Shown here one piece after another: positions 1 to 64,000 of a stretch of DNA of 64,000 bases. The notes under the pieces are model-generated. The model made no database searches and was not told the DNA's origin. It saw nothing but the letters and a program-made list of their open reading frames with translations. A program made the translations under genes and the position numbers. The stretch is from Nitrosopumilus sp. K4 (GTDB lineage: Archaea; Thermoproteota; Nitrososphaeria; Nitrososphaerales; Nitrosopumilaceae). The stretch covers positions 1,392,330-1,456,329 of the forward strand of contig NZ_CP067007.1 in NCBI RefSeq assembly GCF_018128925.1, read 5' to 3'. The first letter of the stretch is position 1, and each line of letters opens with the position of its first letter.

Positions 1-432
1 ATTGGTTGGGTTGCAGTCACAATGTCAGACTTGTGGACAATGGGTTTGGCAATGGCAGGATTAGTCTTCATTTGGATTCCAATGCATATTTGGGCTCTTA
101 CACTGCATTTCAAAGAGGATTATAACAAAGTCAATGTACCAATGTTAACTGCAGTACAATCTGAGAAGACATCTGCAAGAACTATCGCAATTTCAACATT
201 TGTCATGGTGTTGTTTTCAATTGCACCATTCTTTTTGACAACAGAAAATGGTGATCCAATGGTTGGTCCTGTGTATCTTTGGACTGCTATTGCATCAGGA
301 ATATTGATGATAGCACTATCAGCATGGGTAATTGCAAAACCTAAAGAAAAGGCATCATGGACATTATTCAAATTTTCTAGCCCCTATCTTGCAGTATTGT
401 TTATTGCACTAATGGTAGATTCCGCATTATAG
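1..432 (+). CDS. ctaB: Protoheme IX farnesyltransferase (heme o synthase), C-terminal part
   Basis: Reading frame 1 is open from the first base and stops at 432, so the gene begins upstream of the window. The remaining 143 residues start with IGWVAV and contain WIPMHIWALTLHFKEDY, a conserved stretch of the UbiA-type heme o synthases, followed by three hydrophobic helices. The enzyme farnesylates heme b to heme o in the membrane for terminal-oxidase assembly. An internal ATG at 22 is not the true start, because the conserved sequence continues before it. Family assignment is strong; only the last half is visible. Its stop overlaps the convergent gene by 6 bases. Confidence 0.92.
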   Translation: MGWVAVTMSDLWTMGLAMAGLVFIWIPMHIWALTLHFKEDYNKVNVPMLTAVQSEKTSARTIAISTFVMVLFSIAPFFLTTENGDPMVGPVYLWTAIASGILMIALSAWVIAKPKEKASWTLFKFSSPYLAVLFIALMVDSAL

Positions 433-660
433 AAGGCTATTTTTATCATCTAAACTGTTTAGTTCTTTTGTAATTTCAGCATGTTCTGAAATTAGTAATT
501 CTAGTTCATTTTTAAGATCTGAAGAATTCCATTTGGTATTTACAAGTGCTATTAATTTTGAAATTATTTTCCATTGTAGATTGTTTTGTTCATCAATTAA
601 TTCTAAGAATCTTTTTCCTTTTTCATCTTCAGACACAACATTTTGATATTTTTGAATCAT
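427..660 (-). CDS. Small hypothetical coiled-coil protein (77 aa)
   Basis: A short, highly charged ORF starting with ATG and converging on ctaB with a 6-base overlap. The sequence is Leu/Glu/Lys rich (for example ELELLISEHAEITKEL) and would form one or two amphipathic helices, probably a coiled coil. There is no signal peptide, membrane segment or cysteine motif. I do not recognise a family. An AT-rich box near 671-678 is too close to the annotated ATG for the leaderless spacing seen elsewhere, so the true start may be the in-frame GTG near 636. It is likely a real gene because it fills the gap compactly and has normal composition. Confidence 0.55.
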   Translation of the reverse strand: MIQKYQNVVSEDEKGKRFLELIDEQNNLQWKIISKLIALVNTKWNSSDLKNELELLISEHAEITKELNSLDDKNSLL

Positions 661-706
661 AAAAAGTTAGCATATTTAGGTACAAACTGAAAGACAGTAA
701 AACAAA

Positions 707-1519
707 TTACTTGGAATCGTATGATCGTTTTCCTTTAACATATTTTTTAGCAATTGATTTTGCGTTTTTTACCTTTTTTGTATATAGATTGTTAATTTTA
801 TCAATTTGCCAGAAAGATTCCTCGTCAATTAATGAAAGATTTGGAATGACACAATGTCCACCAATAAAACCAGGGAACATTTTTGGTCTATTACCTAAAA
901 ATTTGTGAATTTCATCTGAAAATTCCCACATTTCATCATAATCCACACCATGTTTTTTAGCGATCATATTGCTAAGCTGGGCATAATTAATTAGCCATCC
1001 ATAGTATGTAGTATCAACCACTATTTTTGCAAGTTCAAGAGTTATGGGATTAGACATTTTCTTTGATTTGACATTACATTTTTTCAAAAGTTTTGCATAT
1101 TCAATTGATGCATTTTTTTGGTTTGGGGCAGATTTTTCTATTGCATAATATTTCGTATACTTTTTGAGATCATGAATCATTCGCTTATGAACTCCTCTAG
1201 TAGCACTATAGATTACTGGAATTGGCAATTTTGTTTGAATCAAGCTAGTAGTTTTTGGACTAACGGTACTATGAATCACAATAGTTTTTGGCAAGAATTT
1301 ATGATATAATGAAATCACGTTTGATTTAAAATTCTTAGAAAATGGTATACATACATGAAGAAATGATGTAGGAAGAGCACTGTATTTTTCAAACTTTTGT
1401 TTATTCATTAGCTTAGGATTGATATCGTATCCAATAACAACTTGTGATTTTTGTAAGAGGGTTAGAATTGGTTTTCCTATTTCTCCCAATCCAGCTACAA
1501 CATTTTTGTGATTTTTCAT
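707..1519 (-). CDS. Short nucleotide-sugar dehydrogenase-like NAD(P)-binding protein
   Basis: The N-terminus carries a Rossmann dinucleotide motif (GLGEIGKP, residues about 11-18). The middle helix TLELAKIVVDTTYYG resembles the central helix of UDP-glucose/GDP-mannose dehydrogenases. Near residue 222 the sequence PGFIGGHCVIPN resembles the catalytic-cysteine motif of that family (GGHC). At 270 residues it lacks the usual C-terminal UDP-binding domain of roughly 430-residue enzymes. It may oxidise a non-nucleotide substrate or work with a partner; this is inference. It lies beside DegT-type aminotransferase and SDR genes, which fits sugar-nucleotide metabolism. Confidence 0.6.
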   Translation of the reverse strand: MKNHKNVVAGLGEIGKPILTLLQKSQVVIGYDINPKLMNKQKFEKYSALPTSFLHVCIPFSKNFKSNVISLYHKFLPKTIVIHSTVSPKTTSLIQTKLPIPVIYSATRGVHKRMIHDLKKYTKYYAIEKSAPNQKNASIEYAKLLKKCNVKSKKMSNPITLELAKIVVDTTYYGWLINYAQLSNMIAKKHGVDYDEMWEFSDEIHKFLGNRPKMFPGFIGGHCVIPNLSLIDEESFWQIDKINNLYTKKVKNAKSIAKKYVKGKRSYDSK

Positions 1520-1608
1520 ATGTAATGTAATATAATAAATAAGGAATAATTACTTTGCTAGTAATAGTCTTATTATCTACCATTCAACAAATAAAATAAA
1601 GAAAAGAC

Positions 1609-2691
1609 ATGCAAAAAAGAATCTATTTGATGAGACCAGTAGTAGGTTCAGAAGAAATTCAATTAATCAAGAGAGCGATAAAATCAAAATTTCTGACAGA
1701 AGGAAAGATTACCCATGAATTTGAAAAATCAGTTTCACAGTACGTAGGAACTAAGTATGCAATTGCTACAACATCTGCAACTACGGCATTACATTCTATA
1801 TTTGAATCCATAAATGTAAAAGGAAAAAATGTTTTAGTGTCTGACTTTACTTTTCCAGCTACAATACTTGCCATCATTCAGGCAGGAGGAAAACCAATAC
1901 TAATAGATGTAGATAGACATAGTATGAATACAACAAGAGAGATTGTAGAAGAGTCATTAACAAGATCAACTAAAACTATAGTTCCAGTTTCACTCTTTGG
2001 CAATCCACTAGATATTGATTTTTATAAATTAAAAAAACAAGGAATGAAAATTATAGAAGATGGTGCCACAAATCTAGGAACAAAAGTTAATAACAAATTT
2101 GTCGGTTCACTAGCAAATGCAACATGTTTTAGCTTTCATCCTAGAAAAATAATTACAACGGGTGAAGGAGGAATGATTACGACTAATGACAAAACATTGC
2201 AAGAAAGATTAAGATCATTTAAGGCATTTGGTAAGAAAGGTACAAAGTTTGTAGATTATGGAACTAACTACAAACTGTCTGATATCCAAAGTGCAATAGG
2301 TTTATCGCAAATGAAAAAAATTGAGAAAATTATTAAAAAGAGAATAGAAAAAGCAAAAATCTATAACGAGTTACTATCTAAAAATGATTTTATTGAGCCT
2401 CAAAGCCAAACTAGAAAATCTCGTCATACGTATCAATCATATGTATGCATTGTTTTAAAAAAAAGATTACGAGACAAAATAATAAAAGAATTAGCTCAAA
2501 GAAACATTGAATCACAGATAGGAACATATGCTTTACACTGTCTTCCAGCATTCAAAAAAATTCCTAAAAATGGAATTTTGGAAAATTCTGAATTTTTGTA
2601 CAGAAATTCTATTTCATTACCACTTCATGAAGAATTAACAACAGAGGATCAAAAAATAATTTGTGCCATAATTAAACACATAGATGATTAA
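1609..2691 (+). CDS. DegT/DnrJ/EryC1-type sugar aminotransferase
   Basis: A full-length (360 aa) PLP-dependent aminotransferase of the nucleotide-sugar class, which converts a keto-sugar nucleotide to an amino sugar. Visible family landmarks are TSATTALHSI near residue 55-65, DFTFPAT, the EDGATNLG segment, and SFHPRKIITTGEGG, where Lys180 is the likely PLP Schiff-base lysine. It is followed by an SDR epimerase/dehydratase on the same strand 57 bases downstream, a common pairing for amino-sugar synthesis. The exact sugar product cannot be told from sequence. A TATA-like TATTATC lies near 1571-1577. Confidence 0.88.
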   Translation: MQKRIYLMRPVVGSEEIQLIKRAIKSKFLTEGKITHEFEKSVSQYVGTKYAIATTSATTALHSIFESINVKGKNVLVSDFTFPATILAIIQAGGKPILIDVDRHSMNTTREIVEESLTRSTKTIVPVSLFGNPLDIDFYKLKKQGMKIIEDGATNLGTKVNNKFVGSLANATCFSFHPRKIITTGEGGMITTNDKTLQERLRSFKAFGKKGTKFVDYGTNYKLSDIQSAIGLSQMKKIEKIIKKRIEKAKIYNELLSKNDFIEPQSQTRKSRHTYQSYVCIVLKKRLRDKIIKELAQRNIESQIGTYALHCLPAFKKIPKNGILENSEFLYRNSISLPLHEELTTEDQKIICAIIKHIDD

Positions 2692-2748
2692 TGGATTTGG
2701 ATATCATTTTATGTAAACAGTATTATAATTTTCAAGAGAGGGTATGAC

Positions 2749-3696
2749 ATGGGAAAACGAAAAGCATTAGTTACAGGAGGGGCAGGTTTTATTGGATCTC
2801 ATTTATGTAATAAATTAATTGAGAATAATTACGATGTTATTGCTTATGATGATCTTTCAAATGGTAGTGGAAGAAAAAATCTTTCAAAAAATATCAAGTT
2901 TGTGAAAGGAAACATATTAGATAGGAAAAAAATTAAAACAGTTTTCAACAAAGTTGATGTGGTTTTTAATTTAGCTGTAAAACCTCTTGTAATGTCTTTT
3001 TATGATCCAGAAGAAGTTGTTAAAGTAAATGATTATGGAACCTATCTAGTTGCAAAAATGTGTGTAGATTCCAAAAAAAAGCTAATACATGTTTCATCTA
3101 GTGAAGCTTATGGTTCAGCAGTTTCACTTCCTATGAAAGAAAAACATCCATTACTTCCATCAACAATTTATGCGTCATCAAAAGCAGCTTCAGAATTGTA
3201 TGTAAGAGGATTTGAAAAAACAGATGGCTTAAAAATGGTAATTATAAGACCGTTTAATTGTTATGGAGAATTTATGAGAAATGACGTTTATGGAGCAGTG
3301 TTTCCTAAATTTTTAGAACGTCTTAATATGAATAAGGTTTGTACGATAACAGGTAATGGAAAACAAACTAGAGATTTTACATATGTTGATGATACATGCG
3401 AGGGAATAATGTTAGCCGATCAAAGTAAAAAGGCAATTGGAGAAACATTCAATGTAGGACAAGGAAAAGAAACATCAATAAATAAAATTGCTCAATTAAT
3501 GACAAAAAAATACAACGAGATAACAGGAAAAGAAATTAGTTGTAAATTTAAGTATACAAGATCACGGCCTGGTGATGTAATGCGACATTTATCAGATATT
3601 TCAAAGGCTAGAAAGATCCTAGGATACAAACCAAAAGTATCAATCGATGAAGGTCTAAATAGAGTAATAGAGTGGAATATTCAAAAGCAAAAATAA
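2749..3696 (+). CDS. NAD-dependent sugar-nucleotide epimerase/dehydratase (extended SDR)
   Basis: Extended short-chain dehydrogenase of 315 residues. The N-terminal GGAGFIG motif binds NAD, SSSEAYG supplies the catalytic Ser/Thr region, and the YxxxK pair is Tyr141-Lys145 (IYASSKAASE). The C-terminal substrate region RPFNCYGE...GNGKQTRDFTYVDD is typical of GalE/RmlB/UDP-glucuronate-type enzymes acting on UDP- or dTDP-sugars. The start is preceded by a purine-rich GAGAGGG, one of few Shine-Dalgarno-like sites here, which fits an internal gene of a transcript begun at the DegT gene. Which epimerase or dehydratase reaction it runs is not decided by these motifs. Confidence 0.9.
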   Translation: MGKRKALVTGGAGFIGSHLCNKLIENNYDVIAYDDLSNGSGRKNLSKNIKFVKGNILDRKKIKTVFNKVDVVFNLAVKPLVMSFYDPEEVVKVNDYGTYLVAKMCVDSKKKLIHVSSSEAYGSAVSLPMKEKHPLLPSTIYASSKAASELYVRGFEKTDGLKMVIIRPFNCYGEFMRNDVYGAVFPKFLERLNMNKVCTITGNGKQTRDFTYVDDTCEGIMLADQSKKAIGETFNVGQGKETSINKIAQLMTKKYNEITGKEISCKFKYTRSRPGDVMRHLSDISKARKILGYKPKVSIDEGLNRVIEWNIQKQK

Positions 3697-3703
3697 TTTA
3701 CAA

Positions 3704-4396
3704 TTAATTTCTATTGTAAGGAAGCCATTTGCAATCGTCTAATTCACTTTTAGAATTATTAATAACTTCAGTAAAAATATGATTTTTTGTTCGTTTGTTA
3801 TTTTTATAAACATATAGTGTAAACTCAAATGGCATATAATCATGTCTTAGAATAAACCTGTTTGAGATAGATTTAGTAATAGAAATAATTTTTTCAGATG
3901 AGCTATAAAAAAGATCTTTAGTTCGATAATCAACATTATCACTTACAAAATTTATTGAAAATCCTTTTTTACAAATTCTAAACATTTCTTTCATAATACT
4001 AGTCAGATGAGGATATGTACTTCCATGAGAGGTTATTCCAGAAGCAAGTACCCAATCGAATTTTTTTTTGAATTTTTTTTTCTCAAAATCTCGACATTCT
4101 AACGATGATGAAGGATAGATTATTTTTCCAACATTTACTAAATTTTTATTAATATCAATTCCATGGTAGTTTACCTTGATTTTTTGATATCTAAGATATC
4201 CAAATAAATCTCCAAAACCACAACCAACATCAAGAATTGATGTGTTAGATAGTTCACCAATTTGACACAGGATTTTAAAACGAATTGACTGTTTTCCTTT
4301 GTTAGGACCCCATCCCAAAGACTGTGGAGATACCCCATATTCATCAAATAACTGTTGATAATAATCAAGAATTTTTTTTGAGATTTTATTCTCCAT
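3704..4396 (-). CDS. Class I SAM-dependent methyltransferase
   Basis: A 230-residue protein with the methyltransferase motif I ILDVGCGFGDLFGYL (about residues 54-68), an acidic GIDIN motif II about 25 residues later, and DWVLASGITSHG as the post-motif region. The fold uses S-adenosylmethionine; the substrate is not evident. It converges on the SDR gene, ending 8 bases from it, and is divergent from the FemAB-like gene. A TTTTAAT box centred near 4423 sits 27 bases upstream of the ATG, giving a leaderless transcript. Context suggests methylation of a surface sugar or lipid-linked intermediate, by inference. Confidence 0.8.
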   Translation of the reverse strand: MENKISKKILDYYQQLFDEYGVSPQSLGWGPNKGKQSIRFKILCQIGELSNTSILDVGCGFGDLFGYLRYQKIKVNYHGIDINKNLVNVGKIIYPSSSLECRDFEKKKFKKKFDWVLASGITSHGSTYPHLTSIMKEMFRICKKGFSINFVSDNVDYRTKDLFYSSSEKIISITKSISNRFILRHDYMPFEFTLYVYKNNKRTKNHIFTEVINNSKSELDDCKWLPYNRN

Positions 4397-4490
4397 ATTT
4401 TATGAATTTTTATTCAGGATTAAAAGGTATTATGCAAATAAATCAACATCAGTATCCTATTAAAGGTAATTTAATAACAAATTTTAAACA

Positions 4491-5522
4491 ATGAAAATTG
4501 AGCTCGTTTCAAAACCTAAAGAGTATGATAATTTTATAACTAATAATTTTTGTTCATTTTATCAATCATTCAAACACATAAAATTTCTAGAAAGTATTTT
4601 ACAAATAAATGCAAAATTTATTACTGCAAAAGACGGTGAGAACATAATTGGAGTAATGCCAATTTTTTGTAAAGAATCAAAACTAGGCACAGTCATAAAT
4701 TCATTACCATTTTTTGGAAGTTACGGAGGCATTATTTCAAAATCAATTGAAGTTAAAAAAAACATTTTAAATTTTTTAAATAATTATAATAAAGAAAACG
4801 ACATTATTTCAACAGTAATTATATCTAATCCATTTGAAAAATCTGATGTTTATGATAAAAATTTCAAATTTGTTGATAAAGTAGAACGGTTAGCACAATG
4901 TATTAATTTATCTAAATATTCTGAAAAAAAACTTTGGGATAATTTTGAACAACGAGTAAGACGTGCGATTAGGAAGGCAGAGAAAAATTCCATAACAATT
5001 GAATATTCAAAACCAAATAAAGAAATCATTGAGAAGTTTTATAATTATCACGTAAAAAACATGTCATCAAAAAAAGGAGCAGTAAAGCCTAAAGAGTTTT
5101 TTGAATGTGTAAAAGAAAATTTCAAAATTCATGAAGATTATGATATATTAATTGCAAAATATAATTTCAAGCCAATCTCTTTTCTATTAGTTTTTTATTT
5201 TAAATCATTTACAGAGTATTATATGCCTGCATATGATGTAGAAAAAAGCAACTTACAAGGAACAAGTCTTCTAATATGGGAATCAATCAAGAAATCATTT
5301 GAGAAAAAAATACAATACTACAATTTTGGTGGAACGCATAAAAAACAAGATACTTTGTATAATTTCAAAAAGGGTTGGGCAACTAATGATTTTTTTTATA
5401 ATTATTACATATATTCAGATTTAAGTAGGTTAGAAGGTATTGAACAAGATTATTTGAAGAAGAATTTTAAAAATTTCTATGTTTATAACTTTAACAAAGT
5501 ACAGATTAAGAGGGAAAATTGA
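4491..5522 (+). CDS. FemAB/GNAT-fold aminoacyl- or acyltransferase-like protein
   Basis: A 343-residue protein with features of the FemAB-like double-GNAT family: an N-terminal YQSFKHIKFLES segment, a mid-protein Arg/Lys-rich helix (RVRRAIRKAEKN), and a C-terminal GTSLLIWESIKKSFEKKIQYYNFGG that matches the conserved C-terminal acyl-CoA fold of these proteins. Family members attach amino acids or acyl groups to peptidoglycan or to exopolysaccharide sugars. Archaea lack murein, so a glycan or sugar-nucleotide acceptor is more likely; this is inference. Its stop overlaps the TTG start of the NeuD-like gene by 4 bases, so the two are translationally coupled. Confidence 0.72.
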   Translation: MKIELVSKPKEYDNFITNNFCSFYQSFKHIKFLESILQINAKFITAKDGENIIGVMPIFCKESKLGTVINSLPFFGSYGGIISKSIEVKKNILNFLNNYNKENDIISTVIISNPFEKSDVYDKNFKFVDKVERLAQCINLSKYSEKKLWDNFEQRVRRAIRKAEKNSITIEYSKPNKEIIEKFYNYHVKNMSSKKGAVKPKEFFECVKENFKIHEDYDILIAKYNFKPISFLLVFYFKSFTEYYMPAYDVEKSNLQGTSLLIWESIKKSFEKKIQYYNFGGTHKKQDTLYNFKKGWATNDFFYNYYIYSDLSRLEGIEQDYLKKNFKNFYVYNFNKVQIKREN

Positions 5523-6184
5523 GAAAAAATATTATAATTTTTGGTCCTGGTGATTTTGGTCAAGTTGCATATTTTTATTTGATGAATGATAGTGAGTTTA
5601 ATGTTGTTGCATTTACTGCACATAGAGACAAAATCAAAGACGAAAAATTATTCAATATTCCAATTATACCATTTGAAGAAATAGAAGAGAAATTTCCTCC
5701 TGAAAAATATGGTATGTTTATTGCAGTTCCATATACAAATTTGAATAGAATTAGAGCGAAGATTTTTGATGATGCAAAACAAAAAGGATATGAATTAATT
5801 AGCTATATCAATTCCAAAGCTATTATTTGGAATGATATCAACATTGGTGAAAATTGTTTTATTTTAGAAAACAATGTTATTCAACCATTTGTAACTATTG
5901 GAGATGATGTAATTATATGGAGTGGAAATCATATAGGACATCATACAATAATTAAAGATCATTGTTTTCTTGCATCACATGTTGTGATTTCAGGAAAGGT
6001 GGTGATTGAGCCATTTTGTTTTCTTGGAGTTAATTCAACAATCAGAGATGGAATTCATATTGAAAAAAATAATGTGATTGGAGCAGGTGCAGTAATTTTA
6101 AAAAACACAAAAGAAAATCAGGTTTATTCCACAAATTATACCAAACTTCTAGATATTAATAGTGAAGATCTTAAATTTATTTAA
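5519..6184 (+). CDS. NeuD-type sugar O-/N-acyltransferase (left-handed beta helix)
   Basis: The N-terminus (IIIFGPGDFGQVAYFYL) is the PglD/NeuD nucleotide-sugar-binding domain. Residues from about 105 onward consist of hexapeptide repeats (for example INIGENCFILENNVIQPFV) ending in NNVIGAGAVILKNT, which form the left-handed beta helix that binds acetyl-CoA. A His-rich segment GNHIGHHTIIKDHCFLASHVVISG holds the likely catalytic histidine. The family acetylates amino sugars or sialic-acid-like sugars. The TTG start at 5519 overlaps the previous stop, and no ATG lies near the N-terminus. Confidence 0.85.
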   Translation: MRKNIIIFGPGDFGQVAYFYLMNDSEFNVVAFTAHRDKIKDEKLFNIPIIPFEEIEEKFPPEKYGMFIAVPYTNLNRIRAKIFDDAKQKGYELISYINSKAIIWNDINIGENCFILENNVIQPFVTIGDDVIIWSGNHIGHHTIIKDHCFLASHVVISGKVVIEPFCFLGVNSTIRDGIHIEKNNVIGAGAVILKNTKENQVYSTNYTKLLDINSEDLKFI

Positions 6185-6197
6185 ACAAAGAATAGAT

Positions 6198-7100
6198 ATG
6201 TGGGAAAAAAAAGGATTAATTTTCAAGATAAACAAAAAAAGCAAATGGATGCAGACACATACAGCATTACCATTTATTGATAAAATTAATAAAAAAATAC
6301 ATAGAATTTTTTTTAGTACCAGGGATTCAAAAAATAGAGCATCAATAGGATTTATTGATTTTGATTTTAGTAATAAGAAAATTTTACGAGTATCAAAAAA
6401 ACCAATTCTAAGTTTTGGTAAAGTTGGTGCTTTTGATGAGAATGGCGTCATGGGTTCCTGTATTATCAATTATGAAAAGAAAAAATTTCTATATTATACA
6501 GGATGGTCTTCATCAAAAACGGTTCCATTTAATTGGTCTATAGGCTTGGCAATAAGTAAAAATAATGGCAAAACATTTGAGAAGATTTCAGAAGGACCAA
6601 TTCTTTCAAAAAATACTTTTGATCCATATTTTGTAGGGTCACCATCTGTAATTATTGATCAAAATATCTGGAAAATGTGGTATATTTCTACAGAAGGTTG
6701 GAAAAAATCAAAAAAGGGCCTAATAGCACCTTATTTTCTAAAATATGCTGAATCAAAAGATGGGATAAACTGGAAAATTAATAAAAAAATTATCATAAAT
6801 ATTTCAAAATCCGAAAAAGGTCTAGGTAGAGCAAGTATAATTAAAGAAAATGGAATTTACAAAATGTGGTATTCATATGCAACCAAAGAATATAGAATTG
6901 GTTATGCCGAATCAAGTAATGGAAAAGAATGGAAAAGAATGGATCAGAAATCAGGGATATCAATATCAAAAAAAGGATGGGATTCAAAATCAATTGAATA
7001 TCCCTATGTTTTTATTAATGAAAAGAAAAAAATTATGCTTTATAATGGAAATGAATTTGGAAAAACAGGTTTTGGATATGCAATTTATAGTAAAAAATAA
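6198..7100 (+). CDS. Five-bladed beta-propeller glycoside-hydrolase-like protein
   Basis: The sequence begins WEKKGLIF and contains repeated blades with KMWY motifs (KMWYISTEGW, KMWYSYATKEYRIGYAESSNGKEW), HTALPF, and an IFFSTRDSKNRASIGFI blade. These resemble the GH43/GH32/GH130-like five-bladed propellers that cleave or phosphorolyse glycans, although many homologues are uncharacterised. There is no signal peptide, so it would act in the cytoplasm. I chose ATG 6198 because family members start at this W.K.GLIF; a GTG at 6162 inside neuD is the alternative. It follows the FemAB-NeuD pair and is probably co-transcribed. Confidence 0.68.
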   Translation: MWEKKGLIFKINKKSKWMQTHTALPFIDKINKKIHRIFFSTRDSKNRASIGFIDFDFSNKKILRVSKKPILSFGKVGAFDENGVMGSCIINYEKKKFLYYTGWSSSKTVPFNWSIGLAISKNNGKTFEKISEGPILSKNTFDPYFVGSPSVIIDQNIWKMWYISTEGWKKSKKGLIAPYFLKYAESKDGINWKINKKIIINISKSEKGLGRASIIKENGIYKMWYSYATKEYRIGYAESSNGKEWKRMDQKSGISISKKGWDSKSIEYPYVFINEKKKIMLYNGNEFGKTGFGYAIYSKK

Positions 7101-7149
7101 ATTAAAACTTAGTGGATTGCTTTATAATTAAGCAAAAATTTTTAAAAAT

Positions 7150-7947
7150 ATGTATAATTCATCAAGTAACTCGGAAATTAATTTACATTTGAAGAAAATT
7201 TCTGATGAAGGTTTTACAGTTATTGAAAATGTTTTATCACAAGAAGAATGTAAAAAAATTTCTGACAGATTAGATGTAATTAATGCAGAAGAGCAGGAAG
7301 AATTTGGAAAAGAGAGGCTAGAAAAAGTCAATGAGATTGGAATTTTAAGAAGTTTGTTATTAAAAGATAAAATATTTTCGGAATTAATCATCCATCCTAA
7401 AGTATATCCCATCATTTGTGCCACAGTAGGTGAAACTGCAATTTTGCATCTTCAAAATGCCATAATTGTATTTCCAGATAAAAAACATGGTCAAAGTCAT
7501 TTTCATAGGGATTTTGCAAAAGATTTTGTTAGTTCTAAACCACTTTCTATTAACGCATTATGGATGATTGATGAATTTAATGCAGAAACTGGTGCTACAT
7601 GGGTTGTTCCAGGAACACATAAAATGGAAAATTGGCCTTCTAATGAATTTTTAGAACAAAATGCAATTCAGGCTAGTGGTAGTAAAGGTTCAGTATTAGT
7701 TTTTGACAGTATGTTAATTCATAGAGGAGGTTCAAATTCTAGCAGTGGTATAAGAAGAGCAATTAATCATCAATATACAAAACCATTCATAAAACAACAG
7801 CTTGACTTTCCTAAATATCTAGGAAAAAAATATGACATAGAAAGTAAAATCGGTCAGGTTTTAGGTTATTGGACAATTCCCCCAAAAAGTGTTTCAGAAT
7901 TTAGATGTGAACCTGAAAAAAGAACATATAGAAGCGGTCAAGGTTAA
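7150..7947 (+). CDS. PhyH-family Fe(II)/2-oxoglutarate dioxygenase
   Basis: A 265-residue phytanoyl-CoA dioxygenase-type protein. The iron-binding HxD is in GQSHFHRDFAKDF, the distal histidine in SMLIHRGGSN, and the 2-oxoglutarate-binding arginine is probable in GIRRAINHQY. The intervening WMIDEFNAETGATWVVPGTHK is a PhyH hallmark. These enzymes hydroxylate small molecules, lipids or sugars. A TTTATAATTA box at 7121-7130 lies 25 bases before the ATG, so it seems to have its own leaderless promoter rather than depending on the upstream operon. By position it probably hydroxylates a glycan or lipid intermediate, but the substrate is unknown. Confidence 0.82.
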   Translation: MYNSSSNSEINLHLKKISDEGFTVIENVLSQEECKKISDRLDVINAEEQEEFGKERLEKVNEIGILRSLLLKDKIFSELIIHPKVYPIICATVGETAILHLQNAIIVFPDKKHGQSHFHRDFAKDFVSSKPLSINALWMIDEFNAETGATWVVPGTHKMENWPSNEFLEQNAIQASGSKGSVLVFDSMLIHRGGSNSSSGIRRAINHQYTKPFIKQQLDFPKYLGKKYDIESKIGQVLGYWTIPPKSVSEFRCEPEKRTYRSGQG

Positions 7948-7971
7948 ATTCAAAATTCTAAAATTCTTTTC

Positions 7972-9084
7972 TTAATAATTTTTAAAATTTTCAATTTTAT
8001 TTCTTAAAATTTCAAATTTTTCTTTGGAAATAATTGACTCGTAAATAATTTTATTTTTCTTAGCGAAAACATCAATAGAATTATTCTTTTCCATCCATAA
8101 ACGACTTTCTTTACCGTATCTATCTCTTGTTTTTTTATCAACAAGTAATTCTAATTTAGAACAAACATCATCAGGTGATTTTGCTTTAAGAATTGGAGGG
8201 GATGAATTAAATTGTTTTTGATATAATATGTCATCAAAACTTGTTAGTAATGGTTTTTGTGAACACATTGCTTCACGTCCAATCGAGCCAATTTCATCAC
8301 TAACAAACTGATCAGCTATGACATCAGCGTTATGATAATGATTTATCAATGAGTTATAATCTAATGGACCATTAACAAATTTTACATTTTTTTTAATATT
8401 CAATTTTGTTACTAAATTATGGGTTTTTTCAATATCTTTTCCATGTTCAACAATAATTAAAAGAGAATTTGAATAATTTTTTATAAATTTTGCAAAACCA
8501 TTAATAAGAATTTCATTGCCTTTTGTTTTCCAATTAAGATTTGTTGGATGGAAAATTGTGAAATTATTAAAAAAATCAGTCTTAGGTCCATCAGGCGGAT
8601 GAAAAAAAGCAAATTCAGGATAGCATGGAATTACAAGATAATTTTTAATTTTTAATTTTTTTAGAAGTAATTCTTGATTTAGAGTTGAGATGATAACAAC
8701 TTTTGCCTTATGTAATGCCTGTCTCATTAAGAAACCTTTTACTGAATTTGAAAAAGCAGTAATTCGTAATTCTGAACCTATAGGTTGAGCAACATATGGT
8801 TTTCTTGAAAAGTAGGAATATATGATTAATCCAGTATTAGTTTGAATTATATCATAATCACATATTTTTTTTAAAATGTTTAGCTTCCATAGTGGTTTTG
8901 TGTCATCATAAAAAGTGATCCAATTAGGATAGATGTTGTTTAACGTGGGATCTTTTTTTATTGGATCTGATGGGATGCTAGGATTTTTTTTCATAAATAA
9001 TTCCATATTTACATCATTCAGTCTCAAATAATGAGTTACTACATAACCAAAATTTGCTGTATTTCCAGCATAGAGAACTTTCAC
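7972..9084 (-). CDS. GT4-like glycosyltransferase
   Basis: A 370-residue GT-B fold protein. The N-terminal half begins KVLYAGNTANFGYV, and the C-terminal half has FTIFHPTNLNWKTKGNEILI and the nucleotide-sugar region IADQFVSDEIGSIGREAMCSQKPLLTS with the E-(x7)-E-like acidic residues of GT4 enzymes. It starts with GTG, with a TAATATAA box near 9105-9112. It is a clear paralogue of the glycosyltransferase at 11842, sharing the N-terminal NFGYV and the KGNE segment, so the two may add successive sugars to one lipid-linked glycan. Donor and acceptor are not predictable. Confidence 0.82.
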   Translation of the reverse strand: MKVLYAGNTANFGYVVTHYLRLNDVNMELFMKKNPSIPSDPIKKDPTLNNIYPNWITFYDDTKPLWKLNILKKICDYDIIQTNTGLIIYSYFSRKPYVAQPIGSELRITAFSNSVKGFLMRQALHKAKVVIISTLNQELLLKKLKIKNYLVIPCYPEFAFFHPPDGPKTDFFNNFTIFHPTNLNWKTKGNEILINGFAKFIKNYSNSLLIIVEHGKDIEKTHNLVTKLNIKKNVKFVNGPLDYNSLINHYHNADVIADQFVSDEIGSIGREAMCSQKPLLTSFDDILYQKQFNSSPPILKAKSPDDVCSKLELLVDKKTRDRYGKESRLWMEKNNSIDVFAKKNKIIYESIISKEKFEILRNKIENFKNY

Positions 9085-9139
9085 AAGAATAATTGAGGAG
9101 ATTATTATATTAGATTATATAATTTAACAAAATAATTTT

Positions 9140-10675
9140 TTAAAATTTGTTAAAGGATTCTTTAATGATGGATTTAGTAAGAGTTTTAAATTTTTCATCG
9201 ATCAAATAAGTCGAACCAATATAAACAGACAAACAAATCAATAATTGAAGAACTAGATTTGGGAAAAAATCAAAAATGCTTTGATGATAAACAATCAACT
9301 TGTCGGATGTAACCCAGAAAACAATCATCATTAATATGGTAGTAGACAAATATTTTATTCCAGATTTATATGGAAATGTTATTAAAGTAATTTTTTTTAA
9401 TTTTTTCCAAAGAAAAACACTATAGGGAATTTCAATTACAACGCCAATAATTGCCCAAAATGTTAATGTGTTTATTTGGGAAAGATTCTCTTTTGCATAA
9501 AAAAACATTATTGCTAACACAATCAAATAAACTATTAATTTTACATAACGAAACGTTGGTATCCAGAAAAGATTACTTTTTAGATAATTTTTGGTAGTGT
9601 TTGGTTGAATGTCAACCGTTTCTATTCCAATTAATGAGTTTTGTAAGAGATTTACAATAGATAAAAAAAACGTTTGAATTGCAAGAAACACAACTACAAC
9701 CCAAGCTTCTTGATACAGAGGGTTTAATGCAAATAATGCAGGTTTAGAAAAAACTACAGAAATTCCAACAATAGGCAGTGCAAATAAGAGGAACAAGGAA
9801 AGATTCTCATAAATATAGGAATATTTTCCTCCAGAAAGTAGTTTAGGATTCAACCCTAAACTGATTTTTTCAGAATGAGATACTAATTTTCCAATCGTTC
9901 CAGCAGCTACATAAAATGCAATACCAATTATAGATGAAGATATTAATGTGTATATTGCAATATCAAAAGTTCGTAAAAAATTAGGTCCAGATGAATACAT
10001 AGTTAACCAAGAAAGTTTGATCCAATTTTTAAAATATGAAATTTGAAATTTTGATTTTATTTTAGAACGAACAAGAAATAGTTGATAAATTGTTTTTACC
10101 AAAAAAGATAGAAACATTGCAATTATTGCACCATCTAACCCTAATTCTAAAAAATAAACAAAGATTAATGCAGTAGGAATTCTGCTTGTTTCAAAAACTA
10201 GCAATGTTTTTGAAACTACTTGTGGTTGAAATGATGTGTTGATTGTTGTAAGGGCATTACTAACAATATACAATGGCACTAAAACGAGTCCAAAAATCAT
10301 TGATTCTGGTATTGCATCAGAATTTTCGAAAAATGTAATCGCTATTGCAATATAAACAGGAATTAGACCAAAACCTAAGAACAAATTTGAAACAAATGAT
10401 GTTCTACCAGAATCAATTCCTCTAGACATTTCTCTTATAGTCCAGTAATTTATGAAAGATCCTGAAACAACCAAATAACCAATTATTGTATTGATAAGAG
10501 ACCAAGTACCAAATTCATCAGCAGATAAGGTTCTGGTAACAATTAACGAAAATACAAACCCAGTCACAATACTAGAAAGTCCAATTAAAAAATACAGTAA
10601 ACCAGAATAGGTTACTCTAACATTGCTCAATTCAATTTTATCGATTATGTATTTTATATAAAATGGATGTTTCAA
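9140..10675 (-). CDS. Wzx-type polysaccharide/oligosaccharide flippase (MATE-like fold)
   Basis: A 511-residue polytopic membrane protein with about 12-14 hydrophobic helices. The N-terminal GLLYFLIGLSSIVTGFVFSL and ADEFGTWSLINTIIGYLV match the polysaccharide biosynthesis (RfbX/Wzx) transporter family, which flips lipid-linked oligosaccharides across the membrane. The start is TTG; no ATG or GTG is available before the first helix. An AATAATTT box near 10695-10702 supports this start. It lies between two glycosyltransferases and upstream of AglB on the same strand, as expected for the step between glycan assembly and transfer to protein. Confidence 0.88.
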   Translation of the reverse strand: MKHPFYIKYIIDKIELSNVRVTYSGLLYFLIGLSSIVTGFVFSLIVTRTLSADEFGTWSLINTIIGYLVVSGSFINYWTIREMSRGIDSGRTSFVSNLFLGFGLIPVYIAIAITFFENSDAIPESMIFGLVLVPLYIVSNALTTINTSFQPQVVSKTLLVFETSRIPTALIFVYFLELGLDGAIIAMFLSFLVKTIYQLFLVRSKIKSKFQISYFKNWIKLSWLTMYSSGPNFLRTFDIAIYTLISSSIIGIAFYVAAGTIGKLVSHSEKISLGLNPKLLSGGKYSYIYENLSLFLLFALPIVGISVVFSKPALFALNPLYQEAWVVVVFLAIQTFFLSIVNLLQNSLIGIETVDIQPNTTKNYLKSNLFWIPTFRYVKLIVYLIVLAIMFFYAKENLSQINTLTFWAIIGVVIEIPYSVFLWKKLKKITLITFPYKSGIKYLSTTILMMIVFWVTSDKLIVYHQSIFDFFPNLVLQLLICLSVYIGSTYLIDEKFKTLTKSIIKESFNKF

Positions 10676-10749
10676 TTATTCTTGATCTGATAGAAATTAT
10701 TAGTTCGGAAACATCGATTAGTTTTTACCTTTTCAAATAAAGTGAGATT

Positions 10750-11808
10750 ATGACTAAAATTAAAAAGATCACATTTGTTTTAGGAACTAGGCCACAGATA
10801 ATAAAATCAGGGCCAATTATTAAGGAATTAGCAAAAAAAAAATTCATAGTAGACATTATTCATACAGGTCAGCATTATGACTATAATTTATCAAATATAT
10901 TTTTAAAAAATTCTAAAGCAATCAATATAAAAAATCTTAACATAGGTGCAGGAACACAACTTGAACAAATTTCAAAAATAATCACGAAGTTGGAAAAATT
11001 ATTTAAAAAAAATAAACCAGATTTGATAGTCATTCCAGGTGACACAACTTCAGCAGTAGCAGGTGCATTATCTGCTTCTAAATGTAAAATAAAAATTGCA
11101 CATTTGGAGGCAGGTGCCAGAAGCAATCAATTTTACATGACTGAAGAGATTAACCGACGAATTATAGATCATTGTTCAGATATATTATTTGCACCAACAA
11201 GAAATTGTTTGGAAAATTTAAAATTAGAATCAGTTTTTGGTCAAACATATTTTGTTGGTGATACAATGTATGATCAATTTCTTAACTGGAAAAAAAATAC
11301 TAAGATTACAAAAAATAATAAAAAAACAAATGAAATTCTTATAACAATTCATAGAGCTGAAAACATAAACAATGTAGAAAACCTGAAAAAAATTTGTGAA
11401 ATAGTAAATAAATTACAAAAAAAATATCATATAATATTTCCTGTCCATCCAAATACCAAGAAACAATTGTTAAAAAATAAACTGAAAATTAATGCAGAAA
11501 TTATTTTACCTCAAAACCATAGTAATATGATGAAACTGGTTAACAATGCAGATTTGGTAATCACAGATTCTGGAGGGCTACAAAAAGAAGCTTATTGGAT
11601 GGGAACTCCATGTATAACTATTAGAGAGAACACAGAATGGAAAGAGACAATTGAAGAAAGAGCAAACATCATCATGCCATTATCAAAACCATTTCAGTAT
11701 AAAAAAGCAGAAAAAATGATGAGTTTAAAATTTAAAACAAAACCTAGTCTTTTTGGTGGAGGAAAAGCAGTAGATAAAATTATTAAAGTTTTAAAAAATC
11801 TAGAATAA
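10750..11808 (+). CDS. UDP-N-acetylglucosamine 2-epimerase family enzyme (WecB/WbpI type)
   Basis: A 352-residue GT-B-like epimerase. Landmarks are GTRPQIIKSGPI at the N-terminus, HTGQHYDYNLS near residue 38, VIPGDTTSAVAGALSA, HLEAGARS, RRIIDH, THRAEN-like TIHRAENINN and TDSGGLQKEAYWMGTPC. Members invert C2 of UDP-GlcNAc to give UDP-ManNAc, or act on 2,3-diacetamido uronate sugars. The Q in GTRPQ and the HTGQHYD segment are more WbpI-like than the GTRPE of typical WecB. The ManNAc-type product would feed the surrounding glycan pathway. No NeuB or NeuA homologue is in the window, so sialic-acid synthesis cannot be claimed. Confidence 0.87.
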   Translation: MTKIKKITFVLGTRPQIIKSGPIIKELAKKKFIVDIIHTGQHYDYNLSNIFLKNSKAINIKNLNIGAGTQLEQISKIITKLEKLFKKNKPDLIVIPGDTTSAVAGALSASKCKIKIAHLEAGARSNQFYMTEEINRRIIDHCSDILFAPTRNCLENLKLESVFGQTYFVGDTMYDQFLNWKKNTKITKNNKKTNEILITIHRAENINNVENLKKICEIVNKLQKKYHIIFPVHPNTKKQLLKNKLKINAEIILPQNHSNMMKLVNNADLVITDSGGLQKEAYWMGTPCITIRENTEWKETIEERANIIMPLSKPFQYKKAEKMMSLKFKTKPSLFGGGKAVDKIIKVLKNLE

Positions 11809-11841
11809 ACAATTTTTAAACTAACCATTATTGCATAAATT

Positions 11842-12912
11842 GTGAGAATTCTTCAATCAGGAAATGCAAATTTTGGATATGTTATGGCAAAAGAATTACG
11901 AAAAAATGGAATTGAATCAGATCTATTAATTTCAAAAGAGATCATATCAGGACCTAATGCATCAATAAATGATCCGCGTTCCCACGACAAAGAAATTCAG
12001 GATTATCCTGAATGGGTTCATTTTGCACCAATTAACAGCAGGACAAAAATTTTTCAAATTACAAAATTTATGAAAAATTATGATGTCATCCATTCCTATA
12101 ATGCTACTCCTATTCATGCAATGATTTCTGGAGTTCCTTATATTGCACAAGCAGGAGGTGATGAATTAAGAATCAAAGCATTTGAAAAATCAATTACAGG
12201 GTATTTATTGAAAAGAGCATATAAGCATGCAGATCAGTTTGTTTATGTTTGGCCAATCCATAAGCCATTAGTAGAAAGACTAGGAATTAAAAATCCAGTT
12301 TATTTACCACGTGTGTGGGAACCACAAAATTTTAAAAGAAATGAACAGAATTCTCCTGAACCAAAAATGTTTACAATATTTCTTCCAACAGCAGAGATTT
12401 GGGAAACAAAAGGAAATGAAAAATTTCTAGAGGCATTTGTAAGATTATGTAAAGAAAGAGACAATGTCAAATTGTTTTATGTTGATTGGGGTCCAGATTC
12501 TGAAAAAGCAAAGAAATTACTTGGATTACCAAACATATCAGAAAAAGTAGAGATTATTCCAGGTCCAATATCTCGTGAAAAAATGTCAGAATATATGAGC
12601 AAATCAGATTTGTTAGTTGATCAATTTAATTCAGGTTCATTTACACGTATGGCTATTGAAGCATTCAAATTTGGAATTCCAATACTAATCAATATCGATG
12701 AAGATATTCACAGGGAATTACACGGAGAATCTCCACCGGTAATTAATGCAAAAACAAGTGATGAAATATTTAAAAAACTAAAAGAACTTGCTGATTCAAA
12801 ACATATGCTTCAAAAAATTTCACATGATGCAAAATCATGGTATGAAAGAAATTATGCATTAGAAAAAACACTTTCAAAATATATTGAGATTTACAAGAGA
12901 ATTATCAAGTAA
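11842..12912 (+). CDS. GT4-like glycosyltransferase
   Basis: A 356-residue GT-B fold glycosyltransferase related to the one at 7972-9084. It begins RILQSGNANFGYVMAKEL, continues with PYIAQAGGDELRIKAF, and has the C-terminal donor-binding region DLLVDQFNSGSFTRMAIEAFKFGIP. The GTG start is supported by a TTTTTAAA box at 11813-11820, about 26 bases upstream, giving a leaderless mRNA. It is 33 bases after the epimerase gene but has this promoter of its own. It probably adds one sugar of the AglB-transferred glycan. Confidence 0.82.
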   Translation: MRILQSGNANFGYVMAKELRKNGIESDLLISKEIISGPNASINDPRSHDKEIQDYPEWVHFAPINSRTKIFQITKFMKNYDVIHSYNATPIHAMISGVPYIAQAGGDELRIKAFEKSITGYLLKRAYKHADQFVYVWPIHKPLVERLGIKNPVYLPRVWEPQNFKRNEQNSPEPKMFTIFLPTAEIWETKGNEKFLEAFVRLCKERDNVKLFYVDWGPDSEKAKKLLGLPNISEKVEIIPGPISREKMSEYMSKSDLLVDQFNSGSFTRMAIEAFKFGIPILINIDEDIHRELHGESPPVINAKTSDEIFKKLKELADSKHMLQKISHDAKSWYERNYALEKTLSKYIEIYKRIIK

Positions 12913-12937
12913 ATAAAAAAAATCAATAGTTTACAAA

Positions 12938-15079
12938 TTAAGGATTTAGAGCAGAATAGTTTTGATTAATTTCATATACAAATATTCCAAGCATAGGTCC
13001 AAATCTTTCTTCATTAAAACCTGATGAGGCATAAACTAGTTTAAAAGGTCCATCATTGTCATAATCAAATTTTATATCTTTTATAAAAATCGGAGTAAAG
13101 CCAGGTCTGAATGTTTCAGATTGTTGTTGATTTTGAAAATTGTGATAAGCAAGGGTTGTAAATGGCGTTAATTTACCTAACAAAGTTTCATTCCAAAAAT
13201 AGTCAGTTCCACTAAACCCATCAGAGCGTAAATATTTTGTCAGAGGTTCTTCTGCAATTCTCATAAACCATTGTTTTTTGGATTCATCTCCACCACCACC
13301 CAAAATGTAAAGGCTCTTTCCTTCATGCTCAACACTTAATTTTTCACCAGAAATAAAAATGACAATATGAGTTGCGCCCATATCATTTAGTAAGCGATAA
13401 GCCTCTTCGGGATTACTAAGTAAAATTTTTGCAATTTTCTGAATTTGTTGTGTGTCGATGGTAGCATTATCTGCCAAGGTGGTTCGTTCTGACATCGTAG
13501 TTATCCAATAACCATAATCCCACCATGATGCAATTACCGCATCTTTAGGAGTGTTTAGTTTTATCCATTCAAGAGTATCCAACCAGTCATTTGTGGCAAC
13601 TTTAAAACTTGTGCCACCATTTAGTATTGTTGCCGGAGTATCACTAACATTTACCCAATTTCCACCAGCTGGATAAGTCAATGGGAATAAAAATAGAATA
13701 ATTACAAATGCAAAAAATGAAATTTTTGGTAGTTTATTTGAGAGGGATGATTTTTTGCTAAGAGAGTTATTTTTGAAAAATTCTTTAGTCAAAATAGATA
13801 ACCCAATTGAAGAGAGTACTATTAATGAAATAGATGCAAAAACTTCCAATCTTACAAATGCAGAACTGACATAGACTCCGGTAATTCCCAAAATAAGTAC
13901 AAAAGATTTCATGTCATTAGTAAGTAGTTCGGTTTTTGATTTGCTTAAAATTATCCAAATCCCTATACCTGAAAATATCAAAAGAGTAGAATGAAAGTAA
14001 AATGATTGCATGATTGTTGTGCTGGCATGTTCAGCTACTGAATCAACTAGTGGGTTTACAGTTGTTAAAAATGGGTTTATGGCATTAAGATATCTAAATG
14101 TAGGCAAAGGTAGAAAGTGTGATTCAGCATTAACTGTTATTGCAACAGAACCAATTATGATAATAGATACTAGTAAGAACAATCCATTTCTTAGTTTATT
14201 TTTTTCTTTACTAATTTTTTGAAGAAATATACATGCAATCATAAAGATAGTTGGAGTTATTAACGAAAAACCCCCTAGACCAAAAACAAAATTTGGACCG
14301 GGTCTTTCAAACATGCCAGTAATGAGAAGAAAAGTTCCAGTAAATAGAGGAATGCACCAAATAAGAAATTCATGATCTTTTCTTACAAAAGGCAATGCTA
14401 AAATGAATATACCTATAGGAATTATTAGAAATTGCATCCCTCCCCATGATGCTAAGCTAAAACTGAGTACTATTCCACTTGAAATTATTTTTAGGAAGGC
14501 AATTTTTTTATTTTCAGATTTTATTCCACTCAAAAAAAGATATAGACCTAAAAGCCCGTAAAAAATTCCTAGTGGTTCAGATTTGAACCATCCAAGAGAT
14601 CCTCTTATTATTATTGGTAATGAAATTGAATAAAGCAATGCCCCAAACAGACCTGCTGATGTACCTGCAAAAATCCTAACTAGTGCAAATACAATAACTG
14701 CTGTAAGAGAACCAATTATCACAGGGAATAATATTGTAAAATCATATAGGTTTGAACCCCCACCAAATATTTGATAGGTTAATGCAGTTGTTATGTGAAG
14801 CATTACTTGTGATGTTGCAGAGATATTTCTTCCATTTGGATACCAACTCTTGTCATCATGCCAATCAAAATATTCTGAGATGCCATTATTTAGAAGAAAT
14901 TCTGTTGCTCTAAAATTAAAAAAAGGATCAAATTCATTTAACTCAAATCCATAGTCTGCACTTTGAGCACGGATTAAGAATGAAATTGAGAAAGATAATG
15001 TCAAGATTCCAATTATCAAAAGATGGTTTAGTTTGAAATCAAATGTTCCAATTTTTACAAGAGTAATTTGTGAAACCAT
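12938..15079 (-). CDS. aglB: Dolichyl-phosphooligosaccharide-protein glycotransferase (STT3/AglB)
   Basis: A 713-residue oligosaccharyltransferase. The N-terminal two-thirds has about 13 transmembrane helices, with an early acidic loop ELNEFDPFFNFRATEFL containing the EFDP (D-x-D-like) catalytic metal motif. The soluble C-terminal domain begins with ASWWDYGYWITTMSERTTLADNAT; WWDYG lies near residue 520 and recognises the Asn-X-Ser/Thr sequon. It moves a lipid-linked glycan onto proteins on the outside face of the membrane, typically the S-layer. I took the ATG at 15079 over a TTG one codon before it. An AGTAATAAC box near 15108 fits a leaderless start. Confidence 0.95.
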   Translation of the reverse strand: MVSQITLVKIGTFDFKLNHLLIIGILTLSFSISFLIRAQSADYGFELNEFDPFFNFRATEFLLNNGISEYFDWHDDKSWYPNGRNISATSQVMLHITTALTYQIFGGGSNLYDFTILFPVIIGSLTAVIVFALVRIFAGTSAGLFGALLYSISLPIIIRGSLGWFKSEPLGIFYGLLGLYLFLSGIKSENKKIAFLKIISSGIVLSFSLASWGGMQFLIIPIGIFILALPFVRKDHEFLIWCIPLFTGTFLLITGMFERPGPNFVFGLGGFSLITPTIFMIACIFLQKISKEKNKLRNGLFLLVSIIIIGSVAITVNAESHFLPLPTFRYLNAINPFLTTVNPLVDSVAEHASTTIMQSFYFHSTLLIFSGIGIWIILSKSKTELLTNDMKSFVLILGITGVYVSSAFVRLEVFASISLIVLSSIGLSILTKEFFKNNSLSKKSSLSNKLPKISFFAFVIILFLFPLTYPAGGNWVNVSDTPATILNGGTSFKVATNDWLDTLEWIKLNTPKDAVIASWWDYGYWITTMSERTTLADNATIDTQQIQKIAKILLSNPEEAYRLLNDMGATHIVIFISGEKLSVEHEGKSLYILGGGGDESKKQWFMRIAEEPLTKYLRSDGFSGTDYFWNETLLGKLTPFTTLAYHNFQNQQQSETFRPGFTPIFIKDIKFDYDNDGPFKLVYASSGFNEERFGPMLGIFVYEINQNYSALNP

Positions 15080-15144
15080 CAAAATTCACACTAATTTGAG
15101 TGGTTATTACTCTTTTGAATAAAATATTGTTAAAAAAATCAGAT

Positions 15145-16809
15145 TTACATTACAGCTTGTGCTGCATCATGGAACATCTGGCTTTTTGCACAGCCAGCTG
15201 CAAGTTCATCACCTGCTCCACGTCTCATAAGACCACGATAGAGGCCATCTTCAAGTTTAACACCTTCACGTTCCTCCCATTCTTCTACGGTGATAGAGTA
15301 TTTCTTTTGGATTCTGTCTCTATACCATTCAGGAATTACATTAAATGCACAGAATGGAACGATTCTAAGGTCTGGTGTCAAATAGTGAATGTCACATCTT
15401 TGTAGTCTTTCCAAGTCTTCATTGTATTTGTCCTGAAAGTGCATCATGCCAAGGAATAATCCCTTTACATGCCATGAACCTACAGCATCAAAGGATCTCT
15501 TCATCAATATATTGCCAAACATCTTTGCCAAATCTAATCCTGCTGGTTGTTTCTTTGTATCTACAAAGCCTTTGAGTTTTCTTACAACTTCAAGCATTGT
15601 AAAGTATTTGTTTTTACCAGAACGAATTTCTTCTGCTTTATCTTCAAACAATTCCAACATTCCTTGAATGTCACAGAATTTTGTTAATGGAACAAACTTC
15701 TTTGTTTCCTCATCTTCAAAGATGTAAGTTCCTGCGCCACAAGCAAAGTGAATTGATAATTCATACTTTGGTTTGCTTGAGAATGCTTCAATTACATTTG
15801 TTAGCGGCATGCAACTTGGTACTGGGAACCAGTCATCAACGGTCACTTCACCATTTGTTTGTTCTTCAATTCTTTGAATACAATCTGGAACTGTGATTCT
15901 GTATTTTTCACGTTCTGATTTACCCATTCTACCAGTTAGTGAAACAGGTTGGAAGTTTACAGCATGAACTACATCCATGTTCTTTTGAGCATATCTAATA
16001 ATTCCACCTAGTTCATGGTCATTAATTGATTTGATTACAGTTGGAACAAACACTACTGTTGTTCCTGTCTTTCTGCAACTATCAAGTGCATATGGAATTT
16101 CCCAATGATTTTTTGGGTTTGTTCTTGCAGTTACACCATCAAATGAAAGATACAAGTTATTACATCCAGCAAGTCTAACTTCTCTTGCTGCTTCAGGATC
16201 CATGGCATGTCTGATACCATTGGTGTTCATTTGTATATGATCAACACCTTCTTCTTTCATAATTTTGATAACATCAGCAATATCGTCTCTGAGCATTGGT
16301 TCACCACCAGTAATTTGCATAGAATTTCCTGGAATTGGTCTTTCAGCTTTCAGAGTCTTCATCATTGCTCTGACTTGCGTATGATCTGGTTCATACATGT
16401 AAGCGCCTTCAAGGCCTTTCTTTACATAGAAAAAGCAATACCAACATGTCAAATCACATCTGTTGGTAACAATCATGTTTGCCAGTCCACTGTGAGACAA
16501 GTGGTTTGAGCACAATCCACAGTTGTTTGGACATGAGCATTTGTCAATCATTACATTTGGGGCATGTGCACCTTTACCATCCATCCAATATGTACTGAAT
16601 TTCTTGTACATTTCATAAGAACCAAAGTACAGTTCCTCACATTCTCCATGAGTTGGACAAATCTTTGACATGTAGACTTTGTTGTCTCTCTCAAAGACTT
16701 CAGCATCCAGAATCATGTTACAATCTGGACAGATGCTTTGTGTGAATCTAATAGTGGACTTCTTTCCTAGACTTTTAGTTGATTGGTTTGAAATTTGAAT
16801 TAATGCCAT
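15145..16809 (-). CDS. tes: Radical SAM tetraether-lipid synthase (Tes/GDGT-MAS, MJ0619-type)
   Basis: A protein of about 554 residues matching the MJ0619/Tes layout: an N-terminal cysteine module (CPDCNMILDAEVFE...KICPTHGE), a second one (CSCPNNCGLCSNH), the radical SAM CX3CX2C in TNRCDLTCWYCFF (about residues 118-125), GGEP, and a C-terminal cysteine region (HFACGAG, PFCAFNV). Tes joins two archaeol-type lipids into membrane-spanning GDGT tetraethers, the hallmark lipids of thaumarchaea. Function by homology is likely, though some relatives are annotated as pterin methylases. A TTATATAG box at 16837-16844 puts the transcript start near 16814, so I prefer ATG 16809 over ATG 16824. Divergent from two regulators. 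Confidence 0.82.
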   Translation of the reverse strand: MALIQISNQSTKSLGKKSTIRFTQSICPDCNMILDAEVFERDNKVYMSKICPTHGECEELYFGSYEMYKKFSTYWMDGKGAHAPNVMIDKCSCPNNCGLCSNHLSHSGLANMIVTNRCDLTCWYCFFYVKKGLEGAYMYEPDHTQVRAMMKTLKAERPIPGNSMQITGGEPMLRDDIADVIKIMKEEGVDHIQMNTNGIRHAMDPEAAREVRLAGCNNLYLSFDGVTARTNPKNHWEIPYALDSCRKTGTTVVFVPTVIKSINDHELGGIIRYAQKNMDVVHAVNFQPVSLTGRMGKSEREKYRITVPDCIQRIEEQTNGEVTVDDWFPVPSCMPLTNVIEAFSSKPKYELSIHFACGAGTYIFEDEETKKFVPLTKFCDIQGMLELFEDKAEEIRSGKNKYFTMLEVVRKLKGFVDTKKQPAGLDLAKMFGNILMKRSFDAVGSWHVKGLFLGMMHFQDKYNEDLERLQRCDIHYLTPDLRIVPFCAFNVIPEWYRDRIQKKYSITVEEWEEREGVKLEDGLYRGLMRRGAGDELAAGCAKSQMFHDAAQAVM

Positions 16810-16848
16810 GCCTACATTGGGCATTTTTCTGAAATACTATATAATGCA

Positions 16849-16872
16849 TTTCACACTTGGCCCCGTGTGGAA
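16849..16872. promoter_or_regulatory. Palindromic operator candidate between tes and trmB-like gene
   Basis: An imperfect inverted repeat TTTCACAC - 8 bases - GTGTGGAA, with 7 of 8 arm bases complementary. It abuts the tes TATA box (16837-16844) at the position where TFB/BRE contacts would be, and lies 23 bases upstream of the TrmB-gene TATA box (TTTAAATAT, 16895-16903). A dimeric winged-helix regulator bound here could control both promoters. The two adjacent regulator genes are the natural candidates. The symmetry is visible; the binding is inferred. Confidence 0.5.
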
Positions 16873-16925
16873 TTTAGGATGTACGCATACCTGATTTAAA
16901 TATCAAAAAGGATCGACTAGATCGC

Positions 16926-17690
16926 ATGAGCATATCTGATAAAACACGCAAGGCACTAGAAAAGATCGGTCTTACAAGTTATGAGATCAGAACTTTTTCA
17001 TCATTGCTTAAAGCTGGGGAATTAACAGCTTCGGATCTTAGTCAGAAATCAGGCGTTCCTTATTCAAAAATCTATGAAGTTTTAGGGACTTTAGAAGATA
17101 AAGGATGGATTGGCTCAGATGACTCTAGACCAACAAAATACTTTGCAAAATCACCAGCAACTGGACTTGAAACTACAAAACAGAAAATGGAAAATGATTT
17201 TTCTCAAAATCAGAGTGTCATTCTAAATGAGCTTGTTCCATTGTATGAAAAAAGTGGTACAAGTGAAAGACCAGATATTTGGGTTTTGTCCGGTGCAATT
17301 AACATTGCAGCAAAAATTTTAGAGATGGTAGAGTCTTGTCGAAATGAAGTAATGATTGCATTACCTCAAGCAGGCGAAGAACTAGTAAAGCAAGCATTAC
17401 CAAAATTACGTTCATTACACGACAAAGGAGTAGAGATTACAATTCTTACCTCCGATAAAATGGATAAAGATTCAATCAAAGCAATTTCTAGAGTTGCAAA
17501 TGTAAAAATCAAAAAAGGGTTATTTGGAGGCGGAATAATTTCAGATAAGAGATATGTTGTAATTTTACTGGGACCTGAAATGGGGGGAGTCAATTCAGAT
17601 CTTGTTGCGATTTGGGCAGATCACGCAGGATTAGCAGGATTTGCAAGACAATACTTTGAATATTTATTAAAAGATTCAAAGAAGGTGTAG
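16926..17690 (+). CDS. TrmB-family transcriptional regulator
   Basis: A 254-residue protein with an N-terminal winged helix (residues about 8-70: KIGLTSYEIRTFSSLLKAGELTASDLSQKSGVPYSKIYEVL) typical of TrmB sugar/metabolite regulators, followed by a phospholipase-D-like ligand domain (ALPQAGEELVKQALPKLRSL). TrmB proteins repress or activate archaeal promoters in response to sugars or other ligands. The TTTAAATAT box at 16895-16903 is 27 bases before the ATG, so translation is leaderless. It is divergent from tes and shares the palindrome at 16849-16872, so autoregulation and control of tes are plausible. The DtxR-type gene follows one base after its stop. Confidence 0.88.
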   Translation: MSISDKTRKALEKIGLTSYEIRTFSSLLKAGELTASDLSQKSGVPYSKIYEVLGTLEDKGWIGSDDSRPTKYFAKSPATGLETTKQKMENDFSQNQSVILNELVPLYEKSGTSERPDIWVLSGAINIAAKILEMVESCRNEVMIALPQAGEELVKQALPKLRSLHDKGVEITILTSDKMDKDSIKAISRVANVKIKKGLFGGGIISDKRYVVILLGPEMGGVNSDLVAIWADHAGLAGFARQYFEYLLKDSKKV

Positions 17691-17691
17691 T

Positions 17692-18150
17692 ATGGACTCA
17701 TTAAATGACGAAAATGAAGAAACACTCTTTGTTGGAACTGCCGAAGCTGAGCATGTTGAAATGTATCTAAAGGCAATTTGGCATATCAAAGAAAGAGGAG
17801 ACGAAGTAAAGATTAGCACAATTGCAAAAATGCTAAACGTTAGACAGCCAAGTGTTGTTCAAATGCTCAAAAAATTAAACGGTCAAAATCTTGTAAATTA
17901 CAACAAAGCAGGAGTTACACTAACTGAAGACGGTGAAAGAATTGGTTCAAGCATGATGAGAAATAGTAGATTGCTTGAAGTGCTTATGGACAGTGCATTA
18001 AAAGTAGAAATTGATGAAGAGATGGTGTGTGGTATTGAACATCATATGAATAAACAATTTACTGATGCATTGTGTACAATGTTAAAACACCCAAGAAAAT
18101 GTCCACATGATCATGAAATTCCTATGGGCGAATGCTGCAAGTCAGCATAG
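17692..18150 (+). CDS. DtxR/MntR-type metal-dependent regulator
   Basis: A 152-residue protein with the DtxR layout: an N-terminal winged helix (VEMYLKAIWHI ... STIAKMLNVRQPSVVQMLKKL) and a dimerisation/metal-binding domain with CGIEHHMNKQFTDALCTML and PRKCPHDHEIP. The Glu, Cys and His residues at the expected primary metal-site positions are present, so Fe(II) or Mn(II) sensing is likely. There is no SH3-like third domain, as in MntR. It starts one base after the TrmB stop and is surely co-transcribed. Metal control of a neighbouring Fe-S enzyme (tes) is an attractive inference. Confidence 0.88.
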   Translation: MDSLNDENEETLFVGTAEAEHVEMYLKAIWHIKERGDEVKISTIAKMLNVRQPSVVQMLKKLNGQNLVNYNKAGVTLTEDGERIGSSMMRNSRLLEVLMDSALKVEIDEEMVCGIEHHMNKQFTDALCTMLKHPRKCPHDHEIPMGECCKSA

Positions 18151-18195
18151 TTTCCATATGCTAAAAGATATATCATCATACAAATCAGATTAAAC

Positions 18196-18360
18196 ATGGC
18201 ATGTTTTTGTGGCTGTGAGACATATCAAAAAGATGAGAATGGTTTCAAAGTTGCTTGTGTAAAATGCGGTCATGGGCCTCAAAATCATGACGAAGAGTTT
18301 AGAGCAGCAGCAAGAAAGAATGAATCACAGAGCCAAAAACGTGATGCAGACTTTGGTTAG
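18196..18360 (+). CDS. Small cysteine-rich (putative zinc) protein, 54 aa
   Basis: A 54-codon ORF beginning MACFCGCETYQKDENG and containing CVKCGHGPQNHDEEF. The CxCxC near the start and a CxxC plus histidines resemble a compact zinc-binding knuckle. An AGATATATC box at 18167-18173 lies 26 bases upstream of the ATG, the spacing seen for leaderless genes here, which argues that this is a real gene and not the tail of the regulator operon. The C-terminal third is charged and probably disordered. No family is recognised. Its stop directly abuts the convergent YjbQ-type gene. Confidence 0.72.
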   Translation: MACFCGCETYQKDENGFKVACVKCGHGPQNHDEEFRAAARKNESQSQKRDADFG

Positions 18361-18780
18361 TCATTCACCAATAATTTTTACTAGAACCCTTTTTGGACGT
18401 CTTCCATCAAATTCTCCGTAGAAAATTTGTTCCCAAGGTCCAAAATCTAATTTACCTTTAGTAATGGCAACTACAACTTCTCTTCCCATCACCTGACGTT
18501 TTAGGTGTGCATCAGCATTATCTTCTCCTGTTTTATTATGATCATATTGTTCAATTGGTTCATGTGGTGCTAATCCCTCTAACCATTTTTCATAGTCATT
18601 GTGTAATCCACTTTCATTGTCATTGATGAATACGCTTGCAGTAATGTGCATTGCATTTACAAGGCATAATCCTTCTTGCACATTACTTTTGGTTACTAAT
18701 TTTCTAATATCTGGAGTTATGTTAACAAATGCTCTTCTAGTCTTTACATTAAATGTCAGATACTCTGTGAGTGATTTCAT
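18361..18780 (-). CDS. YjbQ/UPF0047 family protein
   Basis: A 139-residue protein of the UPF0047 (YjbQ) family, small trimeric beta-barrel proteins with thiamine-phosphate synthase-like activity reported for some members. Signature segments are [31 protein letters not shown] and [23 protein letters not shown]; the conserved histidines and Glu are present. I use ATG 18780 (MKSLTEYL); an upstream in-frame TTG would add seven residues with no family support. The physiological role of the family is uncertain. Confidence 0.9.
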
Positions 18781-18822
18781 AAAATAATGTCTGGACGCCA
18801 AACATAAAAATTCTAAGCAGGC

Positions 18823-18894
18823 TCAGAACTCAAGATCCTCATCATCATTCAAAGGGATAGGTTCATCACCGCCTGCAAGGCATGATTTGGCCAA
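18823..18894 (-). other. Possible 23-codon microprotein ORF (weak)
   Basis: In the 171-base gap between two genes a TTG-started frame encodes an acidic 23-residue peptide (starts AKSCLAGGDEP, ends NDDEDLEF). A TTTATC box at 18923-18928 on the minus strand is about 29-32 bases upstream. The rest of the gap holds nothing I recognise. The start codon, length and composition give little support, so this is only a candidate. Confidence 0.18.
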
Positions 18895-18951
18895 ATACTA
18901 ATTGAGTCTTTCAAGAAGCTTGATAAATGGCCAAGTAGTTATGGAGTCAAA

Positions 18952-19368
18952 ATGGTTACAATTGACACTCCAGCATCACTTGAAAGTTTTAGAAGATTTA
19001 TCATCTCTAGCACGTGTAAATCATATGCACCAAGAAGTTACCTAGATGACTTTGAGGTATTTGCTGAAAGAGAAGATAGTTTAGGTTCAATCTACGTAGA
19101 GGCAGCTGATAAAGTCACATTAAAAAAAATTCGAGATATTACATTTGTAAATGCCAGAGATGTTTTAGGAATTATCTATAATTCTAAAAGTGGAAATACT
19201 GCACTAAAGTGGCGCCAGTTAAAGAGAAATCATGGAAAGGTAACTGGTGAGGCATCTGCAAATTCATTGACAAATCTTGCAGAAGCAGGTGTTTTAACAT
19301 TGGATTGGGTTGAAAATTATCTAAAGAAAAAAACTCAAGAGACCAAAACTAGCAAAGTAACAAACTAA
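18952..19368 (+). CDS. Conserved hypothetical protein (138 aa)
   Basis: A soluble alpha/beta protein of 138 residues with no cysteine cluster or membrane segment. The C-terminal half (TALKWRQLKRNHGKVTGEASANSLTNLAEAGVLTLDWVENYLKKK) is basic and helical and could bind nucleic acid, but I do not recognise a domain. The TGATAAAT sequence at 18921-18928 is about 27 bases before the ATG, compatible with a leaderless start. It lies upstream of the pelota gene on the same strand. Function is unknown. Confidence 0.65.
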   Translation: MVTIDTPASLESFRRFIISSTCKSYAPRSYLDDFEVFAEREDSLGSIYVEAADKVTLKKIRDITFVNARDVLGIIYNSKSGNTALKWRQLKRNHGKVTGEASANSLTNLAEAGVLTLDWVENYLKKKTQETKTSKVTN

Positions 19369-19400
19369 ACTCTTTTCTTTCTGCAAACAATTCACATATC

Positions 19401-20453
19401 ATGATTACAAAGGAAATAGATGAGAATTCTGTTTCGGCAATTCCCGAAGATTCTGATGACCTGTTAAATTTACGTAGAATTATCAAGGAAGGCGATAAGA
19501 TAATTGGAGATACAACCAGAGTCATAAAACAAGATAAAGAGTATGCAAGACCGGACAGAGGAGAAAGAATCAAAGTTAGAATTGCACTTATTGCAGAAAA
19601 AATTTCATTAGATGATGTTTTAGACAGATTAAGAATTGGAGGAACCATTTCAGAATCAAGTAATGAAGCTGTTCCACATGGTTCACACCATTCATTTATT
19701 CTCAAAGTAAATGACGGCATTACAATCTCAAAGAAAAAATGGCTACCAATCGAAAAAACACTGATAAATTCTAACAACAAGCAAAGTGGATTTGTTTTAG
19801 TTGCAATAGATACAGGAGATTGTGGAATTGCAAGGCTAAAAGGGACACACTTGGAATTCTTGCCAAATATTTATTCTGGTTCTGGAGGAAAGAGATACAA
19901 AACAAATTTCAATATTGAAAAATTTTTTGAGGAAATTCAACATGCAGTTTTTTCTATTGTAAAAGAATCAGATTCGGTTATAATATTTGGACCAGGTGAG
20001 ACAAAAAAGAAATTTTCAAATTTTCTTCAAAAAGATCCTTCCTCAAAGAAATTCAAGATTCAAGTTGTAGAAGGAATAGATTCAGGAGGAGAAGATGGAA
20101 TCTATACTTTTACACGTTCAAAAACTATGAAAGAGATAATGTCAGAGAGTAAATTAGCCAAAGTTTCAGAGATCATTGATGAAGTAATGATTCGAGCAAA
20201 TCAAAAGAGCAGAAAATTTACAATGGGTTTTGATGAAACTCGTAAAGCAAATGAGTATGGTGCTGTAGAGGCTTTAGTATTTTCAGACAATGCCATTCAA
20301 ACAAATGATGAAGCAAAAGTGATTGAATTTCTAAATGATGCAGAAAGTAAAGGCGTTAAAACATACAGTGTGGATTCATCAACAGATATAGGATTGCGAG
20401 TAACCGGATTAGGTGGAATAATTTCACTATTACGGTATACTGTTGAATCTTAG
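19401..20453 (+). CDS. pelA: mRNA surveillance protein pelota (Dom34)
   Basis: A 350-residue homologue of pelota/aRF1. It has an N-terminal Sm-like domain (about 1-130: DTTRVIKQDKEYARPDRGERIKVRIALIAEKI), the central domain starting near residue 135 (FVLVAIDTGDCGIARLKG), and the C-terminal domain with GMGFDETRKANEYGAVEALVFSD-like sequence (FTMGFDETRKANEYGAVE). There is no GGQ motif, which separates it from aRF1. It recognises ribosomes stalled on mRNA and promotes their dissociation with ABCE1. Its stop overlaps the convergent CutA gene by 4 bases. Confidence 0.94.
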   Translation: MITKEIDENSVSAIPEDSDDLLNLRRIIKEGDKIIGDTTRVIKQDKEYARPDRGERIKVRIALIAEKISLDDVLDRLRIGGTISESSNEAVPHGSHHSFILKVNDGITISKKKWLPIEKTLINSNNKQSGFVLVAIDTGDCGIARLKGTHLEFLPNIYSGSGGKRYKTNFNIEKFFEEIQHAVFSIVKESDSVIIFGPGETKKKFSNFLQKDPSSKKFKIQVVEGIDSGGEDGIYTFTRSKTMKEIMSESKLAKVSEIIDEVMIRANQKSRKFTMGFDETRKANEYGAVEALVFSDNAIQTNDEAKVIEFLNDAESKGVKTYSVDSSTDIGLRVTGLGGIISLLRYTVES

Positions 20454-20761
20454 TTAGTAGAGTCTACAAGCCATTTTAGATATGGTTTGTTAATTGATGA
20501 AATGTCAATTTCTGCAATTTCAGGAACATCATATGGGTGAGATTCCTTGATTTTTTGCTTCAATGTTTTTTTGTTCTTTAATGTAGTTTTAAAAATTGCA
20601 ATAAACTCATTAGAATTTTCAATTTTTCCATCCCATGAATAAACAGATGATATTTTTGAGATATTTACACATGCAACCAGTTTTTTCTTGACTAATTCAT
20701 TAGCAATTAAATTAATTGTTTTTTTGTTTGGGTAAGTAGAGATTATCATTACTGCGTTCAT
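20450..20761 (-). CDS. cutA: CutA-type divalent-cation tolerance protein
   Basis: A 103-residue protein with the complete CutA fold: ACVNISKISSVYSWDGKIENSNEFIAIFKT in the middle and ESHPYDVPEIAEIDI near the C-terminus, both hallmark segments. CutA forms very stable trimers and is linked to copper and other divalent metals, though its exact role is unclear. A TTTAAAAA run at 20783-20790 lies at leaderless distance upstream and is shared with the divergent protease gene region. It overlaps the end of pelA by 4 bases. Confidence 0.92.
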   Translation of the reverse strand: MNAVMIISTYPNKKTINLIANELVKKKLVACVNISKISSVYSWDGKIENSNEFIAIFKTTLKNKKTLKQKIKESHPYDVPEIAEIDISSINKPYLKWLVDSTN

Positions 20762-20773
20762 AGTAACCGATAA

Positions 20774-22000
20774 ATGTACGAGTTTAAAAAATTAACAAAT
20801 AGTTTGGAACTTGATTTTATTACAGAAAATTCGATTATCTATGTCTTAATTGCTTGGGTGGTAATTTTAGGAGTCGCAAAAGCCTTAAGACTGGAAAGAT
20901 ATGGATTCGAATTAAAAGCATACAGTTTAGTTTACAAAAACAAACAGGTTCAAACAGTACTTACAAAAATCCTCTCTAGAACAAAAAGAGGAATACGTGT
21001 TTTTGCAGATGTTAGTGTAGTCGCAGGTTTCATCATGATGGGATTTGCATTTTGGTTTTTGCTTTCAAATGTTTCAAAGTTTTTTGTAGAACCTACAGAA
21101 TTTTCAGAACTTACCGTTCTAATTCCAGGCATAACTTTAACATCATCATCATCAATTCTAAACTTTTTACTATCAATTCCAATCGTATTAGTAATTCATG
21201 AAGGAGCGCATGGAATTGTTGCAACACTAGAAAAAATAAAGATCAAAACAGGAGGATTTGCAATATTTGTTGCAATGTTTGCGGGATTTGTGGAACCTGA
21301 TGAGGAAGAATTTAACAAAGCAAAAAAAATATCAAAATTACGAGTAATAGGAGCAGGAGCTACTTCAAATGTAATTTTTGCATTTGTTTTAGGGGCAATA
21401 CTTTTGACAAATCCATTTTTTGCAATGATCTTACCAGAGCCATTGCTAAGTACATTTTATGATTTGCCAGACGGGGTCTTAATTTTATCAATTATCGAAA
21501 ATTCCGGAGCAGAAAAAGCAGGACTACTTGCAAATGATATCATAACATCAATTAATGGAATTCCAATTTTTAGTCCGATAGATTTTCCGTCTTTAGAGCC
21601 TGGAGATACTGCAAGTGTTTCAGTTCTTAGAGATGGTCAGCCATTAGATTTTACTGTTGAAATCATTCCATCACAAGAAGATCCGGAAAGAGGACTAATT
21701 GGGATTATGAGAGACAATTCTTTTGCATACAAGCCGGTTCTTGATTTTATAGAATGGAATAATCCACACCTTTCAATGTTTTTGTTATGGTTATGGATGA
21801 TTTCATTTTTTATTGGAATTATCAATATGCTTCCATTACCAATTTTGGACGGAGGTAAATTCATCCACACAATTATTGATAAAAGAATCTCTGATAATGC
21901 AGTCAATGGCGTAATGTGGGGAATCTACATTTTCACATTTGCCTTGTTTGGGCTCAATATTGCATTATCATATGTAAAATCGGGCTGGTTTACAATCTAG
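20774..22000 (+). CDS. Site-2 protease-like M50 metalloprotease with PDZ domain
   Basis: A 408-residue membrane protein with several hydrophobic helices. The zinc-binding HEGAH (residues 142-146, in VIHEGAHGIVA) and the second motif LPLPILDGGKF (about 354-364), which supplies the third ligand, define the M50/S2P family. A PDZ domain lies between them (NSGAEKAGLLANDIITSINGIPI). These enzymes cleave transmembrane regulators within the bilayer, as RseP does. No anti-sigma-like substrate is obvious nearby. It is divergent from cutA, with only 12 bases between the starts. Confidence 0.9.
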   Translation: MYEFKKLTNSLELDFITENSIIYVLIAWVVILGVAKALRLERYGFELKAYSLVYKNKQVQTVLTKILSRTKRGIRVFADVSVVAGFIMMGFAFWFLLSNVSKFFVEPTEFSELTVLIPGITLTSSSSILNFLLSIPIVLVIHEGAHGIVATLEKIKIKTGGFAIFVAMFAGFVEPDEEEFNKAKKISKLRVIGAGATSNVIFAFVLGAILLTNPFFAMILPEPLLSTFYDLPDGVLILSIIENSGAEKAGLLANDIITSINGIPIFSPIDFPSLEPGDTASVSVLRDGQPLDFTVEIIPSQEDPERGLIGIMRDNSFAYKPVLDFIEWNNPHLSMFLLWLWMISFFIGIINMLPLPILDGGKFIHTIIDKRISDNAVNGVMWGIYIFTFALFGLNIALSYVKSGWFTI

Positions 22001-22042
22001 AACATACCAAAGAATCATTAATGAAAATAGCATACAGCATTC

Positions 22043-22957
22043 ATGATTTGTGATAGATGCCCAAATCAAGCAGTTTACACTAGAAAATATTCTGGTGAAA
22101 AATTATGCTCTACCTGTTTTTCTAATTCAATTTTGAGAAAAACTGCAAAGACAATTTCAAAATACAAGATGATCCAAAATGATGAACTAATTGCTGTTGC
22201 CGTGTCAGGTGGAAAAGATTCACTGGCATTATTAAAAATCATTAATGAAATGTCTGCTACACATAATTTTAGAATAAAGGCAATAACAATTGATGAAGGA
22301 ATTCCAGGTTATAGAAATGAGGCATTAGAAATTGTTGAGAAATTTTGTTCAGAACTAAATGTTGGGCATAAAGTGTATTCTTACAAAGAGCTATTTGATT
22401 TAACATTGGATAATGCATTAGAATTGCGAGAAAATGAAAAAACATCATCATGTTCAATTTGTGGGACACTAAGAAGACGTGCAATTGATTTTGCAGCTAA
22501 AGACATAGGTGCAGATGTTATTGCAACTGGGCACAACTTAGATGACACACTACAAACATTTGTAATCAATATGTTGTCTGGAGACACAAACAAAATTGGT
22601 TGGATGGATCCTGATACTTCAGGTAATTCATTAAGAAAGATAAAACCATTTTGTGAAATATACGAATCAGAAATTGTGTTTTATGCTTTTACAAATAATT
22701 TACCATTTCAATCAGAACCATGTCCCCATATGAATGAGGGAATAAGAACGGAGATTCGAGAATTTCTGAATTCTTTAGAAAAACAACACAGTGGAATTAA
22801 AAACAATTTGTATCAATCAATAATCAAAGTTTCTCAAATAGTCAAAGATTCAAACTATAAACAAAAAACGCTTTGTGAAAAATGTGGAAATGAGTGTACA
22901 GGCAAGATATGCTCAGTTTGTAGCGTAGTTTTGAAACTAAAAGAAAAGCAAACCTAA
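22043..22957 (+). CDS. TtuA/Ncs6-type tRNA 2-thiolation enzyme
   Basis: A 304-residue ATP-pyrophosphatase. It has an N-terminal zinc module (CDRCP...CSTCF), the PP-loop SGGKDS at about residues 55-60, the catalytic cysteine region CSICGTLRRRAI with ATGHNLDDTLQT, a second cysteine in EPCPHMNEG, and a C-terminal zinc knuckle CEKCGNECTGKICSVC. It fits the TtuA/Ncs6/Ncs6-like group that adds sulfur to tRNA uridine or ribothymidine, with an Fe-S cluster held by the core cysteines. Which position it modifies is not decided here. The SRP RNA gene follows. Confidence 0.9.
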   Translation: MICDRCPNQAVYTRKYSGEKLCSTCFSNSILRKTAKTISKYKMIQNDELIAVAVSGGKDSLALLKIINEMSATHNFRIKAITIDEGIPGYRNEALEIVEKFCSELNVGHKVYSYKELFDLTLDNALELRENEKTSSCSICGTLRRRAIDFAAKDIGADVIATGHNLDDTLQTFVINMLSGDTNKIGWMDPDTSGNSLRKIKPFCEIYESEIVFYAFTNNLPFQSEPCPHMNEGIRTEIREFLNSLEKQHSGIKNNLYQSIIKVSQIVKDSNYKQKTLCEKCGNECTGKICSVCSVVLKLKEKQT

Positions 22958-22988
22958 TGCAAATATAACATACGTTTCTAGAAAACTT

Positions 22989-23305
22989 GGTAGTAGGTAG
23001 GATCAGGGTGCCAGCCGTGCCCTATTCTGAAACCGGCTATATGCAGAGATCAGTAACTGTTGGGTAAATCTCTAGATAGGTAATTCCCGCTTGGTGTGCG
23101 GAAATGAAATCACGCCGAGGCGGGTGGTTGCAGGACTAGAATTATCCGAAGGGATAACTTCTAAGACCGAACCATCGAAAGGGATGAGGTCCGGGAGGGA
23201 GCAATCCTAAGGTGGAGCATCCACGCTTCCTCGTCAACGTGGCGGATCTTGTATGCCTTGAAATGGGGTTATCCGTCTAGACTGGAACCAACAGATCTAC
23301 TACCT
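22989..23305 (+). ncRNA. ffs: Signal recognition particle RNA (archaeal 7S RNA)
   Basis: A structured, G+C-richer block of about 317 nt. The 5' end GGTAGTAG (22989-22996) is exactly complementary to CTACTACC (23297-23304), forming the closing helix 1. The segment CTGAAACCGGCTATATGC resembles the conserved Alu-domain/helix 6 region of archaeal SRP RNA, and GTCCGGGAGGGAGCAATCCTAAGG is the helix 8 region that binds SRP54. The RNA with SRP19/SRP54 directs membrane proteins to the translocon. A TATA-like ATATAA at 22963-22968 is 24-27 bases upstream of the 5' end. Confidence 0.9.
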
Positions 23306-23332
23306 TTATACTAAAAGATTATTTTGTAGAGT

Positions 23333-23662
23333 ATGAATCTAGTTTCTTTTGGAAATAAAAGAAATTATGAAGATTTTAAGAGACAAATTCAACCAACTAC
23401 ACTCCCATTGTTTGATTCTACAAGGAAATTCTGTCTTTCTTTAGGGAAAAATGTTGTTGAGGATGTTAGAATGCACAGAATAGTCTTTGGAAAATCAATG
23501 ACGTTTAGATGGTTTGCTGATGTCCAGCCCGAAAAAGACGGAATTATCATCAAAATTCAAAAAAATAGAAAAGAAGAACCTCAGATATTAGATATCAAAA
23601 ATAATCAAGAAATTTCAGAATTTTCACATATCATTAAAAATGCATTTGAAGAAATTTACTAA
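23333..23662 (+). CDS. DUF5655-like small protein (109 aa)
   Basis: A soluble 109-residue protein. Segments such as FCLSLGKNVVEDVRMHRIVF and FRWFADVQPEKDGIIIKI resemble the DUF5655 domain found alone or attached to predicted transport or nuclease-associated proteins; this match is from memory of the pattern and is moderate. The TATA box TTTATA (23305-23310) lies at the very 3' end of the SRP RNA and 26 bases before the ATG, so the mRNA is leaderless and independent of the RNA gene. It overlaps the convergent acylphosphatase gene by 4 bases. Confidence 0.6.
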   Translation: MNLVSFGNKRNYEDFKRQIQPTTLPLFDSTRKFCLSLGKNVVEDVRMHRIVFGKSMTFRWFADVQPEKDGIIIKIQKNRKEEPQILDIKNNQEISEFSHIIKNAFEEIY

Positions 23663-23937
23663 TACAAAACATCGAATTTAGAAAATTCTCCTGTGAATTT
23701 TTCATTGATAATTTCAACATCTTCAACTCTTGCATTTGCAGGTCCACCATGTGCCCATTCAATTAATCGGCTCACATTTTCAACCTCGCCTTCTAAAACA
23801 GCTTCAACTCTTCCATCTTTGAGATTCTTTACCCATCCAAAAACATCATTTTTTTTAGCCATTACTTTAAGGGCTTGACGGAAGAAAACTCCTTGAACTT
23901 TACCTGTAACAAAGATTCTAATTCTTTGTTTTGTCAT
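23659..23937 (-). CDS. acyP: Acylphosphatase
   Basis: A 92-residue protein that is a complete acylphosphatase: IFVTGKVQGVFFRQALKVMAKK contains the phosphate-loop G-x-V-Q-G-V-x-x-R with the catalytic arginine, and GWVKNLKDGRVEAVLEGEVENV contains the catalytic asparagine. It hydrolyses acyl phosphates such as carbamoyl phosphate. A TTGATTAATA box (23961-23970) is 27 bases upstream of the ATG. Length and motifs match the family. Confidence 0.95.
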   Translation of the reverse strand: MTKQRIRIFVTGKVQGVFFRQALKVMAKKNDVFGWVKNLKDGRVEAVLEGEVENVSRLIEWAHGGPANARVEDVEIINEKFTGEFSKFDVLY

Positions 23938-23983
23938 ACAGTAAAAATATTACAAAATGCTATTAATCAAGTTTAGGAAGTAA

Positions 23984-24718
23984 CTACTTTCTTTCTTTGA
24001 TTCTTGCTCTACCAGTCTTTCTGGCAGCAATGCTACCAACTTTGGCACCTGGAGGAGCATCTCTCGATACGGTGGAACTTTGTCCAACATGTTGATGTCT
24101 TCCACCACCGTGTGGATGGACATATGCTGCTTGTGCAACACCTCTAACAATTGGATATTTCTTTCCTTTTGCCTTGAAGTTTCTCCATTTTCCACCTGCA
24201 CTCATAAATGGTCTTTCACTAGCGCCACCACCAGCAAGCGTACCAATCATTGCACGATTCTTAGGATTTAGCGTAGTAAATTTTCCAGATGGGAGTTTTA
24301 TTGTTACGCCATCATCACCGTGAGAAAACACTGTTGCATTAGTACCAGCAGATTTTACAATTGCGCCACCGTCTCCAAAGTGTTTTTCTACATTACACAC
24401 AATTGTTCCATCAGGAATGTTTTGTACACTGATAACATTTCCTTTTTGAATTTTAGATTTTAACCCAAATTGTAATGTTGTACCTACTTTAGTTCCAAGA
24501 ACTGCAGGTACAAAAGAGACTGAACCATCTTCAAATCTTACTTTTGCAAGAGGGGCCTCTCTACCACGTTCATGAACTAGATCTATAACTAGTCCTTCAT
24601 GTTGCTCTGAAAGCGAGAATCTAGGATATTTTGCTTTACTGCCTACTTTTCCAGTAGAAGTAGATCTAAACTGAAATCCTCCACGGCCTCGTCTTCTTAC
24701 TAATGGTCTCTTACCCAA
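23984..24718 (-). CDS. rpl2: 50S ribosomal protein L2
   Basis: A 244-residue L2 protein (uL2), needed for peptidyl-transferase activity and subunit association. Recognisable parts are RRRGRGGFQFRS at the N-terminus and GGGRHQHVGQSSTVSRDAPPGAKVGSIAARKTGR at the C-terminus, with the conserved histidine of the peptidyl-transferase centre. The start is TTG, supported by TTAAAATCCT centred 27-28 bases upstream (24741-24750). It stands alone, outside a ribosomal protein operon, whereas in many archaea L2 lies in the S10 cluster. Confidence 0.96.
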   Translation of the reverse strand: MGKRPLVRRRGRGGFQFRSTSTGKVGSKAKYPRFSLSEQHEGLVIDLVHERGREAPLAKVRFEDGSVSFVPAVLGTKVGTTLQFGLKSKIQKGNVISVQNIPDGTIVCNVEKHFGDGGAIVKSAGTNATVFSHGDDGVTIKLPSGKFTTLNPKNRAMIGTLAGGGASERPFMSAGGKWRNFKAKGKKYPIVRGVAQAAYVHPHGGGRHQHVGQSSTVSRDAPPGAKVGSIAARKTGRARIKERK

Positions 24719-24793
24719 GTAGTTGGTTTCGTACTCATTAAGGATTTTAAGCTTGTGATTAGATTCGTGTTATTTCCAGAAATTACCACAAAG

Positions 24794-24802
24794 ATATAAA
24801 AA
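24794..24802 (+). promoter_or_regulatory. TATA box of cdc48
   Basis: ATATAAAAA centred 26 bases upstream of the cdc48 ATG in an otherwise AT-mixed gap. The spacing predicts that transcription begins at or within a base or two of the start codon. It is one of the clearest examples of the leaderless layout used here to choose starts. Confidence 0.7.
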
Positions 24803-24823
24803 TTAGACAAGGGGTTTTTCTTT

Positions 24824-27010
24824 ATGAGTCAAAATGCTCTTTCTCTCAAAGTCCTCGAAGCATATACACGAGACGTAGGAAGGGGAGTTGCAAGAATTGA
24901 TTATGATTCAATGGATACTCTTAATGCTTCAACAGGTGATGTAATTGAGATAAAGGGCAAAAGAAGAACAGTTGCAAAATGTCTTCCACTTTACCCATCT
25001 GATGAAGGGAAAGGGATCATCAGAATCGATGGACTTGGAAGAAATAATTCAGGCATTGCAATTGGCGATACAATCACGGTTAGAAAAATCAAAGCAGTAG
25101 CTGCTGAAAAAGTTGTAGTAGCTCCATTAGAAGCAATCCCTCCAATTGATGAAAGATATCTCGCAGATGCACTAGAGAGTGTTCCATTAATCAAAGGCGA
25201 TAATGTCATGGTTCCATATTTCGGAGGTCGTTTAACATTTCAAGTAATTGGTGTAACCCCAGCAGCTGATGCAGTATTAGTTACACAGAAAACAGTTTTC
25301 CATATTGCAGAAAAAGGAGAGACATTACGTGGTGTACCTCAAGTAACCTATGAAGACATTGGAGGTCTAACAGATGAGATTAAGAAAGTCAGAGAGATGA
25401 TTGAATTACCATTAAGACATCCAGAAATTTTTGAAAAATTAGGAATTGAAGCTCCAAAAGGTGTTTTGTTATACGGTCCTCCAGGAACAGGCAAAACATT
25501 ACTAGCAAAAGCTGTTGCAAATGAAAGTAATGCTCACTTCATTAGTATTTCAGGTCCTGAAATTATGAGTAAGTTCTATGGTGAAAGTGAAGCTAGACTA
25601 AGAGAAATTTTCAAAGAAGCTAGAGAGAAAGCTCCATCAATCATTTTTGTAGATGAAATAGATTCCATTGCACCAAAAAGGGAAGAAGTTACTGGCGAGG
25701 TTGAAAGAAGAGTTGTTTCTCAAATGTTATCATTAATGGATGGTTTAGAAGCTAGAGGCAAGGTAATTGTAATTTCAGCTACAAACAGACCAAACGCAAT
25801 AGATCCTGCTTTAAGAAGACCAGGAAGATTCGATAGAGAAATTGAAATTAAAGTTCCAGATAAAAAAGGCAGGAAAGACATTCTTGCAATTCATAGCAGA
25901 AATATGCCATTATCAGATGATGTTAACTTGGATAAAATTTCAGCAGTTAGTCACGGGTATGTTGGTGCTGATTTAGAATATCTTTGTAAAGAAGGGGCAA
26001 TGAAATGTCTTAGAAGACTTCTTCCAGAATTAAACCTAGAAGAAGAAAAAATACCTCCCGAGACACTAGACAAACTTGTTGTAAATCACGAAGATTTCCA
26101 AAAAGCACTCATTGAGGTTACTCCTTCAGGAATGAGAGAAGTCTTTATTGAAAATCCAGATGTAAAGTGGGATGAAGTTGGAGGATTAGAGGATGTCAAA
26201 CGTGAACTTCAAGAAGCTGTTGAGTGGCCAATGAAGTATCCAGGATTATATGATAAATTAGGACATAGAATGCCTAGAGGAATATTATTGCACGGTCCAA
26301 GTGGAACTGGTAAGACTTTACTAGCAAAAGCTGTTGCAACACAAAGTGAAGCAAACTTTGTTTCAGTTAGAGGTCCTGAATTATTATCCAAATGGGTTGG
26401 AGAATCTGAAAGAGGAATTAGAGAGATTTTCAAAAGAGCAAGACAATCAGCTCCTTGTGTAGTATTCTTTGATGAGATTGATTCTATTGCACCAATTAGA
26501 GGAGCAGGTGGAGAAACTGCAGTTACTGAAAGAGTAGTAAGTCAATTACTTACAGAGTTAGATGGAATGGAGAACTTACACGGAGTAGTAGTTTTAGCTG
26601 CAACTAACAGAGCAGATATGATTGATCCAGCATTATTAAGACCAGGAAGATTTGATAAAATCATCCAAATTCCACTTCCAGATAAAGAAAGTAGAAAGAG
26701 TATCTTGAAAATCAATGCTGCAAAAATCCCAGTAATAACAGAGGAAAGTGATCCTAAACATGTAGACTTTGAAAAACTATCAGAGATGACTGATGGATTA
26801 AGTGGTGCAGATACTGCTGCTATTGCAAATACTGCAGTATCTCTAGTTATTCATGAGTTTTTAGACACTCATCCGGATGTAAAAGATGTTGAGAAAAAGA
26901 GTATCGAAGCAAAGGTGACTATGAAACACTTTGAAGAAGCAGTCAAGAAAGTAAGAGAGCAAAAAGACCTCAAGATGGGCGAAAAGCTAGTAGCATCTTA
27001 CTACAGGTAG
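24824..27010 (+). CDS. Cdc48/VAT AAA+ ATPase
   Basis: A 728-residue archaeal Cdc48/p97 homologue with the N-terminal double-psi beta-barrel domain (about 1-180) and two AAA+ modules. D1 has Walker A GPPGTGKT at 218-225 and Walker B FVDEID; D2 has GPSGTGKT at 491-498 and FFDEID. Arginine-finger motifs ([11 protein letters not shown] and [11 protein letters not shown]) follow. The hexamer unfolds proteins for the proteasome. It has its own strong leaderless promoter. The gatD gene follows 33 bases downstream with a separate TATA box. Confidence 0.96.
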
Positions 27011-27043
27011 TTTTTATTAAATAGCCAAAACTAATCAGCGTTA

Positions 27044-28333
27044 ATGTCTGAATTTAAGGGATATACAGGAAAATCATTAGAATTTTTGAAAAACAATGGT
27101 GTCAAAGTAGGGGATTCTGTAAAAATTCTGGCAGATATAACATATTCAGGCATAATCATGCCTAGATATGAACATGCAGATGACAGTCATCTTGTTTTGA
27201 AATTAAAAAGTGGTTACAACATAGGTTTAGAATTAGAAAAAATAGAGAAAATTGAATTGGTTACCTCTGAAATTAAAGAGATGCAACCAAAAGCAAAGTT
27301 GAAAGAAAATCCATCATTACCAAAAATTCTTTTGCTATCAACAGGCGGAACAATAGCTAGCAAAATAGATTACAGAACAGGAGCAGTAACACCTGTTTTA
27401 ACAGCTGAAGAGCTAAATTCTTCTGTTCCTGAGCTTTCTGAGATTGCAAACATAGACACGGAGGTATTGTTCTCAGAATATTCTGAAAACATTACACCTG
27501 AACATTGGTTAAAAATTGCTACAAGACTTGATGAGATTTCTAAATTAGATTATACAGGAATAATAATTGCCCATGGAACAGACACAATGCATTATACTTC
27601 ATCATTTCTATCATTTGCTTTATCAGGATATCCAATTCCAATAGCCCTTGTTGGGTCTCAAAGATCTTCAGACCGTGCATCATCAGATGCAGCGCTTAAT
27701 CTAATAGGCGCAGTTAGATTTTTGTTACAATGTAAAACAAATGGAATTTTTGTAGTAATGCATCTAGATGAAAATGATGAATCTGTGGCATGTCATTTAG
27801 GAACAAGAGTAAGAAAAAATCACACAAGCAAAAGAGGTGCATTTCAAACCATGGGGAACGATCCTGCATTTATTATTGTAAATAATAAAGTTCAAAGAAA
27901 TATCAAAAATGAATTTTTTAGAGGAGAAAAATATCAGCCAAAAATTAATCTTGAAACAAATGTAGCTTTGATAAAATATCATCCTGGATACAATCCCGAA
28001 TTATTGGAAAAGATGCTTGAAATGAATTACAAGGCCATAATTTTTGAAGGAACAGGGTTAGGACACATAGGCAAAACAATGTATGAAAAAGTGAAAAAAG
28101 CACAAGAAAAAGGAATTTTCTTAGGCATGACATCACAGTGTATTGATGGAAGAGTAAGAATGACAGTTTATGAAAGTGGCAGAGATCTATTGGATTTAGG
28201 CATAATTCCTCTAGAAGATATGATTCCAGAAGTTGCATTGGTAAAAGCTATGTGGGCAACAGGTAATGCTCAAAGTCTAGAAGAAATAAAGAAAATAATG
28301 CTTGAAAATATAGCATCAGAAATATCTACTTGA
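27044..28333 (+). CDS. gatD: Glu-tRNA(Gln) amidotransferase subunit D
   Basis: A 429-residue protein with an N-terminal barrel domain (about 1-90) and an L-asparaginase-type domain starting at ILLLSTGGTIASKIDYRTGAVTP and including IAHGTDTMHYTSSF, which hold the catalytic threonines, Asp and Lys. It releases ammonia from glutamine or asparagine for GatE. The pair makes Gln-tRNA(Gln) from Glu-tRNA(Gln), a route special to archaea. A TTTTTATTAAATA box (27011-27023) is 27 bases upstream of the ATG. gatE follows without a gap. Confidence 0.95.
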   Translation: MSEFKGYTGKSLEFLKNNGVKVGDSVKILADITYSGIIMPRYEHADDSHLVLKLKSGYNIGLELEKIEKIELVTSEIKEMQPKAKLKENPSLPKILLLSTGGTIASKIDYRTGAVTPVLTAEELNSSVPELSEIANIDTEVLFSEYSENITPEHWLKIATRLDEISKLDYTGIIIAHGTDTMHYTSSFLSFALSGYPIPIALVGSQRSSDRASSDAALNLIGAVRFLLQCKTNGIFVVMHLDENDESVACHLGTRVRKNHTSKRGAFQTMGNDPAFIIVNNKVQRNIKNEFFRGEKYQPKINLETNVALIKYHPGYNPELLEKMLEMNYKAIIFEGTGLGHIGKTMYEKVKKAQEKGIFLGMTSQCIDGRVRMTVYESGRDLLDLGIIPLEDMIPEVALVKAMWATGNAQSLEEIKKIMLENIASEIST

Positions 28334-28341
28334 GGAGAAAA

Positions 28342-30240
28342 ATGTCAAACATTGTTAATGATTTAGGAGTGAAAGTAGGACTTGAGATTCACCAGCAACT
28401 TGCAACCAACAAGAAATTATTTTGTAATTGCATCCCAGTAGATACTGAAGAGTATTCTATAAAATTTCAAAGAAAACTACGTGCAGCAAAAAGCGAATTA
28501 GGTGAATATGATCCTGCAGCATTATTTGAAAAATCAAAATCAAAAACAATAATGTACTTTGCAAATCCCGAAAGTAGTTGCTTAGTTGAACAAGATGAGG
28601 AACCTCCACATGAATTAGACAGTGATGCAAAAAAGATTTCGTTAATAATTGCATCTGCACTAAAGTCTAAGATATTTAGAGAGATTTTTCCAATGAGAAA
28701 AACAGTTGTTGATGGTTCAAACACTACAGGATTTCAACGTACAATGTTGATTTCACATGGCGGTTCTTTTGATGTGGAAGGGAAAAAAATTGGAATTCAA
28801 TCAATTTGTCTTGAAGAAGACGCTGCAAAAAATTTGGGAGAAGAAGGTTCAATCAAAAAATATGGTTTGGAACGATTAGGAATACCACTAGTAGAAATTG
28901 CCACTGAGCCTTTTGAAGTAAAACCAAGTGAAATTAAAAAAATTGCCTTGACACTTGGGAGAATTTTGAGGAGTACAAAAAAAGTCAAACGCGGATTAGG
29001 TTCTATTAGACAAGATGTCAATGTATCAATTAAAGAGGGAGGAGTAGTTATCGAAGTAAAGGGAGTTCAGCAGTTAGATCAATTAGAAAAAGTAGTAGAA
29101 TATGAGGCTAAAAGGCAACATGGATTACTAAAGATCTCAAAGAAACTACAGGAAATAGATTGGAATTACAGTGTAGAGGATAAAAAAGACGTAACAGAAT
29201 TATTTGAAAAATGCAAATCAAAAATTATTAAAAATGCCATAAAGAAAAACCAGAATATTTTTGCAATATCGTTTAAAAATATGAAAGGAATGTTCGGGTA
29301 TTCTCCGTATGAAGGAATTAGATTAGGAAAAGAAGTTGCAGAGTTGGTTAGGTTTTTTGGAATTGGGGGAGTTTTTCATTCAGATGAACTACCCAACTAT
29401 GGAGTTGAGGAGACAGATATTCAAAATTTGAAAGAAGTTATGAAAATTAGTGAAAATGATGCATTTTTGATTTTAGCTTGTCCCAGAGAAAAAATGCATA
29501 CGATAATTGAACAAATAATTTTACGGATCGAATACATCAAAAATAAAGGAATTCCAATCGATACAAGATTGGCAACACAAAATGGAGAAACAAAATTTCT
29601 ACGTCCTAGACCAGGTGCAGCAAGAATGTATCCAGAAACAGATATTCCTCCAATTATCATATCTCAAGAGGAATTAGATGATGCTAAGAAAAACATACCA
29701 AAATCTTGGGATGAATCCATACAAGAGATAAAAAGTAAATTTAGTTTGAATCAGCAGCTTGCTGAACAAATTTTGGATTCACCATATATCGAATTATTTG
29801 AAAAAATTACAGATAATGTAAATGTTAATCCAACATTTATTGCATCAATTTTATGTTCATCAATAACAAATCTTGAAAGAAATGGATTGAATTCAAAATT
29901 ATTAAAAAATGAAGAGATTGGCAAAGCATTCGAATTATTAGAATCTGGAAAAATCGCTAAAGAGTCAATTGAGATGATTTTTGAGAATATTATGGCTGGA
30001 AAATCAAACACGATTGAAGATGCAATGAAAAATGCATCAATTAAAACTGTAGATAATGAGGAATTAGAACAAATTTTAGAAAAAATCGTTCAGGATAATG
30101 AAAATATGGTTAAAAATCAAAAAGAACACGCAATAGGCCCATTGATGGGAATGGCAATGAAGGAACTTCGTGGAAAGGTTTCAGGTGAAACAGTCAACAC
30201 AATCCTATTACAAAAAATCAAGACCATATTAGAGAAATAA
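28342..30240 (+). CDS. gatE: Glu-tRNA(Gln) amidotransferase subunit E
   Basis: A 632-residue GatE. It has the GatB-like catalytic core (GLEIHQQLATNKKLFCNC, PESSCLVEQDEEPPHELD), an inserted AspRS-like domain (about 280-410), and the C-terminal helical and YqeY-like region that holds tRNA (EHAIGPLMGMAMKELRGKVSGE). It phosphorylates and amidates Glu-tRNA(Gln). I chose ATG 28342, which is preceded by TTGAGGAG, a Shine-Dalgarno-like site overlapping the gatD stop; a TTG at 28330 is the alternative. It is co-transcribed with gatD. Confidence 0.94.
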   Translation: MSNIVNDLGVKVGLEIHQQLATNKKLFCNCIPVDTEEYSIKFQRKLRAAKSELGEYDPAALFEKSKSKTIMYFANPESSCLVEQDEEPPHELDSDAKKISLIIASALKSKIFREIFPMRKTVVDGSNTTGFQRTMLISHGGSFDVEGKKIGIQSICLEEDAAKNLGEEGSIKKYGLERLGIPLVEIATEPFEVKPSEIKKIALTLGRILRSTKKVKRGLGSIRQDVNVSIKEGGVVIEVKGVQQLDQLEKVVEYEAKRQHGLLKISKKLQEIDWNYSVEDKKDVTELFEKCKSKIIKNAIKKNQNIFAISFKNMKGMFGYSPYEGIRLGKEVAELVRFFGIGGVFHSDELPNYGVEETDIQNLKEVMKISENDAFLILACPREKMHTIIEQIILRIEYIKNKGIPIDTRLATQNGETKFLRPRPGAARMYPETDIPPIIISQEELDDAKKNIPKSWDESIQEIKSKFSLNQQLAEQILDSPYIELFEKITDNVNVNPTFIASILCSSITNLERNGLNSKLLKNEEIGKAFELLESGKIAKESIEMIFENIMAGKSNTIEDAMKNASIKTVDNEELEQILEKIVQDNENMVKNQKEHAIGPLMGMAMKELRGKVSGETVNTILLQKIKTILEK

Positions 30241-30245
30241 TGTTA

Positions 30246-30330
30246 TGCGGGAAGTGGGATTTGAACCCACGAACTCCTAGAAGATAAGGATCTGAACCTT
30301 ATGCCGTTGACCAGGCTGGGCGACTCCCGC
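30246..30330 (-). tRNA. tRNA-Leu (anticodon CAG)
   Basis: The minus strand folds as a long-variable-arm (class II) tRNA: acceptor GCGGGAG / TTCCCGC, anticodon loop TTCAGAT with anticodon CAG, and T-loop GGTTCAAATCC. The discriminator is A at 30246 and CCA is not encoded. There is no intron. A TATA-like box (TATAATAAAG on the minus strand, near 30362-30370) lies upstream with a short leader. It sits directly downstream of the convergent gatE. Confidence 0.93.
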
Positions 30331-30402
30331 AATCAAAGTTCTTGAACTCTAGAATAAGTTCTTTATTATACTGTTTTAGGTATATTATAACAGAATCCAA
30401 AT

Positions 30403-30564
30403 ATGGAATTTAATGAAATCTACTGTAATAATTGTAAAAAAGTTATTGGACGATACAATGTGAAATTCTATACTGAAGAAAAAATAAGTGAATTAATGAA
30501 AACAAGTCATGCAATACATGTAAGAAATGGACATCATGTAATTATGAGAAAATTTGAAAAATAA
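30403..30564 (+). CDS. Small CxxC protein (53 aa)
   Basis: A 53-codon ORF with an N-terminal CNNC motif (EIYCNNCKKVIGRYNV) and a basic, His-rich C-terminal half (HAIHVRNGHHVIMRKF). With a single CxxC and two or more histidines it may bind one zinc ion. AT-rich boxes lie at 30362-30370 and 30381-30390; the first would give a leader of about 10 bases. It ends 4 bases from the convergent dnaJ gene. No family is recognised, but compact packing and normal base usage favour a real gene. Confidence 0.6.
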   Translation: MEFNEIYCNNCKKVIGRYNVKFYTEEKISELMKTSHAIHVRNGHHVIMRKFEK

Positions 30565-30568
30565 TTTT

Positions 30569-31648
30569 TCATTCAAATGATTTTTGGAATTCATCGAGTA
30601 GATTTTTCTGATGTTTGTTAAGTTTCGTTGGAATATTCACTACAATTCTAACAAATTGATCACCACGTCCTCTGGAATTAATATGAGGTACACCTTTTCC
30701 TTTTAGTTTTATTATTGTATTAGGTTGACTTCCTGCATCTACCTTAATTTTTTCAGTACCATCTAAAGTTGGGACAATGATCTCCTTTCCTAATGCTGCA
30801 TCAACCATTGAAACATCTTGATCATAAAAAATGTCTTTTCCATCTCTCTTAAATTTGGGATGAGGTTCAATTCTAATTCTTACAATTAAATCTCCATTTA
30901 CACCACCAGGAATTTCATTTCCTTCATTTGGAACAGTATAATCACCAAAATCAACGCCTGGGGGAATGTCAAAGGAGATTTTTTTTGTTCCTCGTTTCTT
31001 AGTTTTTCCATTACAATTACTACATGGTGTTTCAATGATAGAGCCTTGACCATTACATGAAGAACAAGGCTCGACAGTTACAAAAGATGCAAATCCCATG
31101 CTACGACTTTTACGAACTTGCCCTTGACCATTACATGAAGAACAAGTTTTTTTGTTTGTACCAGGCTTACATCCTGTTCCATCACATGTATCGCATTTAA
31201 TCTCTTTTTGTAAATCAAATTCCATTTTTTTTCCATGTAAAACATCTTCAAGAGTAACAGTAGTTTCAAAAAGAATATCAGAACCACGTTGTTGCCTAGA
31301 ACTAAATCCTCCTCTTCCAAATATTGATTCAAATATAGAGTCAAAACCCCCTCCACCTCTTCCAAAAATGTCACTAAAATCAGCACCTGCACCTTGAAAA
31401 ATATCTTCACTTGAATATCTTCCATCTACACCTGCATGACCATGTTGATCATACACCTTCCTTTTTTCTGGATCAGACAATACACCATATGCTTCAGAGA
31501 TTTCCTTGAAATGTTCACCTGCTTCAGCTGATTGATTACGATCTGGATGAAATTTTAAAGCTAATTTTCTATATTGTTTTTTAATTTCATCAGCGGAACT
31601 AGTTTTTGAAACTCCCAATACTTCATAATAATCACGTTTTGCTGACAT
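30569..31648 (-). CDS. dnaJ: Chaperone protein DnaJ (Hsp40)
   Basis: A full type I DnaJ of about 359 residues: J-domain with HPD (LKFHPDRNQ, about residues 30-38), a G/F-rich linker, four CxxCxGxG zinc repeats ([32 protein letters not shown]), and the C-terminal peptide-binding domains. It delivers unfolded clients to DnaK and stimulates its ATPase. I use ATG 31648 ([12 protein letters not shown]); GTG 31657 is weaker. An ATTTTTTAC box near 31670-31678 may provide its own promoter in addition to readthrough from dnaK. Confidence 0.96.
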
Positions 31649-31687
31649 CAATATCACTTAATTATAATTGTAAAAAATGATGGTAAA

Positions 31688-33676
31688 TTAGTTACTTTTT
31701 GTTTCATCTGTGGATGATTGGTCACTTTGTTGGCCTTCAGATCCAGCACTTTGTTGGCCTTCAGATCCAGCACTTTGTTGGCCTTCAGATCCAGCACTTT
31801 GTTGGCCTTCAGATCCAGCACTTTGTTGGCCTTCAGATCCAGCACTTTGTTGGCCTTCAGATCCAGCACTTTGTTGGCCTTCAGATCCAGCACTTTGTTG
31901 GCCTTCAGCTCCTGGTGGCGGAGTAACATTTTTGTAAAGTTCAGTGGTTACTTCATTAACAATTTCTTTCAGGGCATCCAGTTTTGGTTTGAGTTCTTCA
32001 GATTCTTTATCGAGATTTTCTTTTACTTCTTTAATGGAGTCTGTAATTTTAATTCCTTGTTCTTGGGAAATTTTATCTTTAAGATCATGATTAACTAATT
32101 TTTCGGTTGTGTAGATGTAACTTTCGGCTTCATTTCTAAGGTCAATTTTCTCTTTTTTCTTTTTATCTTCATCTGAAAACTTTTCAGCATCTTCTTTTAA
32201 TTTTTCAATTTCTTCTTTAGATAGTTTTGAGGAAGATTCTATTGTGATTTTTGCTTCTTTTTGAGTTCCAAGATCTTTGGCTGTTACATTGATAATTCCA
32301 TTTGCATCAATATCAAATTTTACTTCAATCTGAGGAACTCCTCTTGGAGCAGGAGGTAAATCTGTTAGATTGAAGCTTCCTAGCGAAACATTATCTGTAG
32401 CCATAGGTCGTTCTCCTTGAACAACATGTATTGTAACTGCTGTTTGATTATCTGCAGCAGTAGTGAAAACCTTACTTTTAGAAGTTGGAATTGTTGTATT
32501 ACGTTCGATTAATGGTTCTCTAACACCACCTAATGTTTCTATTCCTAATGTAAGTGGCGTTACATCTAATAGAACAATATCACTTGAAACATCACCTGCA
32601 ATTATACCTGCTTGAATTGCGGCACCCATTGCTACTGCTTCCATAGGATCAACACCTGATTCAGGTTCTCTTCCAACAACTTCACCAACAAACTTTCTTA
32701 CAAGAGGAATTCTTGTAGGTCCACCAACCATAACGATTTTGTTAATATCATTTTTTGATAATTTTGCGTCCTCAATTGACTTTTCAATTGAACTTCTACA
32801 TTTTTCAACGATTGGTTTTATGAGTTCATCCAGTTTAGCTCTTGTCAATCTTAATTCAAGATTTTTTGGGCCTGATGACGGATCATGAGCTATGAAAGGA
32901 AGATTGATGTCAGTTTCCATAACAGTTGAGAGTTCAATTTTTGCTTTTTCTGCTGCTTCTCTAATTCTTGTCATTGCAGTAGAATCTTGAGATAGATCAA
33001 CTCCTTCCTTTTTCTTGAATTCATCAACGATATAATCAATAACAGCTTTATCCATGTCAGTACCACCTAATTGGGTATCACCTGAAGTACTCATTACTTC
33101 AAAGACACCACCTCCCATTTCCATTATAGTGACATCTAAGGTACCACCACCAAAGTCAAACACAAGGATTTTCATGTCCTCTTTGGCTTTATCTAATCCA
33201 AATGCAAGAGATGCTGCAGTTGGTTCATTAATTATTCTAACAACATCCAATCCAGCAATGGTTCCAGCATCTTTTGTTGCCTGACGTTGATTATCATCAA
33301 AATATGCAGGTACTGTAATCACTGCCTTTTCTACATTTTCACCAACAAATGCTTCTGCATCTTTTTTGATTTTTTGTAGAATAAATGAAGAGATTTGTTG
33401 AGGTTTGTACTCTTTATCCTTAATCTTAAAGGTGTAATCTGAACCCATTTTTCGTTTTGCAGCAACAATTGTGTTGTCAGGGTTAGTAACTGCCTGTCTT
33501 CTAGCAGGCTCTCCAACTAAGAGTTCACCTTCTTTTGAAAAGGCCACAACGGAGGGAAACGCTTTACCACCTACAGTAGCGCCCTCAGCTGCTGGAATAA
33601 TAGTAGGTTTTCCCCCCATCATTACTGCAGCAGCAGAATTGCTTGTTCCTAAATCGATTCCTATTACTTTTGCCAT
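31688..33676 (-). CDS. dnaK: Chaperone protein DnaK (Hsp70) with tandem-repeat tail
   Basis: A 662-residue Hsp70. The nucleotide-binding domain has [26 protein letters not shown] and [11 protein letters not shown]; the peptide-binding domain and helical lid follow. The usual disordered tail is replaced from about residue 585 by eight EGQQS repeats of eight residues (GSEGQQSA), ending in SSTDETKSN and not in an EEVD-type end. The tail is encoded by perfect 24-bp repeats. The gene lies between grpE and dnaJ in the bacterial-type order grpE-dnaK-dnaJ; Hsp70 in archaea is thought to have come from bacteria. Confidence 0.97.
31723..31908 (-). repeat. Perfect 24-bp tandem repeat, 7.75 copies, inside dnaK
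   Basis: The plus-strand unit is CACTTTGTTGGCC followed by TTCAGATCCAG. Seven full copies run from 31723 to 31890, and a partial copy ends at 31908, with no mismatch visible. Since 24 is divisible by three, copy-number change keeps the dnaK frame open. The repeats encode the octapeptide GSEGQQSA. The lack of silent differences suggests recent expansion or ongoing homogenisation by slippage or recombination. Confidence 0.97.
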
Positions 33677-33682
33677 ATCATA

Positions 33683-34225
33683 TCATCCTTTTTTTGAAAT
33701 TTCTACTAGTGTTGGTCTAATAACCCTCTCATGAGAAATATATCCTTTCCTGATTTCTTTTGTAATGGTATTATCATCAAGTTCTGGATCATTAATTATT
33801 GAGATTGCTTCATGAAGATTTGGATCAAAAATTTCCCCTAACGCTTCAATCGGAATTACATTATATTTTTTTAATAATGAGTCCATGTTTTTTAAAATTG
33901 AATCTAATCCAGTAGTATCAATATTATTTTGAGAGAATGCATCTTTTGCCCTCACAAAATCATCATAAATTTTTAAAAATTCAAGAATGAATTCATCAAT
34001 TTTAGAATTTACTCCTTTTTCAATATCAGATTGGGTTTTTCGTTGAAGGTTTTGATAATCAGCTAACACAAGTTTTATTTTTTCTTCATATTTAGCCACT
34101 TTTTGTTTTTCAGTCTCTAAAAGATCTTTCAACTCTTCAGGAGAGTTTTTTCCTAAATCAGATTCCGAGATATCTTCATCAGAAATTACTTCTACTGGAA
34201 TTTCATCAGAATTTTTATCAGACAT
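33683..34225 (-). CDS. grpE: Nucleotide exchange factor GrpE
   Basis: A 180-residue GrpE: an acidic N-terminus, a long coiled coil (about 28-80, with KIKLVLADYQNLQRKTQ), and the C-terminal beta domain with NVIPIEALGEIFDPNLHEAISII and GYISHERVIRPTLVEISK. It releases ADP from DnaK. A TATAAAT box (34251-34257) sits about 28 bases before the ATG, so it is the likely promoter for the chaperone set. A symmetric operator candidate overlaps the transcription start. dnaK begins 7 bases after its stop. Confidence 0.96.
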   Translation of the reverse strand: MSDKNSDEIPVEVISDEDISESDLGKNSPEELKDLLETEKQKVAKYEEKIKLVLADYQNLQRKTQSDIEKGVNSKIDEFILEFLKIYDDFVRAKDAFSQNNIDTTGLDSILKNMDSLLKKYNVIPIEALGEIFDPNLHEAISIINDPELDDNTITKEIRKGYISHERVIRPTLVEISKKG

Positions 34226-34226
34226 T

Positions 34227-34246
34227 TCAACAGCAATAGTTGTTGA
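34227..34246 (-). promoter_or_regulatory. Inverted repeat at grpE transcription start
   Basis: TCAACA - 8 bases - TGTTGA, with perfect 6-bp arms, lies between the grpE TATA box (34251-34257) and its ATG (34225), over the predicted start of transcription. A repressor bound here would block RNA polymerase, suggesting a heat-shock or stress operator. The symmetry is observed; the regulatory role is inferred. Confidence 0.35.
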
Positions 34247-34260
34247 GCTAATTTATACTA

Positions 34261-35397
34261 TTATTGAATAGTTTCACATAAGGGATTAGCTTTAACAATT
34301 ATCAGATCAGAATCTTGTTTAGTCTTCAAAATACTTTCAAAATCATTTTTTGAGCAAGCTACAACGATTGTTGTTTTATCACTATGAAATAGATCAAAGT
34401 TTGGATCTTCATAGGCTTCAACATCACCTATGTAATCACGAAGTTTAGATGTTAAATTCTGTAGCATTTCAATTTTATCTCCACGCATTTCATGTTGATC
34501 CAAAGTCCAAGAAATAGCAATCTTTGTTCTACTTGCTTTAAGATCATTTTTCTTTAATGTTGAGCGTATTTCATCAATTAATCTTTTGATGTATCCATCG
34601 ATACCTTTTACGCTTCCATTTATCAAGTACATGAGGGTATTTGCACCTTCAAATGATGAACCTAAGGATTTTAAGTCAAATAACCCACTAACCATATTGT
34701 CTAAGTAAAGTTCTTGAAAATCATCAGATGAAAGATCTTTTTTTGTGATATCATCTTGTGCATATTTACATACCTCTAAAAGACTACATAGACTTGAAAA
34801 TCTAGATAAGACATCAATTGCATGAAAATGTTCGGATGACGAAATAGCTACAAATTTTTTCTCTTTTTTAGTTGTCAACAGCTCAGATAGTTTAACATCT
34901 TCTTTACCATTATATGATCCAATTATTTTTGGTTGTTCAGAAAGATCTTCTAAAGGATAATAAAAATAAGATATTTGTTTTCCAACTTCTAAACCAGTAA
35001 CATGTTCCAATAACGATATATTTTCATTATTTCCACCAAATCCTGTAGGTAATGTATAAACAACTGAACTATTTTTTTTTAGTGAAGTAGTTGCATCTTT
35101 AAATTTTGAATGAATTTCTGTTTTTATATCCTGTCCAGTTTTTCGAATTCTAGGAGTAAAGAAAAGATATTGAGCTTTAGAAATGGCAACATCTATTGGT
35201 TCCATTGCTAAAAGTGGTTCATCTTCTTTTAATGATGAAACATTTGGATAGGTTTTTGCAATTTCAGCTTTGAGAGATATTGCAGATGGGGTAGATTCAT
35301 CAATAATTGATACATCAGCACCTTTAATTGCCATTTGAGATGCAATAGAATATCCTTCAGTACTAAGTCCATAAACTACAATTTTTGTTCCCCCCAT
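34261..35397 (-). CDS. Rossmann-fold protein resembling nucleotide-sugar dehydrogenases
   Basis: A 378-residue protein. The N-terminus KIVVYGLSTEGYSIASQMAIKGADVSIID is a dinucleotide-binding Rossmann fold. The later stretch SSVVYTLPTGFGGNNENISLLEHVTGLEVGKQISYFYYPLEDL mirrors the part of UDP-glucose/GDP-mannose dehydrogenases that follows the Rossmann domain. The GGHC-type catalytic cysteine motif is absent, so ordinary sugar oxidation is doubtful. The C-terminal third is alpha/beta with no recognised motif. It is divergent from the DUF354 gene, so a shared sugar-related role is possible. Confidence 0.5.
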   Translation of the reverse strand: MGGTKIVVYGLSTEGYSIASQMAIKGADVSIIDESTPSAISLKAEIAKTYPNVSSLKEDEPLLAMEPIDVAISKAQYLFFTPRIRKTGQDIKTEIHSKFKDATTSLKKNSSVVYTLPTGFGGNNENISLLEHVTGLEVGKQISYFYYPLEDLSEQPKIIGSYNGKEDVKLSELLTTKKEKKFVAISSSEHFHAIDVLSRFSSLCSLLEVCKYAQDDITKKDLSSDDFQELYLDNMVSGLFDLKSLGSSFEGANTLMYLINGSVKGIDGYIKRLIDEIRSTLKKNDLKASRTKIAISWTLDQHEMRGDKIEMLQNLTSKLRDYIGDVEAYEDPNFDLFHSDKTTIVVACSKNDFESILKTKQDSDLIIVKANPLCETIQ

Positions 35398-35458
35398 ACT
35401 TGAGCTATGTAATAGACTAAGAAAAACTTATTGAACTAACGAGAATTATGTAAAATAC

Positions 35459-36487
35459 TTGAAAATTTGGATCGATATTCTAACTCCTAAACAATTATTG
35501 TTTTCAGAACCAATAATAAGCAAATTTGAGAAAAAACATCAGATTTTATGCACTTCAAGGCACTACAATGAAGTAGCAAATCTTGCCAAATTGAGAAATT
35601 TCAAGCTGGTTTTAGTTGGAAATCATGGCAGTAATAGAGTAAAAAAGTTAGAAGAGAGTATAGAAAGAACTCGAAAATTATTACCTAAAATTATCAAATT
35701 TGCACCAGATCTGACAATAAGTTTTTGTTCACCAGAAGCAGCAAGAATTTCTTTTGGATTAGGAATAAGACACATAGCTTTGCAAGATTCACCTCATGCA
35801 GATTCTGTAATGAGACTAACTTTACCATTTGTACAAAAGTTATTAACTCCAAAAATAATTCCAAAGAAAGAATTTACCAAGTATGGGATTAGTTCAAAAA
35901 ATATAATGCAATATAATGCAATTGATGCATTTGTAACAACACAAAGAAAGATCAGTGTAAAAAGGAAACTAAATTTTTCAAATGAAAAGAAAGGAAATAT
36001 TTTGATTCGAGTTGATGAAGATCAAGCTGCATATTCATCCAAAAAAAGTTTAGTTAGTGAAATTATTAAAGAAGTTTTAAAAGATTTTAATGAATATAAC
36101 ATCATAATTTTAACAAGATATAAAGAACAAATTCAAAAACTAAAGAAAATTTTTGGTAAAAAAATAATTATTCTTGGAATGTCTTATGATGGAAAATATT
36201 TGTTACAAAATTCAGATGTTTTCATAGGTTCGGGAGGAACTATGACAGCAGAAGCAGCATTATTAGGAATTCCTACAATATCATATAATGCTATTCCAAA
36301 TTTAATAGAGAAGTATTTAGTAAAATCTAAGCTTGTTACAAGACAGGAAGATCCTAAAAAAATTTCTAGAATGATTGGTGAGAAGATTAAATCAAAAAAC
36401 AAGAATAAACTAATGGCAAAAAGAATTGTAAAAAAAATGGAAGATCCTACCAAAAAATTGTATGAATTGATTAATCAAATTGATTAG
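35459..36487 (+). CDS. DUF354-family GT-B-fold protein
   Basis: A 342-residue protein beginning KIWIDILTPKQLLFSEPI, the typical start of DUF354 proteins, which are found in archaea and resemble GT-B glycosyltransferases or UDP-GlcNAc 2-epimerases. The C-terminal SDVFIGSGGTMTAEAALLGIPTIS resembles the nucleotide-sugar binding site of MurG-like enzymes. No activity has been fixed for the family to my knowledge. The start is TTG, with an AAACTTATT box about 28 bases upstream. It ends 51 bases before tRNA-Gln. Confidence 0.85.
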   Translation: MKIWIDILTPKQLLFSEPIISKFEKKHQILCTSRHYNEVANLAKLRNFKLVLVGNHGSNRVKKLEESIERTRKLLPKIIKFAPDLTISFCSPEAARISFGLGIRHIALQDSPHADSVMRLTLPFVQKLLTPKIIPKKEFTKYGISSKNIMQYNAIDAFVTTQRKISVKRKLNFSNEKKGNILIRVDEDQAAYSSKKSLVSEIIKEVLKDFNEYNIIILTRYKEQIQKLKKIFGKKIIILGMSYDGKYLLQNSDVFIGSGGTMTAEAALLGIPTISYNAIPNLIEKYLVKSKLVTRQEDPKKISRMIGEKIKSKNKNKLMAKRIVKKMEDPTKKLYELINQID

Positions 36488-36538
36488 ATTAGAATTAGAT
36501 AAAAAGTTCATTAAGGGAACAAAAGTGTGTGATTTAGC

Positions 36539-36611
36539 AGCCCGGTAGTGTAGCGGTCAAGCATAGGGGCCTTTGGAGCCCTTGACCCCAGTTCGAGTCT
36601 GGGCCGGGCTA
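36539..36611 (+). tRNA. tRNA-Gln (anticodon TTG)
   Basis: A cloverleaf with acceptor AGCCCGG / CCGGGCT, anticodon stem GGGGC / GCCCT around loop CTTTGGA (anticodon TTG), and T-loop GTTCGAGTC. The discriminator is A at 36611 and CCA is not encoded. It would be charged first with glutamate and then amidated by the GatD/GatE pair encoded at 27044-30240, as is usual in archaea. A GATAAAAAG box lies about 37 bases upstream. Confidence 0.95.
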
Positions 36612-36615
36612 CTAT

Positions 36616-37377
36616 TTAAAAATCCAATCTAGTAAGTAATTTTGTTGCAATAATAAAAAGAGATGAGGCAATCAATACTAAGACCAGCATCTCAAAAATT
36701 ACAAATTCTGTCATGCTTCCAAAAATTCCTGCACGTATCACATCAACAAGATATGTTAAGGGATTAAGATAGAATGCAGTTCTCAAAGGTTCAGGTGCAC
36801 CTTCCGCGGGATAAAATGCGGTACTTACAAAAGCAAAGAATAGGAAAACGGTGTTAATTATTACATTAAATCCTTCACTAGATCTTAATCTAGTTGAAAT
36901 TATAGATGCAATAGAGCCAAATAATACAGAGCCTGTAATTGCAGCAAAAACAATCATTGGAATAGTTATCAATGAAAATTCAATCGACTCAAAAAATACA
37001 GGATAACCAACTAATGCAATTAATGAAGCACTTACTAAACCCACAATCCCTATCGTAACAATATTACTTAGAATGTAATTTGTACGAGTAAAAGGACCAG
37101 ACATAATTTGTTCAAACATCCCATGTCTTCTATCATTCCAGATAATGATTCCTGAAACCAGAGTGCTATTCATTATGTTAAATCCTATCATTCCTGATGC
37201 AAGAAATGCTGGATAATCAAGTTCTTTTCTTCCAAAAGGCACTTCTTGAATAAGAGATGTATATGCAAATCCAGCAACAAAAATATAGATTAGAGGAAAA
37301 ATTACTTGCCAAATTAAAAATCCAGGGTTTATTGAAATTGTTAAATTTCGATTAACTAATCTAAAAATTGGATGCAT
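36616..37377 (-). CDS. ABC-2 type transporter permease
   Basis: A 253-residue membrane protein with six predicted helices. The N-terminal ISINPGFLIWQVIFPLIYIFVAGFAYTSL, the central FEQIMSGPFTRTNYILSNI and the C-terminal NPLTYLVDVIRAGIFG are typical of DrrB/ABC-2 export permeases. Its ATG overlaps the stop of the ATPase gene, so the two form a coupled operon. The substrate (drug, lipid or polysaccharide) cannot be told; a DrrAB-like pair is the safest description. Confidence 0.9.
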   Translation of the reverse strand: MHPIFRLVNRNLTISINPGFLIWQVIFPLIYIFVAGFAYTSLIQEVPFGRKELDYPAFLASGMIGFNIMNSTLVSGIIIWNDRRHGMFEQIMSGPFTRTNYILSNIVTIGIVGLVSASLIALVGYPVFFESIEFSLITIPMIVFAAITGSVLFGSIASIISTRLRSSEGFNVIINTVFLFFAFVSTAFYPAEGAPEPLRTAFYLNPLTYLVDVIRAGIFGSMTEFVIFEMLVLVLIASSLFIIATKLLTRLDF

Positions 37378-38300
37378 TATCCTTTCACCATTTTTAGAAA
37401 GATCTCTTCTAAATTTGTAGGGATCGCAGAGAGATCTTCAATTTCAATTTCATTTTCATTGAGAATTTTTAAAATTTGCTGTAAAACTAGTTCAGATTTT
37501 TCTGAATGAATTGTTATATTTGTTCCAGCATTAAAATCAATTTTGTAATCAGATATATCGGATAATAAGGATTTAACAAGTGGATTTTTTTCTAACAAAT
37601 GAATTTTAATTGTTTTTTCTTTCCCAAATCTATTTTTTAAGGCATCTGGAGAATCTACAGTTAAAATTTTTCCTTCATTAATTATTGCAATTTCGTCACA
37701 AAGATATTCAGCTTCAGTAAGAATATGAGTTGTATAAAAAATTGTCAAACCTGTTTTAACTTTAGTTTTTAAAAAATCTAATAACTTTCTTCTTGCACTA
37801 GGATCTAAACCTACAGTAGGTTCATCTAAAAACAATAACTCCATATCATGCATGAATTCCCTTGCAACTTGAACACGTCTTCTTTGTCCAATAGAAAGAT
37901 CTTCATTTCTTTTTTTTCTTATATCAATTAAATCAAAGTCTTTTAGAAGAGATTTCACTCTTTGTTTACGCTCTTTTTTCGGTACATTCCACATCATACC
38001 GTATTTGTCAAGAGATTTCTCTACTGACAGAGTAGGTTCGTAGCTAGGTTGTTGCAACACAACGCCAATTTTATTCCTAATTTCAAGAGGGTTTTTTGTG
38101 GCATCTATTCCAAGAATTGTTAGTGAACCGCTTGAGGGGGGAATTAGAGTAGTTAGTAATTTGATAGTCGTTGATTTTCCAGCACCGTTAGGGCCTAAAA
38201 ATCCAAAAACTTGACCAGATTTTACGGATAATACAATGTCATCTACTGCTTTGATAGAGCCATATGATTTTGATAAATGACTTACTTCAATACAAGACAC
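37377..38300 (-). CDS. ABC transporter ATP-binding protein (DrrA-like)
   Basis: A 307-residue ABC ATPase with Walker A GPNGAGKST (about residues 34-42), Q-loop VLQQPSYEP, signature LSIGQRRRVQ, Walker B LLFLDEPTVGLD and the H-loop TTHILTEAE. A C-terminal extension of about 80 residues is typical of DrrA-type exporters. The start is GTG, with CTAAATTAGT (38321-38330) centred 25 bases upstream, giving a leaderless mRNA for the ATPase-permease operon. The remaining 140 bases to the divergent RPA-like gene hold only the two promoters. Confidence 0.93.
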   Translation of the reverse strand: MSCIEVSHLSKSYGSIKAVDDIVLSVKSGQVFGFLGPNGAGKSTTIKLLTTLIPPSSGSLTILGIDATKNPLEIRNKIGVVLQQPSYEPTLSVEKSLDKYGMMWNVPKKERKQRVKSLLKDFDLIDIRKKRNEDLSIGQRRRVQVAREFMHDMELLFLDEPTVGLDPSARRKLLDFLKTKVKTGLTIFYTTHILTEAEYLCDEIAIINEGKILTVDSPDALKNRFGKEKTIKIHLLEKNPLVKSLLSDISDYKIDFNAGTNITIHSEKSELVLQQILKILNENEIEIEDLSAIPTNLEEIFLKMVKG

Positions 38301-38410
38301 AAAGGAAATCCGATCTACTTACTAATTTAGTTAATGAGTAAATGACTAGTTTTTGCATTAGTTTAAAGTCAAAATGCGATCAAAAATTTTGAAAAATTCA
38401 TAATGAAATT

Positions 38411-38420
38411 TTTATTAATA
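38411..38420 (+). promoter_or_regulatory. TATA box supporting a TTG leaderless start
   Basis: TTTATTAATA is centred 27 bases before the TTG at 38443. As no ATG is available at that distance, it supports use of TTG as a leaderless start codon for the RPA-like gene. Confidence 0.6.
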
Positions 38421-38442
38421 CATCTTCTTTACACAAGATGAA

Positions 38443-39840
38443 TTGTCTGAATTTGATAATCTTATTGAAAAATTACTTGAATTAAAACCAGAATTGACTA
38501 GAGAAGAAATTGATGAGCAAATAAAGCAAAAAAAAGAAAAAATCGGAGCAGGATATCTAACAGATCAAGGAGCATTGTTTCTTATTGCATCAGATTTAGG
38601 AGTATCATTATCTGAACCACTAAAAGTGGAGATGGGACTAAAGGATCTTTATGCAGGTGCAAAAGAGATTTCGCTTGAAACTAGAGTCCTGAATGTTTCT
38701 CCTGCAAAACAATATTCAAGAAAAGATGGTTCTCCATTCTATCTAAGAACAATGACAGTTTATGATACAAATTCAACAGCAAGTGTTAAACTATGGGACG
38801 ATAAAGCTAATCTTCCTGGAATTGAAAATCTGAAACCTGGTGATCTGATAAAAATTATCAAAGCATATGTAAAATCAGATCTTAATGGCGCACCAACAAT
38901 TAACATTGGTTCCGGTTCAAATATAGAATCAATTGACAACAACAGTGAAATCCCAAGTATTGAAAATATTACAAAAGATGTAAGTGAGCTAAAAGAAGGA
39001 GAAAAAGATTTGGTCACGTCTGGAACATTAGATGGATTAATTTCTAGTATGGAATTTACAAATTCAAGAGGCAATCCTGGAAAAGCTCTCAGAATGAGGC
39101 TAAAAGGCAAGGATGGAAGTTCTATGAGAGTGGTGTTATGGGGAAAAGATGAGTCTGATATTCCGAATATGATATCACAAGGAGCTAAAGTCAGGCTGTT
39201 AGGAGTCAAGATAAGATCTGGAAATCAGGGATTAGAGATTCATGGTAGTGATTCAACACTAATTGAAATTGAAGGTGGAAAAGAAGCTGAGCCTGTTATA
39301 GCTAGAGTCTTATCAATCTCACAATCAGAAAATGGAAAAAATATGATATTGGCTGTTGATAAAAATAAAAACACCTACAACATTAGTGATTATTCAAATT
39401 CTACAACCATATGTAGTGAAGGAGATGTAATAGAATGTATGCCATCAAAAGTTTATGGAAATTCAATCACATTAGATGAAAATTCATTTGTTAGAAAACT
39501 AGAAAATGATGAATCTATTCCATCATTATCACAGTTAAGAACAAAGATTAGCGATGTTAAAGTTGATGGAAACTATTGTGTTGAAGCAATAATTTTGAAA
39601 GTTCCAGAAAGAAGAGAAGTACAAACAAAATCAGGAGAATCAATTTCACTTTCTGAAATGTTTGTAGAAGACGACACAGGGCAAATATGGATAAAGGGTT
39701 GGAGAAATCAAGCTAGATTAATTGACAAATGTGAATTAGGTGAAATAATTTCTGTCACAGGACTAAATGCAAAAGCAGGATTGGAAGGTAGGATAGAATT
39801 ATTTTTGACCCCGTTTTCTAAAATAACCAAGAAAAACTAA
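38443..39840 (+). CDS. Replication protein A-like single-stranded DNA-binding protein
   Basis: A 465-residue protein with several OB folds. Segments include KEISLETRVLNVSPAKQYSRKDGSPFYLRTMTVYD with VKLWDDKANLPGIENLKPGDLIKI (first OB), a second copy near residue 190 (TSGTLDGLISSMEFTNSRGNPGKALRMRLKG...VVLWGKDE), and a third near the C-terminus (MFVEDDTGQIWIKGWRNQA). This tandem OB layout matches archaeal RPA/RFA proteins, which protect single-stranded DNA. No C-terminal zinc finger is seen. It converges on the helicase gene with a 4-base overlap. Confidence 0.85.
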   Translation: MSEFDNLIEKLLELKPELTREEIDEQIKQKKEKIGAGYLTDQGALFLIASDLGVSLSEPLKVEMGLKDLYAGAKEISLETRVLNVSPAKQYSRKDGSPFYLRTMTVYDTNSTASVKLWDDKANLPGIENLKPGDLIKIIKAYVKSDLNGAPTINIGSGSNIESIDNNSEIPSIENITKDVSELKEGEKDLVTSGTLDGLISSMEFTNSRGNPGKALRMRLKGKDGSSMRVVLWGKDESDIPNMISQGAKVRLLGVKIRSGNQGLEIHGSDSTLIEIEGGKEAEPVIARVLSISQSENGKNMILAVDKNKNTYNISDYSNSTTICSEGDVIECMPSKVYGNSITLDENSFVRKLENDESIPSLSQLRTKISDVKVDGNYCVEAIILKVPERREVQTKSGESISLSEMFVEDDTGQIWIKGWRNQARLIDKCELGEIISVTGLNAKAGLEGRIELFLTPFSKITKKN

Positions 39841-42587
39841 GAATCCCAAAATCCCCTTGTTACTACATATTGCCTTTCAGCTTCATAAATTTGCTTTAAG
39901 AGATGTTCTTCATCAACCATATTTCGTAAAATCCTTGCTGCCGTATCTGCACCAACACCATATCCTGAAATTACAGTAATGGCTGTCTTTCCAAAATTTT
40001 CTATCAATGATGAAACTTTCCATGCTCTATCAAACTTGTGTTTTTCTTCAGAAGTTAATTTTTTACCATCATGTTTTTTTCGAATAATCTTTGGAAGATC
40101 ATAATCAGAGTAGAATGTTGCAGTAATTTGTCGTCCCTTACAGTAGGGACAAATCAAGATATTCTTAACTTCATTTGTTTCAATTACTCTTTCCCATTTT
40201 CCACATCTTGCACAAATTAGGCGATGTTTTGTTTTTGCAAGTCGTGTTTTTACAAGATCAAGTATGCCTTTGTCAAGATTTGCAGGGGAAGAGTAATATT
40301 TTGTAGTATGATCCAAAATTGGTTCTGCAAGTTTCGAAAATTTATCTACTTCAATCCATTTGACTGAAATTTCATCCTCTCTTATTTTTTTGAGGATTTT
40401 TTCTGTACTTGAAAGATCATACTTATCATGGAATAATTCACGTAATGCTTCTTTAACAAGAGATGTTTTTGAATATCTTTCATACAAAAATCGTGCTGAT
40501 TTTTTCTCATATATTGCGCCTCTGCCAACAACACCAAATTTTTTTGCAACACACCATGTCCGCCAATTAACATTATGGGTTCCAGAAAGAGATGCAGTAA
40601 CAATTGAATAAAGATCATAATCATCTTTTAGAACTTCTAAAAAGAGTTTTTCAGATATTCTAGATCGTGATGATAAAACTATTCTATACCCATCACTTCT
40701 TGAATCCACAATAGAACCTAACAAAGATGACAGCATTGAAGATAGTAATGTAGATAATGTTGAATTAATTTTTGTTCCAAAGCATGAATGAATTACAATA
40801 GAACCTTGAGTTTTACTTGATTCAATTACAATAGAATTTTCATTAGATATTTCAAAATTAAGATTTTCAATAGTTTTATTGATCAAATTCAAATAACCTT
40901 TTCTGACTTTAGTACGAAATAGGCCAACTTTTTTTGCAGTGTTGTAATCAATAGGTATGTTCTCTCCTTCCCAATAGGGAACTGTTATTCCTCCACCCCT
41001 AAATGGTTCTACATTTACTGATAGAGATTTTTCATCAATGTTTAGAATTCTCCATTGAGTGCCCTTTAGGACAAAAATATTTCCTGAATCACCAAAATCT
41101 CCTACAAATCTTTGATCCAAAGTACCGATAATTTTTTTTCCAACACTGTCAAATACCTTGAATTTTAGAATATCGGGGATTGTGGAGAGATTTTCAAAAT
41201 AATATTTGAATGAACGTCCTTTTTTCCAAAATGTCATTTTAGTTCTGTCAAAAAAAATTAAATAATTTGAATCAAGTAGATCCAAGACTCCAATAAGATC
41301 TTCAAGTTTCAAATTTCTGAAAGGATATGCGTTTCTGATAGTTGTTAATGCAAAATCTACAGGAATTTCTCCTATTTGCATGGTTAATCCAACCAGATGA
41401 TGAGCCAAAACATCTAATGAACCATCGTGTATTTTTTGTTCTTCAATTGAACCTTCCTTAATCCTATCAAGTATTGCTCTTGCTTCAAATTCATCATCTG
41501 CATTATTTGTGATGATTAGGCCTCTTGCCGAAGCATCTCTATTATGTCTGCTTCTTCCTATTCTTTGAACTAGTTTTGACACTTGACGTGGTGAACCGTA
41601 ATGAATTACCAAATCAACTGAACCTATATCCAAACCTAATTCTAATGAAGATGTACATACAACTATTCCACGTTTTCCTTCTCTAAGAGTGAGTTCAGTG
41701 TCTTCTCTAACTTCTTTTGATAAAGAACCATGATGAAGCTCAATTTTTTCAGAGGATTTTTCTTTGAGAATTGATGCTAAAAATTCTGCTTCACCTCTAG
41801 TATTTGTAAATAATAGAATAGGAGAGTCAAGATCTTGTTTTTTCACATATTCCAGAATTTTATCTGCAACATCAGAGATAGTTCCATCAACATACTGTAC
41901 CTCAACATCATATTTTCTTACAGAAGTATCTCTAATAATTTGACATTTTCTTTTTGAGCCTACTACAAACTTTCCAGCTTCTTCAAAATTTCCTACTGTA
42001 GCTGATAATCCAATTTTTGTAAGGGGAAATTTGGATATTAGTTGTAATCTTTCAATGCTAAGTGACAATTGTGCACCTCGTTCACTTGCCAATAATTCAT
42101 GGACTTCATCGATTACTATCCACTCTAATTCAGACAATGCATCAAGCATTTTTTGTTGTGTAAGTAGTATAACTAAGGTTTCAGGAGTTGTGATAAGTAC
42201 ATCAGGTGGATTTTCAGTGATTTTTTTTCTTGCAGATTGAGTAGTATCGCCATGCCTAATTTCGATTGATAGTTCATTTTCATGAGCATACTTTGTTATT
42301 CGTCGAAAAACATCTCGGTTTAATGCTCTAAGAGGAGTAATGTAAAGTGCTTTAATTTTTCCAACATTTCTTGAATTTTTAATTAAAGAGAAAATTGGAA
42401 TTACGGAGCACTCAGTTTTTCCTGAACCAGTTGGCGCTATTATCAAACAATCTTTTTTTTGTAAAACAATTGGTGATGCTTTTTTTTGAATTTCAGTTAA
42501 ATTTGTAAACCCAAAATTTTCAAACAAAGAGAAAATTTTTGAATCAGGAATTTGATTCTTCTGTTGAGTTTGATCTTGTTTTTTCAT
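39837..42587 (-). CDS. Lhr-type large DEAD/DEAH helicase
   Basis: A 916-residue superfamily 2 helicase. Motif I APTGSGKTE is near residue 50, DEVH (motif II) near 160, SATVG (motif III), and the C-terminal RecA domain has VCTSSLELGLDIGSVDLVIHYGSP and QRIGRSRHN (motif VI). A long C-terminal Lhr-like region follows, including a four-cysteine zinc module (CARCGKWE...CPYCKGRQ). Archaeal Lhr-type enzymes unwind DNA and RNA:DNA hybrids during repair. The zinc module and length fit the Lhr2-like branch. It clusters with RPA-like and RadB-like genes. Confidence 0.9.
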   Translation of the reverse strand: MKKQDQTQQKNQIPDSKIFSLFENFGFTNLTEIQKKASPIVLQKKDCLIIAPTGSGKTECSVIPIFSLIKNSRNVGKIKALYITPLRALNRDVFRRITKYAHENELSIEIRHGDTTQSARKKITENPPDVLITTPETLVILLTQQKMLDALSELEWIVIDEVHELLASERGAQLSLSIERLQLISKFPLTKIGLSATVGNFEEAGKFVVGSKRKCQIIRDTSVRKYDVEVQYVDGTISDVADKILEYVKKQDLDSPILLFTNTRGEAEFLASILKEKSSEKIELHHGSLSKEVREDTELTLREGKRGIVVCTSSLELGLDIGSVDLVIHYGSPRQVSKLVQRIGRSRHNRDASARGLIITNNADDEFEARAILDRIKEGSIEEQKIHDGSLDVLAHHLVGLTMQIGEIPVDFALTTIRNAYPFRNLKLEDLIGVLDLLDSNYLIFFDRTKMTFWKKGRSFKYYFENLSTIPDILKFKVFDSVGKKIIGTLDQRFVGDFGDSGNIFVLKGTQWRILNIDEKSLSVNVEPFRGGGITVPYWEGENIPIDYNTAKKVGLFRTKVRKGYLNLINKTIENLNFEISNENSIVIESSKTQGSIVIHSCFGTKINSTLSTLLSSMLSSLLGSIVDSRSDGYRIVLSSRSRISEKLFLEVLKDDYDLYSIVTASLSGTHNVNWRTWCVAKKFGVVGRGAIYEKKSARFLYERYSKTSLVKEALRELFHDKYDLSSTEKILKKIREDEISVKWIEVDKFSKLAEPILDHTTKYYSSPANLDKGILDLVKTRLAKTKHRLICARCGKWERVIETNEVKNILICPYCKGRQITATFYSDYDLPKIIRKKHDGKKLTSEEKHKFDRAWKVSSLIENFGKTAITVISGYGVGADTAARILRNMVDEEHLLKQIYEAERQYVVTRGFWDS

Positions 42588-42663
42588 AAACTATTACTCC
42601 AACTAATCCTAATGCAAATAATACAACTGTAATAACTGGAATTGAATCAAATATTCCTGCCAC
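42544..42663 (-). CDS. 39-residue single-pass membrane protein
   Basis: A GTG-started frame encoding AGIFDSIPVITVVLFALGLV followed by a short polar tail (EKTRSNSTEESNS): one transmembrane helix and a C-terminal tail. An ATATTTAA box (42686-42693 on the minus strand) is centred 27 bases before the GTG, the exact leaderless spacing seen for neighbouring genes. It overlaps the helicase start by 44 bases in another frame. Coding is supported by the hydrophobic pattern and promoter position, but the gene is short and no family is known to me. Confidence 0.5.
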   Translation of the reverse strand: MAGIFDSIPVITVVLFALGLVGVIVYEKTRSNSTEESNS

Positions 42664-42685
42664 TACTTGACTTGTTACATCGATG

Positions 42686-43345
42686 TTAAATATCTTCAGT
42701 ATTGCTTGTCAATCCTGATTTTGTGATAATGTAAGAAAAAATATTCTTATTGGATAACCAGTTAATTTGACCTTTGAATTTTGTGGAATTTTTTGATAAT
42801 TTTATTTTGATATGAGTGAAAAGATCAATAGCAGATTTCATATTTTCAATTTCTTTTCCATCTACATTCCTAACCATATTTGATACAACAATGGGTATTT
42901 TTTTTTCAATTGAGATTAAAGAAAGATCATGCAGGAATTTCATGAAAATAGTATTTTTTTGAAAAATCAAATCTTCACTTGGATATTCATATGAAAATAA
43001 ATCAGAGATATTATCAATTACAACAAGAGAGGAATTTTCTGATGAGATGGTTTCCAATGATTTTATTTGTTCTGAAGTATTTGTAATTCGTAGTACAGTA
43101 ATTTTTTCAAGATAATTCAAATTGGAGAATTGTTCTGATTGCATATCAATAATTCTTTCAGGCCTAAATCCACCTGTGGTATCTAAAAAAAGTACAGTTC
43201 CACCGTTTTTAATTGAATTGATACAGATTTGTAATAAAAGTTGGGTCTTTCCAGTTCCATTTGCACCGTAAATATCAGTAATAATACCCTCATGAATTCC
43301 TCCTAAGAGAAATTCATCTAATTTTTCTAATCCAGTTGAGATCAT
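42686..43345 (-). CDS. radB: RadB-like RecA-family ATPase
   Basis: A 219-residue RecA-fold protein without the N-terminal helix-hairpin-helix domain of RadA, as expected for RadB. It begins ISTGLEKLDEFLLGGIHEGIITDIYG, has Walker A GANGTGKTQ (about residues 30-38) and Walker B-type SLVVIDNIS. RadB is a recombination accessory protein. I chose ATG 43345 over the upstream ATG 43390, because an AT box (TTAAATTTTT, 43371-43380) lies 27-30 bases upstream and the family starts here. KaiC/RadA paralogues are the alternative reading. Confidence 0.75.
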   Translation of the reverse strand: MISTGLEKLDEFLLGGIHEGIITDIYGANGTGKTQLLLQICINSIKNGGTVLFLDTTGGFRPERIIDMQSEQFSNLNYLEKITVLRITNTSEQIKSLETISSENSSLVVIDNISDLFSYEYPSEDLIFQKNTIFMKFLHDLSLISIEKKIPIVVSNMVRNVDGKEIENMKSAIDLFTHIKIKLSKNSTKFKGQINWLSNKNIFSYIITKSGLTSNTEDI

Positions 43346-43454
43346 TTGATTAATTATCAGAAATTGATGAAAAAATTTAAGGAATTTCATTATTTACAAA
43401 AGAGGTAAGGCTTTTATTCTGGAGAACAAGGTAAGCAAAACAAGTGAATAATTA

Positions 43455-43697
43455 GTGTCGCAAACAAGTGCAAAAAGACCATTAACAACTCTTCAGAAAA
43501 GTACTAAGAAAAAAGTCACAGTTAGGCTGAAAAATGAAGTAGAGTACAAAGGAAAAATGGACAATGTTGATTCCTACATGAATTTAATCATGACAGATGC
43601 TGAGGAGCTTCATGAGGGAAAAGTAATTGCAAATTATGGTAGAGTAATAGTTAGGGGCAATAACGTATTATTTATCAAACTAGAAAACGAACTCTAG
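43455..43697 (+). CDS. Sm-like (LSm) protein
   Basis: An 80-residue archaeal Sm protein. Sm1 (KVTVRLKNEVEYKGKMDNVDSYMNLIMTDAEE) and Sm2 (VIVRGNNVLFI) are complete, with the RNA-contacting Asp-x-[FYM]-x-Asn and Arg-Gly residues present. Archaeal LSm proteins form heptameric rings that bind U-rich RNA. The start is GTG. metK begins 15 bases after its stop and is probably on the same transcript. Confidence 0.95.
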   Translation: MSQTSAKRPLTTLQKSTKKKVTVRLKNEVEYKGKMDNVDSYMNLIMTDAEELHEGKVIANYGRVIVRGNNVLFIKLENEL

Positions 43698-43712
43698 TAA
43701 TTAGTGGTTCTT

Positions 43713-44879
43713 ATGACTAACAATTTTCTATTTACATCTGAATCAGTAACAGAAGGTCATCCAGACAAGATTTGTGATCAAATTTCTGATGCATTCTTAG
43801 ATGAATTTTTGAAACAAGACCCAGACTCAAGGGTTGCAGTTGAAACATTAGTTACAACTGATTTTGTTGCAGTTGCAGGAGAAGTTACATCAAATGCAAG
43901 TTTTGACAAAAAGGCTCAGGAAGAACTTGTTAGAAAAACTATTCGCGATATTGGTTATGACAATAAAGATTTGATGTTTGATACTGATTCTTGTGAGATT
44001 ATATTGCGTCTTCATGCTCAGAGTCCAGACATTAGTCAAGGAGTTACTGCCACTGAAAATCATGAGCAAGGAGCAGGCGATCAAGGATTAATGTTTGGAT
44101 ATGCATCAAATGAAACTGAAGAGCTTATGCCAATGCCAATTCTCCTATCACAGAAATTAGCCCAAAAGCTTTCCGAAGTAAGAAAGAATAAGACTCTTTC
44201 ATGGGCCAGACCAGATGGAAAAACTCAGGTATCAGTTAGATATGTAGATAATAAACCAACAAAAATTGAAACAGTGGTTGTTTCAACACAACATGCGCCT
44301 GAAATCTCACAAGAAGAGATTTCAAAAGAGATTATTGATAAAGTGATCAAACCAGTCTTGGGAAACTTATGGAGTGATGAAATTACAATTCACATTAATC
44401 CTACCGGTAAATTTGTCATTGGTGGTCCACATGGTGATGCTGGATTAACAGGAAGAAAGATCATTGTAGATACGTATGGTGGATTTGGAAGACATGGTGG
44501 TGGCGCATTTTCTGGAAAAGATCCTTCAAAAGTAGATAGATCAGCATGTTACATGTGTAGATATATTGCAAAAAATTTAGTTGCTGCAGGTTTAGCAGAA
44601 AGATGTGAAGTTCAATTAGCATATGCAATCGGAGTAGCAGAACCAGTATCACTTTATGTAAACACATTTGGAACAAACAAGATTCCTGAAGGGAAAATTG
44701 AGGAATTAGTTAGGAAGAATTTTGATATGAAACCATCGGGAATAATTTCAGAATTAAATCTAAAAAGACCAATATACAAGAAGACCGCAGCATATGGTCA
44801 TTTTGGAAGAAATGAGCCAGAATTTACTTGGGAAAAAACTAGTAAGGCTGAAAAATTAAAGCAAGATGCCGGACTTTAA
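43713..44879 (+). CDS. metK: S-adenosylmethionine synthetase, bacterial-type MetK
   Basis: A protein of about 388 residues. [56 protein letters not shown] and [17 protein letters not shown] are the ATP- and metal-binding motifs of bacterial and eukaryotic MetK. Most archaea use a very divergent MAT family instead, so this one looks acquired. It makes SAM for the many methyltransferase and radical SAM enzymes here, including Tes. ATG 43713 is preferred over GTG 43704. Its end overlaps the convergent SDR gene by 24 bases. Confidence 0.95.
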
Positions 44880-45746
44880 AACTTCATGTATAGATTGAAA
44901 TTTCATTTTAGAGAGTTTTTCTAGTTTGTTATAATTTCCTTTAAAGTTTCCAACTAGAAGATTTAGATCATCAACTCCAAATTTACTTTTGGGATTCGAT
45001 ATTGCATTATAGTATGCAGATTCAAGACTGATTTTTTTTATTTTTGTTCCAGAATTATGTGAAAAATCAGTCACATATTTTTCATATGTAATTGAATTAG
45101 GTCCAACTAGATCTAAGATTTGATTTTTGAATTGTTTTTCTAAAACAGATTTTAAAATAATTTTTGAAACATCGTTTATGAATATAGGTTGAATTGAATA
45201 TTTTCCTGAACCTGGAATTTCAATTGTTCCTTTTTTGATTTGTGATTTTAGATATTTTGTAAAAAGGTCGTTTTTTCCAACAATGTAAGAGGGTCTAAAA
45301 ATGGTATAATCTAATTCAGAGTGAATAATTTCTTGCTCAGCTTTGTATTTTGATATAAAATATCCTAATGTAGTGTTTTTTGATACTCCTAACCCGCTGT
45401 TAAAGACAATTTTTTTTATTCTTGCCTTTTTACAAATATTAATGATTTTTTTTGTAAATTCATGGTTGATTAAAGAGTAATCATTTTCAACTGTTTGTTT
45501 TCCAATTCCAACAAGATGAATTAATGCAGAAGCATTTTTAATTTTTGGTAAAATTATTTTTTCATCATAATTTTTTGTAATTATTTTTGTTTCATTTTTT
45601 AATTTTTTAAAATTGTTTCTAGATATTGACACAACATCAATATTATTTTTAGCTAAGAATTTTCGCAAATTTTTACCTACAAATCCACTTGCACCTGTTA
45701 CAACAATTTTGAGATTTCTAGTCAAATTGCTTTTTATAACTTTCAT
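44856..45746 (-). CDS. NAD(P)-dependent atypical SDR (NDUFA9/epimerase-like)
   Basis: A 296-residue atypical short-chain dehydrogenase: [19 protein letters not shown] supplies the NAD(P)-binding loop, [12 protein letters not shown] is the usual alpha/beta core, and [13 protein letters not shown] and [11 protein letters not shown] follow the NDUFA9/UDP-sugar epimerase pattern. There is no classic YxxxK at the expected place ([11 protein letters not shown] may substitute). Possible roles are a Complex I-type accessory subunit or quinone/sugar metabolism; sequence alone does not decide. Confidence 0.75.
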
Positions 45747-45830
45747 TCAAATATAATCTAATTTGATTATTTGAAACAAGTTAAAACTAATCAAACAAGA
45801 ATTAATACATCAAAATAATCATGATTAAGT

Positions 45831-46919
45831 GTGGATGAGATAAAAAAAGAGAAATTGAAAACGGGATATACCACAGGTACTTGTGCAACAGCTGCAGCAA
45901 AGGCAGGAATATTAGCAATAATCTCTCAAAAAGACATAGACAAAGTTGATGTCAAATTACCTAAAGGAAATTTTATAAAAATTCCAATAAACTCTTGTGA
46001 ATTTGAACAAACTAAGGCTATCTGTTCAGTAATAAAAAATGGAGGAGATGATCCAGATGTAACTCACGGTGCCGAAATAATTGTAGAAGTGTCATTTACT
46101 GATAAAATTAATGAAATAGAAATTGATGGCGGGAAAGGAGTGGGAATTGTTACAAAGCCGGGATTAGGATTAGAAATCAACAAACCTGCAATCAATCCAG
46201 TTCCAAAAAAAATGATTAATGAAAATCTAAGGGAAGTATCTCAAGAAATTCTTTCTGAAAAAGGAATTAGAGTAATAATTTCTGTTCCAAAAGGAAAAGA
46301 GTTAGGACCTAAAACAGACAATCCAAGGATTGGTATTCTAAACGGAATTTCAATTTTAGGTACAAGTGGAATTGTAATTCCATTTTCAACAGCATCGTAT
46401 GCAGCATCAATTAGACAAAATCTTGATGTTGCAATTGCAATGGGAAATGACACAGTTGTTCTAACTACCGGAGGAAGAAGTGAAGATTTTGCTAAGAATA
46501 TTGTCGATTTACCTGATCATTGTTTTATACAAATGGGAGATTTTTCAGGATATACACTTCAACAATGTGCAAAAAAATCAATTAAAAAAGCATATGTTGT
46601 TGGATTTATTGGGAAATTGGCAAAAATGGCAGCTGGTGTAAAACAGACACATGTTAAAGGTTCTAAAGTAGATATGAATTTCTTGGCCGATATTGCAAGA
46701 AAATGTAATGCAAGTCTGGATATAACTGAAAAAATCAAAAACGCCAATACAGCTAGACATGTTTCTGAGATAATTAAAGAAGGGAAGATATCAGGTTTTT
46801 TTGAAGAAATATGCAATGAAACTCATAAACATATGAAAAAACACTCTGAAGGTAAAGTGCCATTGGATGTAATTTTGTTTGATTTTGATGGTGATATTCT
46901 TGCAAGAAAATCAGAGTAG
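45831..46919 (+). CDS. cbiD: Cobalt-precorrin-5B (C1)-methyltransferase
   Basis: A 362-residue CbiD. The N-terminal KTGYTTGTCATAAAKAG motif and DDPDVTHGAEI, TKPGLG and GTSGIVIPFSTASYAASIRQNLDVA are family hallmarks. It methylates C1 of cobalt-precorrin-5B in anaerobic corrin-ring synthesis. The GTG start has a TTAATACA box (45802-45809) centred 25-26 bases upstream, so it heads a leaderless cbiD-cbiG-cbiX-cbiC transcript. Confidence 0.96.
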   Translation: MDEIKKEKLKTGYTTGTCATAAAKAGILAIISQKDIDKVDVKLPKGNFIKIPINSCEFEQTKAICSVIKNGGDDPDVTHGAEIIVEVSFTDKINEIEIDGGKGVGIVTKPGLGLEINKPAINPVPKKMINENLREVSQEILSEKGIRVIISVPKGKELGPKTDNPRIGILNGISILGTSGIVIPFSTASYAASIRQNLDVAIAMGNDTVVLTTGGRSEDFAKNIVDLPDHCFIQMGDFSGYTLQQCAKKSIKKAYVVGFIGKLAKMAAGVKQTHVKGSKVDMNFLADIARKCNASLDITEKIKNANTARHVSEIIKEGKISGFFEEICNETHKHMKKHSEGKVPLDVILFDFDGDILARKSE

Positions 46920-46953
46920 TAAGGTATTTTATTAAATTAAAAAAATTTTGATT

Positions 46954-48006
46954 ATGGAAAAAGTTTCTGTTTTAGCCATTACTAAAAACGGAGTGAATAT
47001 AGGCATAAAATTAAGAGAATTTTTTCCGTCTTGGAAGGTTTTTGCTCCAAAAAAATTCGAAGATGAAAATAAGGAGATTGAGTGGTATTCAGAACCCACC
47101 ACTGAAAAGATTGTTGAACTTTTTAAAAATAATGAAGGATTAGTTTGTTTATTTTCTTTAGGAGCTGTAATTAGATTAATTGCACCACATTTGAAAGATA
47201 AGAAAACAGATCCTGCAGTAATAGTAATTGATGACAAAATAAATTTTGTCATTAGTGTTTTATCAGGTCATATTGGTGGTGCAAATGAACTAACACAAGA
47301 AATTGCAAAAAAAATTAATGCAATTCCCGTAATTACAACAGCTGCAGATGTTAACAAAACTATTTCAGTTGATTTGGTAGGAAGAAAATTTGGTTGGAGA
47401 ATTGAAGATGAATCTACTGTAACCAAAGTTAGTGCATGCATGGTAAATAATGAAAAAATTGCTGTTTTTCAAGATGTTGGGAATAAAAAATGGTATGAAG
47501 AACTACCAAAGAATATTAAATTATGTGAAAATTTTGATGAATTAAAAAATTCAAATTCTAAAGGATACTTGATAATCTCAGACAAAAAAATCGAAGGAGA
47601 TTTTTTAAAAGATTCAGTGGTTTACCGTCCACCAAGTCTGTATGTTGGAATTGGATTGCATTGGGATACAACAAAAGAAACCATAAAGGAAGGAATTGAC
47701 TTTTGTATGAAAAAATATAATCTGAGTCCAAAATCTATTGCAAAACTTGTTTCAATCAAAAAACCTGAAGATGTACAGGGTCTAATCGATATTGGAAAAG
47801 AAATGGAAATACCTGTAGAATATATCACAAGAGAAGAGTTATCTCAGATTTCCACTCCAAATCCTTCAGATACTGTAAAATCATTTGAAGGAACAGCAAG
47901 TGTTTCAGAGGCTGCGGCGATAAAGGCATCAAAGGGAAAATTAATTGTAGAAAAACAGAAATTCCCACCCAATTTGACTATTGCAATAGCGAGGAAAACA
48001 GATTGA
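46954..48006 (+). CDS. cbiG: Cobalt-precorrin-5A hydrolase
   Basis: A 350-residue CbiG. The N-terminal and central domains contain VCLFSLGAVIRLIAPHLKDKKTDPAVIVIDD and ISVLSGHIGGANELTQEIA, and the C-terminal cobalamin-specific domain has LYVGIGLHWDTTKETI and VSEAAAIKASKGKLIVEKQK. It opens the delta-lactone of cobalt-precorrin-5A and releases acetaldehyde. ATG 46954 is preferred; a TTG at 46948 also lies in frame. Its stop overlaps the start of cbiX. Confidence 0.95.
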   Translation: MEKVSVLAITKNGVNIGIKLREFFPSWKVFAPKKFEDENKEIEWYSEPTTEKIVELFKNNEGLVCLFSLGAVIRLIAPHLKDKKTDPAVIVIDDKINFVISVLSGHIGGANELTQEIAKKINAIPVITTAADVNKTISVDLVGRKFGWRIEDESTVTKVSACMVNNEKIAVFQDVGNKKWYEELPKNIKLCENFDELKNSNSKGYLIISDKKIEGDFLKDSVVYRPPSLYVGIGLHWDTTKETIKEGIDFCMKKYNLSPKSIAKLVSIKKPEDVQGLIDIGKEMEIPVEYITREELSQISTPNPSDTVKSFEGTASVSEAAAIKASKGKLIVEKQKFPPNLTIAIARKTD

Positions 48007-48755
48007 AACGTGGATTATTATTAATTGATAGAGGAAGTAGAGAAAGAGAGGCAACTGAAGAACTGGAAAAAATTTGTAAGGAGATTAAAGCAAAAAAGGA
48101 ATATGTTTTTACAGATTTTTGTTTTCTTGAAGTGGAACCACCGTATATTGAAGACGGTATTGAAAAATCTCTAAAACAAGATATTGATGTGTTGACAATT
48201 GTTCCATATTTTCTTTATCCAGGCAAAAAAGTAAAGATCGCAGTGACAGAAGTGATGAAATTCCAAAAGAATACCAATGTAAAATTTGTTGTTACAAAAC
48301 CAATGAGTATGCATAAAACATTATGTGATTTGGTTAGAAATAGAATAACAAATACATTAAAAGAAAACAGTGTATCAACTGCTGAAAAAGATGTTGATGT
48401 GTTGATTATTGGGCATGGAAGTAAAGATCCTAATGCTCAAAGATCATTAGATTATGTTTTAGATGAATTAAAAGGGGATTATAGAAATATCAATAGATGT
48501 TGGTTAGAAATAGAGCAACCTGACATTTTTGATGGAATTAAAACTTGTGAAAAAAATAATCCAAAAGTTTTAGTTATTGTTTTTTATTTTTTGCATGAAG
48601 GAGCACATGTGAAAACTGACATCAACAATGATCTTTTACCAGCTCTTGAAAAATCAAAATTAGAAAATGTTTTCATAACAAAACATTTAGGAACAGATGA
48701 GAAAATGATTGATTTGATTATTGAGAGGGCTGAAGAGGTTGAAGATGCAAACTAG
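48003..48755 (+). CDS. cbiX: Duplicated CbiX-type cobaltochelatase, N-terminal half degenerate
   Basis: A 250-residue protein made of two CbiX halves (about 1-125 and 126-250). The C-terminal half keeps the metal-binding histidines (IIGHGSKDP and FYFLHEGAHVKTDI), while the N-terminal half has LLIDRGSRE and PYFLYPGKKVKIAV, with both histidines replaced. It inserts Co(II) into sirohydrochlorin at the start of the corrin pathway. The loss pattern is seen; that only the C-terminal half is catalytic is inference. TTG 48003 overlaps the cbiG stop. Confidence 0.88.
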   Translation: MKRGLLLIDRGSREREATEELEKICKEIKAKKEYVFTDFCFLEVEPPYIEDGIEKSLKQDIDVLTIVPYFLYPGKKVKIAVTEVMKFQKNTNVKFVVTKPMSMHKTLCDLVRNRITNTLKENSVSTAEKDVDVLIIGHGSKDPNAQRSLDYVLDELKGDYRNINRCWLEIEQPDIFDGIKTCEKNNPKVLVIVFYFLHEGAHVKTDINNDLLPALEKSKLENVFITKHLGTDEKMIDLIIERAEEVEDAN

Positions 48756-49386
48756 AAAGGGTCAATCAATAGAAGATGCAAGTATGCAGATGATCGAAGA
48801 TGAAGTAGGGGAACATCAATATAATGAGAAAGAATGGCCAATTGTTAGAAGGATAATTCACTCAACAGCAGATTTTGATTTTATTGACAAAAACAAAGTG
48901 ATTTTTAGTAAAGATGCAGTGGAAAGTGGAATTCAAGCACTCAAAAAAGGATGTAGTATAGTTGTAGATGTTAATGGGGTAATAGGTTTGCTCAATAAAC
49001 AAAACCCAAGAGATTTTGAAAATAAAATTGTCTGTAAAATATCAGATCCAGATATAATGGAATTAGCAAAAAAAGAAAACAAGACTCGCTCTCAAGTATC
49101 TATGAGAGAGGCATTATCAGACATAAATGGAGGAATTGTTGCAATAGGAAATGCACCTACTGCTTTGCTTGAGGTAATTGAAATGGTTAAAGAGGGAATA
49201 GCAAAGCCAGCCTTAATTATCGGCATACCAGTTGGATTCATTTGTGCCTCAGAATCTAAAGAGGAGTTAAGCAAATTAGAAAATATATCATTTATCACAA
49301 ATGTAGGTAGAAAAGGGGGAAGTTCATCAGCTGCTGCAATAATTAATGCATTATACAAGCTTGTAAGGGCAGAATTATCTTCTTGA
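48745..49386 (+). CDS. cbiC: Precorrin-8X (cobalt-precorrin-8) methylmutase
   Basis: A 213-residue CbiC with IIHSTADFDF, whose histidine is catalytic, DVNGVIGLLNK and GNAPTALLEVIEM. It migrates the C11 methyl to C12, giving cobyrinic acid. I chose ATG 48745 (MQTRKGQSIEDAS), which overlaps the end of cbiX by 11 bases; an upstream TTG-started version would add 8 residues without family support. The 3' end overlaps the convergent cbiA gene by 12 bases. Confidence 0.95.
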   Translation: MQTRKGQSIEDASMQMIEDEVGEHQYNEKEWPIVRRIIHSTADFDFIDKNKVIFSKDAVESGIQALKKGCSIVVDVNGVIGLLNKQNPRDFENKIVCKISDPDIMELAKKENKTRSQVSMREALSDINGGIVAIGNAPTALLEVIEMVKEGIAKPALIIGIPVGFICASESKEELSKLENISFITNVGRKGGSSSAAAIINALYKLVRAELSS

Positions 49387-50730
49387 GTATTTTATACAGT
49401 TTTTTACAAAAGTTTTAGCATAATCTGAACTATCAAAGTAAAGATGTCCATAAGATGCCAGTGTATTATATTCAATCAAGCCATCTTTGTGATTAGATAT
49501 GCCATCTCCAATGTCTAGCACATATGCAAATTTTGAGTCATTTGAAACTGAAGATAATTCAGAAAAATGGAATTCATGTCCACGAAGTGTGTGAGTTTTG
49601 TCCGAAATAATATTTTTTGAAGTGATTCTGCCTTTAGTGTAATTCAATTTCATTTTTTTTGTCATTCTAGTTTCTGAATCAAATAATCCAACCATTTTGA
49701 ATTTTTTGTCACCATAATCTATTGAATTTGTAAGATACATCAATCCCCCACATTCAGCATATAGAGGAATGCCATCTTCAGCTAATTTTTTTAAAGATGT
49801 TCTCATGGCAGAATTTTTTTCAAGCGAATTTCCCAAAATTTCTGGAAATCCACCTCCAATATAGATTCCATCGCATTGAGGAATTTTTTTATCTTTAATG
49901 GGACTAAAAAATTTTAGGTTTGCCCCATTACGTTTTAGAGCTTCAAGATTGTCTTGATAATAGAAATTAAAAGAGTTATCTCTTGCTACAGCTATTGTCA
50001 CCTTAGGATTTTTCTTGGAAGTTTTTGAATTATTTTTTAAAGGAATTGGATTTTTCATTATTTGAATAATTTTTTCTATATCTAGTGATTTTGAAATAAT
50101 ATTGGAAGTTTTTTCTAGTTTTTTGTGTAGACTTTTTTGATTCATAGTGGATACTAAACCAAGATGTCTTGATTCTAAAACCAATTCTAGGTTTTTAGGG
50201 ATCATTCCCACTATTGGAAGTTTTATTTTTTGAAGGGCCTGTCGGCATAATTTTTCGTGTTTTTGACTAGCAATTTTGTTTAGAATTATTCCTGAAATTC
50301 TTGAATTTTTATGGAATTTTTGAAATCCCAAAGCAGTGGCAGCCATTGATCTTGCAGTTTTACTAGCATCTAAAACCAAAATTACGGGAGACTTTGTTAG
50401 TTCAGATACATGGTGAGTACTTGCAAAATTTGAATGACCGTCAAAGCCATCATAGAAACCCATAACACCTTCAATAATTGAGACGTCAGATTTTGAATTT
50501 GAAATAAAACTTTGTAGTAATTTCTCTTTTCCCATAAGCCACACATCAAGATTAAATGATTCTTTTTTTGAAATACTGGCCAAGTATGATGGATCAATAT
50601 AATCAGGGCCAACTTTGAACGGTTGAACTGAAAACCCTTTTTTCTTTAATGCATAAATAATTCCACAGGTGATCGAAGTTTTTCCGACTCCACTAGTTGC
50701 ACCTGCTAAAACTAATCTTGGAATTTTCAA
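49375..50730 (-). CDS. cbiA: Cobyrinate a,c-diamide synthase
   Basis: A 451-residue protein with Walker-like GATSGVGKTSITCGIIYAL at the N-terminus, VGPDYIDPSYLA, and a C-terminal class I glutaminase-type domain with YAECGGLMYLT (nucleophilic Cys) and SYGHLYF. It amidates the a and c carboxylates of cobyrinic acid using glutamine and ATP. The TTG start is supported by TTAAATAAAA (50751-50760) about 26 bases upstream. It converges on cbiC and its promoter region faces cobO. Confidence 0.95.
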   Translation of the reverse strand: MKIPRLVLAGATSGVGKTSITCGIIYALKKKGFSVQPFKVGPDYIDPSYLASISKKESFNLDVWLMGKEKLLQSFISNSKSDVSIIEGVMGFYDGFDGHSNFASTHHVSELTKSPVILVLDASKTARSMAATALGFQKFHKNSRISGIILNKIASQKHEKLCRQALQKIKLPIVGMIPKNLELVLESRHLGLVSTMNQKSLHKKLEKTSNIISKSLDIEKIIQIMKNPIPLKNNSKTSKKNPKVTIAVARDNSFNFYYQDNLEALKRNGANLKFFSPIKDKKIPQCDGIYIGGGFPEILGNSLEKNSAMRTSLKKLAEDGIPLYAECGGLMYLTNSIDYGDKKFKMVGLFDSETRMTKKMKLNYTKGRITSKNIISDKTHTLRGHEFHFSELSSVSNDSKFAYVLDIGDGISNHKDGLIEYNTLASYGHLYFDSSDYAKTFVKNCIKYSRR

Positions 50731-50820
50731 TTCGCATTTTTAGAATTGTTTTTTATTTAAATTAATTCATCAGATTATTGTATACTGAATGTTTTTACTT
50801 GGATAATTTACAGTTGTTTT

Positions 50821-51354
50821 GTGGAAAAAGATGGTCTGGTTATAGTATATACTGGAAAAGGTAAGGGAAAAACCACTGCAGCGCTTGGAATTGTTTTAAG
50901 AGCCGTAGGATATGGAAAAAAAATTTGCATGATTCAGTTTATCAAGGGTTCTTGGCATTATGGTGAAATGTACTCATCTAAAAAGTTAGAACCTGAATTT
51001 GAAATGATTGCAGTAGGAAAAGGGTTTGTGGGAATTATTGATGATAAGAGCTCAAAAGATGATCATGAAAAAATTGCAAAAGAAGCAATTCGAATCAGTA
51101 TGGAAAAAATACAGTCAGGAAAATACGATATTGTTATTTTAGATGAAATTAATTATGCAATAAATTTAGACTTGATAAATATTGAAGATGTTAAAAATTT
51201 GATAAAATCTAAACCAGAAAAATTGGATCTGGTTTTAACAGGCAATTATGCTAAAGAAGAAATTATTGATTTGGCTGATTTGGTAACTGAGATGAGAGAG
51301 ATAAAACATCCATTTCAACAAGGAATTAAAGCTAGAAAAGGAATAGATTTCTAA
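50821..51354 (+). CDS. cobO: Cob(I)alamin/cobyric acid adenosyltransferase (CobO type)
   Basis: A 177-residue P-loop protein: VIVYTGKGKGKTTAALGIVLRAVGYG holds the reversed-binding Walker motif of CobA/CobO enzymes, followed by MIQFIKGSWHYGE and IVILDEINYAINLDLI. It attaches the adenosyl group to reduced corrinoid. The start is GTG, with TTTTTACTT near 50792-50800. It lies between the corrin genes and the translation genes and may share a transcript with the latter. Confidence 0.93.
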   Translation: MEKDGLVIVYTGKGKGKTTAALGIVLRAVGYGKKICMIQFIKGSWHYGEMYSSKKLEPEFEMIAVGKGFVGIIDDKSSKDDHEKIAKEAIRISMEKIQSGKYDIVILDEINYAINLDLINIEDVKNLIKSKPEKLDLVLTGNYAKEEIIDLADLVTEMREIKHPFQQGIKARKGIDF

Positions 51355-51394
51355 CCAGCAACATTAAATTACATAAGAAATGGTTTTAGAAGAA

Positions 51395-52189
51395 ATGTCT
51401 ACTGAAATTCAAGAATTACCAGAACAGGGGGAAATTGTTCTAGCTACAGTAACCAAGGTAATGGATCATGGTGCATATGTTACATTAGATGAGTATGACA
51501 ACATACAAGGATTTCTGCATATTTCAGAGATTGCTCCTGGATGGATACGTTCAGTAAACAAGTTTGTAAAAGAAGGTGAAAAAAAGGTTCTACTTGTTAA
51601 AAAAGTGAATCCAGATAGAGGGGATATTGATCTCTCATTAAAACAAGTATCAAATGATCAGAAGAAACAGAAACTCAAAGAAGTTAAAAAATATGAAAAA
51701 GGGAAAACCCTATTACAAAATGTTCAAGAAAAAACTAATCTTTCAGATAAGGACATAGAAAAACTAGAAGATAGCATATACTCAAAATTTGATTCTGTTT
51801 ATGATGCATTTATAGAAATTGGTAGAAATGGTATAGCTTCGATAAAGGATCTTAAATTAAATAAAAAAACAGCTACTGCAATCGAAGAAATTTGTTCAAA
51901 AATAAAATTGCCATCAGTAGAAATAAGAGGAATCATGGAGATTACAAATAACAAATCAGACGGTGTTGAAATTATTAAAAAAACACTTCTTGATGCAATA
52001 AAAAAAGACTCAAAGATAGACATCACATATTTGGGTGCACCAAAATACAGATTATCAATAAGGGCTGAAGATTTCAAAAAAGCTGAAAAAACACTAAAAC
52101 CAATAATTGAAGACATACAAAAGAACATAGAAAAAAAGAATGGGACGTTTAGTTTTTCAAGAGAAGAATCGAAAAAAACACGAGAATGA
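51395..52189 (+). CDS. eif2a: Translation initiation factor aIF2 subunit alpha
   Basis: A protein of about 264 residues with an N-terminal S1-type OB domain (ELPEQGEIVLATVTKVMDHGAYVTLDEYDNIQGFLHISEIA), a helical middle and a C-terminal alpha/beta domain (KIDITYLGAPKYRLSIRAEDF). With the beta and gamma subunits it carries initiator tRNA. An upstream ATG at 51380 would be too close to the TTAAATTA box (51364-51371); this box is 27 bases before ATG 51395, so I chose that one. nop10 follows after 4 bases. Confidence 0.93.
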   Translation: MSTEIQELPEQGEIVLATVTKVMDHGAYVTLDEYDNIQGFLHISEIAPGWIRSVNKFVKEGEKKVLLVKKVNPDRGDIDLSLKQVSNDQKKQKLKEVKKYEKGKTLLQNVQEKTNLSDKDIEKLEDSIYSKFDSVYDAFIEIGRNGIASIKDLKLNKKTATAIEEICSKIKLPSVEIRGIMEITNNKSDGVEIIKKTLLDAIKKDSKIDITYLGAPKYRLSIRAEDFKKAEKTLKPIIEDIQKNIEKKNGTFSFSREESKKTRE

Positions 52190-52193
52190 TAAA

Positions 52194-52352
52194 ATGAGAT
52201 TTCAATTAAGAAAATGTGTTAACTGTAATAAGTACACTCTAAAAGAAAAATGCCTAAAATGTAACCAAGATACAATATCAGCTCATCCAGCTAAGTTTTC
52301 ACCAGATGATAAATATATGAGATATAGATTGGCTGAAAGATATAATTCTTAA
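52194..52352 (+). CDS. nop10: Nop10, H/ACA RNP component
   Basis: A 52-residue protein starting MRFQLRKCVNCNKYTLKEKCLKCN, where the four cysteines (CxxC ... CxxC) form the Nop10 zinc ribbon, followed by HPAKFSPDDKYMRYRLAERY, the conserved linker and helix that bind Cbf5. It guides pseudouridylation of rRNA. The aIF2 alpha-nop10 order is conserved in archaea; the L44e and S27e genes that often precede it are absent here. Its stop abuts the convergent PEBP gene. Confidence 0.96.
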   Translation: MRFQLRKCVNCNKYTLKEKCLKCNQDTISAHPAKFSPDDKYMRYRLAERYNS

Positions 52353-52808
52353 TCAAGGGGCATACTTGCCTTCTAGTTTTGTTTCTGAAAGAATATGATT
52401 CTTCATTGCTTCTTCGACTTGATTTTTTGTTGAACCTTCTTTTAGATTCAGTTTTTCATCAAGTGCATATAATTTGAAAATGTAAGTATGTTCTTTATCT
52501 GGAGGAGCAGGTCCGCCATAACCAATCTCATTAAAATCGGTTTTACCCTCAATTGAACCTGAAGGAATTGAGTTTTCTTTTATTTCTTTAGTACTAGGTT
52601 CAATATTCCAGATTACCCAATGTACCCAAATTTTTCCAACGGCACCCATTGCATCAGGATCATCCATAATCAAAGCCAGAGATTGTGTATTTTCTGGTAC
52701 TCCGCTAATTTTTAGTGGAGGGCTTGAATTTCCATTCTTATAGCCATATTTTCTTGGAATGGTAGATCCATTTTCAAATGAATCACTTTCTAAAACAAAC
52801 GTGCTCAT
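52353..52808 (-). CDS. PEBP-family protein (YbhB/YbcL type)
   Basis: A 151-residue protein with the phosphatidylethanolamine-binding fold: SPPLKISGVPENTQSLALIMDDPDA, VHWVIWNI and GYGGPAPPDKEHTYIFKLYALD supply the conserved ligand-binding Asp, His and Pro-rich loop. Bacterial and archaeal members are of unclear function, possibly binding anionic or small ligands. TTTAACTTTA (52831-52840) is about 27 bases upstream of the ATG. It has no signal peptide. Confidence 0.92.
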   Translation of the reverse strand: MSTFVLESDSFENGSTIPRKYGYKNGNSSPPLKISGVPENTQSLALIMDDPDAMGAVGKIWVHWVIWNIEPSTKEIKENSIPSGSIEGKTDFNEIGYGGPAPPDKEHTYIFKLYALDEKLNLKEGSTKNQVEEAMKNHILSETKLEGKYAP

Positions 52809-52844
52809 CTATTTGTATCAAAGATTTCTTAAAGTTAAATTTTA

Positions 52845-53213
52845 CTAAGACTCTAAGATGATTCTGTCATTTGAAAATGACATGATTGAGCCATTATGAT
52901 TTTTGATTTGTTTTTTTAATTCTTTATCTATTGTGGCCACAATTGATCTATGATTTTTTATATATTCGATCAATTCCTTGTCAGCAAAGCTTCCTTTAAT
53001 AGGAATAACCTTGAATTTTTTTATATAATTTAGTGTTCTAGAGATATCTTGTTGTTTTTCTGGGATTTTTTCTAATTTGTTGAGCTCGTTTAGTACTACT
53101 TGAGGAATAGTAAATGTAATGCTTCCAATTTCAGTATCCAGTGTATCGATGTTCTTTATTCTTTTTGTTGCCAAATGTATTAGAAAACTTGTATCACAGA
53201 TAACTTCAACCAA
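52845..53213 (-). CDS. PIN-domain RNase (Fcf1/VapC9-like)
   Basis: A 122-residue PIN domain. VICDTSFLIHLATKR has the first catalytic Asp, TFTIPQVVLNELNKLEK the Glu, and IVATIDKELKKQIKNHNGSIM the later Asp residues. In archaea such genes commonly follow aIF2 gamma and are thought to act on rRNA or tRNA, not as toxins; no antitoxin gene is beside it. The ATG lies inside the end of the aIF2 gamma gene (8-base overlap), so the two are co-translated. Confidence 0.88.
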   Translation of the reverse strand: MVEVICDTSFLIHLATKRIKNIDTLDTEIGSITFTIPQVVLNELNKLEKIPEKQQDISRTLNYIKKFKVIPIKGSFADKELIEYIKNHRSIVATIDKELKKQIKNHNGSIMSFSNDRIILES

Positions 53214-54468
53214 TTATTCCTGCACCGATTAATCTCCATCTATCAGCAATCCTTCTACTAATTGCTACATTTCCACCTTCAAAAATACAAGCAGGTCTTC
53301 GAAGTTTAATTTCAGCAGTTTTTGATTTGATTTTGGTTACCTGTCCTAAGACAGGAGCTGTTCCTATGTTCAACCTTAATAATTCTCCATTCTGTAATGG
53401 CATAACTTTTGTATCTTCAGTTGTGCCTACAGCAGAATCAAACAAATTTACTTCTAATTTTATATCTGTAGAATTTTCTGGTAGTGTTCCAGGTTTGCCA
53501 ATTACGGAACCAATAAAAGAGTCACTCCTAGTCATGGCAGGATCTAATTTTGTTCCAATTGCAACTAATCCACCAGGTTTGACGGATTCGACAATGCCAG
53601 CAGCAGTACCCAATGAAGTAATTTCAGTTAACAAGGGTTCATAGGTTTTCTTTTTTTCATTTAATATTCCAGGCTTTATTTCAATTTCATCACCTACATT
53701 GAAAACTCCTTGTGTAAGACTTCCTCCAATTACACCGCCTTTGATGTTCTTTAATTTTGTTCCAGGTTTGTTTACATCAAATGAACGTAAAACATGCATT
53801 ACTGTGTCTTTGGATTCATCTCGTTCAGGAGTTTTAATGCTATTTTCAATAGCTCCAATTAATGCATCAATATTCAACCCTGATTGAGCAGAAATGGGAA
53901 TGATTGGGGCTTTTGCAGCATGTGTTCCTTTAACAAATTTTGTAATGTCTTGATAATTTTGTAAAGCATCTTGGTAAGACAACAAGTCTACCTTGTTTTG
54001 TACAACCACGATTTGTTGTATTCCTAGAGTTTGTAATGCTAGTAAATGTTCTTTTGTTTGTGGTTTTGGTACTTTTTCATTTGCTGCAACAAGTAATAAT
54101 GCACCATCCATTAAAGCAGAACCTGAAAGCATGTTTGCCATAAGACTTTCGTGACCGGGACTATCAACAAAACTTACAACTCTAGATAATTCACTTTCTT
54201 TTCCACAATTGTTGCATTTTGGAGTCGTAGAATATCCTAAAGGTTCTTCACATTTTTTACATTTGTAAAAGGCAGCATCTGAATATCCTACACGAATTGT
54301 AATGCCACGTTTTAATTCTTGACTGTGAACACTTGTCCAAGAGCCTGTTAATGCTTGAATAAGAGTAGTTTTACCATGATCGACATGACCTGCGGTTCCT
54401 ATGTTGACACATGGTTGATAACCATATTTTTTGATGTACCAATCAGGAAGTGTTTCTCGCCAATGCAT
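53206..54468 (-). CDS. eif2g: Translation initiation factor aIF2 subunit gamma
   Basis: A 420-residue GTPase: G1 GTAGHVDHGKTTL (about residues 23-35), G3 DSPGHE, G4 QNKVDLL (NKVD), and a four-cysteine zinc knuckle CKKCEEPLGYSTTPKCNNCGKE. The OB-like domains II and III follow, ending GRPACIFEGGNVAISRRIADRWRLIGAG. It binds GTP and initiator Met-tRNA. It follows rps6e and overlaps the PIN gene by 8 bases, giving the common S6e-aIF2 gamma-PIN gene order. Confidence 0.96.
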   Translation of the reverse strand: MHWRETLPDWYIKKYGYQPCVNIGTAGHVDHGKTTLIQALTGSWTSVHSQELKRGITIRVGYSDAAFYKCKKCEEPLGYSTTPKCNNCGKESELSRVVSFVDSPGHESLMANMLSGSALMDGALLLVAANEKVPKPQTKEHLLALQTLGIQQIVVVQNKVDLLSYQDALQNYQDITKFVKGTHAAKAPIIPISAQSGLNIDALIGAIENSIKTPERDESKDTVMHVLRSFDVNKPGTKLKNIKGGVIGGSLTQGVFNVGDEIEIKPGILNEKKKTYEPLLTEITSLGTAAGIVESVKPGGLVAIGTKLDPAMTRSDSFIGSVIGKPGTLPENSTDIKLEVNLFDSAVGTTEDTKVMPLQNGELLRLNIGTAPVLGQVTKIKSKTAEIKLRRPACIFEGGNVAISRRIADRWRLIGAGIIG

Positions 54469-54499
54469 GAGTCAAAATGTAGAATCGGTATATGTTAAG

Positions 54500-54910
54500 T
54501 TATTCTTTTTTATCGTCTTTATTTTCTTCAGAAGAACCAGATGCATCTTCGGCCGGAGCTTCAACTGGTAATTCTCCATCATATTTGCAATTAATTTGAT
54601 AAATTTCTTCAGAAACAGTATTTCCTCTCATGAGTTTTCTAACTCGTTGTCCAATTTCGGCATCTTGCAGTCCAACTCCTTTAGACAACAGAACGTATTT
54701 TCTTGCAGCTCCATGAATATCATTTCTCATTGGAACTCCAGATTTATCGCTGCCTCCTGTTAGTTTTAGTTTTCCATCTAGACCAACAATTGAAGCGTTA
54801 GTTTCATTGCCTAATTGTAAACCTAGTAATGGATTAGCATCGCTGTCTTTCAATTCTTTTGTGATAGATTTTCCTTTTACATCTGATACTGTTAACTTGA
54901 AGTTTGCCAA
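54500..54910 (-). CDS. rps6e: 30S ribosomal protein S6e
   Basis: A protein of about 136 residues with the S6e core (ANFKLTVSDVKGKSITKEL, IVGLDGKLKLTGGSDKSGVPMRNDIHGAARKYVLLSKGVG), ending in an acidic tail. I prefer TTG 54910 (ANFKLTVSD), because family members start at this point and a TTAATTA box near 54938-54944 fits a start just upstream; TTG 54919 would add three residues. It is first in the S6e-aIF2 gamma-PIN operon. Confidence 0.93.
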   Translation of the reverse strand: MANFKLTVSDVKGKSITKELKDSDANPLLGLQLGNETNASIVGLDGKLKLTGGSDKSGVPMRNDIHGAARKYVLLSKGVGLQDAEIGQRVRKLMRGNTVSEEIYQINCKYDGELPVEAPAEDASGSSEENKDDKKE

Positions 54911-54984
54911 GTATTCCAAAAAAAAGTTGAACGACTAATTAACCTTTGGACATTATTTTTAAATCAACGATTTTTAATGTAGGC

Positions 54985-55107
54985 ATGAAGGATGAGAACT
55001 TATGTCCTAGATGTGATAATAAAATGGTAGATATGCAGGCATGCCACCTATTTTGTCCAAAATGTGGAGCCCATCTAGATTGTTCAGATAAGGGAAATTT
55101 TTGGTAA
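54985..55107 (+). CDS. Zinc-ribbon microprotein (40 aa)
   Basis: A 40-residue protein with two CxxC pairs (LCPRCDNKM and LFCPKCGAHLDC), a compact treble-clef or zinc-ribbon unit with little else. A TTTTTAAAT box (54956-54964) lies 25-26 bases before the ATG, and its length and cysteine spacing favour a real gene. It converges on the second zinc-ribbon gene with one base between the stops. Function is unknown; small ribbons of this kind often bind RNA or a polymerase. Confidence 0.7.
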   Translation: MKDENLCPRCDNKMVDMQACHLFCPKCGAHLDCSDKGNFW

Positions 55108-55108
55108 A

Positions 55109-55282
55109 TCAAATCCCAGGTCTTTTTGGAATATAGTCAGTCGCCATGTTAATTGCCTGATCTTTCATGATTTCTAAATAAGTATCATAATCTGCCTCAA
55201 AATTACAGTGAGGACATTTTACATTTGTTACGTCATCATCTAAGACTGCAACTTTTTCACATTCGGGACATCTTGCATCCAT
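55109..55282 (-). CDS. Zinc-ribbon protein (57 aa)
   Basis: A small acidic protein with CPECEKVAVLDDDVTNVKCPHC, a two-CxxC zinc ribbon, then a helical tail ending KRPGI. I start it at ATG 55282 (MDARCPEC), because the AT-rich box ATTAAATAT (about 55303-55313 on this strand) is 25-27 bases upstream; ATG 55294 would add four residues. The box is shared with the divergent tRNA-Gly. Function is unknown; a transcription or translation accessory role is possible. Confidence 0.75.
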   Translation of the reverse strand: MDARCPECEKVAVLDDDVTNVKCPHCNFEADYDTYLEIMKDQAINMATDYIPKRPGI

Positions 55283-55334
55283 GTTTTCATTCAATGGTTA
55301 AGATATTTAATTATAATTAGTAATTTTGAGTTAA

Positions 55335-55408
55335 GCGGAATTAGTTTAGTCTGGTATGACGTCAGCTTCCCAAGCTGAAGGCCGCGGGTTCAAATCCCGC
55401 ATTCCGCA
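55335..55408 (+). tRNA. tRNA-Gly (anticodon CCC)
   Basis: A cloverleaf with acceptor GCGGAAT / ATTCCGC, anticodon stem TCAGC / GCTGA around loop TTCCCAA (anticodon CCC), and T-loop GGTTCAAATCC. The discriminator is A at 55408 and CCA is not encoded. An AT-rich TATA region (TTTAATTATAA, 55305-55315) is centred about 25 bases upstream and also suits the divergent zinc-ribbon gene. The glycyl-tRNA synthetase gene lies at the end of the window. Confidence 0.95.
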
Positions 55409-55410
55409 TA

Positions 55411-56373
55411 TCATAATTCTCTTATGGCTTGTTCAATAACACCCCTATCAGGAGCCTTTGGAAATAACTTGAGATATGATTTAAGATCGTCTTTTGCTTC
55501 AGAATTTCTTCCTAGTTTTTCTCTTAGATATGCACGATTTTTGTAGATTTTTGCAGATCTTTTTGGGTTGATGTTTATTGCTTTGGTATAAGCGGATTCA
55601 GATTTTTCAAATTCATTGGATTTAAGATAAAAATTTCCTATTCCATTATAGCTCAGATACGAATTTGGGTTAATCTTTAAGCATTTTTCATACAGTTCCA
55701 AACAGTCTGATGAGTTTTGTGCATTAAGCATTGTTGCTGTAAGATTTAGCGCAGTGGAATTATTTTGATCCAGTTTTATTGCATTCATAAGAGATTCTAG
55801 TGCTTCAGCAGAATTTTTTTGAATATTCAATCTCTCAGATTCAAAACATAAGCGATTTGATTTTTGTGTAGACTCATTTTGTAGTTTTATGTCATTTAGA
55901 ATTTCAGAGGGTCCCAAGAGAATAAGCAACCTTCCTTCTTCAGACCACTCTTTATCAAACAATTCTTCAGGAATGGCTCCTTCCTGTTGTTCACCGTCTA
56001 AATTTCCTTTTTGAATATAATGTAGAATTGTTTTGTCATTATCATTGTAACCTGTGATTACTGATGCATGTTGTGTAATTTCTGGAATTCCTGGCAAGAT
56101 GACAATTGGCGGAACTCCAGAGTCAATAATTTTCTTTAATTCAGATAAAGATGAATGGACAATTTTGCATGAGAGGCCATGGCGCTCAGCTAATTCAATT
56201 CCTTCAATCAGTATGCTTCCATTAAAACCAGAATATTGTTTAGCGGTTTCAACTGCTTCAGATAAGGTAAGTTCTACATTCCAATATCTAGCAACTACAT
56301 TGATAGGCAATGGAAGACAAATGTTTTCTTCATCTACTAAAGGGAGTAAAAGTTCGTGATCAGGTTGTTCCAT
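55411..56373 (-). CDS. C39-peptidase-like domain fused to TPR repeats
   Basis: A 320-residue protein. The N-terminal part (about 1-170) resembles C39 cysteine peptidases: Cys19 in NICLPLPINVVARYW, His102 in ITQHASVITGYND and a following acidic residue. The C-terminal part (about 190-320) has TPR repeats (SYLSYNGIGNFYLKSNEFEKSESAYTKAININP; YKNRAYLREKLGRNSEAKDDLKSYLKLFP). There is no signal peptide, so it seems cytoplasmic. TGATTTTAAT (56395-56404) is 27 bases before ATG 56373. Its substrate is unknown; it could mature a peptide or act as a non-proteolytic scaffold. Confidence 0.72.
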   Translation of the reverse strand: MEQPDHELLLPLVDEENICLPLPINVVARYWNVELTLSEAVETAKQYSGFNGSILIEGIELAERHGLSCKIVHSSLSELKKIIDSGVPPIVILPGIPEITQHASVITGYNDNDKTILHYIQKGNLDGEQQEGAIPEELFDKEWSEEGRLLILLGPSEILNDIKLQNESTQKSNRLCFESERLNIQKNSAEALESLMNAIKLDQNNSTALNLTATMLNAQNSSDCLELYEKCLKINPNSYLSYNGIGNFYLKSNEFEKSESAYTKAININPKRSAKIYKNRAYLREKLGRNSEAKDDLKSYLKLFPKAPDRGVIEQAIREL

Positions 56374-56406
56374 ATAAGAAAAAATCCTAGGACGTATTAA
56401 AATCAA

Positions 56407-56949
56407 TCACAGATTACAAAAATTTTCAATAATATTTTTACCATCTAGGCTCATTTCAGGATGAAATTGTGTACCAAATATTTTATTATTTTCATGTTGG
56501 ATTATTTCATTTTTGCAAGTTTTTGAACGGCCAATTGAAACAAGAGAGTTTGGAAGCTTTGCAATCTCAAAATTATGACTTTCAAATACTTCTATATCGT
56601 TATCGTAAATCGGATTTTTCTTTAGAAATTTGATAGTTTCTTTACCTTTTTGGAGTGAGTTTGTTTTTCTGATTGTGCCACCAAGAGTCAATGCTAAAAT
56701 TTCCGCCCCATAACAAATTCCCAATAATTTTTTTTTAGTTTCTATTGAATGTTTGATTATTTTGGAGTTTATTTCATTAATTTTTTTTTCATTTTTTCGT
56801 CTACCAGATAATATAAAAGAATCATATTTTTCAAAATTTTCTAAATCAATCTCAAATGGAGTGTATTTTTCAAAATTTATTGTTTTTTCATTTAAAAAAT
56901 CTGTTAGATTTTTTGTATACACAGATCCATTATCTACAACAAGTAACAT
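56407..56949 (-). CDS. Class I glutamine amidotransferase (GuaA-like)
   Basis: A 180-residue class I glutaminase: LLGICYGAEILALTLGG has the nucleophilic Cys, and QFHPEMSLDGK the His and Glu. Size and layout match the separate glutaminase subunit of archaeal GMP synthetase (GuaAA), which supplies ammonia to an ATP-pyrophosphatase subunit encoded elsewhere. Similar stand-alone glutaminases serve other pathways, so the GMP role is moderate. TACTAAATTA (56971-56980) is about 27 bases before the ATG. Confidence 0.78.
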   Translation of the reverse strand: MLLVVDNGSVYTKNLTDFLNEKTINFEKYTPFEIDLENFEKYDSFILSGRRKNEKKINEINSKIIKHSIETKKKLLGICYGAEILALTLGGTIRKTNSLQKGKETIKFLKKNPIYDNDIEVFESHNFEIAKLPNSLVSIGRSKTCKNEIIQHENNKIFGTQFHPEMSLDGKNIIENFCNL

Positions 56950-56998
56950 AATTAAATTCTGAATGAGGCATAATTTAGTATTTTTAAATTGCTATGAA

Positions 56999-59860
56999 TT
57001 AATTTCCAACTTCAATTGACACGTAATGCATCTCAGGAATGCCATCCTTAACAACAATTGTTCCTATGTTTAGATTATTTTCTTCTTGCCACATGAATAT
57101 TCTATCACTTCTTGGTTTTACAAAGTCATCAATGAATGTATTAAGGAATTCTATAGTATCCTCTCTATCATTTTCAGTAAAGAAGAAAATTTCGCCTTCT
57201 TTGAATGACAATGGAACCTGTATTGAGGTTGGTTCTGATATTGTGATCTCTTCTTGAGTAAATATTGATTTGATAATATCAACTCTATCTGTTTTGTCTA
57301 ATTCAATAAAGTCACTGTTTGCAGTAGTTGAAGTAGGAGCCACACCAGATACTTTTTTCAGATATGCCTCAAATGCTTCTTCTTGTGTTTCGCCCAGTCC
57401 TACATAATATTCACCAGTAAATGCAGCACCAACTGCAGCTATTGTTCCCAATTGTGCAACAACACCACCTGCTCCTGCAGTATAAACTGGAATAAAGTAA
57501 ATGTCGTGTTCGCCAACACGGTACAAAATATTATCACCAATTCTCGGATTTCTCAACAAGGTCTTTAATTGAGCAAATTCGGGATCTCTGTCAAGTGCTT
57601 CTCTAACAGCAGTTGGACCAATTAATTTTGTAGTAGAATTTAGAGGAACCTCATAGAATTGTAAGTTACCAAGGTTTGTAAGATCATTTTCAACTACCAT
57701 ATATCCTGCCAAGTTTCTTCCTTGGGAACCACGTAATTCAAGTGAAAGTAATCCTAGAAATTCAGTCTGCTCAAAACCAGGAGGTTTTGCCTCTACATAG
57801 TATGTATCCAATCCTCGTGGGATTTCATAAAATTGGTTTGCTTGGATGAATGTCTCAACATCAGTTACATGGTAAATGTTGTACATTTCTGTTTTCCAAT
57901 TAAATAATTCTACAGGATATCTAATTTGCTCTTGAAGCCATGTTGGTATTGGTTTGAACTGATCATTATACTGACTAGCAAACATTTCTGTAAAGAAATC
58001 ATCTCCTGTCTTCAATAATTGAATGTCACCATTATAGGAATCAATTAGAGCATATCCTACTAATCTCAAATACGGATTTCCAACAGACCAAGGAACGTCG
58101 TGAGTATCAAATCCGATGATTAATGGAACTAACCAGTATGAGTTTGTTCCATCAGTCACCGGAAGAGAATCCAATTCTCTTCCAAAAAGATCATAGAGGA
58201 AATAAGGATAGAGGGTTTCCATTCTATCATTAACATCTTTGTATCTCATAATATGCACAGATTCAGCTGGAAATGACAACAAAAAGTTGGGCTCAAAAAT
58301 CCAGCTTAGTGGAGGAGATACATCAAGACCGCCAATTCCAGAATAAAATGCACCACCAAGTTCAGCACTAGTTTCTCCCCTAGAATTTGGGTATCCAGAC
58401 CATGTTTGCTCAAATAATCCACCTTCACCATAATAGATTTCTCTTTGTTTGAAGAATTCACTACTATCAACTATCTGACCATCAGTAGCCTCCAATGTCA
58501 AAAATCCATTTGGGACATGAGTATATACCAGATGTTCGTTATACCAACGGTTTTCAAGGCTAACAGAAGTAGGCAAAATTGGCTTCATAGAAGCAGTCCA
58601 ATACAGAGTGTTGTTAAAACGTAGAATATCATTATCTTCAAAGTCTACATAGGGAATTAAACCAATTTCGGGTTTTAATTTAGCAAATGCAGCTTCCCAA
58701 TCCCATACACGGATTACATCTAAAACATCACTGTGTTTTCCAACATAATTTTTGATGTTATTTGGAGAGACAGATTGTAATTTTACATCATGTGTGTTTT
58801 CTTGAACATTGTTTAACTCCCCAAGATAACGATTAACACCTATTTGTTGTGCGGTATATGGTCCTAAATATTCAATCTTTTTTGCGTCAGCTATGCTGTT
58901 GTTTACACCAACAACACCACCAACAATCAACCCAATTACAAGAATTGTTGCAAAACGAATAATCACATCACGCTTAAACATATGAGTTAGAACACGAGCA
59001 CGAATTCTATCTACTATTGAAAATGCAATGAGGGCAAATCCAATAACTAAAGTTCCACCAATAACATATCTTGTATTATAATCAATTTGATCAGTGAAAA
59101 ACAGGTTAAATCCTGCCCAAAGTATACCAATTCCTAAAACAGTTTCAATAGTCGAAACATAATTTAGATATCTGGGTTTTCCTTCATTGGAATCTTTGAT
59201 AAATGAAGTAATTACATCGATAATTTTGTGAATACCAACATATAGAACAAGCCTTAATCCAATTGCTGCTAAAACTGGTGGGATTAGAATCACCAGTGCA
59301 GGTATCATTGGAACTACATTTTCAGCAGCATAGTTTGGATCAGTTTCAGGAGTAACAAACGGTAATGAGAAAAGATTTGGTAAATGTTCAATTCCTAAAC
59401 TATTTCCATCGATAAATGATATAGCAGCAAATCCAAACATAATATTTGCAAAGAATGCACCAAAGAGCAGGACTTTTGTAATCTGCCAAATCACAAATTG
59501 AGGAGTACCTAGTTTGTATTCTCTAAAACTAGGAATGTTTGCAGAGATGTTTTGTTGTGGAGCTCTGCCCAAAAATCCAATTGCTGTATTGAGGCCATAC
59601 CAGAATATGGAAGATCTCGCCCCAATATTGACCCTGATTAATGCAATAGATGAAAGAATAATGGTTGAAACAAGTGTATAGTACAGTGGTTTTGAGAATT
59701 GATCGCCAAATTCAGTAAAATTCATAGATAAAATTACTGCTTGATTTCCCACAATTGCAAAAATTGCAATGCCAATTACAGCAATAATACCCAATCTGAC
59801 GTATTTTCCAGCATCAGGAGGGGGAGCTTGTTTATCAGTAGAGGCGCTATACAAAATCAA
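56999..59860 (-). CDS. UPF0182 family large membrane protein
   Basis: A 953-residue protein with about seven transmembrane helices in the first 310 residues (for example IIAVIGIAIFAIVGNQAVIL and FATILVIGLIVGGVVGV) and a very large extracytoplasmic domain after that. Motifs such as GPYTAQQIGVNRYLGE, YTHVPNGF, HIMRYKDVNDRMETLYPYF and GSQGRNLAGYMVVENDL match the UPF0182 family. That family is widespread in cyanobacteria, actinobacteria and some other lineages and has no settled role. The start is TTG. It may be an outside-facing envelope protein; its transfer history is worth tracing. Confidence 0.88.
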   Translation of the reverse strand: MILYSASTDKQAPPPDAGKYVRLGIIAVIGIAIFAIVGNQAVILSMNFTEFGDQFSKPLYYTLVSTIILSSIALIRVNIGARSSIFWYGLNTAIGFLGRAPQQNISANIPSFREYKLGTPQFVIWQITKVLLFGAFFANIMFGFAAISFIDGNSLGIEHLPNLFSLPFVTPETDPNYAAENVVPMIPALVILIPPVLAAIGLRLVLYVGIHKIIDVITSFIKDSNEGKPRYLNYVSTIETVLGIGILWAGFNLFFTDQIDYNTRYVIGGTLVIGFALIAFSIVDRIRARVLTHMFKRDVIIRFATILVIGLIVGGVVGVNNSIADAKKIEYLGPYTAQQIGVNRYLGELNNVQENTHDVKLQSVSPNNIKNYVGKHSDVLDVIRVWDWEAAFAKLKPEIGLIPYVDFEDNDILRFNNTLYWTASMKPILPTSVSLENRWYNEHLVYTHVPNGFLTLEATDGQIVDSSEFFKQREIYYGEGGLFEQTWSGYPNSRGETSAELGGAFYSGIGGLDVSPPLSWIFEPNFLLSFPAESVHIMRYKDVNDRMETLYPYFLYDLFGRELDSLPVTDGTNSYWLVPLIIGFDTHDVPWSVGNPYLRLVGYALIDSYNGDIQLLKTGDDFFTEMFASQYNDQFKPIPTWLQEQIRYPVELFNWKTEMYNIYHVTDVETFIQANQFYEIPRGLDTYYVEAKPPGFEQTEFLGLLSLELRGSQGRNLAGYMVVENDLTNLGNLQFYEVPLNSTTKLIGPTAVREALDRDPEFAQLKTLLRNPRIGDNILYRVGEHDIYFIPVYTAGAGGVVAQLGTIAAVGAAFTGEYYVGLGETQEEAFEAYLKKVSGVAPTSTTANSDFIELDKTDRVDIIKSIFTQEEITISEPTSIQVPLSFKEGEIFFFTENDREDTIEFLNTFIDDFVKPRSDRIFMWQEENNLNIGTIVVKDGIPEMHYVSIEVGN

Positions 59861-59944
59861 AGTTCGTTGTGGTTCGGTAAATTAATGTCTTACCGGAAAA
59901 AATGAGGCTTGGCATTAGTTTTCAAAATTATGATTTGAAAAAAG

Positions 59945-61066
59945 CTAAGAAATTGATGCTAATTTTTTGCAAATCATGTATACTGCTGCATATGTTGGCA
60001 CAGTGACTTTTTCATTGTTGTAAGGACCAAATTTCTTGTTTTTTATCTTAAATTCAATCGGACAGTCTGCGTTAATTTCTATGGAATCTTCGCTAAGAAA
60101 TGAGGCTTCAACATATGGATCAAATTTTGAAATGTCATTACAAAAAAATTTTGTGAACCCACTTTTGCTATTTAGCGAACCAGGTAATCTAAAAATTCTA
60201 TGAATGTCCATAGTAACATTAGGATCAATTTGAGCTCCAAGTATACTAGATAATTCTTCTAATTTTTTCTGAAAAGAAGAATATCCGTTTGAGATTAATT
60301 CTGAAATTGTTTTGGAGCGTTTTGACTTTGAACCATAAACTACTTTAGAGAATCTACCACGCCATCCTCTTTCATTAAAATCAGGAAACGATGAACGATT
60401 TGGTTTAAATTTTTTCATTCCAAATGTTTCAGGAATTAATCCTTTGAACAAAATATAATCTGCTAGATCAGAGCGTTCTCTAGAACCTAAATCTTGAAAT
60501 TGTGAATTATATACATAAACATGAAATCCTTCATTTCCAGAAAAATACACATGTACATCTTTTTGTTCTACTGCTAAATCTTGAACAAGAATTTCAATTA
60601 GTTTTTTTACTTCGATTTTTGATCCTTCAATACAATTCTTACATGGTAATGATTTTTTTTCTATTTTTGTAGAGTTGCATTTTGGACAATTACTGTTATT
60701 TGTAAAAGTAGAATTGCATTCAGAGCATATCAAGACAGTATGATTTGATCTACAATCAAGGTTTAGATCCTTTGCATCAATGTCAAAAATCAGATCTGCT
60801 TCTTTCCAATCTTTTTCATTCATAGGTAAATTTGGAAATGAATAATATGCATTTGAACAATAAACATCCGAAGGAATATTTTTCATAAGCAACAAGTGAA
60901 GTTCCTTGTCACCTTTTAGAGAAATATGGCGAGTCATTCCAGAATTGAATTTTTGGAATCCAAATTCTCTTTCAGATGTTCTCTCTGGAACATGAATTAG
61001 ATCAAAGTGATCAAAATAGTATTTCTTAAAAGAATCTTCAAGAAATTTAATGTCTTGTTCATTCAT
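59945..61066 (-). CDS. priS: DNA primase small (catalytic) subunit
   Basis: A 373-residue PriS. The catalytic acidic motif DLIFDIDAKDLN is near residue 92-103, and a four-cysteine zinc module (CSECNSTF...CPKCNS) with a further CKNC follows. FSGNEGFHVYV and RIFRLPGSLNSKSG are conserved active-site segments. It makes RNA/DNA primers for replication with PriL. Its start directly follows the priL stop, so the pair is an operon. Confidence 0.95.
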   Translation of the reverse strand: MNEQDIKFLEDSFKKYYFDHFDLIHVPERTSEREFGFQKFNSGMTRHISLKGDKELHLLLMKNIPSDVYCSNAYYSFPNLPMNEKDWKEADLIFDIDAKDLNLDCRSNHTVLICSECNSTFTNNSNCPKCNSTKIEKKSLPCKNCIEGSKIEVKKLIEILVQDLAVEQKDVHVYFSGNEGFHVYVYNSQFQDLGSRERSDLADYILFKGLIPETFGMKKFKPNRSSFPDFNERGWRGRFSKVVYGSKSKRSKTISELISNGYSSFQKKLEELSSILGAQIDPNVTMDIHRIFRLPGSLNSKSGFTKFFCNDISKFDPYVEASFLSEDSIEINADCPIEFKIKNKKFGPYNNEKVTVPTYAAVYMICKKLASIS

Positions 61067-62092
61067 TTAGTTTCTCTTTTTTCCAAATTGTAATGGACTT
61101 ATGATGTTATCACATTCAGGAATTGCAAAACATAGGCTCTGAGTCTTTAATTTTTCACATGAAGGACAAGAGTATTGAGTACCACTTCCAGAAGTTCCTG
61201 CCAGATGATTTAGCTGATATAGTGTTACCCGTTCATTGTAATCAGGTGCATTTTTGAACAAGGGGGCAATCTGTTGTACTGTTTGCCCTTTAGAAATCAA
61301 ATAAGTTGCAAGCATAAATCTTCCAGAATGAGGCAAGTTTTCACCTTTTTCTAGGACTTCGATTGCATGCTTGATACATGGCGGGTATTCCCCAGTAGTT
61401 ACGGTAAAAGTTGAAAATTTTTTTGACATAGATACTAATTTGTTTACAGGTTCTTCAAATCCTGTAAACATCGGCGGTGTTTTCGCATTAATGATTTTTG
61501 AATTGATGTAAGTTCCCAATTCTTTTCTGATCAATCTGACTGTTTCATGAGGACTAAGAAAGACTCTGCCATTTTCTACATGCCTATTGATTAGTTTCCA
61601 TTCGCGCTCATGAAAATTTATTGAATGCTTGAGATAATCAGATACTGGAATAACAAAATAATCATCTTGTTTTTGTACCTGAACAGAAAATAGATCATCA
61701 ATTACTCTGATTGCAAGATCCTTTTTTGATTCATCAGAAATATTTGCAAGATCCTTTTCCAAGTATTTTTCTGCACGTCTGGCTTCAGCAAGGGCAAATC
61801 TTTTGATTAGAGTATTCATCCCACTTAATTTTAAGAGTACAATTGCTATTAGAAATGAGAAAACTTCTCTTGGAAGAGCCGCATCTCTAGAAACCTGATC
61901 ACCAATCAAGTCAGACTTGTAGATTTTTCCATCTGCAGCTACCTGAATTCTTTCAAATGCTTTATCAATTAATGATTTCAAGTCCGGATCAGTGCCAAAT
62001 TGCTCTAAAGAAAAACCCTGATCTTTGAGATATTGACCTGCATCTGCCAAAAACGGATATTTTGCAATTTCATCCTTACCTAAAGAGAGCAC
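61067..62092 (-). CDS. priL: DNA primase large subunit
   Basis: A 341-residue PriL. The N-terminal helical half is followed by the C-terminal Fe-S domain, whose four cysteines are visible: PPCIKHAIEVL, YSCPSCEKLKTQSLCFAIPECDN. The 4Fe-4S cluster is needed for primer initiation. The start is GTG, with TTTTTATG (62114-62121) centred about 26 bases upstream, giving a leaderless priL-priS mRNA. The same 90-base gap holds the promoter of the divergent endonuclease IV gene. Confidence 0.94.
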   Translation of the reverse strand: MLSLGKDEIAKYPFLADAGQYLKDQGFSLEQFGTDPDLKSLIDKAFERIQVAADGKIYKSDLIGDQVSRDAALPREVFSFLIAIVLLKLSGMNTLIKRFALAEARRAEKYLEKDLANISDESKKDLAIRVIDDLFSVQVQKQDDYFVIPVSDYLKHSINFHEREWKLINRHVENGRVFLSPHETVRLIRKELGTYINSKIINAKTPPMFTGFEEPVNKLVSMSKKFSTFTVTTGEYPPCIKHAIEVLEKGENLPHSGRFMLATYLISKGQTVQQIAPLFKNAPDYNERVTLYQLNHLAGTSGSGTQYSCPSCEKLKTQSLCFAIPECDNIISPLQFGKKRN

Positions 62093-62182
62093 AGTATTGA
62101 TTGGAGATATTTACATAAAAATCTGGTTTTGTGGCTAAAACTAAATGCTGGTTTAAATTATGTTTTGATAAATTTTAGCTAA

Positions 62183-63022
62183 ATGCAGATAGGTTGTCAT
62201 GTCTCAATTTCTGGATCGATTGATAGAGCAGTAGATAACGCTGTAGAAAGAGAATGTTCAGCATTCCAGATTTTTACACGAAATCCCAGAGGATGGAATG
62301 CAAAGGATCTGACAATACAAGATATTTCAAATTTTAAAGAAAAGCTAAAAGACTGTAAAATAGATCGATTTGCAACATGTGCCCATATGCCGTATTTGCC
62401 AAATCTATCAACACCAAAAGATGATGGATTTGAAAAATCAGTTAAAACTTTGATTAGTGAGGTTGAAAGATGTGGAAAACTTGGTATCCCATATCTTGTA
62501 ACACATTTGGGAAGTCATTTAGGAACAGGTGAAGAAGATGGAATTAAGAGGCTAATCAAAGGTCTGACAAAGGCGGGTCAAACAAAAAATGATGTAATGA
62601 TTTTACTAGAGAATACGGCTGGGCAAAAAAATTCTGTTGGAGCAAATTTTGAACAACTAGCAGAAATTTTTAATCAGTTAAAACCCTCAAAGAAATTTGG
62701 TGTTTGCTTTGACACATGTCATGCGTTTGTTTCAGGATATGATTTAAGAGATGAAAAGACTGTAAAAGAAACTTTTTCAAAATTTGATGAAACAGTAGGG
62801 ATGGAAAACTTGAAGATACTTCATCTAAATGATGCAAAAGGCGATATAGGTTGTAATCTAGATAGACATTATCACATAGGTCTTGGAAGTATTGGGGAGA
62901 AAGGGTTAGGATCAGTGATCAAAACTGTAAACAAGAAAAAGATTCCCATAATTTTAGAAACTCCAATTGATGATATTAGAGATGACTTTGAAAACGTAAG
63001 AATTGCAAAAGGATTGGCGTAG
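62183..63022 (+). CDS. nfo: Endonuclease IV
   Basis: A 279-residue AP endonuclease. The Zn-binding motifs FATCAHMPYLPNLS, VTHLGSHLGTG, LLENTAGQ, GVCFDTCHAFVSGYDL and LHLNDAKGDIG...DRHYHIGLGSIG are complete. It cuts DNA at abasic sites using three zinc ions. GTTTAAATTA (62151-62160) is 27 bases before the ATG. It is divergent from the primase operon. Confidence 0.97.
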   Translation: MQIGCHVSISGSIDRAVDNAVERECSAFQIFTRNPRGWNAKDLTIQDISNFKEKLKDCKIDRFATCAHMPYLPNLSTPKDDGFEKSVKTLISEVERCGKLGIPYLVTHLGSHLGTGEEDGIKRLIKGLTKAGQTKNDVMILLENTAGQKNSVGANFEQLAEIFNQLKPSKKFGVCFDTCHAFVSGYDLRDEKTVKETFSKFDETVGMENLKILHLNDAKGDIGCNLDRHYHIGLGSIGEKGLGSVIKTVNKKKIPIILETPIDDIRDDFENVRIAKGLA

Positions 63023-63053
63023 AAATTTATTTCGATTGTTAAGGTATTAATTA

Positions 63054-64000
63054 ATGAATTATGAAGATGTAATGAAACTAGCACTTGAGCGTGGATTTTA
63101 CTTTCCAAGTTGTGAGGTATATGGTGATGCACAGGCTGGGTTTTGGGAATATGGTCCATCTGGTGTCAGTTTAAAAAATAAATTCTTAGAATTATGGCGA
63201 AGGGAGCTCATCAGGCGTGATGGGATGCTAGAGATTGATGGCTCTCAAATAATGTCAAAATCAGTATTTGAGGCATCAGGACATTTAGGAAACTTTGCTG
63301 ATCCTATCATAAAATGTACAAAATGCAAATCAACTTTTAGAGCAGACAAAACAATTGCCGATATTGCAAATATCGAAATTCCTGAAAGTGCTGATTTGAA
63401 TGAATTTGATGATGCCATATTACAAAATAACATCAAATGTCCAAAGTGTAAGGGAGGTTTTGAAAATACCAAAAATTTTAACATGATGTTTAGAGTTGGA
63501 ATTGGTCCTGAAGAAGAAGAGGCATATCTTAGGCCTGAGACATGTCAGTCAATCTTTGTAGATTTTCCAAGATTATTCAAAACCATGAGAGGAAAACTGC
63601 CATTGGGAATTGCCCAAGTTGGGAAGAGTTTTAGAAATGAAATTGCTCCAAGACAGAGTTTATTGCGATTAAGAGAGTTTTATCAGGCAGAGATTGAAGT
63701 TTTTTGCAATCCAAAGAATCTGGATGATGCTGAAAAGTTTGCAGAGGTTCAAGATACTATTATCAGGATTCAAACAGATGCAGAACCAGTTGCAATGACA
63801 TGCAAAAAAGCAGTTGAATCAGGTACTGTTCCTAACAAGTTTGTTGCATATTATCTGGGAATATTGACAGAGTTTTATGAAAAAACTGGAATTGATATTA
63901 CAAAAAGCAGATTTAGAAAACTAGGAGACAAAGAAAAGGCGTTTTATGCCGAGGTTGCATTTGATTTTGAAGTGGAAACCACTATTGGTTGGCTTGAGCT
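63054..64000 (+). CDS. glyS: Glycyl-tRNA synthetase, N-terminal part (runs off the window)
   Basis: From ATG 63054 the frame is open to the last base. It encodes an alpha2-type class II GlyRS: MKLALERGFYFPSCEVYG, AGFWEYGPSG, a zinc-like insertion with CTKCKS and CPKCKG, and the motif 2 region LRPETCQSIFVDF...VGKSFRNEIAPRQSLLRLREF. It charges tRNA-Gly, one copy of which is at 55335. The C-terminal anticodon-binding domain lies beyond the window. Confidence 0.95.
   Translation, partial: MNYEDVMKLALERGFYFPSCEVYGDAQAGFWEYGPSGVSLKNKFLELWRRELIRRDGMLEIDGSQIMSKSVFEASGHLGNFADPIIKCTKCKSTFRADKTIADIANIEIPESADLNEFDDAILQNNIKCPKCKGGFENTKNFNMMFRVGIGPEEEEAYLRPETCQSIFVDFPRLFKTMRGKLPLGIAQVGKSFRNEIAPRQSLLRLREFYQAEIEVFCNPKNLDDAEKFAEVQDTIIRIQTDAEPVAMTCKKAVESGTVPNKFVAYYLGILTEFYEKTGIDITKSRFRKLGDKEKAFYAEVAFDFEVETTIGWLE

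Follow-up and report, generated by a model that had tools for sequence, protein, structure and literature searches.

A conserved operator-like element between tes and a divergent trmB-type gene marks a candidate local switch for archaeal tetraether lipid synthesis

The locus studied lies in a window of 64,000 nucleotides from Nitrosopumilus sp. K4 (contig NZ_CP067007.1), by which we mean the whole stretch of DNA that was analysed. On its minus strand, the list of open reading frames contains a radical SAM reading frame at 15145-16824, as already recorded in the preliminary description; it comprises tes, the gene of the tetraether lipid synthase (15145..16809; 554 aa when translation begins at 16809, the likely start). 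Divergently from tes, the plus strand encodes a TrmB-family regulator of TrmBL2 size (16926..17690, 254 aa) and, directly after it, a DtxR-family regulator devoid of an SH3 domain (17692..18150). The gene order claimed earlier, tes divergent from back-to-back TrmB-type and DtxR-type genes, was found as described, the families being assigned by NCBIfam and Pfam. Two further genes adjoin. An STT3-type oligosaccharyl transferase gene (12938-15082, minus strand like tes) follows tes at a distance of 63 nt and occupies that place in some Nitrosopumilaceae only (L037, L042). Behind dtxR there is a zinc-ribbon-like gene of 54 codons (18196-18360, plus strand), a relative of which also follows dtxR in genome G300 (L233).

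The radical SAM protein matches the NCBIfam Tes model NF045702 over its full length with 693 bits (cut-off 450) and the model of the related TrsS with just 291 bits (cut-off 490). It likewise aligns full-length with PDB 7tol, the solved M. jannaschii tetraether synthase (MJ0619), at E 4.8e-124 and with all metal ligands kept. From this alignment and the published ligand list (PMC9433317), three ligand sets were located, C32-X2-C35-X20-C56-X2-H59, C98-X3-C102-X2-C105-X2-H108 and C123-X3-C127-X2-C130, together with the remaining ligands C362/C477/C492 and M461. These residues account for the ligands of the radical SAM cluster, of both auxiliary clusters and of the rubredoxin iron; according to PMC9433317, Tes depends on a rubredoxin-type iron plus three [4Fe-4S] clusters. 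The Tes/MJ0619 cysteine layout noticed before agrees exactly with these ligands. Because of the family scores and the ligands we regard the Tes assignment as settled: the protein is, by all sequence tests applied, the tetraether synthase it had been proposed to be, and it is predicted to make GDGTs. Expression in Methanococcus maripaludis offers a route for testing GDGT formation from archaeol-type lipids (PMC8941075). The window's genome (complete, 1.65 Mb, Nitrosopumilaceae-type) contains a single Tes above the cut-off. The true start of tes is probably its sixth codon, the ATG at 16809, rather than 16824, because the first ATG (16824) comes too near the TATA box at 16838-16845 (~17 nt) and because relatives conserve codon 16807-16809, not 16822-16824.

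Pfam detects PF01978 (77 bits) and, partially, PF11495 (31.6 bits) in the protein encoded opposite tes. It is composed of a winged HTH, a long helix and a PLD-fold domain and lacks the sugar-binding C-terminus; the PF01978 HTH and the TrmB-like PLD-fold domain place it in the TrmB family. Its predicted structure (pLDDT 86; pTM 0.54, hence with uncertain relative domain placement) is nearest to TrmBL2 (5bpd, E 1.5e-17), next to TrmB (E 4.3e-14) and then to PLD-fold proteins. It falls outside the sugar-sensing TrmB/TrmBL1 group, scoring 80.6 bits against a cut-off of 600 in an alignment that stops at model position 178 of 338. Both PDB and NCBIfam alignments end well before the TrmB C-terminus, which carries the sugar-binding residues (PMC4158304). 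A ligand-sensing TrmB had been suggested for this gene; TrmB family membership is borne out, whereas ligand sensing is weakened by the TrmBL2 size and by the absence of ~88 C-terminal residues with the sugar-binding part. Aligned orthologs across the phylum keep this size (about 245-265 aa), and among 40 of them the recognition-helix residues P45, Y46, S47, K48 and Y50 are each at least 90% conserved.

The second regulator (PF01325, PF02742) belongs to the DtxR family by its HTH, its dimerisation domain and its primary metal ligands. The latter, M24, C113, E116 and H117, correspond to M10/C102/E105/H106 of DtxR and are invariant among orthologs. The ancillary metal site (H79, E83, H98 of DtxR) is mostly lost, an alignment with SloR showing S92, E96 and a deletion in its place. 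Near the C-terminus, C148-C149 is 99% conserved among orthologs. The gene starts one base past the trmB stop and is probably co-transcribed with trmB. At three loci where dtxR is unlinked, read by eye, no adjoining metal-transport genes were recognised.

Next, we examined how the neighbourhood is conserved. Among Nitrosopumilaceae, a divergent trmB lies at most 1.3 kb from tes in 89 of 94 loci (some genomes being sampled twice) and dtxR follows trmB in most. This family keeps the whole block tes-trmB-dtxR-yjbQ and further, and such conservation says little alone. In distant families of the same class, where the surroundings are scrambled, trmB remains near tes in 14 of the 16 loci (Tes 60-81% identical, more than 4 kb upstream covered), dtxR in 6, and yjbQ and the M50 peptidase gene in none. 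Beyond the class, TrmB orthologs turned up at 29 loci, and 16 of these carry a divergent tes no more than ~130 bp away, although Tes identity there is just 35-50%; in the stretches examined, no dtxR match adjoins tes-trmB in the other classes sampled. Since the divergent pair recurs there without a dtxR match, the old linkage is, as judged from gene order, that of tes with trmB, and dtxR joined the module later, in ammonia-oxidising archaea. Of the conserved tes-trmB-dtxR neighbourhood that had been envisaged, the tes-trmB part extends into other classes, whereas dtxR is kept less and shows no linkage in the other classes sampled. Families f30 and f50 have the TrmB ortholog away from tes. Four genomes apparently without tes, trmB and dtxR (G042, which is complete, G063, G107 and G160) were not counted as losses; in G063 and G107 the M50 gene next to the block is found at contig ends or on short stretches, and in G042 it is missing as well, so that the segment may be masked or withheld there.

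Two TATA boxes are recognised in the control region. That of tes (TATATAAT on the plus strand, 16838..16845, serving the minus strand) is assigned its function by position and shows 97% mean column identity among 58 Nitrosopumilaceae; beside it lies a BRE-like ATTTC (16848-16852, minus strand). That of trmB (TTTAAATA, 16895..16902, plus strand) reaches 99% in 58 relatives and, since it stands ~25 bp before the trmB ATG, trmB is probably leaderless. Upstream of both the tes BRE/TATA and the trmB TATA box, an operator-like conserved element of ~30 bp (ATTTCACACTTGGCCCCGTGTGGAATTTAGGA, 16848..16879, with no strand assigned) was found. Across the 58 Nitrosopumilaceae its mean column identity is 85%, below that of the TATA boxes; the tes leader reaches 71% and the right-hand stretch 66%. 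The control site proposed in the preliminary description, 16849-16872, is part of this real conserved element. Dyad symmetry, at p 0.026 and 0.049, is modest, which counts against the switch proposed below.

A profile of the element, R1, was used in genome-wide scans whose first pass scored 150 candidates. In the window's genome it yields one site, 16848-16879 itself (37.4 bits, E 4.6e-9), and in G158 it yields none. Among 92 Nitrosopumilaceae tes promoters that adjoin trmB, many of which had served to build the element matrix, 72 score at least 5 bits with it; of 1500 random pieces, none does. In genome G088 (L040), tes occurs twice, as near-identical copies separated by 8 kb; only one of them adjoins trmB, and both carry the same element. 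The second copy, having the element without an adjoining trmB, counts against the switch model, though it is a recent duplicate.

Outside Nitrosopumilaceae, unsupervised EM on 38 tes promoters produced ACGATTCATAAGGTGAAAAG, with a log-likelihood of 293 against at most 66.7 in 12 shuffles. This diverged element, which precedes tes in further families and also in other classes of the phylum, is palindromic with the core TTCA-N5-TGAA; in the other classes it falls in the interval from the tes TATA to the trmB start. The motif attains at least 10 bits in 33 of the 38 TrmB-positive promoters versus 1 of 23 others, most of which, not all, are without a close TrmB ortholog. With model R2, made from the diverged sites, the region between tes and trmB comes out on top in three genomes not used in building it (G413, G497, G364), with modest E values from 0.004 to 0.4; in other genomes the best R2 site is elsewhere, and the Nitrosopumilus form of the element was not detected by the model. 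The Nitrosopumilaceae form has, as read from these motifs, drifted from the others, and its homology with them is argued from position and from intermediate forms, as in genera of Nitrosopumilaceae such as g8 (CCTACTAGACACCAGATGAATAGG); this drift counts against the switch proposed below. A wider regulon was considered and rejected, R1 giving its one site and R2 being weak, with no consistent second target.

Many non-Nitrosopumilaceae carry, in the interval from the tes TATA to the tes start, a second palindrome-like element, about TTACCACT-N3..5-AGTGGTAA (L010, L017, L022, L029, L063-L065, L170, L172, L173, L176, L179, L183, L184, L189). It also occurs directly before trmB in family f18 (L193, L194) and is not present in the window.

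Which of the two regulators goes with the element can be seen in genomes possessing only one of them. In G158, G300, G301 and G302, with Tes 94% and DtxR 81-85% identical and, in G300, the dtxR block otherwise intact, whole-genome searches found no TrmB ortholog, just paralogs of 24-25%, and the tes promoters are without the element. G123, G095 and G196 have no DtxR ortholog by whole-genome searches, yet TrmB and the element are present. In G081, tes and trmB are on separate contigs and the element is kept. One exception, G246 (L016), has a TrmB ortholog with no recognisable element before tes and counts against the switch model. Among the genomes compared, the element tracks TrmB orthologs, not DtxR orthologs, a double dissociation; a point on the other side is that G158 and G300-G302 probably form a single clade, in which TrmB and element were lost together once. 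The tes promoters of this TrmB-less clade (L117, L118, L120) share CTTTAATACCCAC followed by GGTTCGT, which may be a replacement element or just reflect close kinship.

What the sequences show directly is which genes these are, how they are arranged, that the element is conserved and that it occurs together with TrmB, not DtxR. We consider it likely that the module is a dedicated local switch for tetraether synthesis, in which a TrmBL2-shaped TrmB protein works on tes, probably as an activator. We infer that this protein, made head-to-head with tes, would respond to a signal, bind 16848-16879 and set tes transcription, most likely by activation, and that it probably controls its own gene too. 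The TrmB-family regulators reviewed in PMC4158304 activate from a site upstream of BRE/TATA and repress from a site downstream. With the tes BRE/TATA immediately downstream of the element, activation of tes is, by analogy, the better guess. In the other classes its position would repress trmB too. In ammonia-oxidising archaea, dtxR would later have been placed behind trmB in the same operon.

It is unlikely that TrmB acts as a tes repressor, hindering TFB/TBP from beside the BRE until a ligand relieves it. The left edge of the element does overlap the BRE-like ATTTC (16848-16852) in the window and in relatives, where a bound protein could exclude TFB, but a core upstream of the tes BRE/TATA is the activator arrangement of Tgr/TrmBL1 and VNG1451C (PMC4158304). 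Moreover, the element of other classes, with the tes TATA on one side and the trmB start on the other, is so placed that it would serve to repress trmB and not tes. Quite improbable is the notion that the element is a promoter part, either an extended BRE or a proximal element for general factors, and the tes-trmB adjacency passive synteny. True, it begins with five BRE-like bases, and the TATA boxes, as general promoter elements, are still more conserved; yet it is found once in the genome, it is missing from TrmB-less tes promoters that retain a TATA-like box, and the adjacency outlasts the surrounding gene order. Control of tes by DtxR, with the metal-loaded protein on the element tying tetraether synthesis to iron, is highly improbable: a single base does separate dtxR from trmB in the window, in most Nitrosopumilaceae dtxR comes after trmB, its primary ligands M24, C113, E116 and H117 are kept and Tes needs its three [4Fe-4S] clusters and rubredoxin-type iron (PMC9433317), but the element occurs without a DtxR ortholog (G123, G095, G196) and is absent despite DtxR from TrmB-less genomes (G158, G300-G302), a pattern that speaks against DtxR as its binder, little is left of the ancillary metal site (S92 replaces H79 and the H98 position is deleted) and dtxR is unlinked to tes in the other classes sampled. 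The metal or iron link earlier suggested for the tes site lacks support here, as the element follows TrmB, not DtxR, and the deeply conserved pair is tes-trmB alone; a metal role in tes control is not supported.

Local control of tes by the TrmBL2-shaped protein is the reading we prefer. A bolder version, possible and still somewhat doubtful, would make it a hitherto undescribed transcription factor of ancient origin, with tetraether synthesis as its one target and kept together with its operator from ammonia-oxidising archaea to other classes of the phylum, which senses a lipid- or energy-related ligand via the PLD-fold and sets the diether/tetraether balance. The tetraether lipids of ammonia-oxidising archaea underlie the TEX86 sea-temperature proxy. 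In the open-access literature searched on tes or tetraether regulation, titles, abstracts and selected passages reported neither a regulator of the synthase nor a tes-trmB pair. For the question of tes control there is now a specific protein and a specific site, with a clear prediction, and attention moves from iron to the ligand of the TrmBL2-shaped protein.

Tes, TrmB and DtxR are families already known, and the novelty resides in the tes control region. Compared with Tes / GDGT-MAS (MJ0619, Saci_0703, MA_1486), the window protein has the same full-length family match above cut-off and all metal ligands, with no difference among the features tested. The DtxR-type protein shares HTH and dimerisation domains and a DtxR-like primary metal site with the DtxR/MntR/IdeR metalloregulators, but has no SH3 domain, has mostly lost the ancillary site and carries the extra conserved C148-C149. 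TrmBL2 of Thermococcales (5bpd, 5box), the best structural match, has the size, winged HTH, PLD-fold domain and missing sugar-binding C-terminus of our TrmB-type protein; it is described as an abundant chromatin protein on coding and intergenic DNA, whereas the window protein has one conserved candidate site beside one target gene. With TrmBL1/Tgr and its TGM motif (TATCAC-N5-GTGATA), the tes element has in common an inverted repeat, TCA/TGA half-sites and a place upstream of BRE/TATA, as at activated promoters. It differs in half-site and spacing (TTCA-N5-TGAA core) and in its single detectable genomic site, and the candidate regulator differs from TrmBL1/Tgr in lacking the sugar-binding domain and in having a lipid enzyme as its predicted target.
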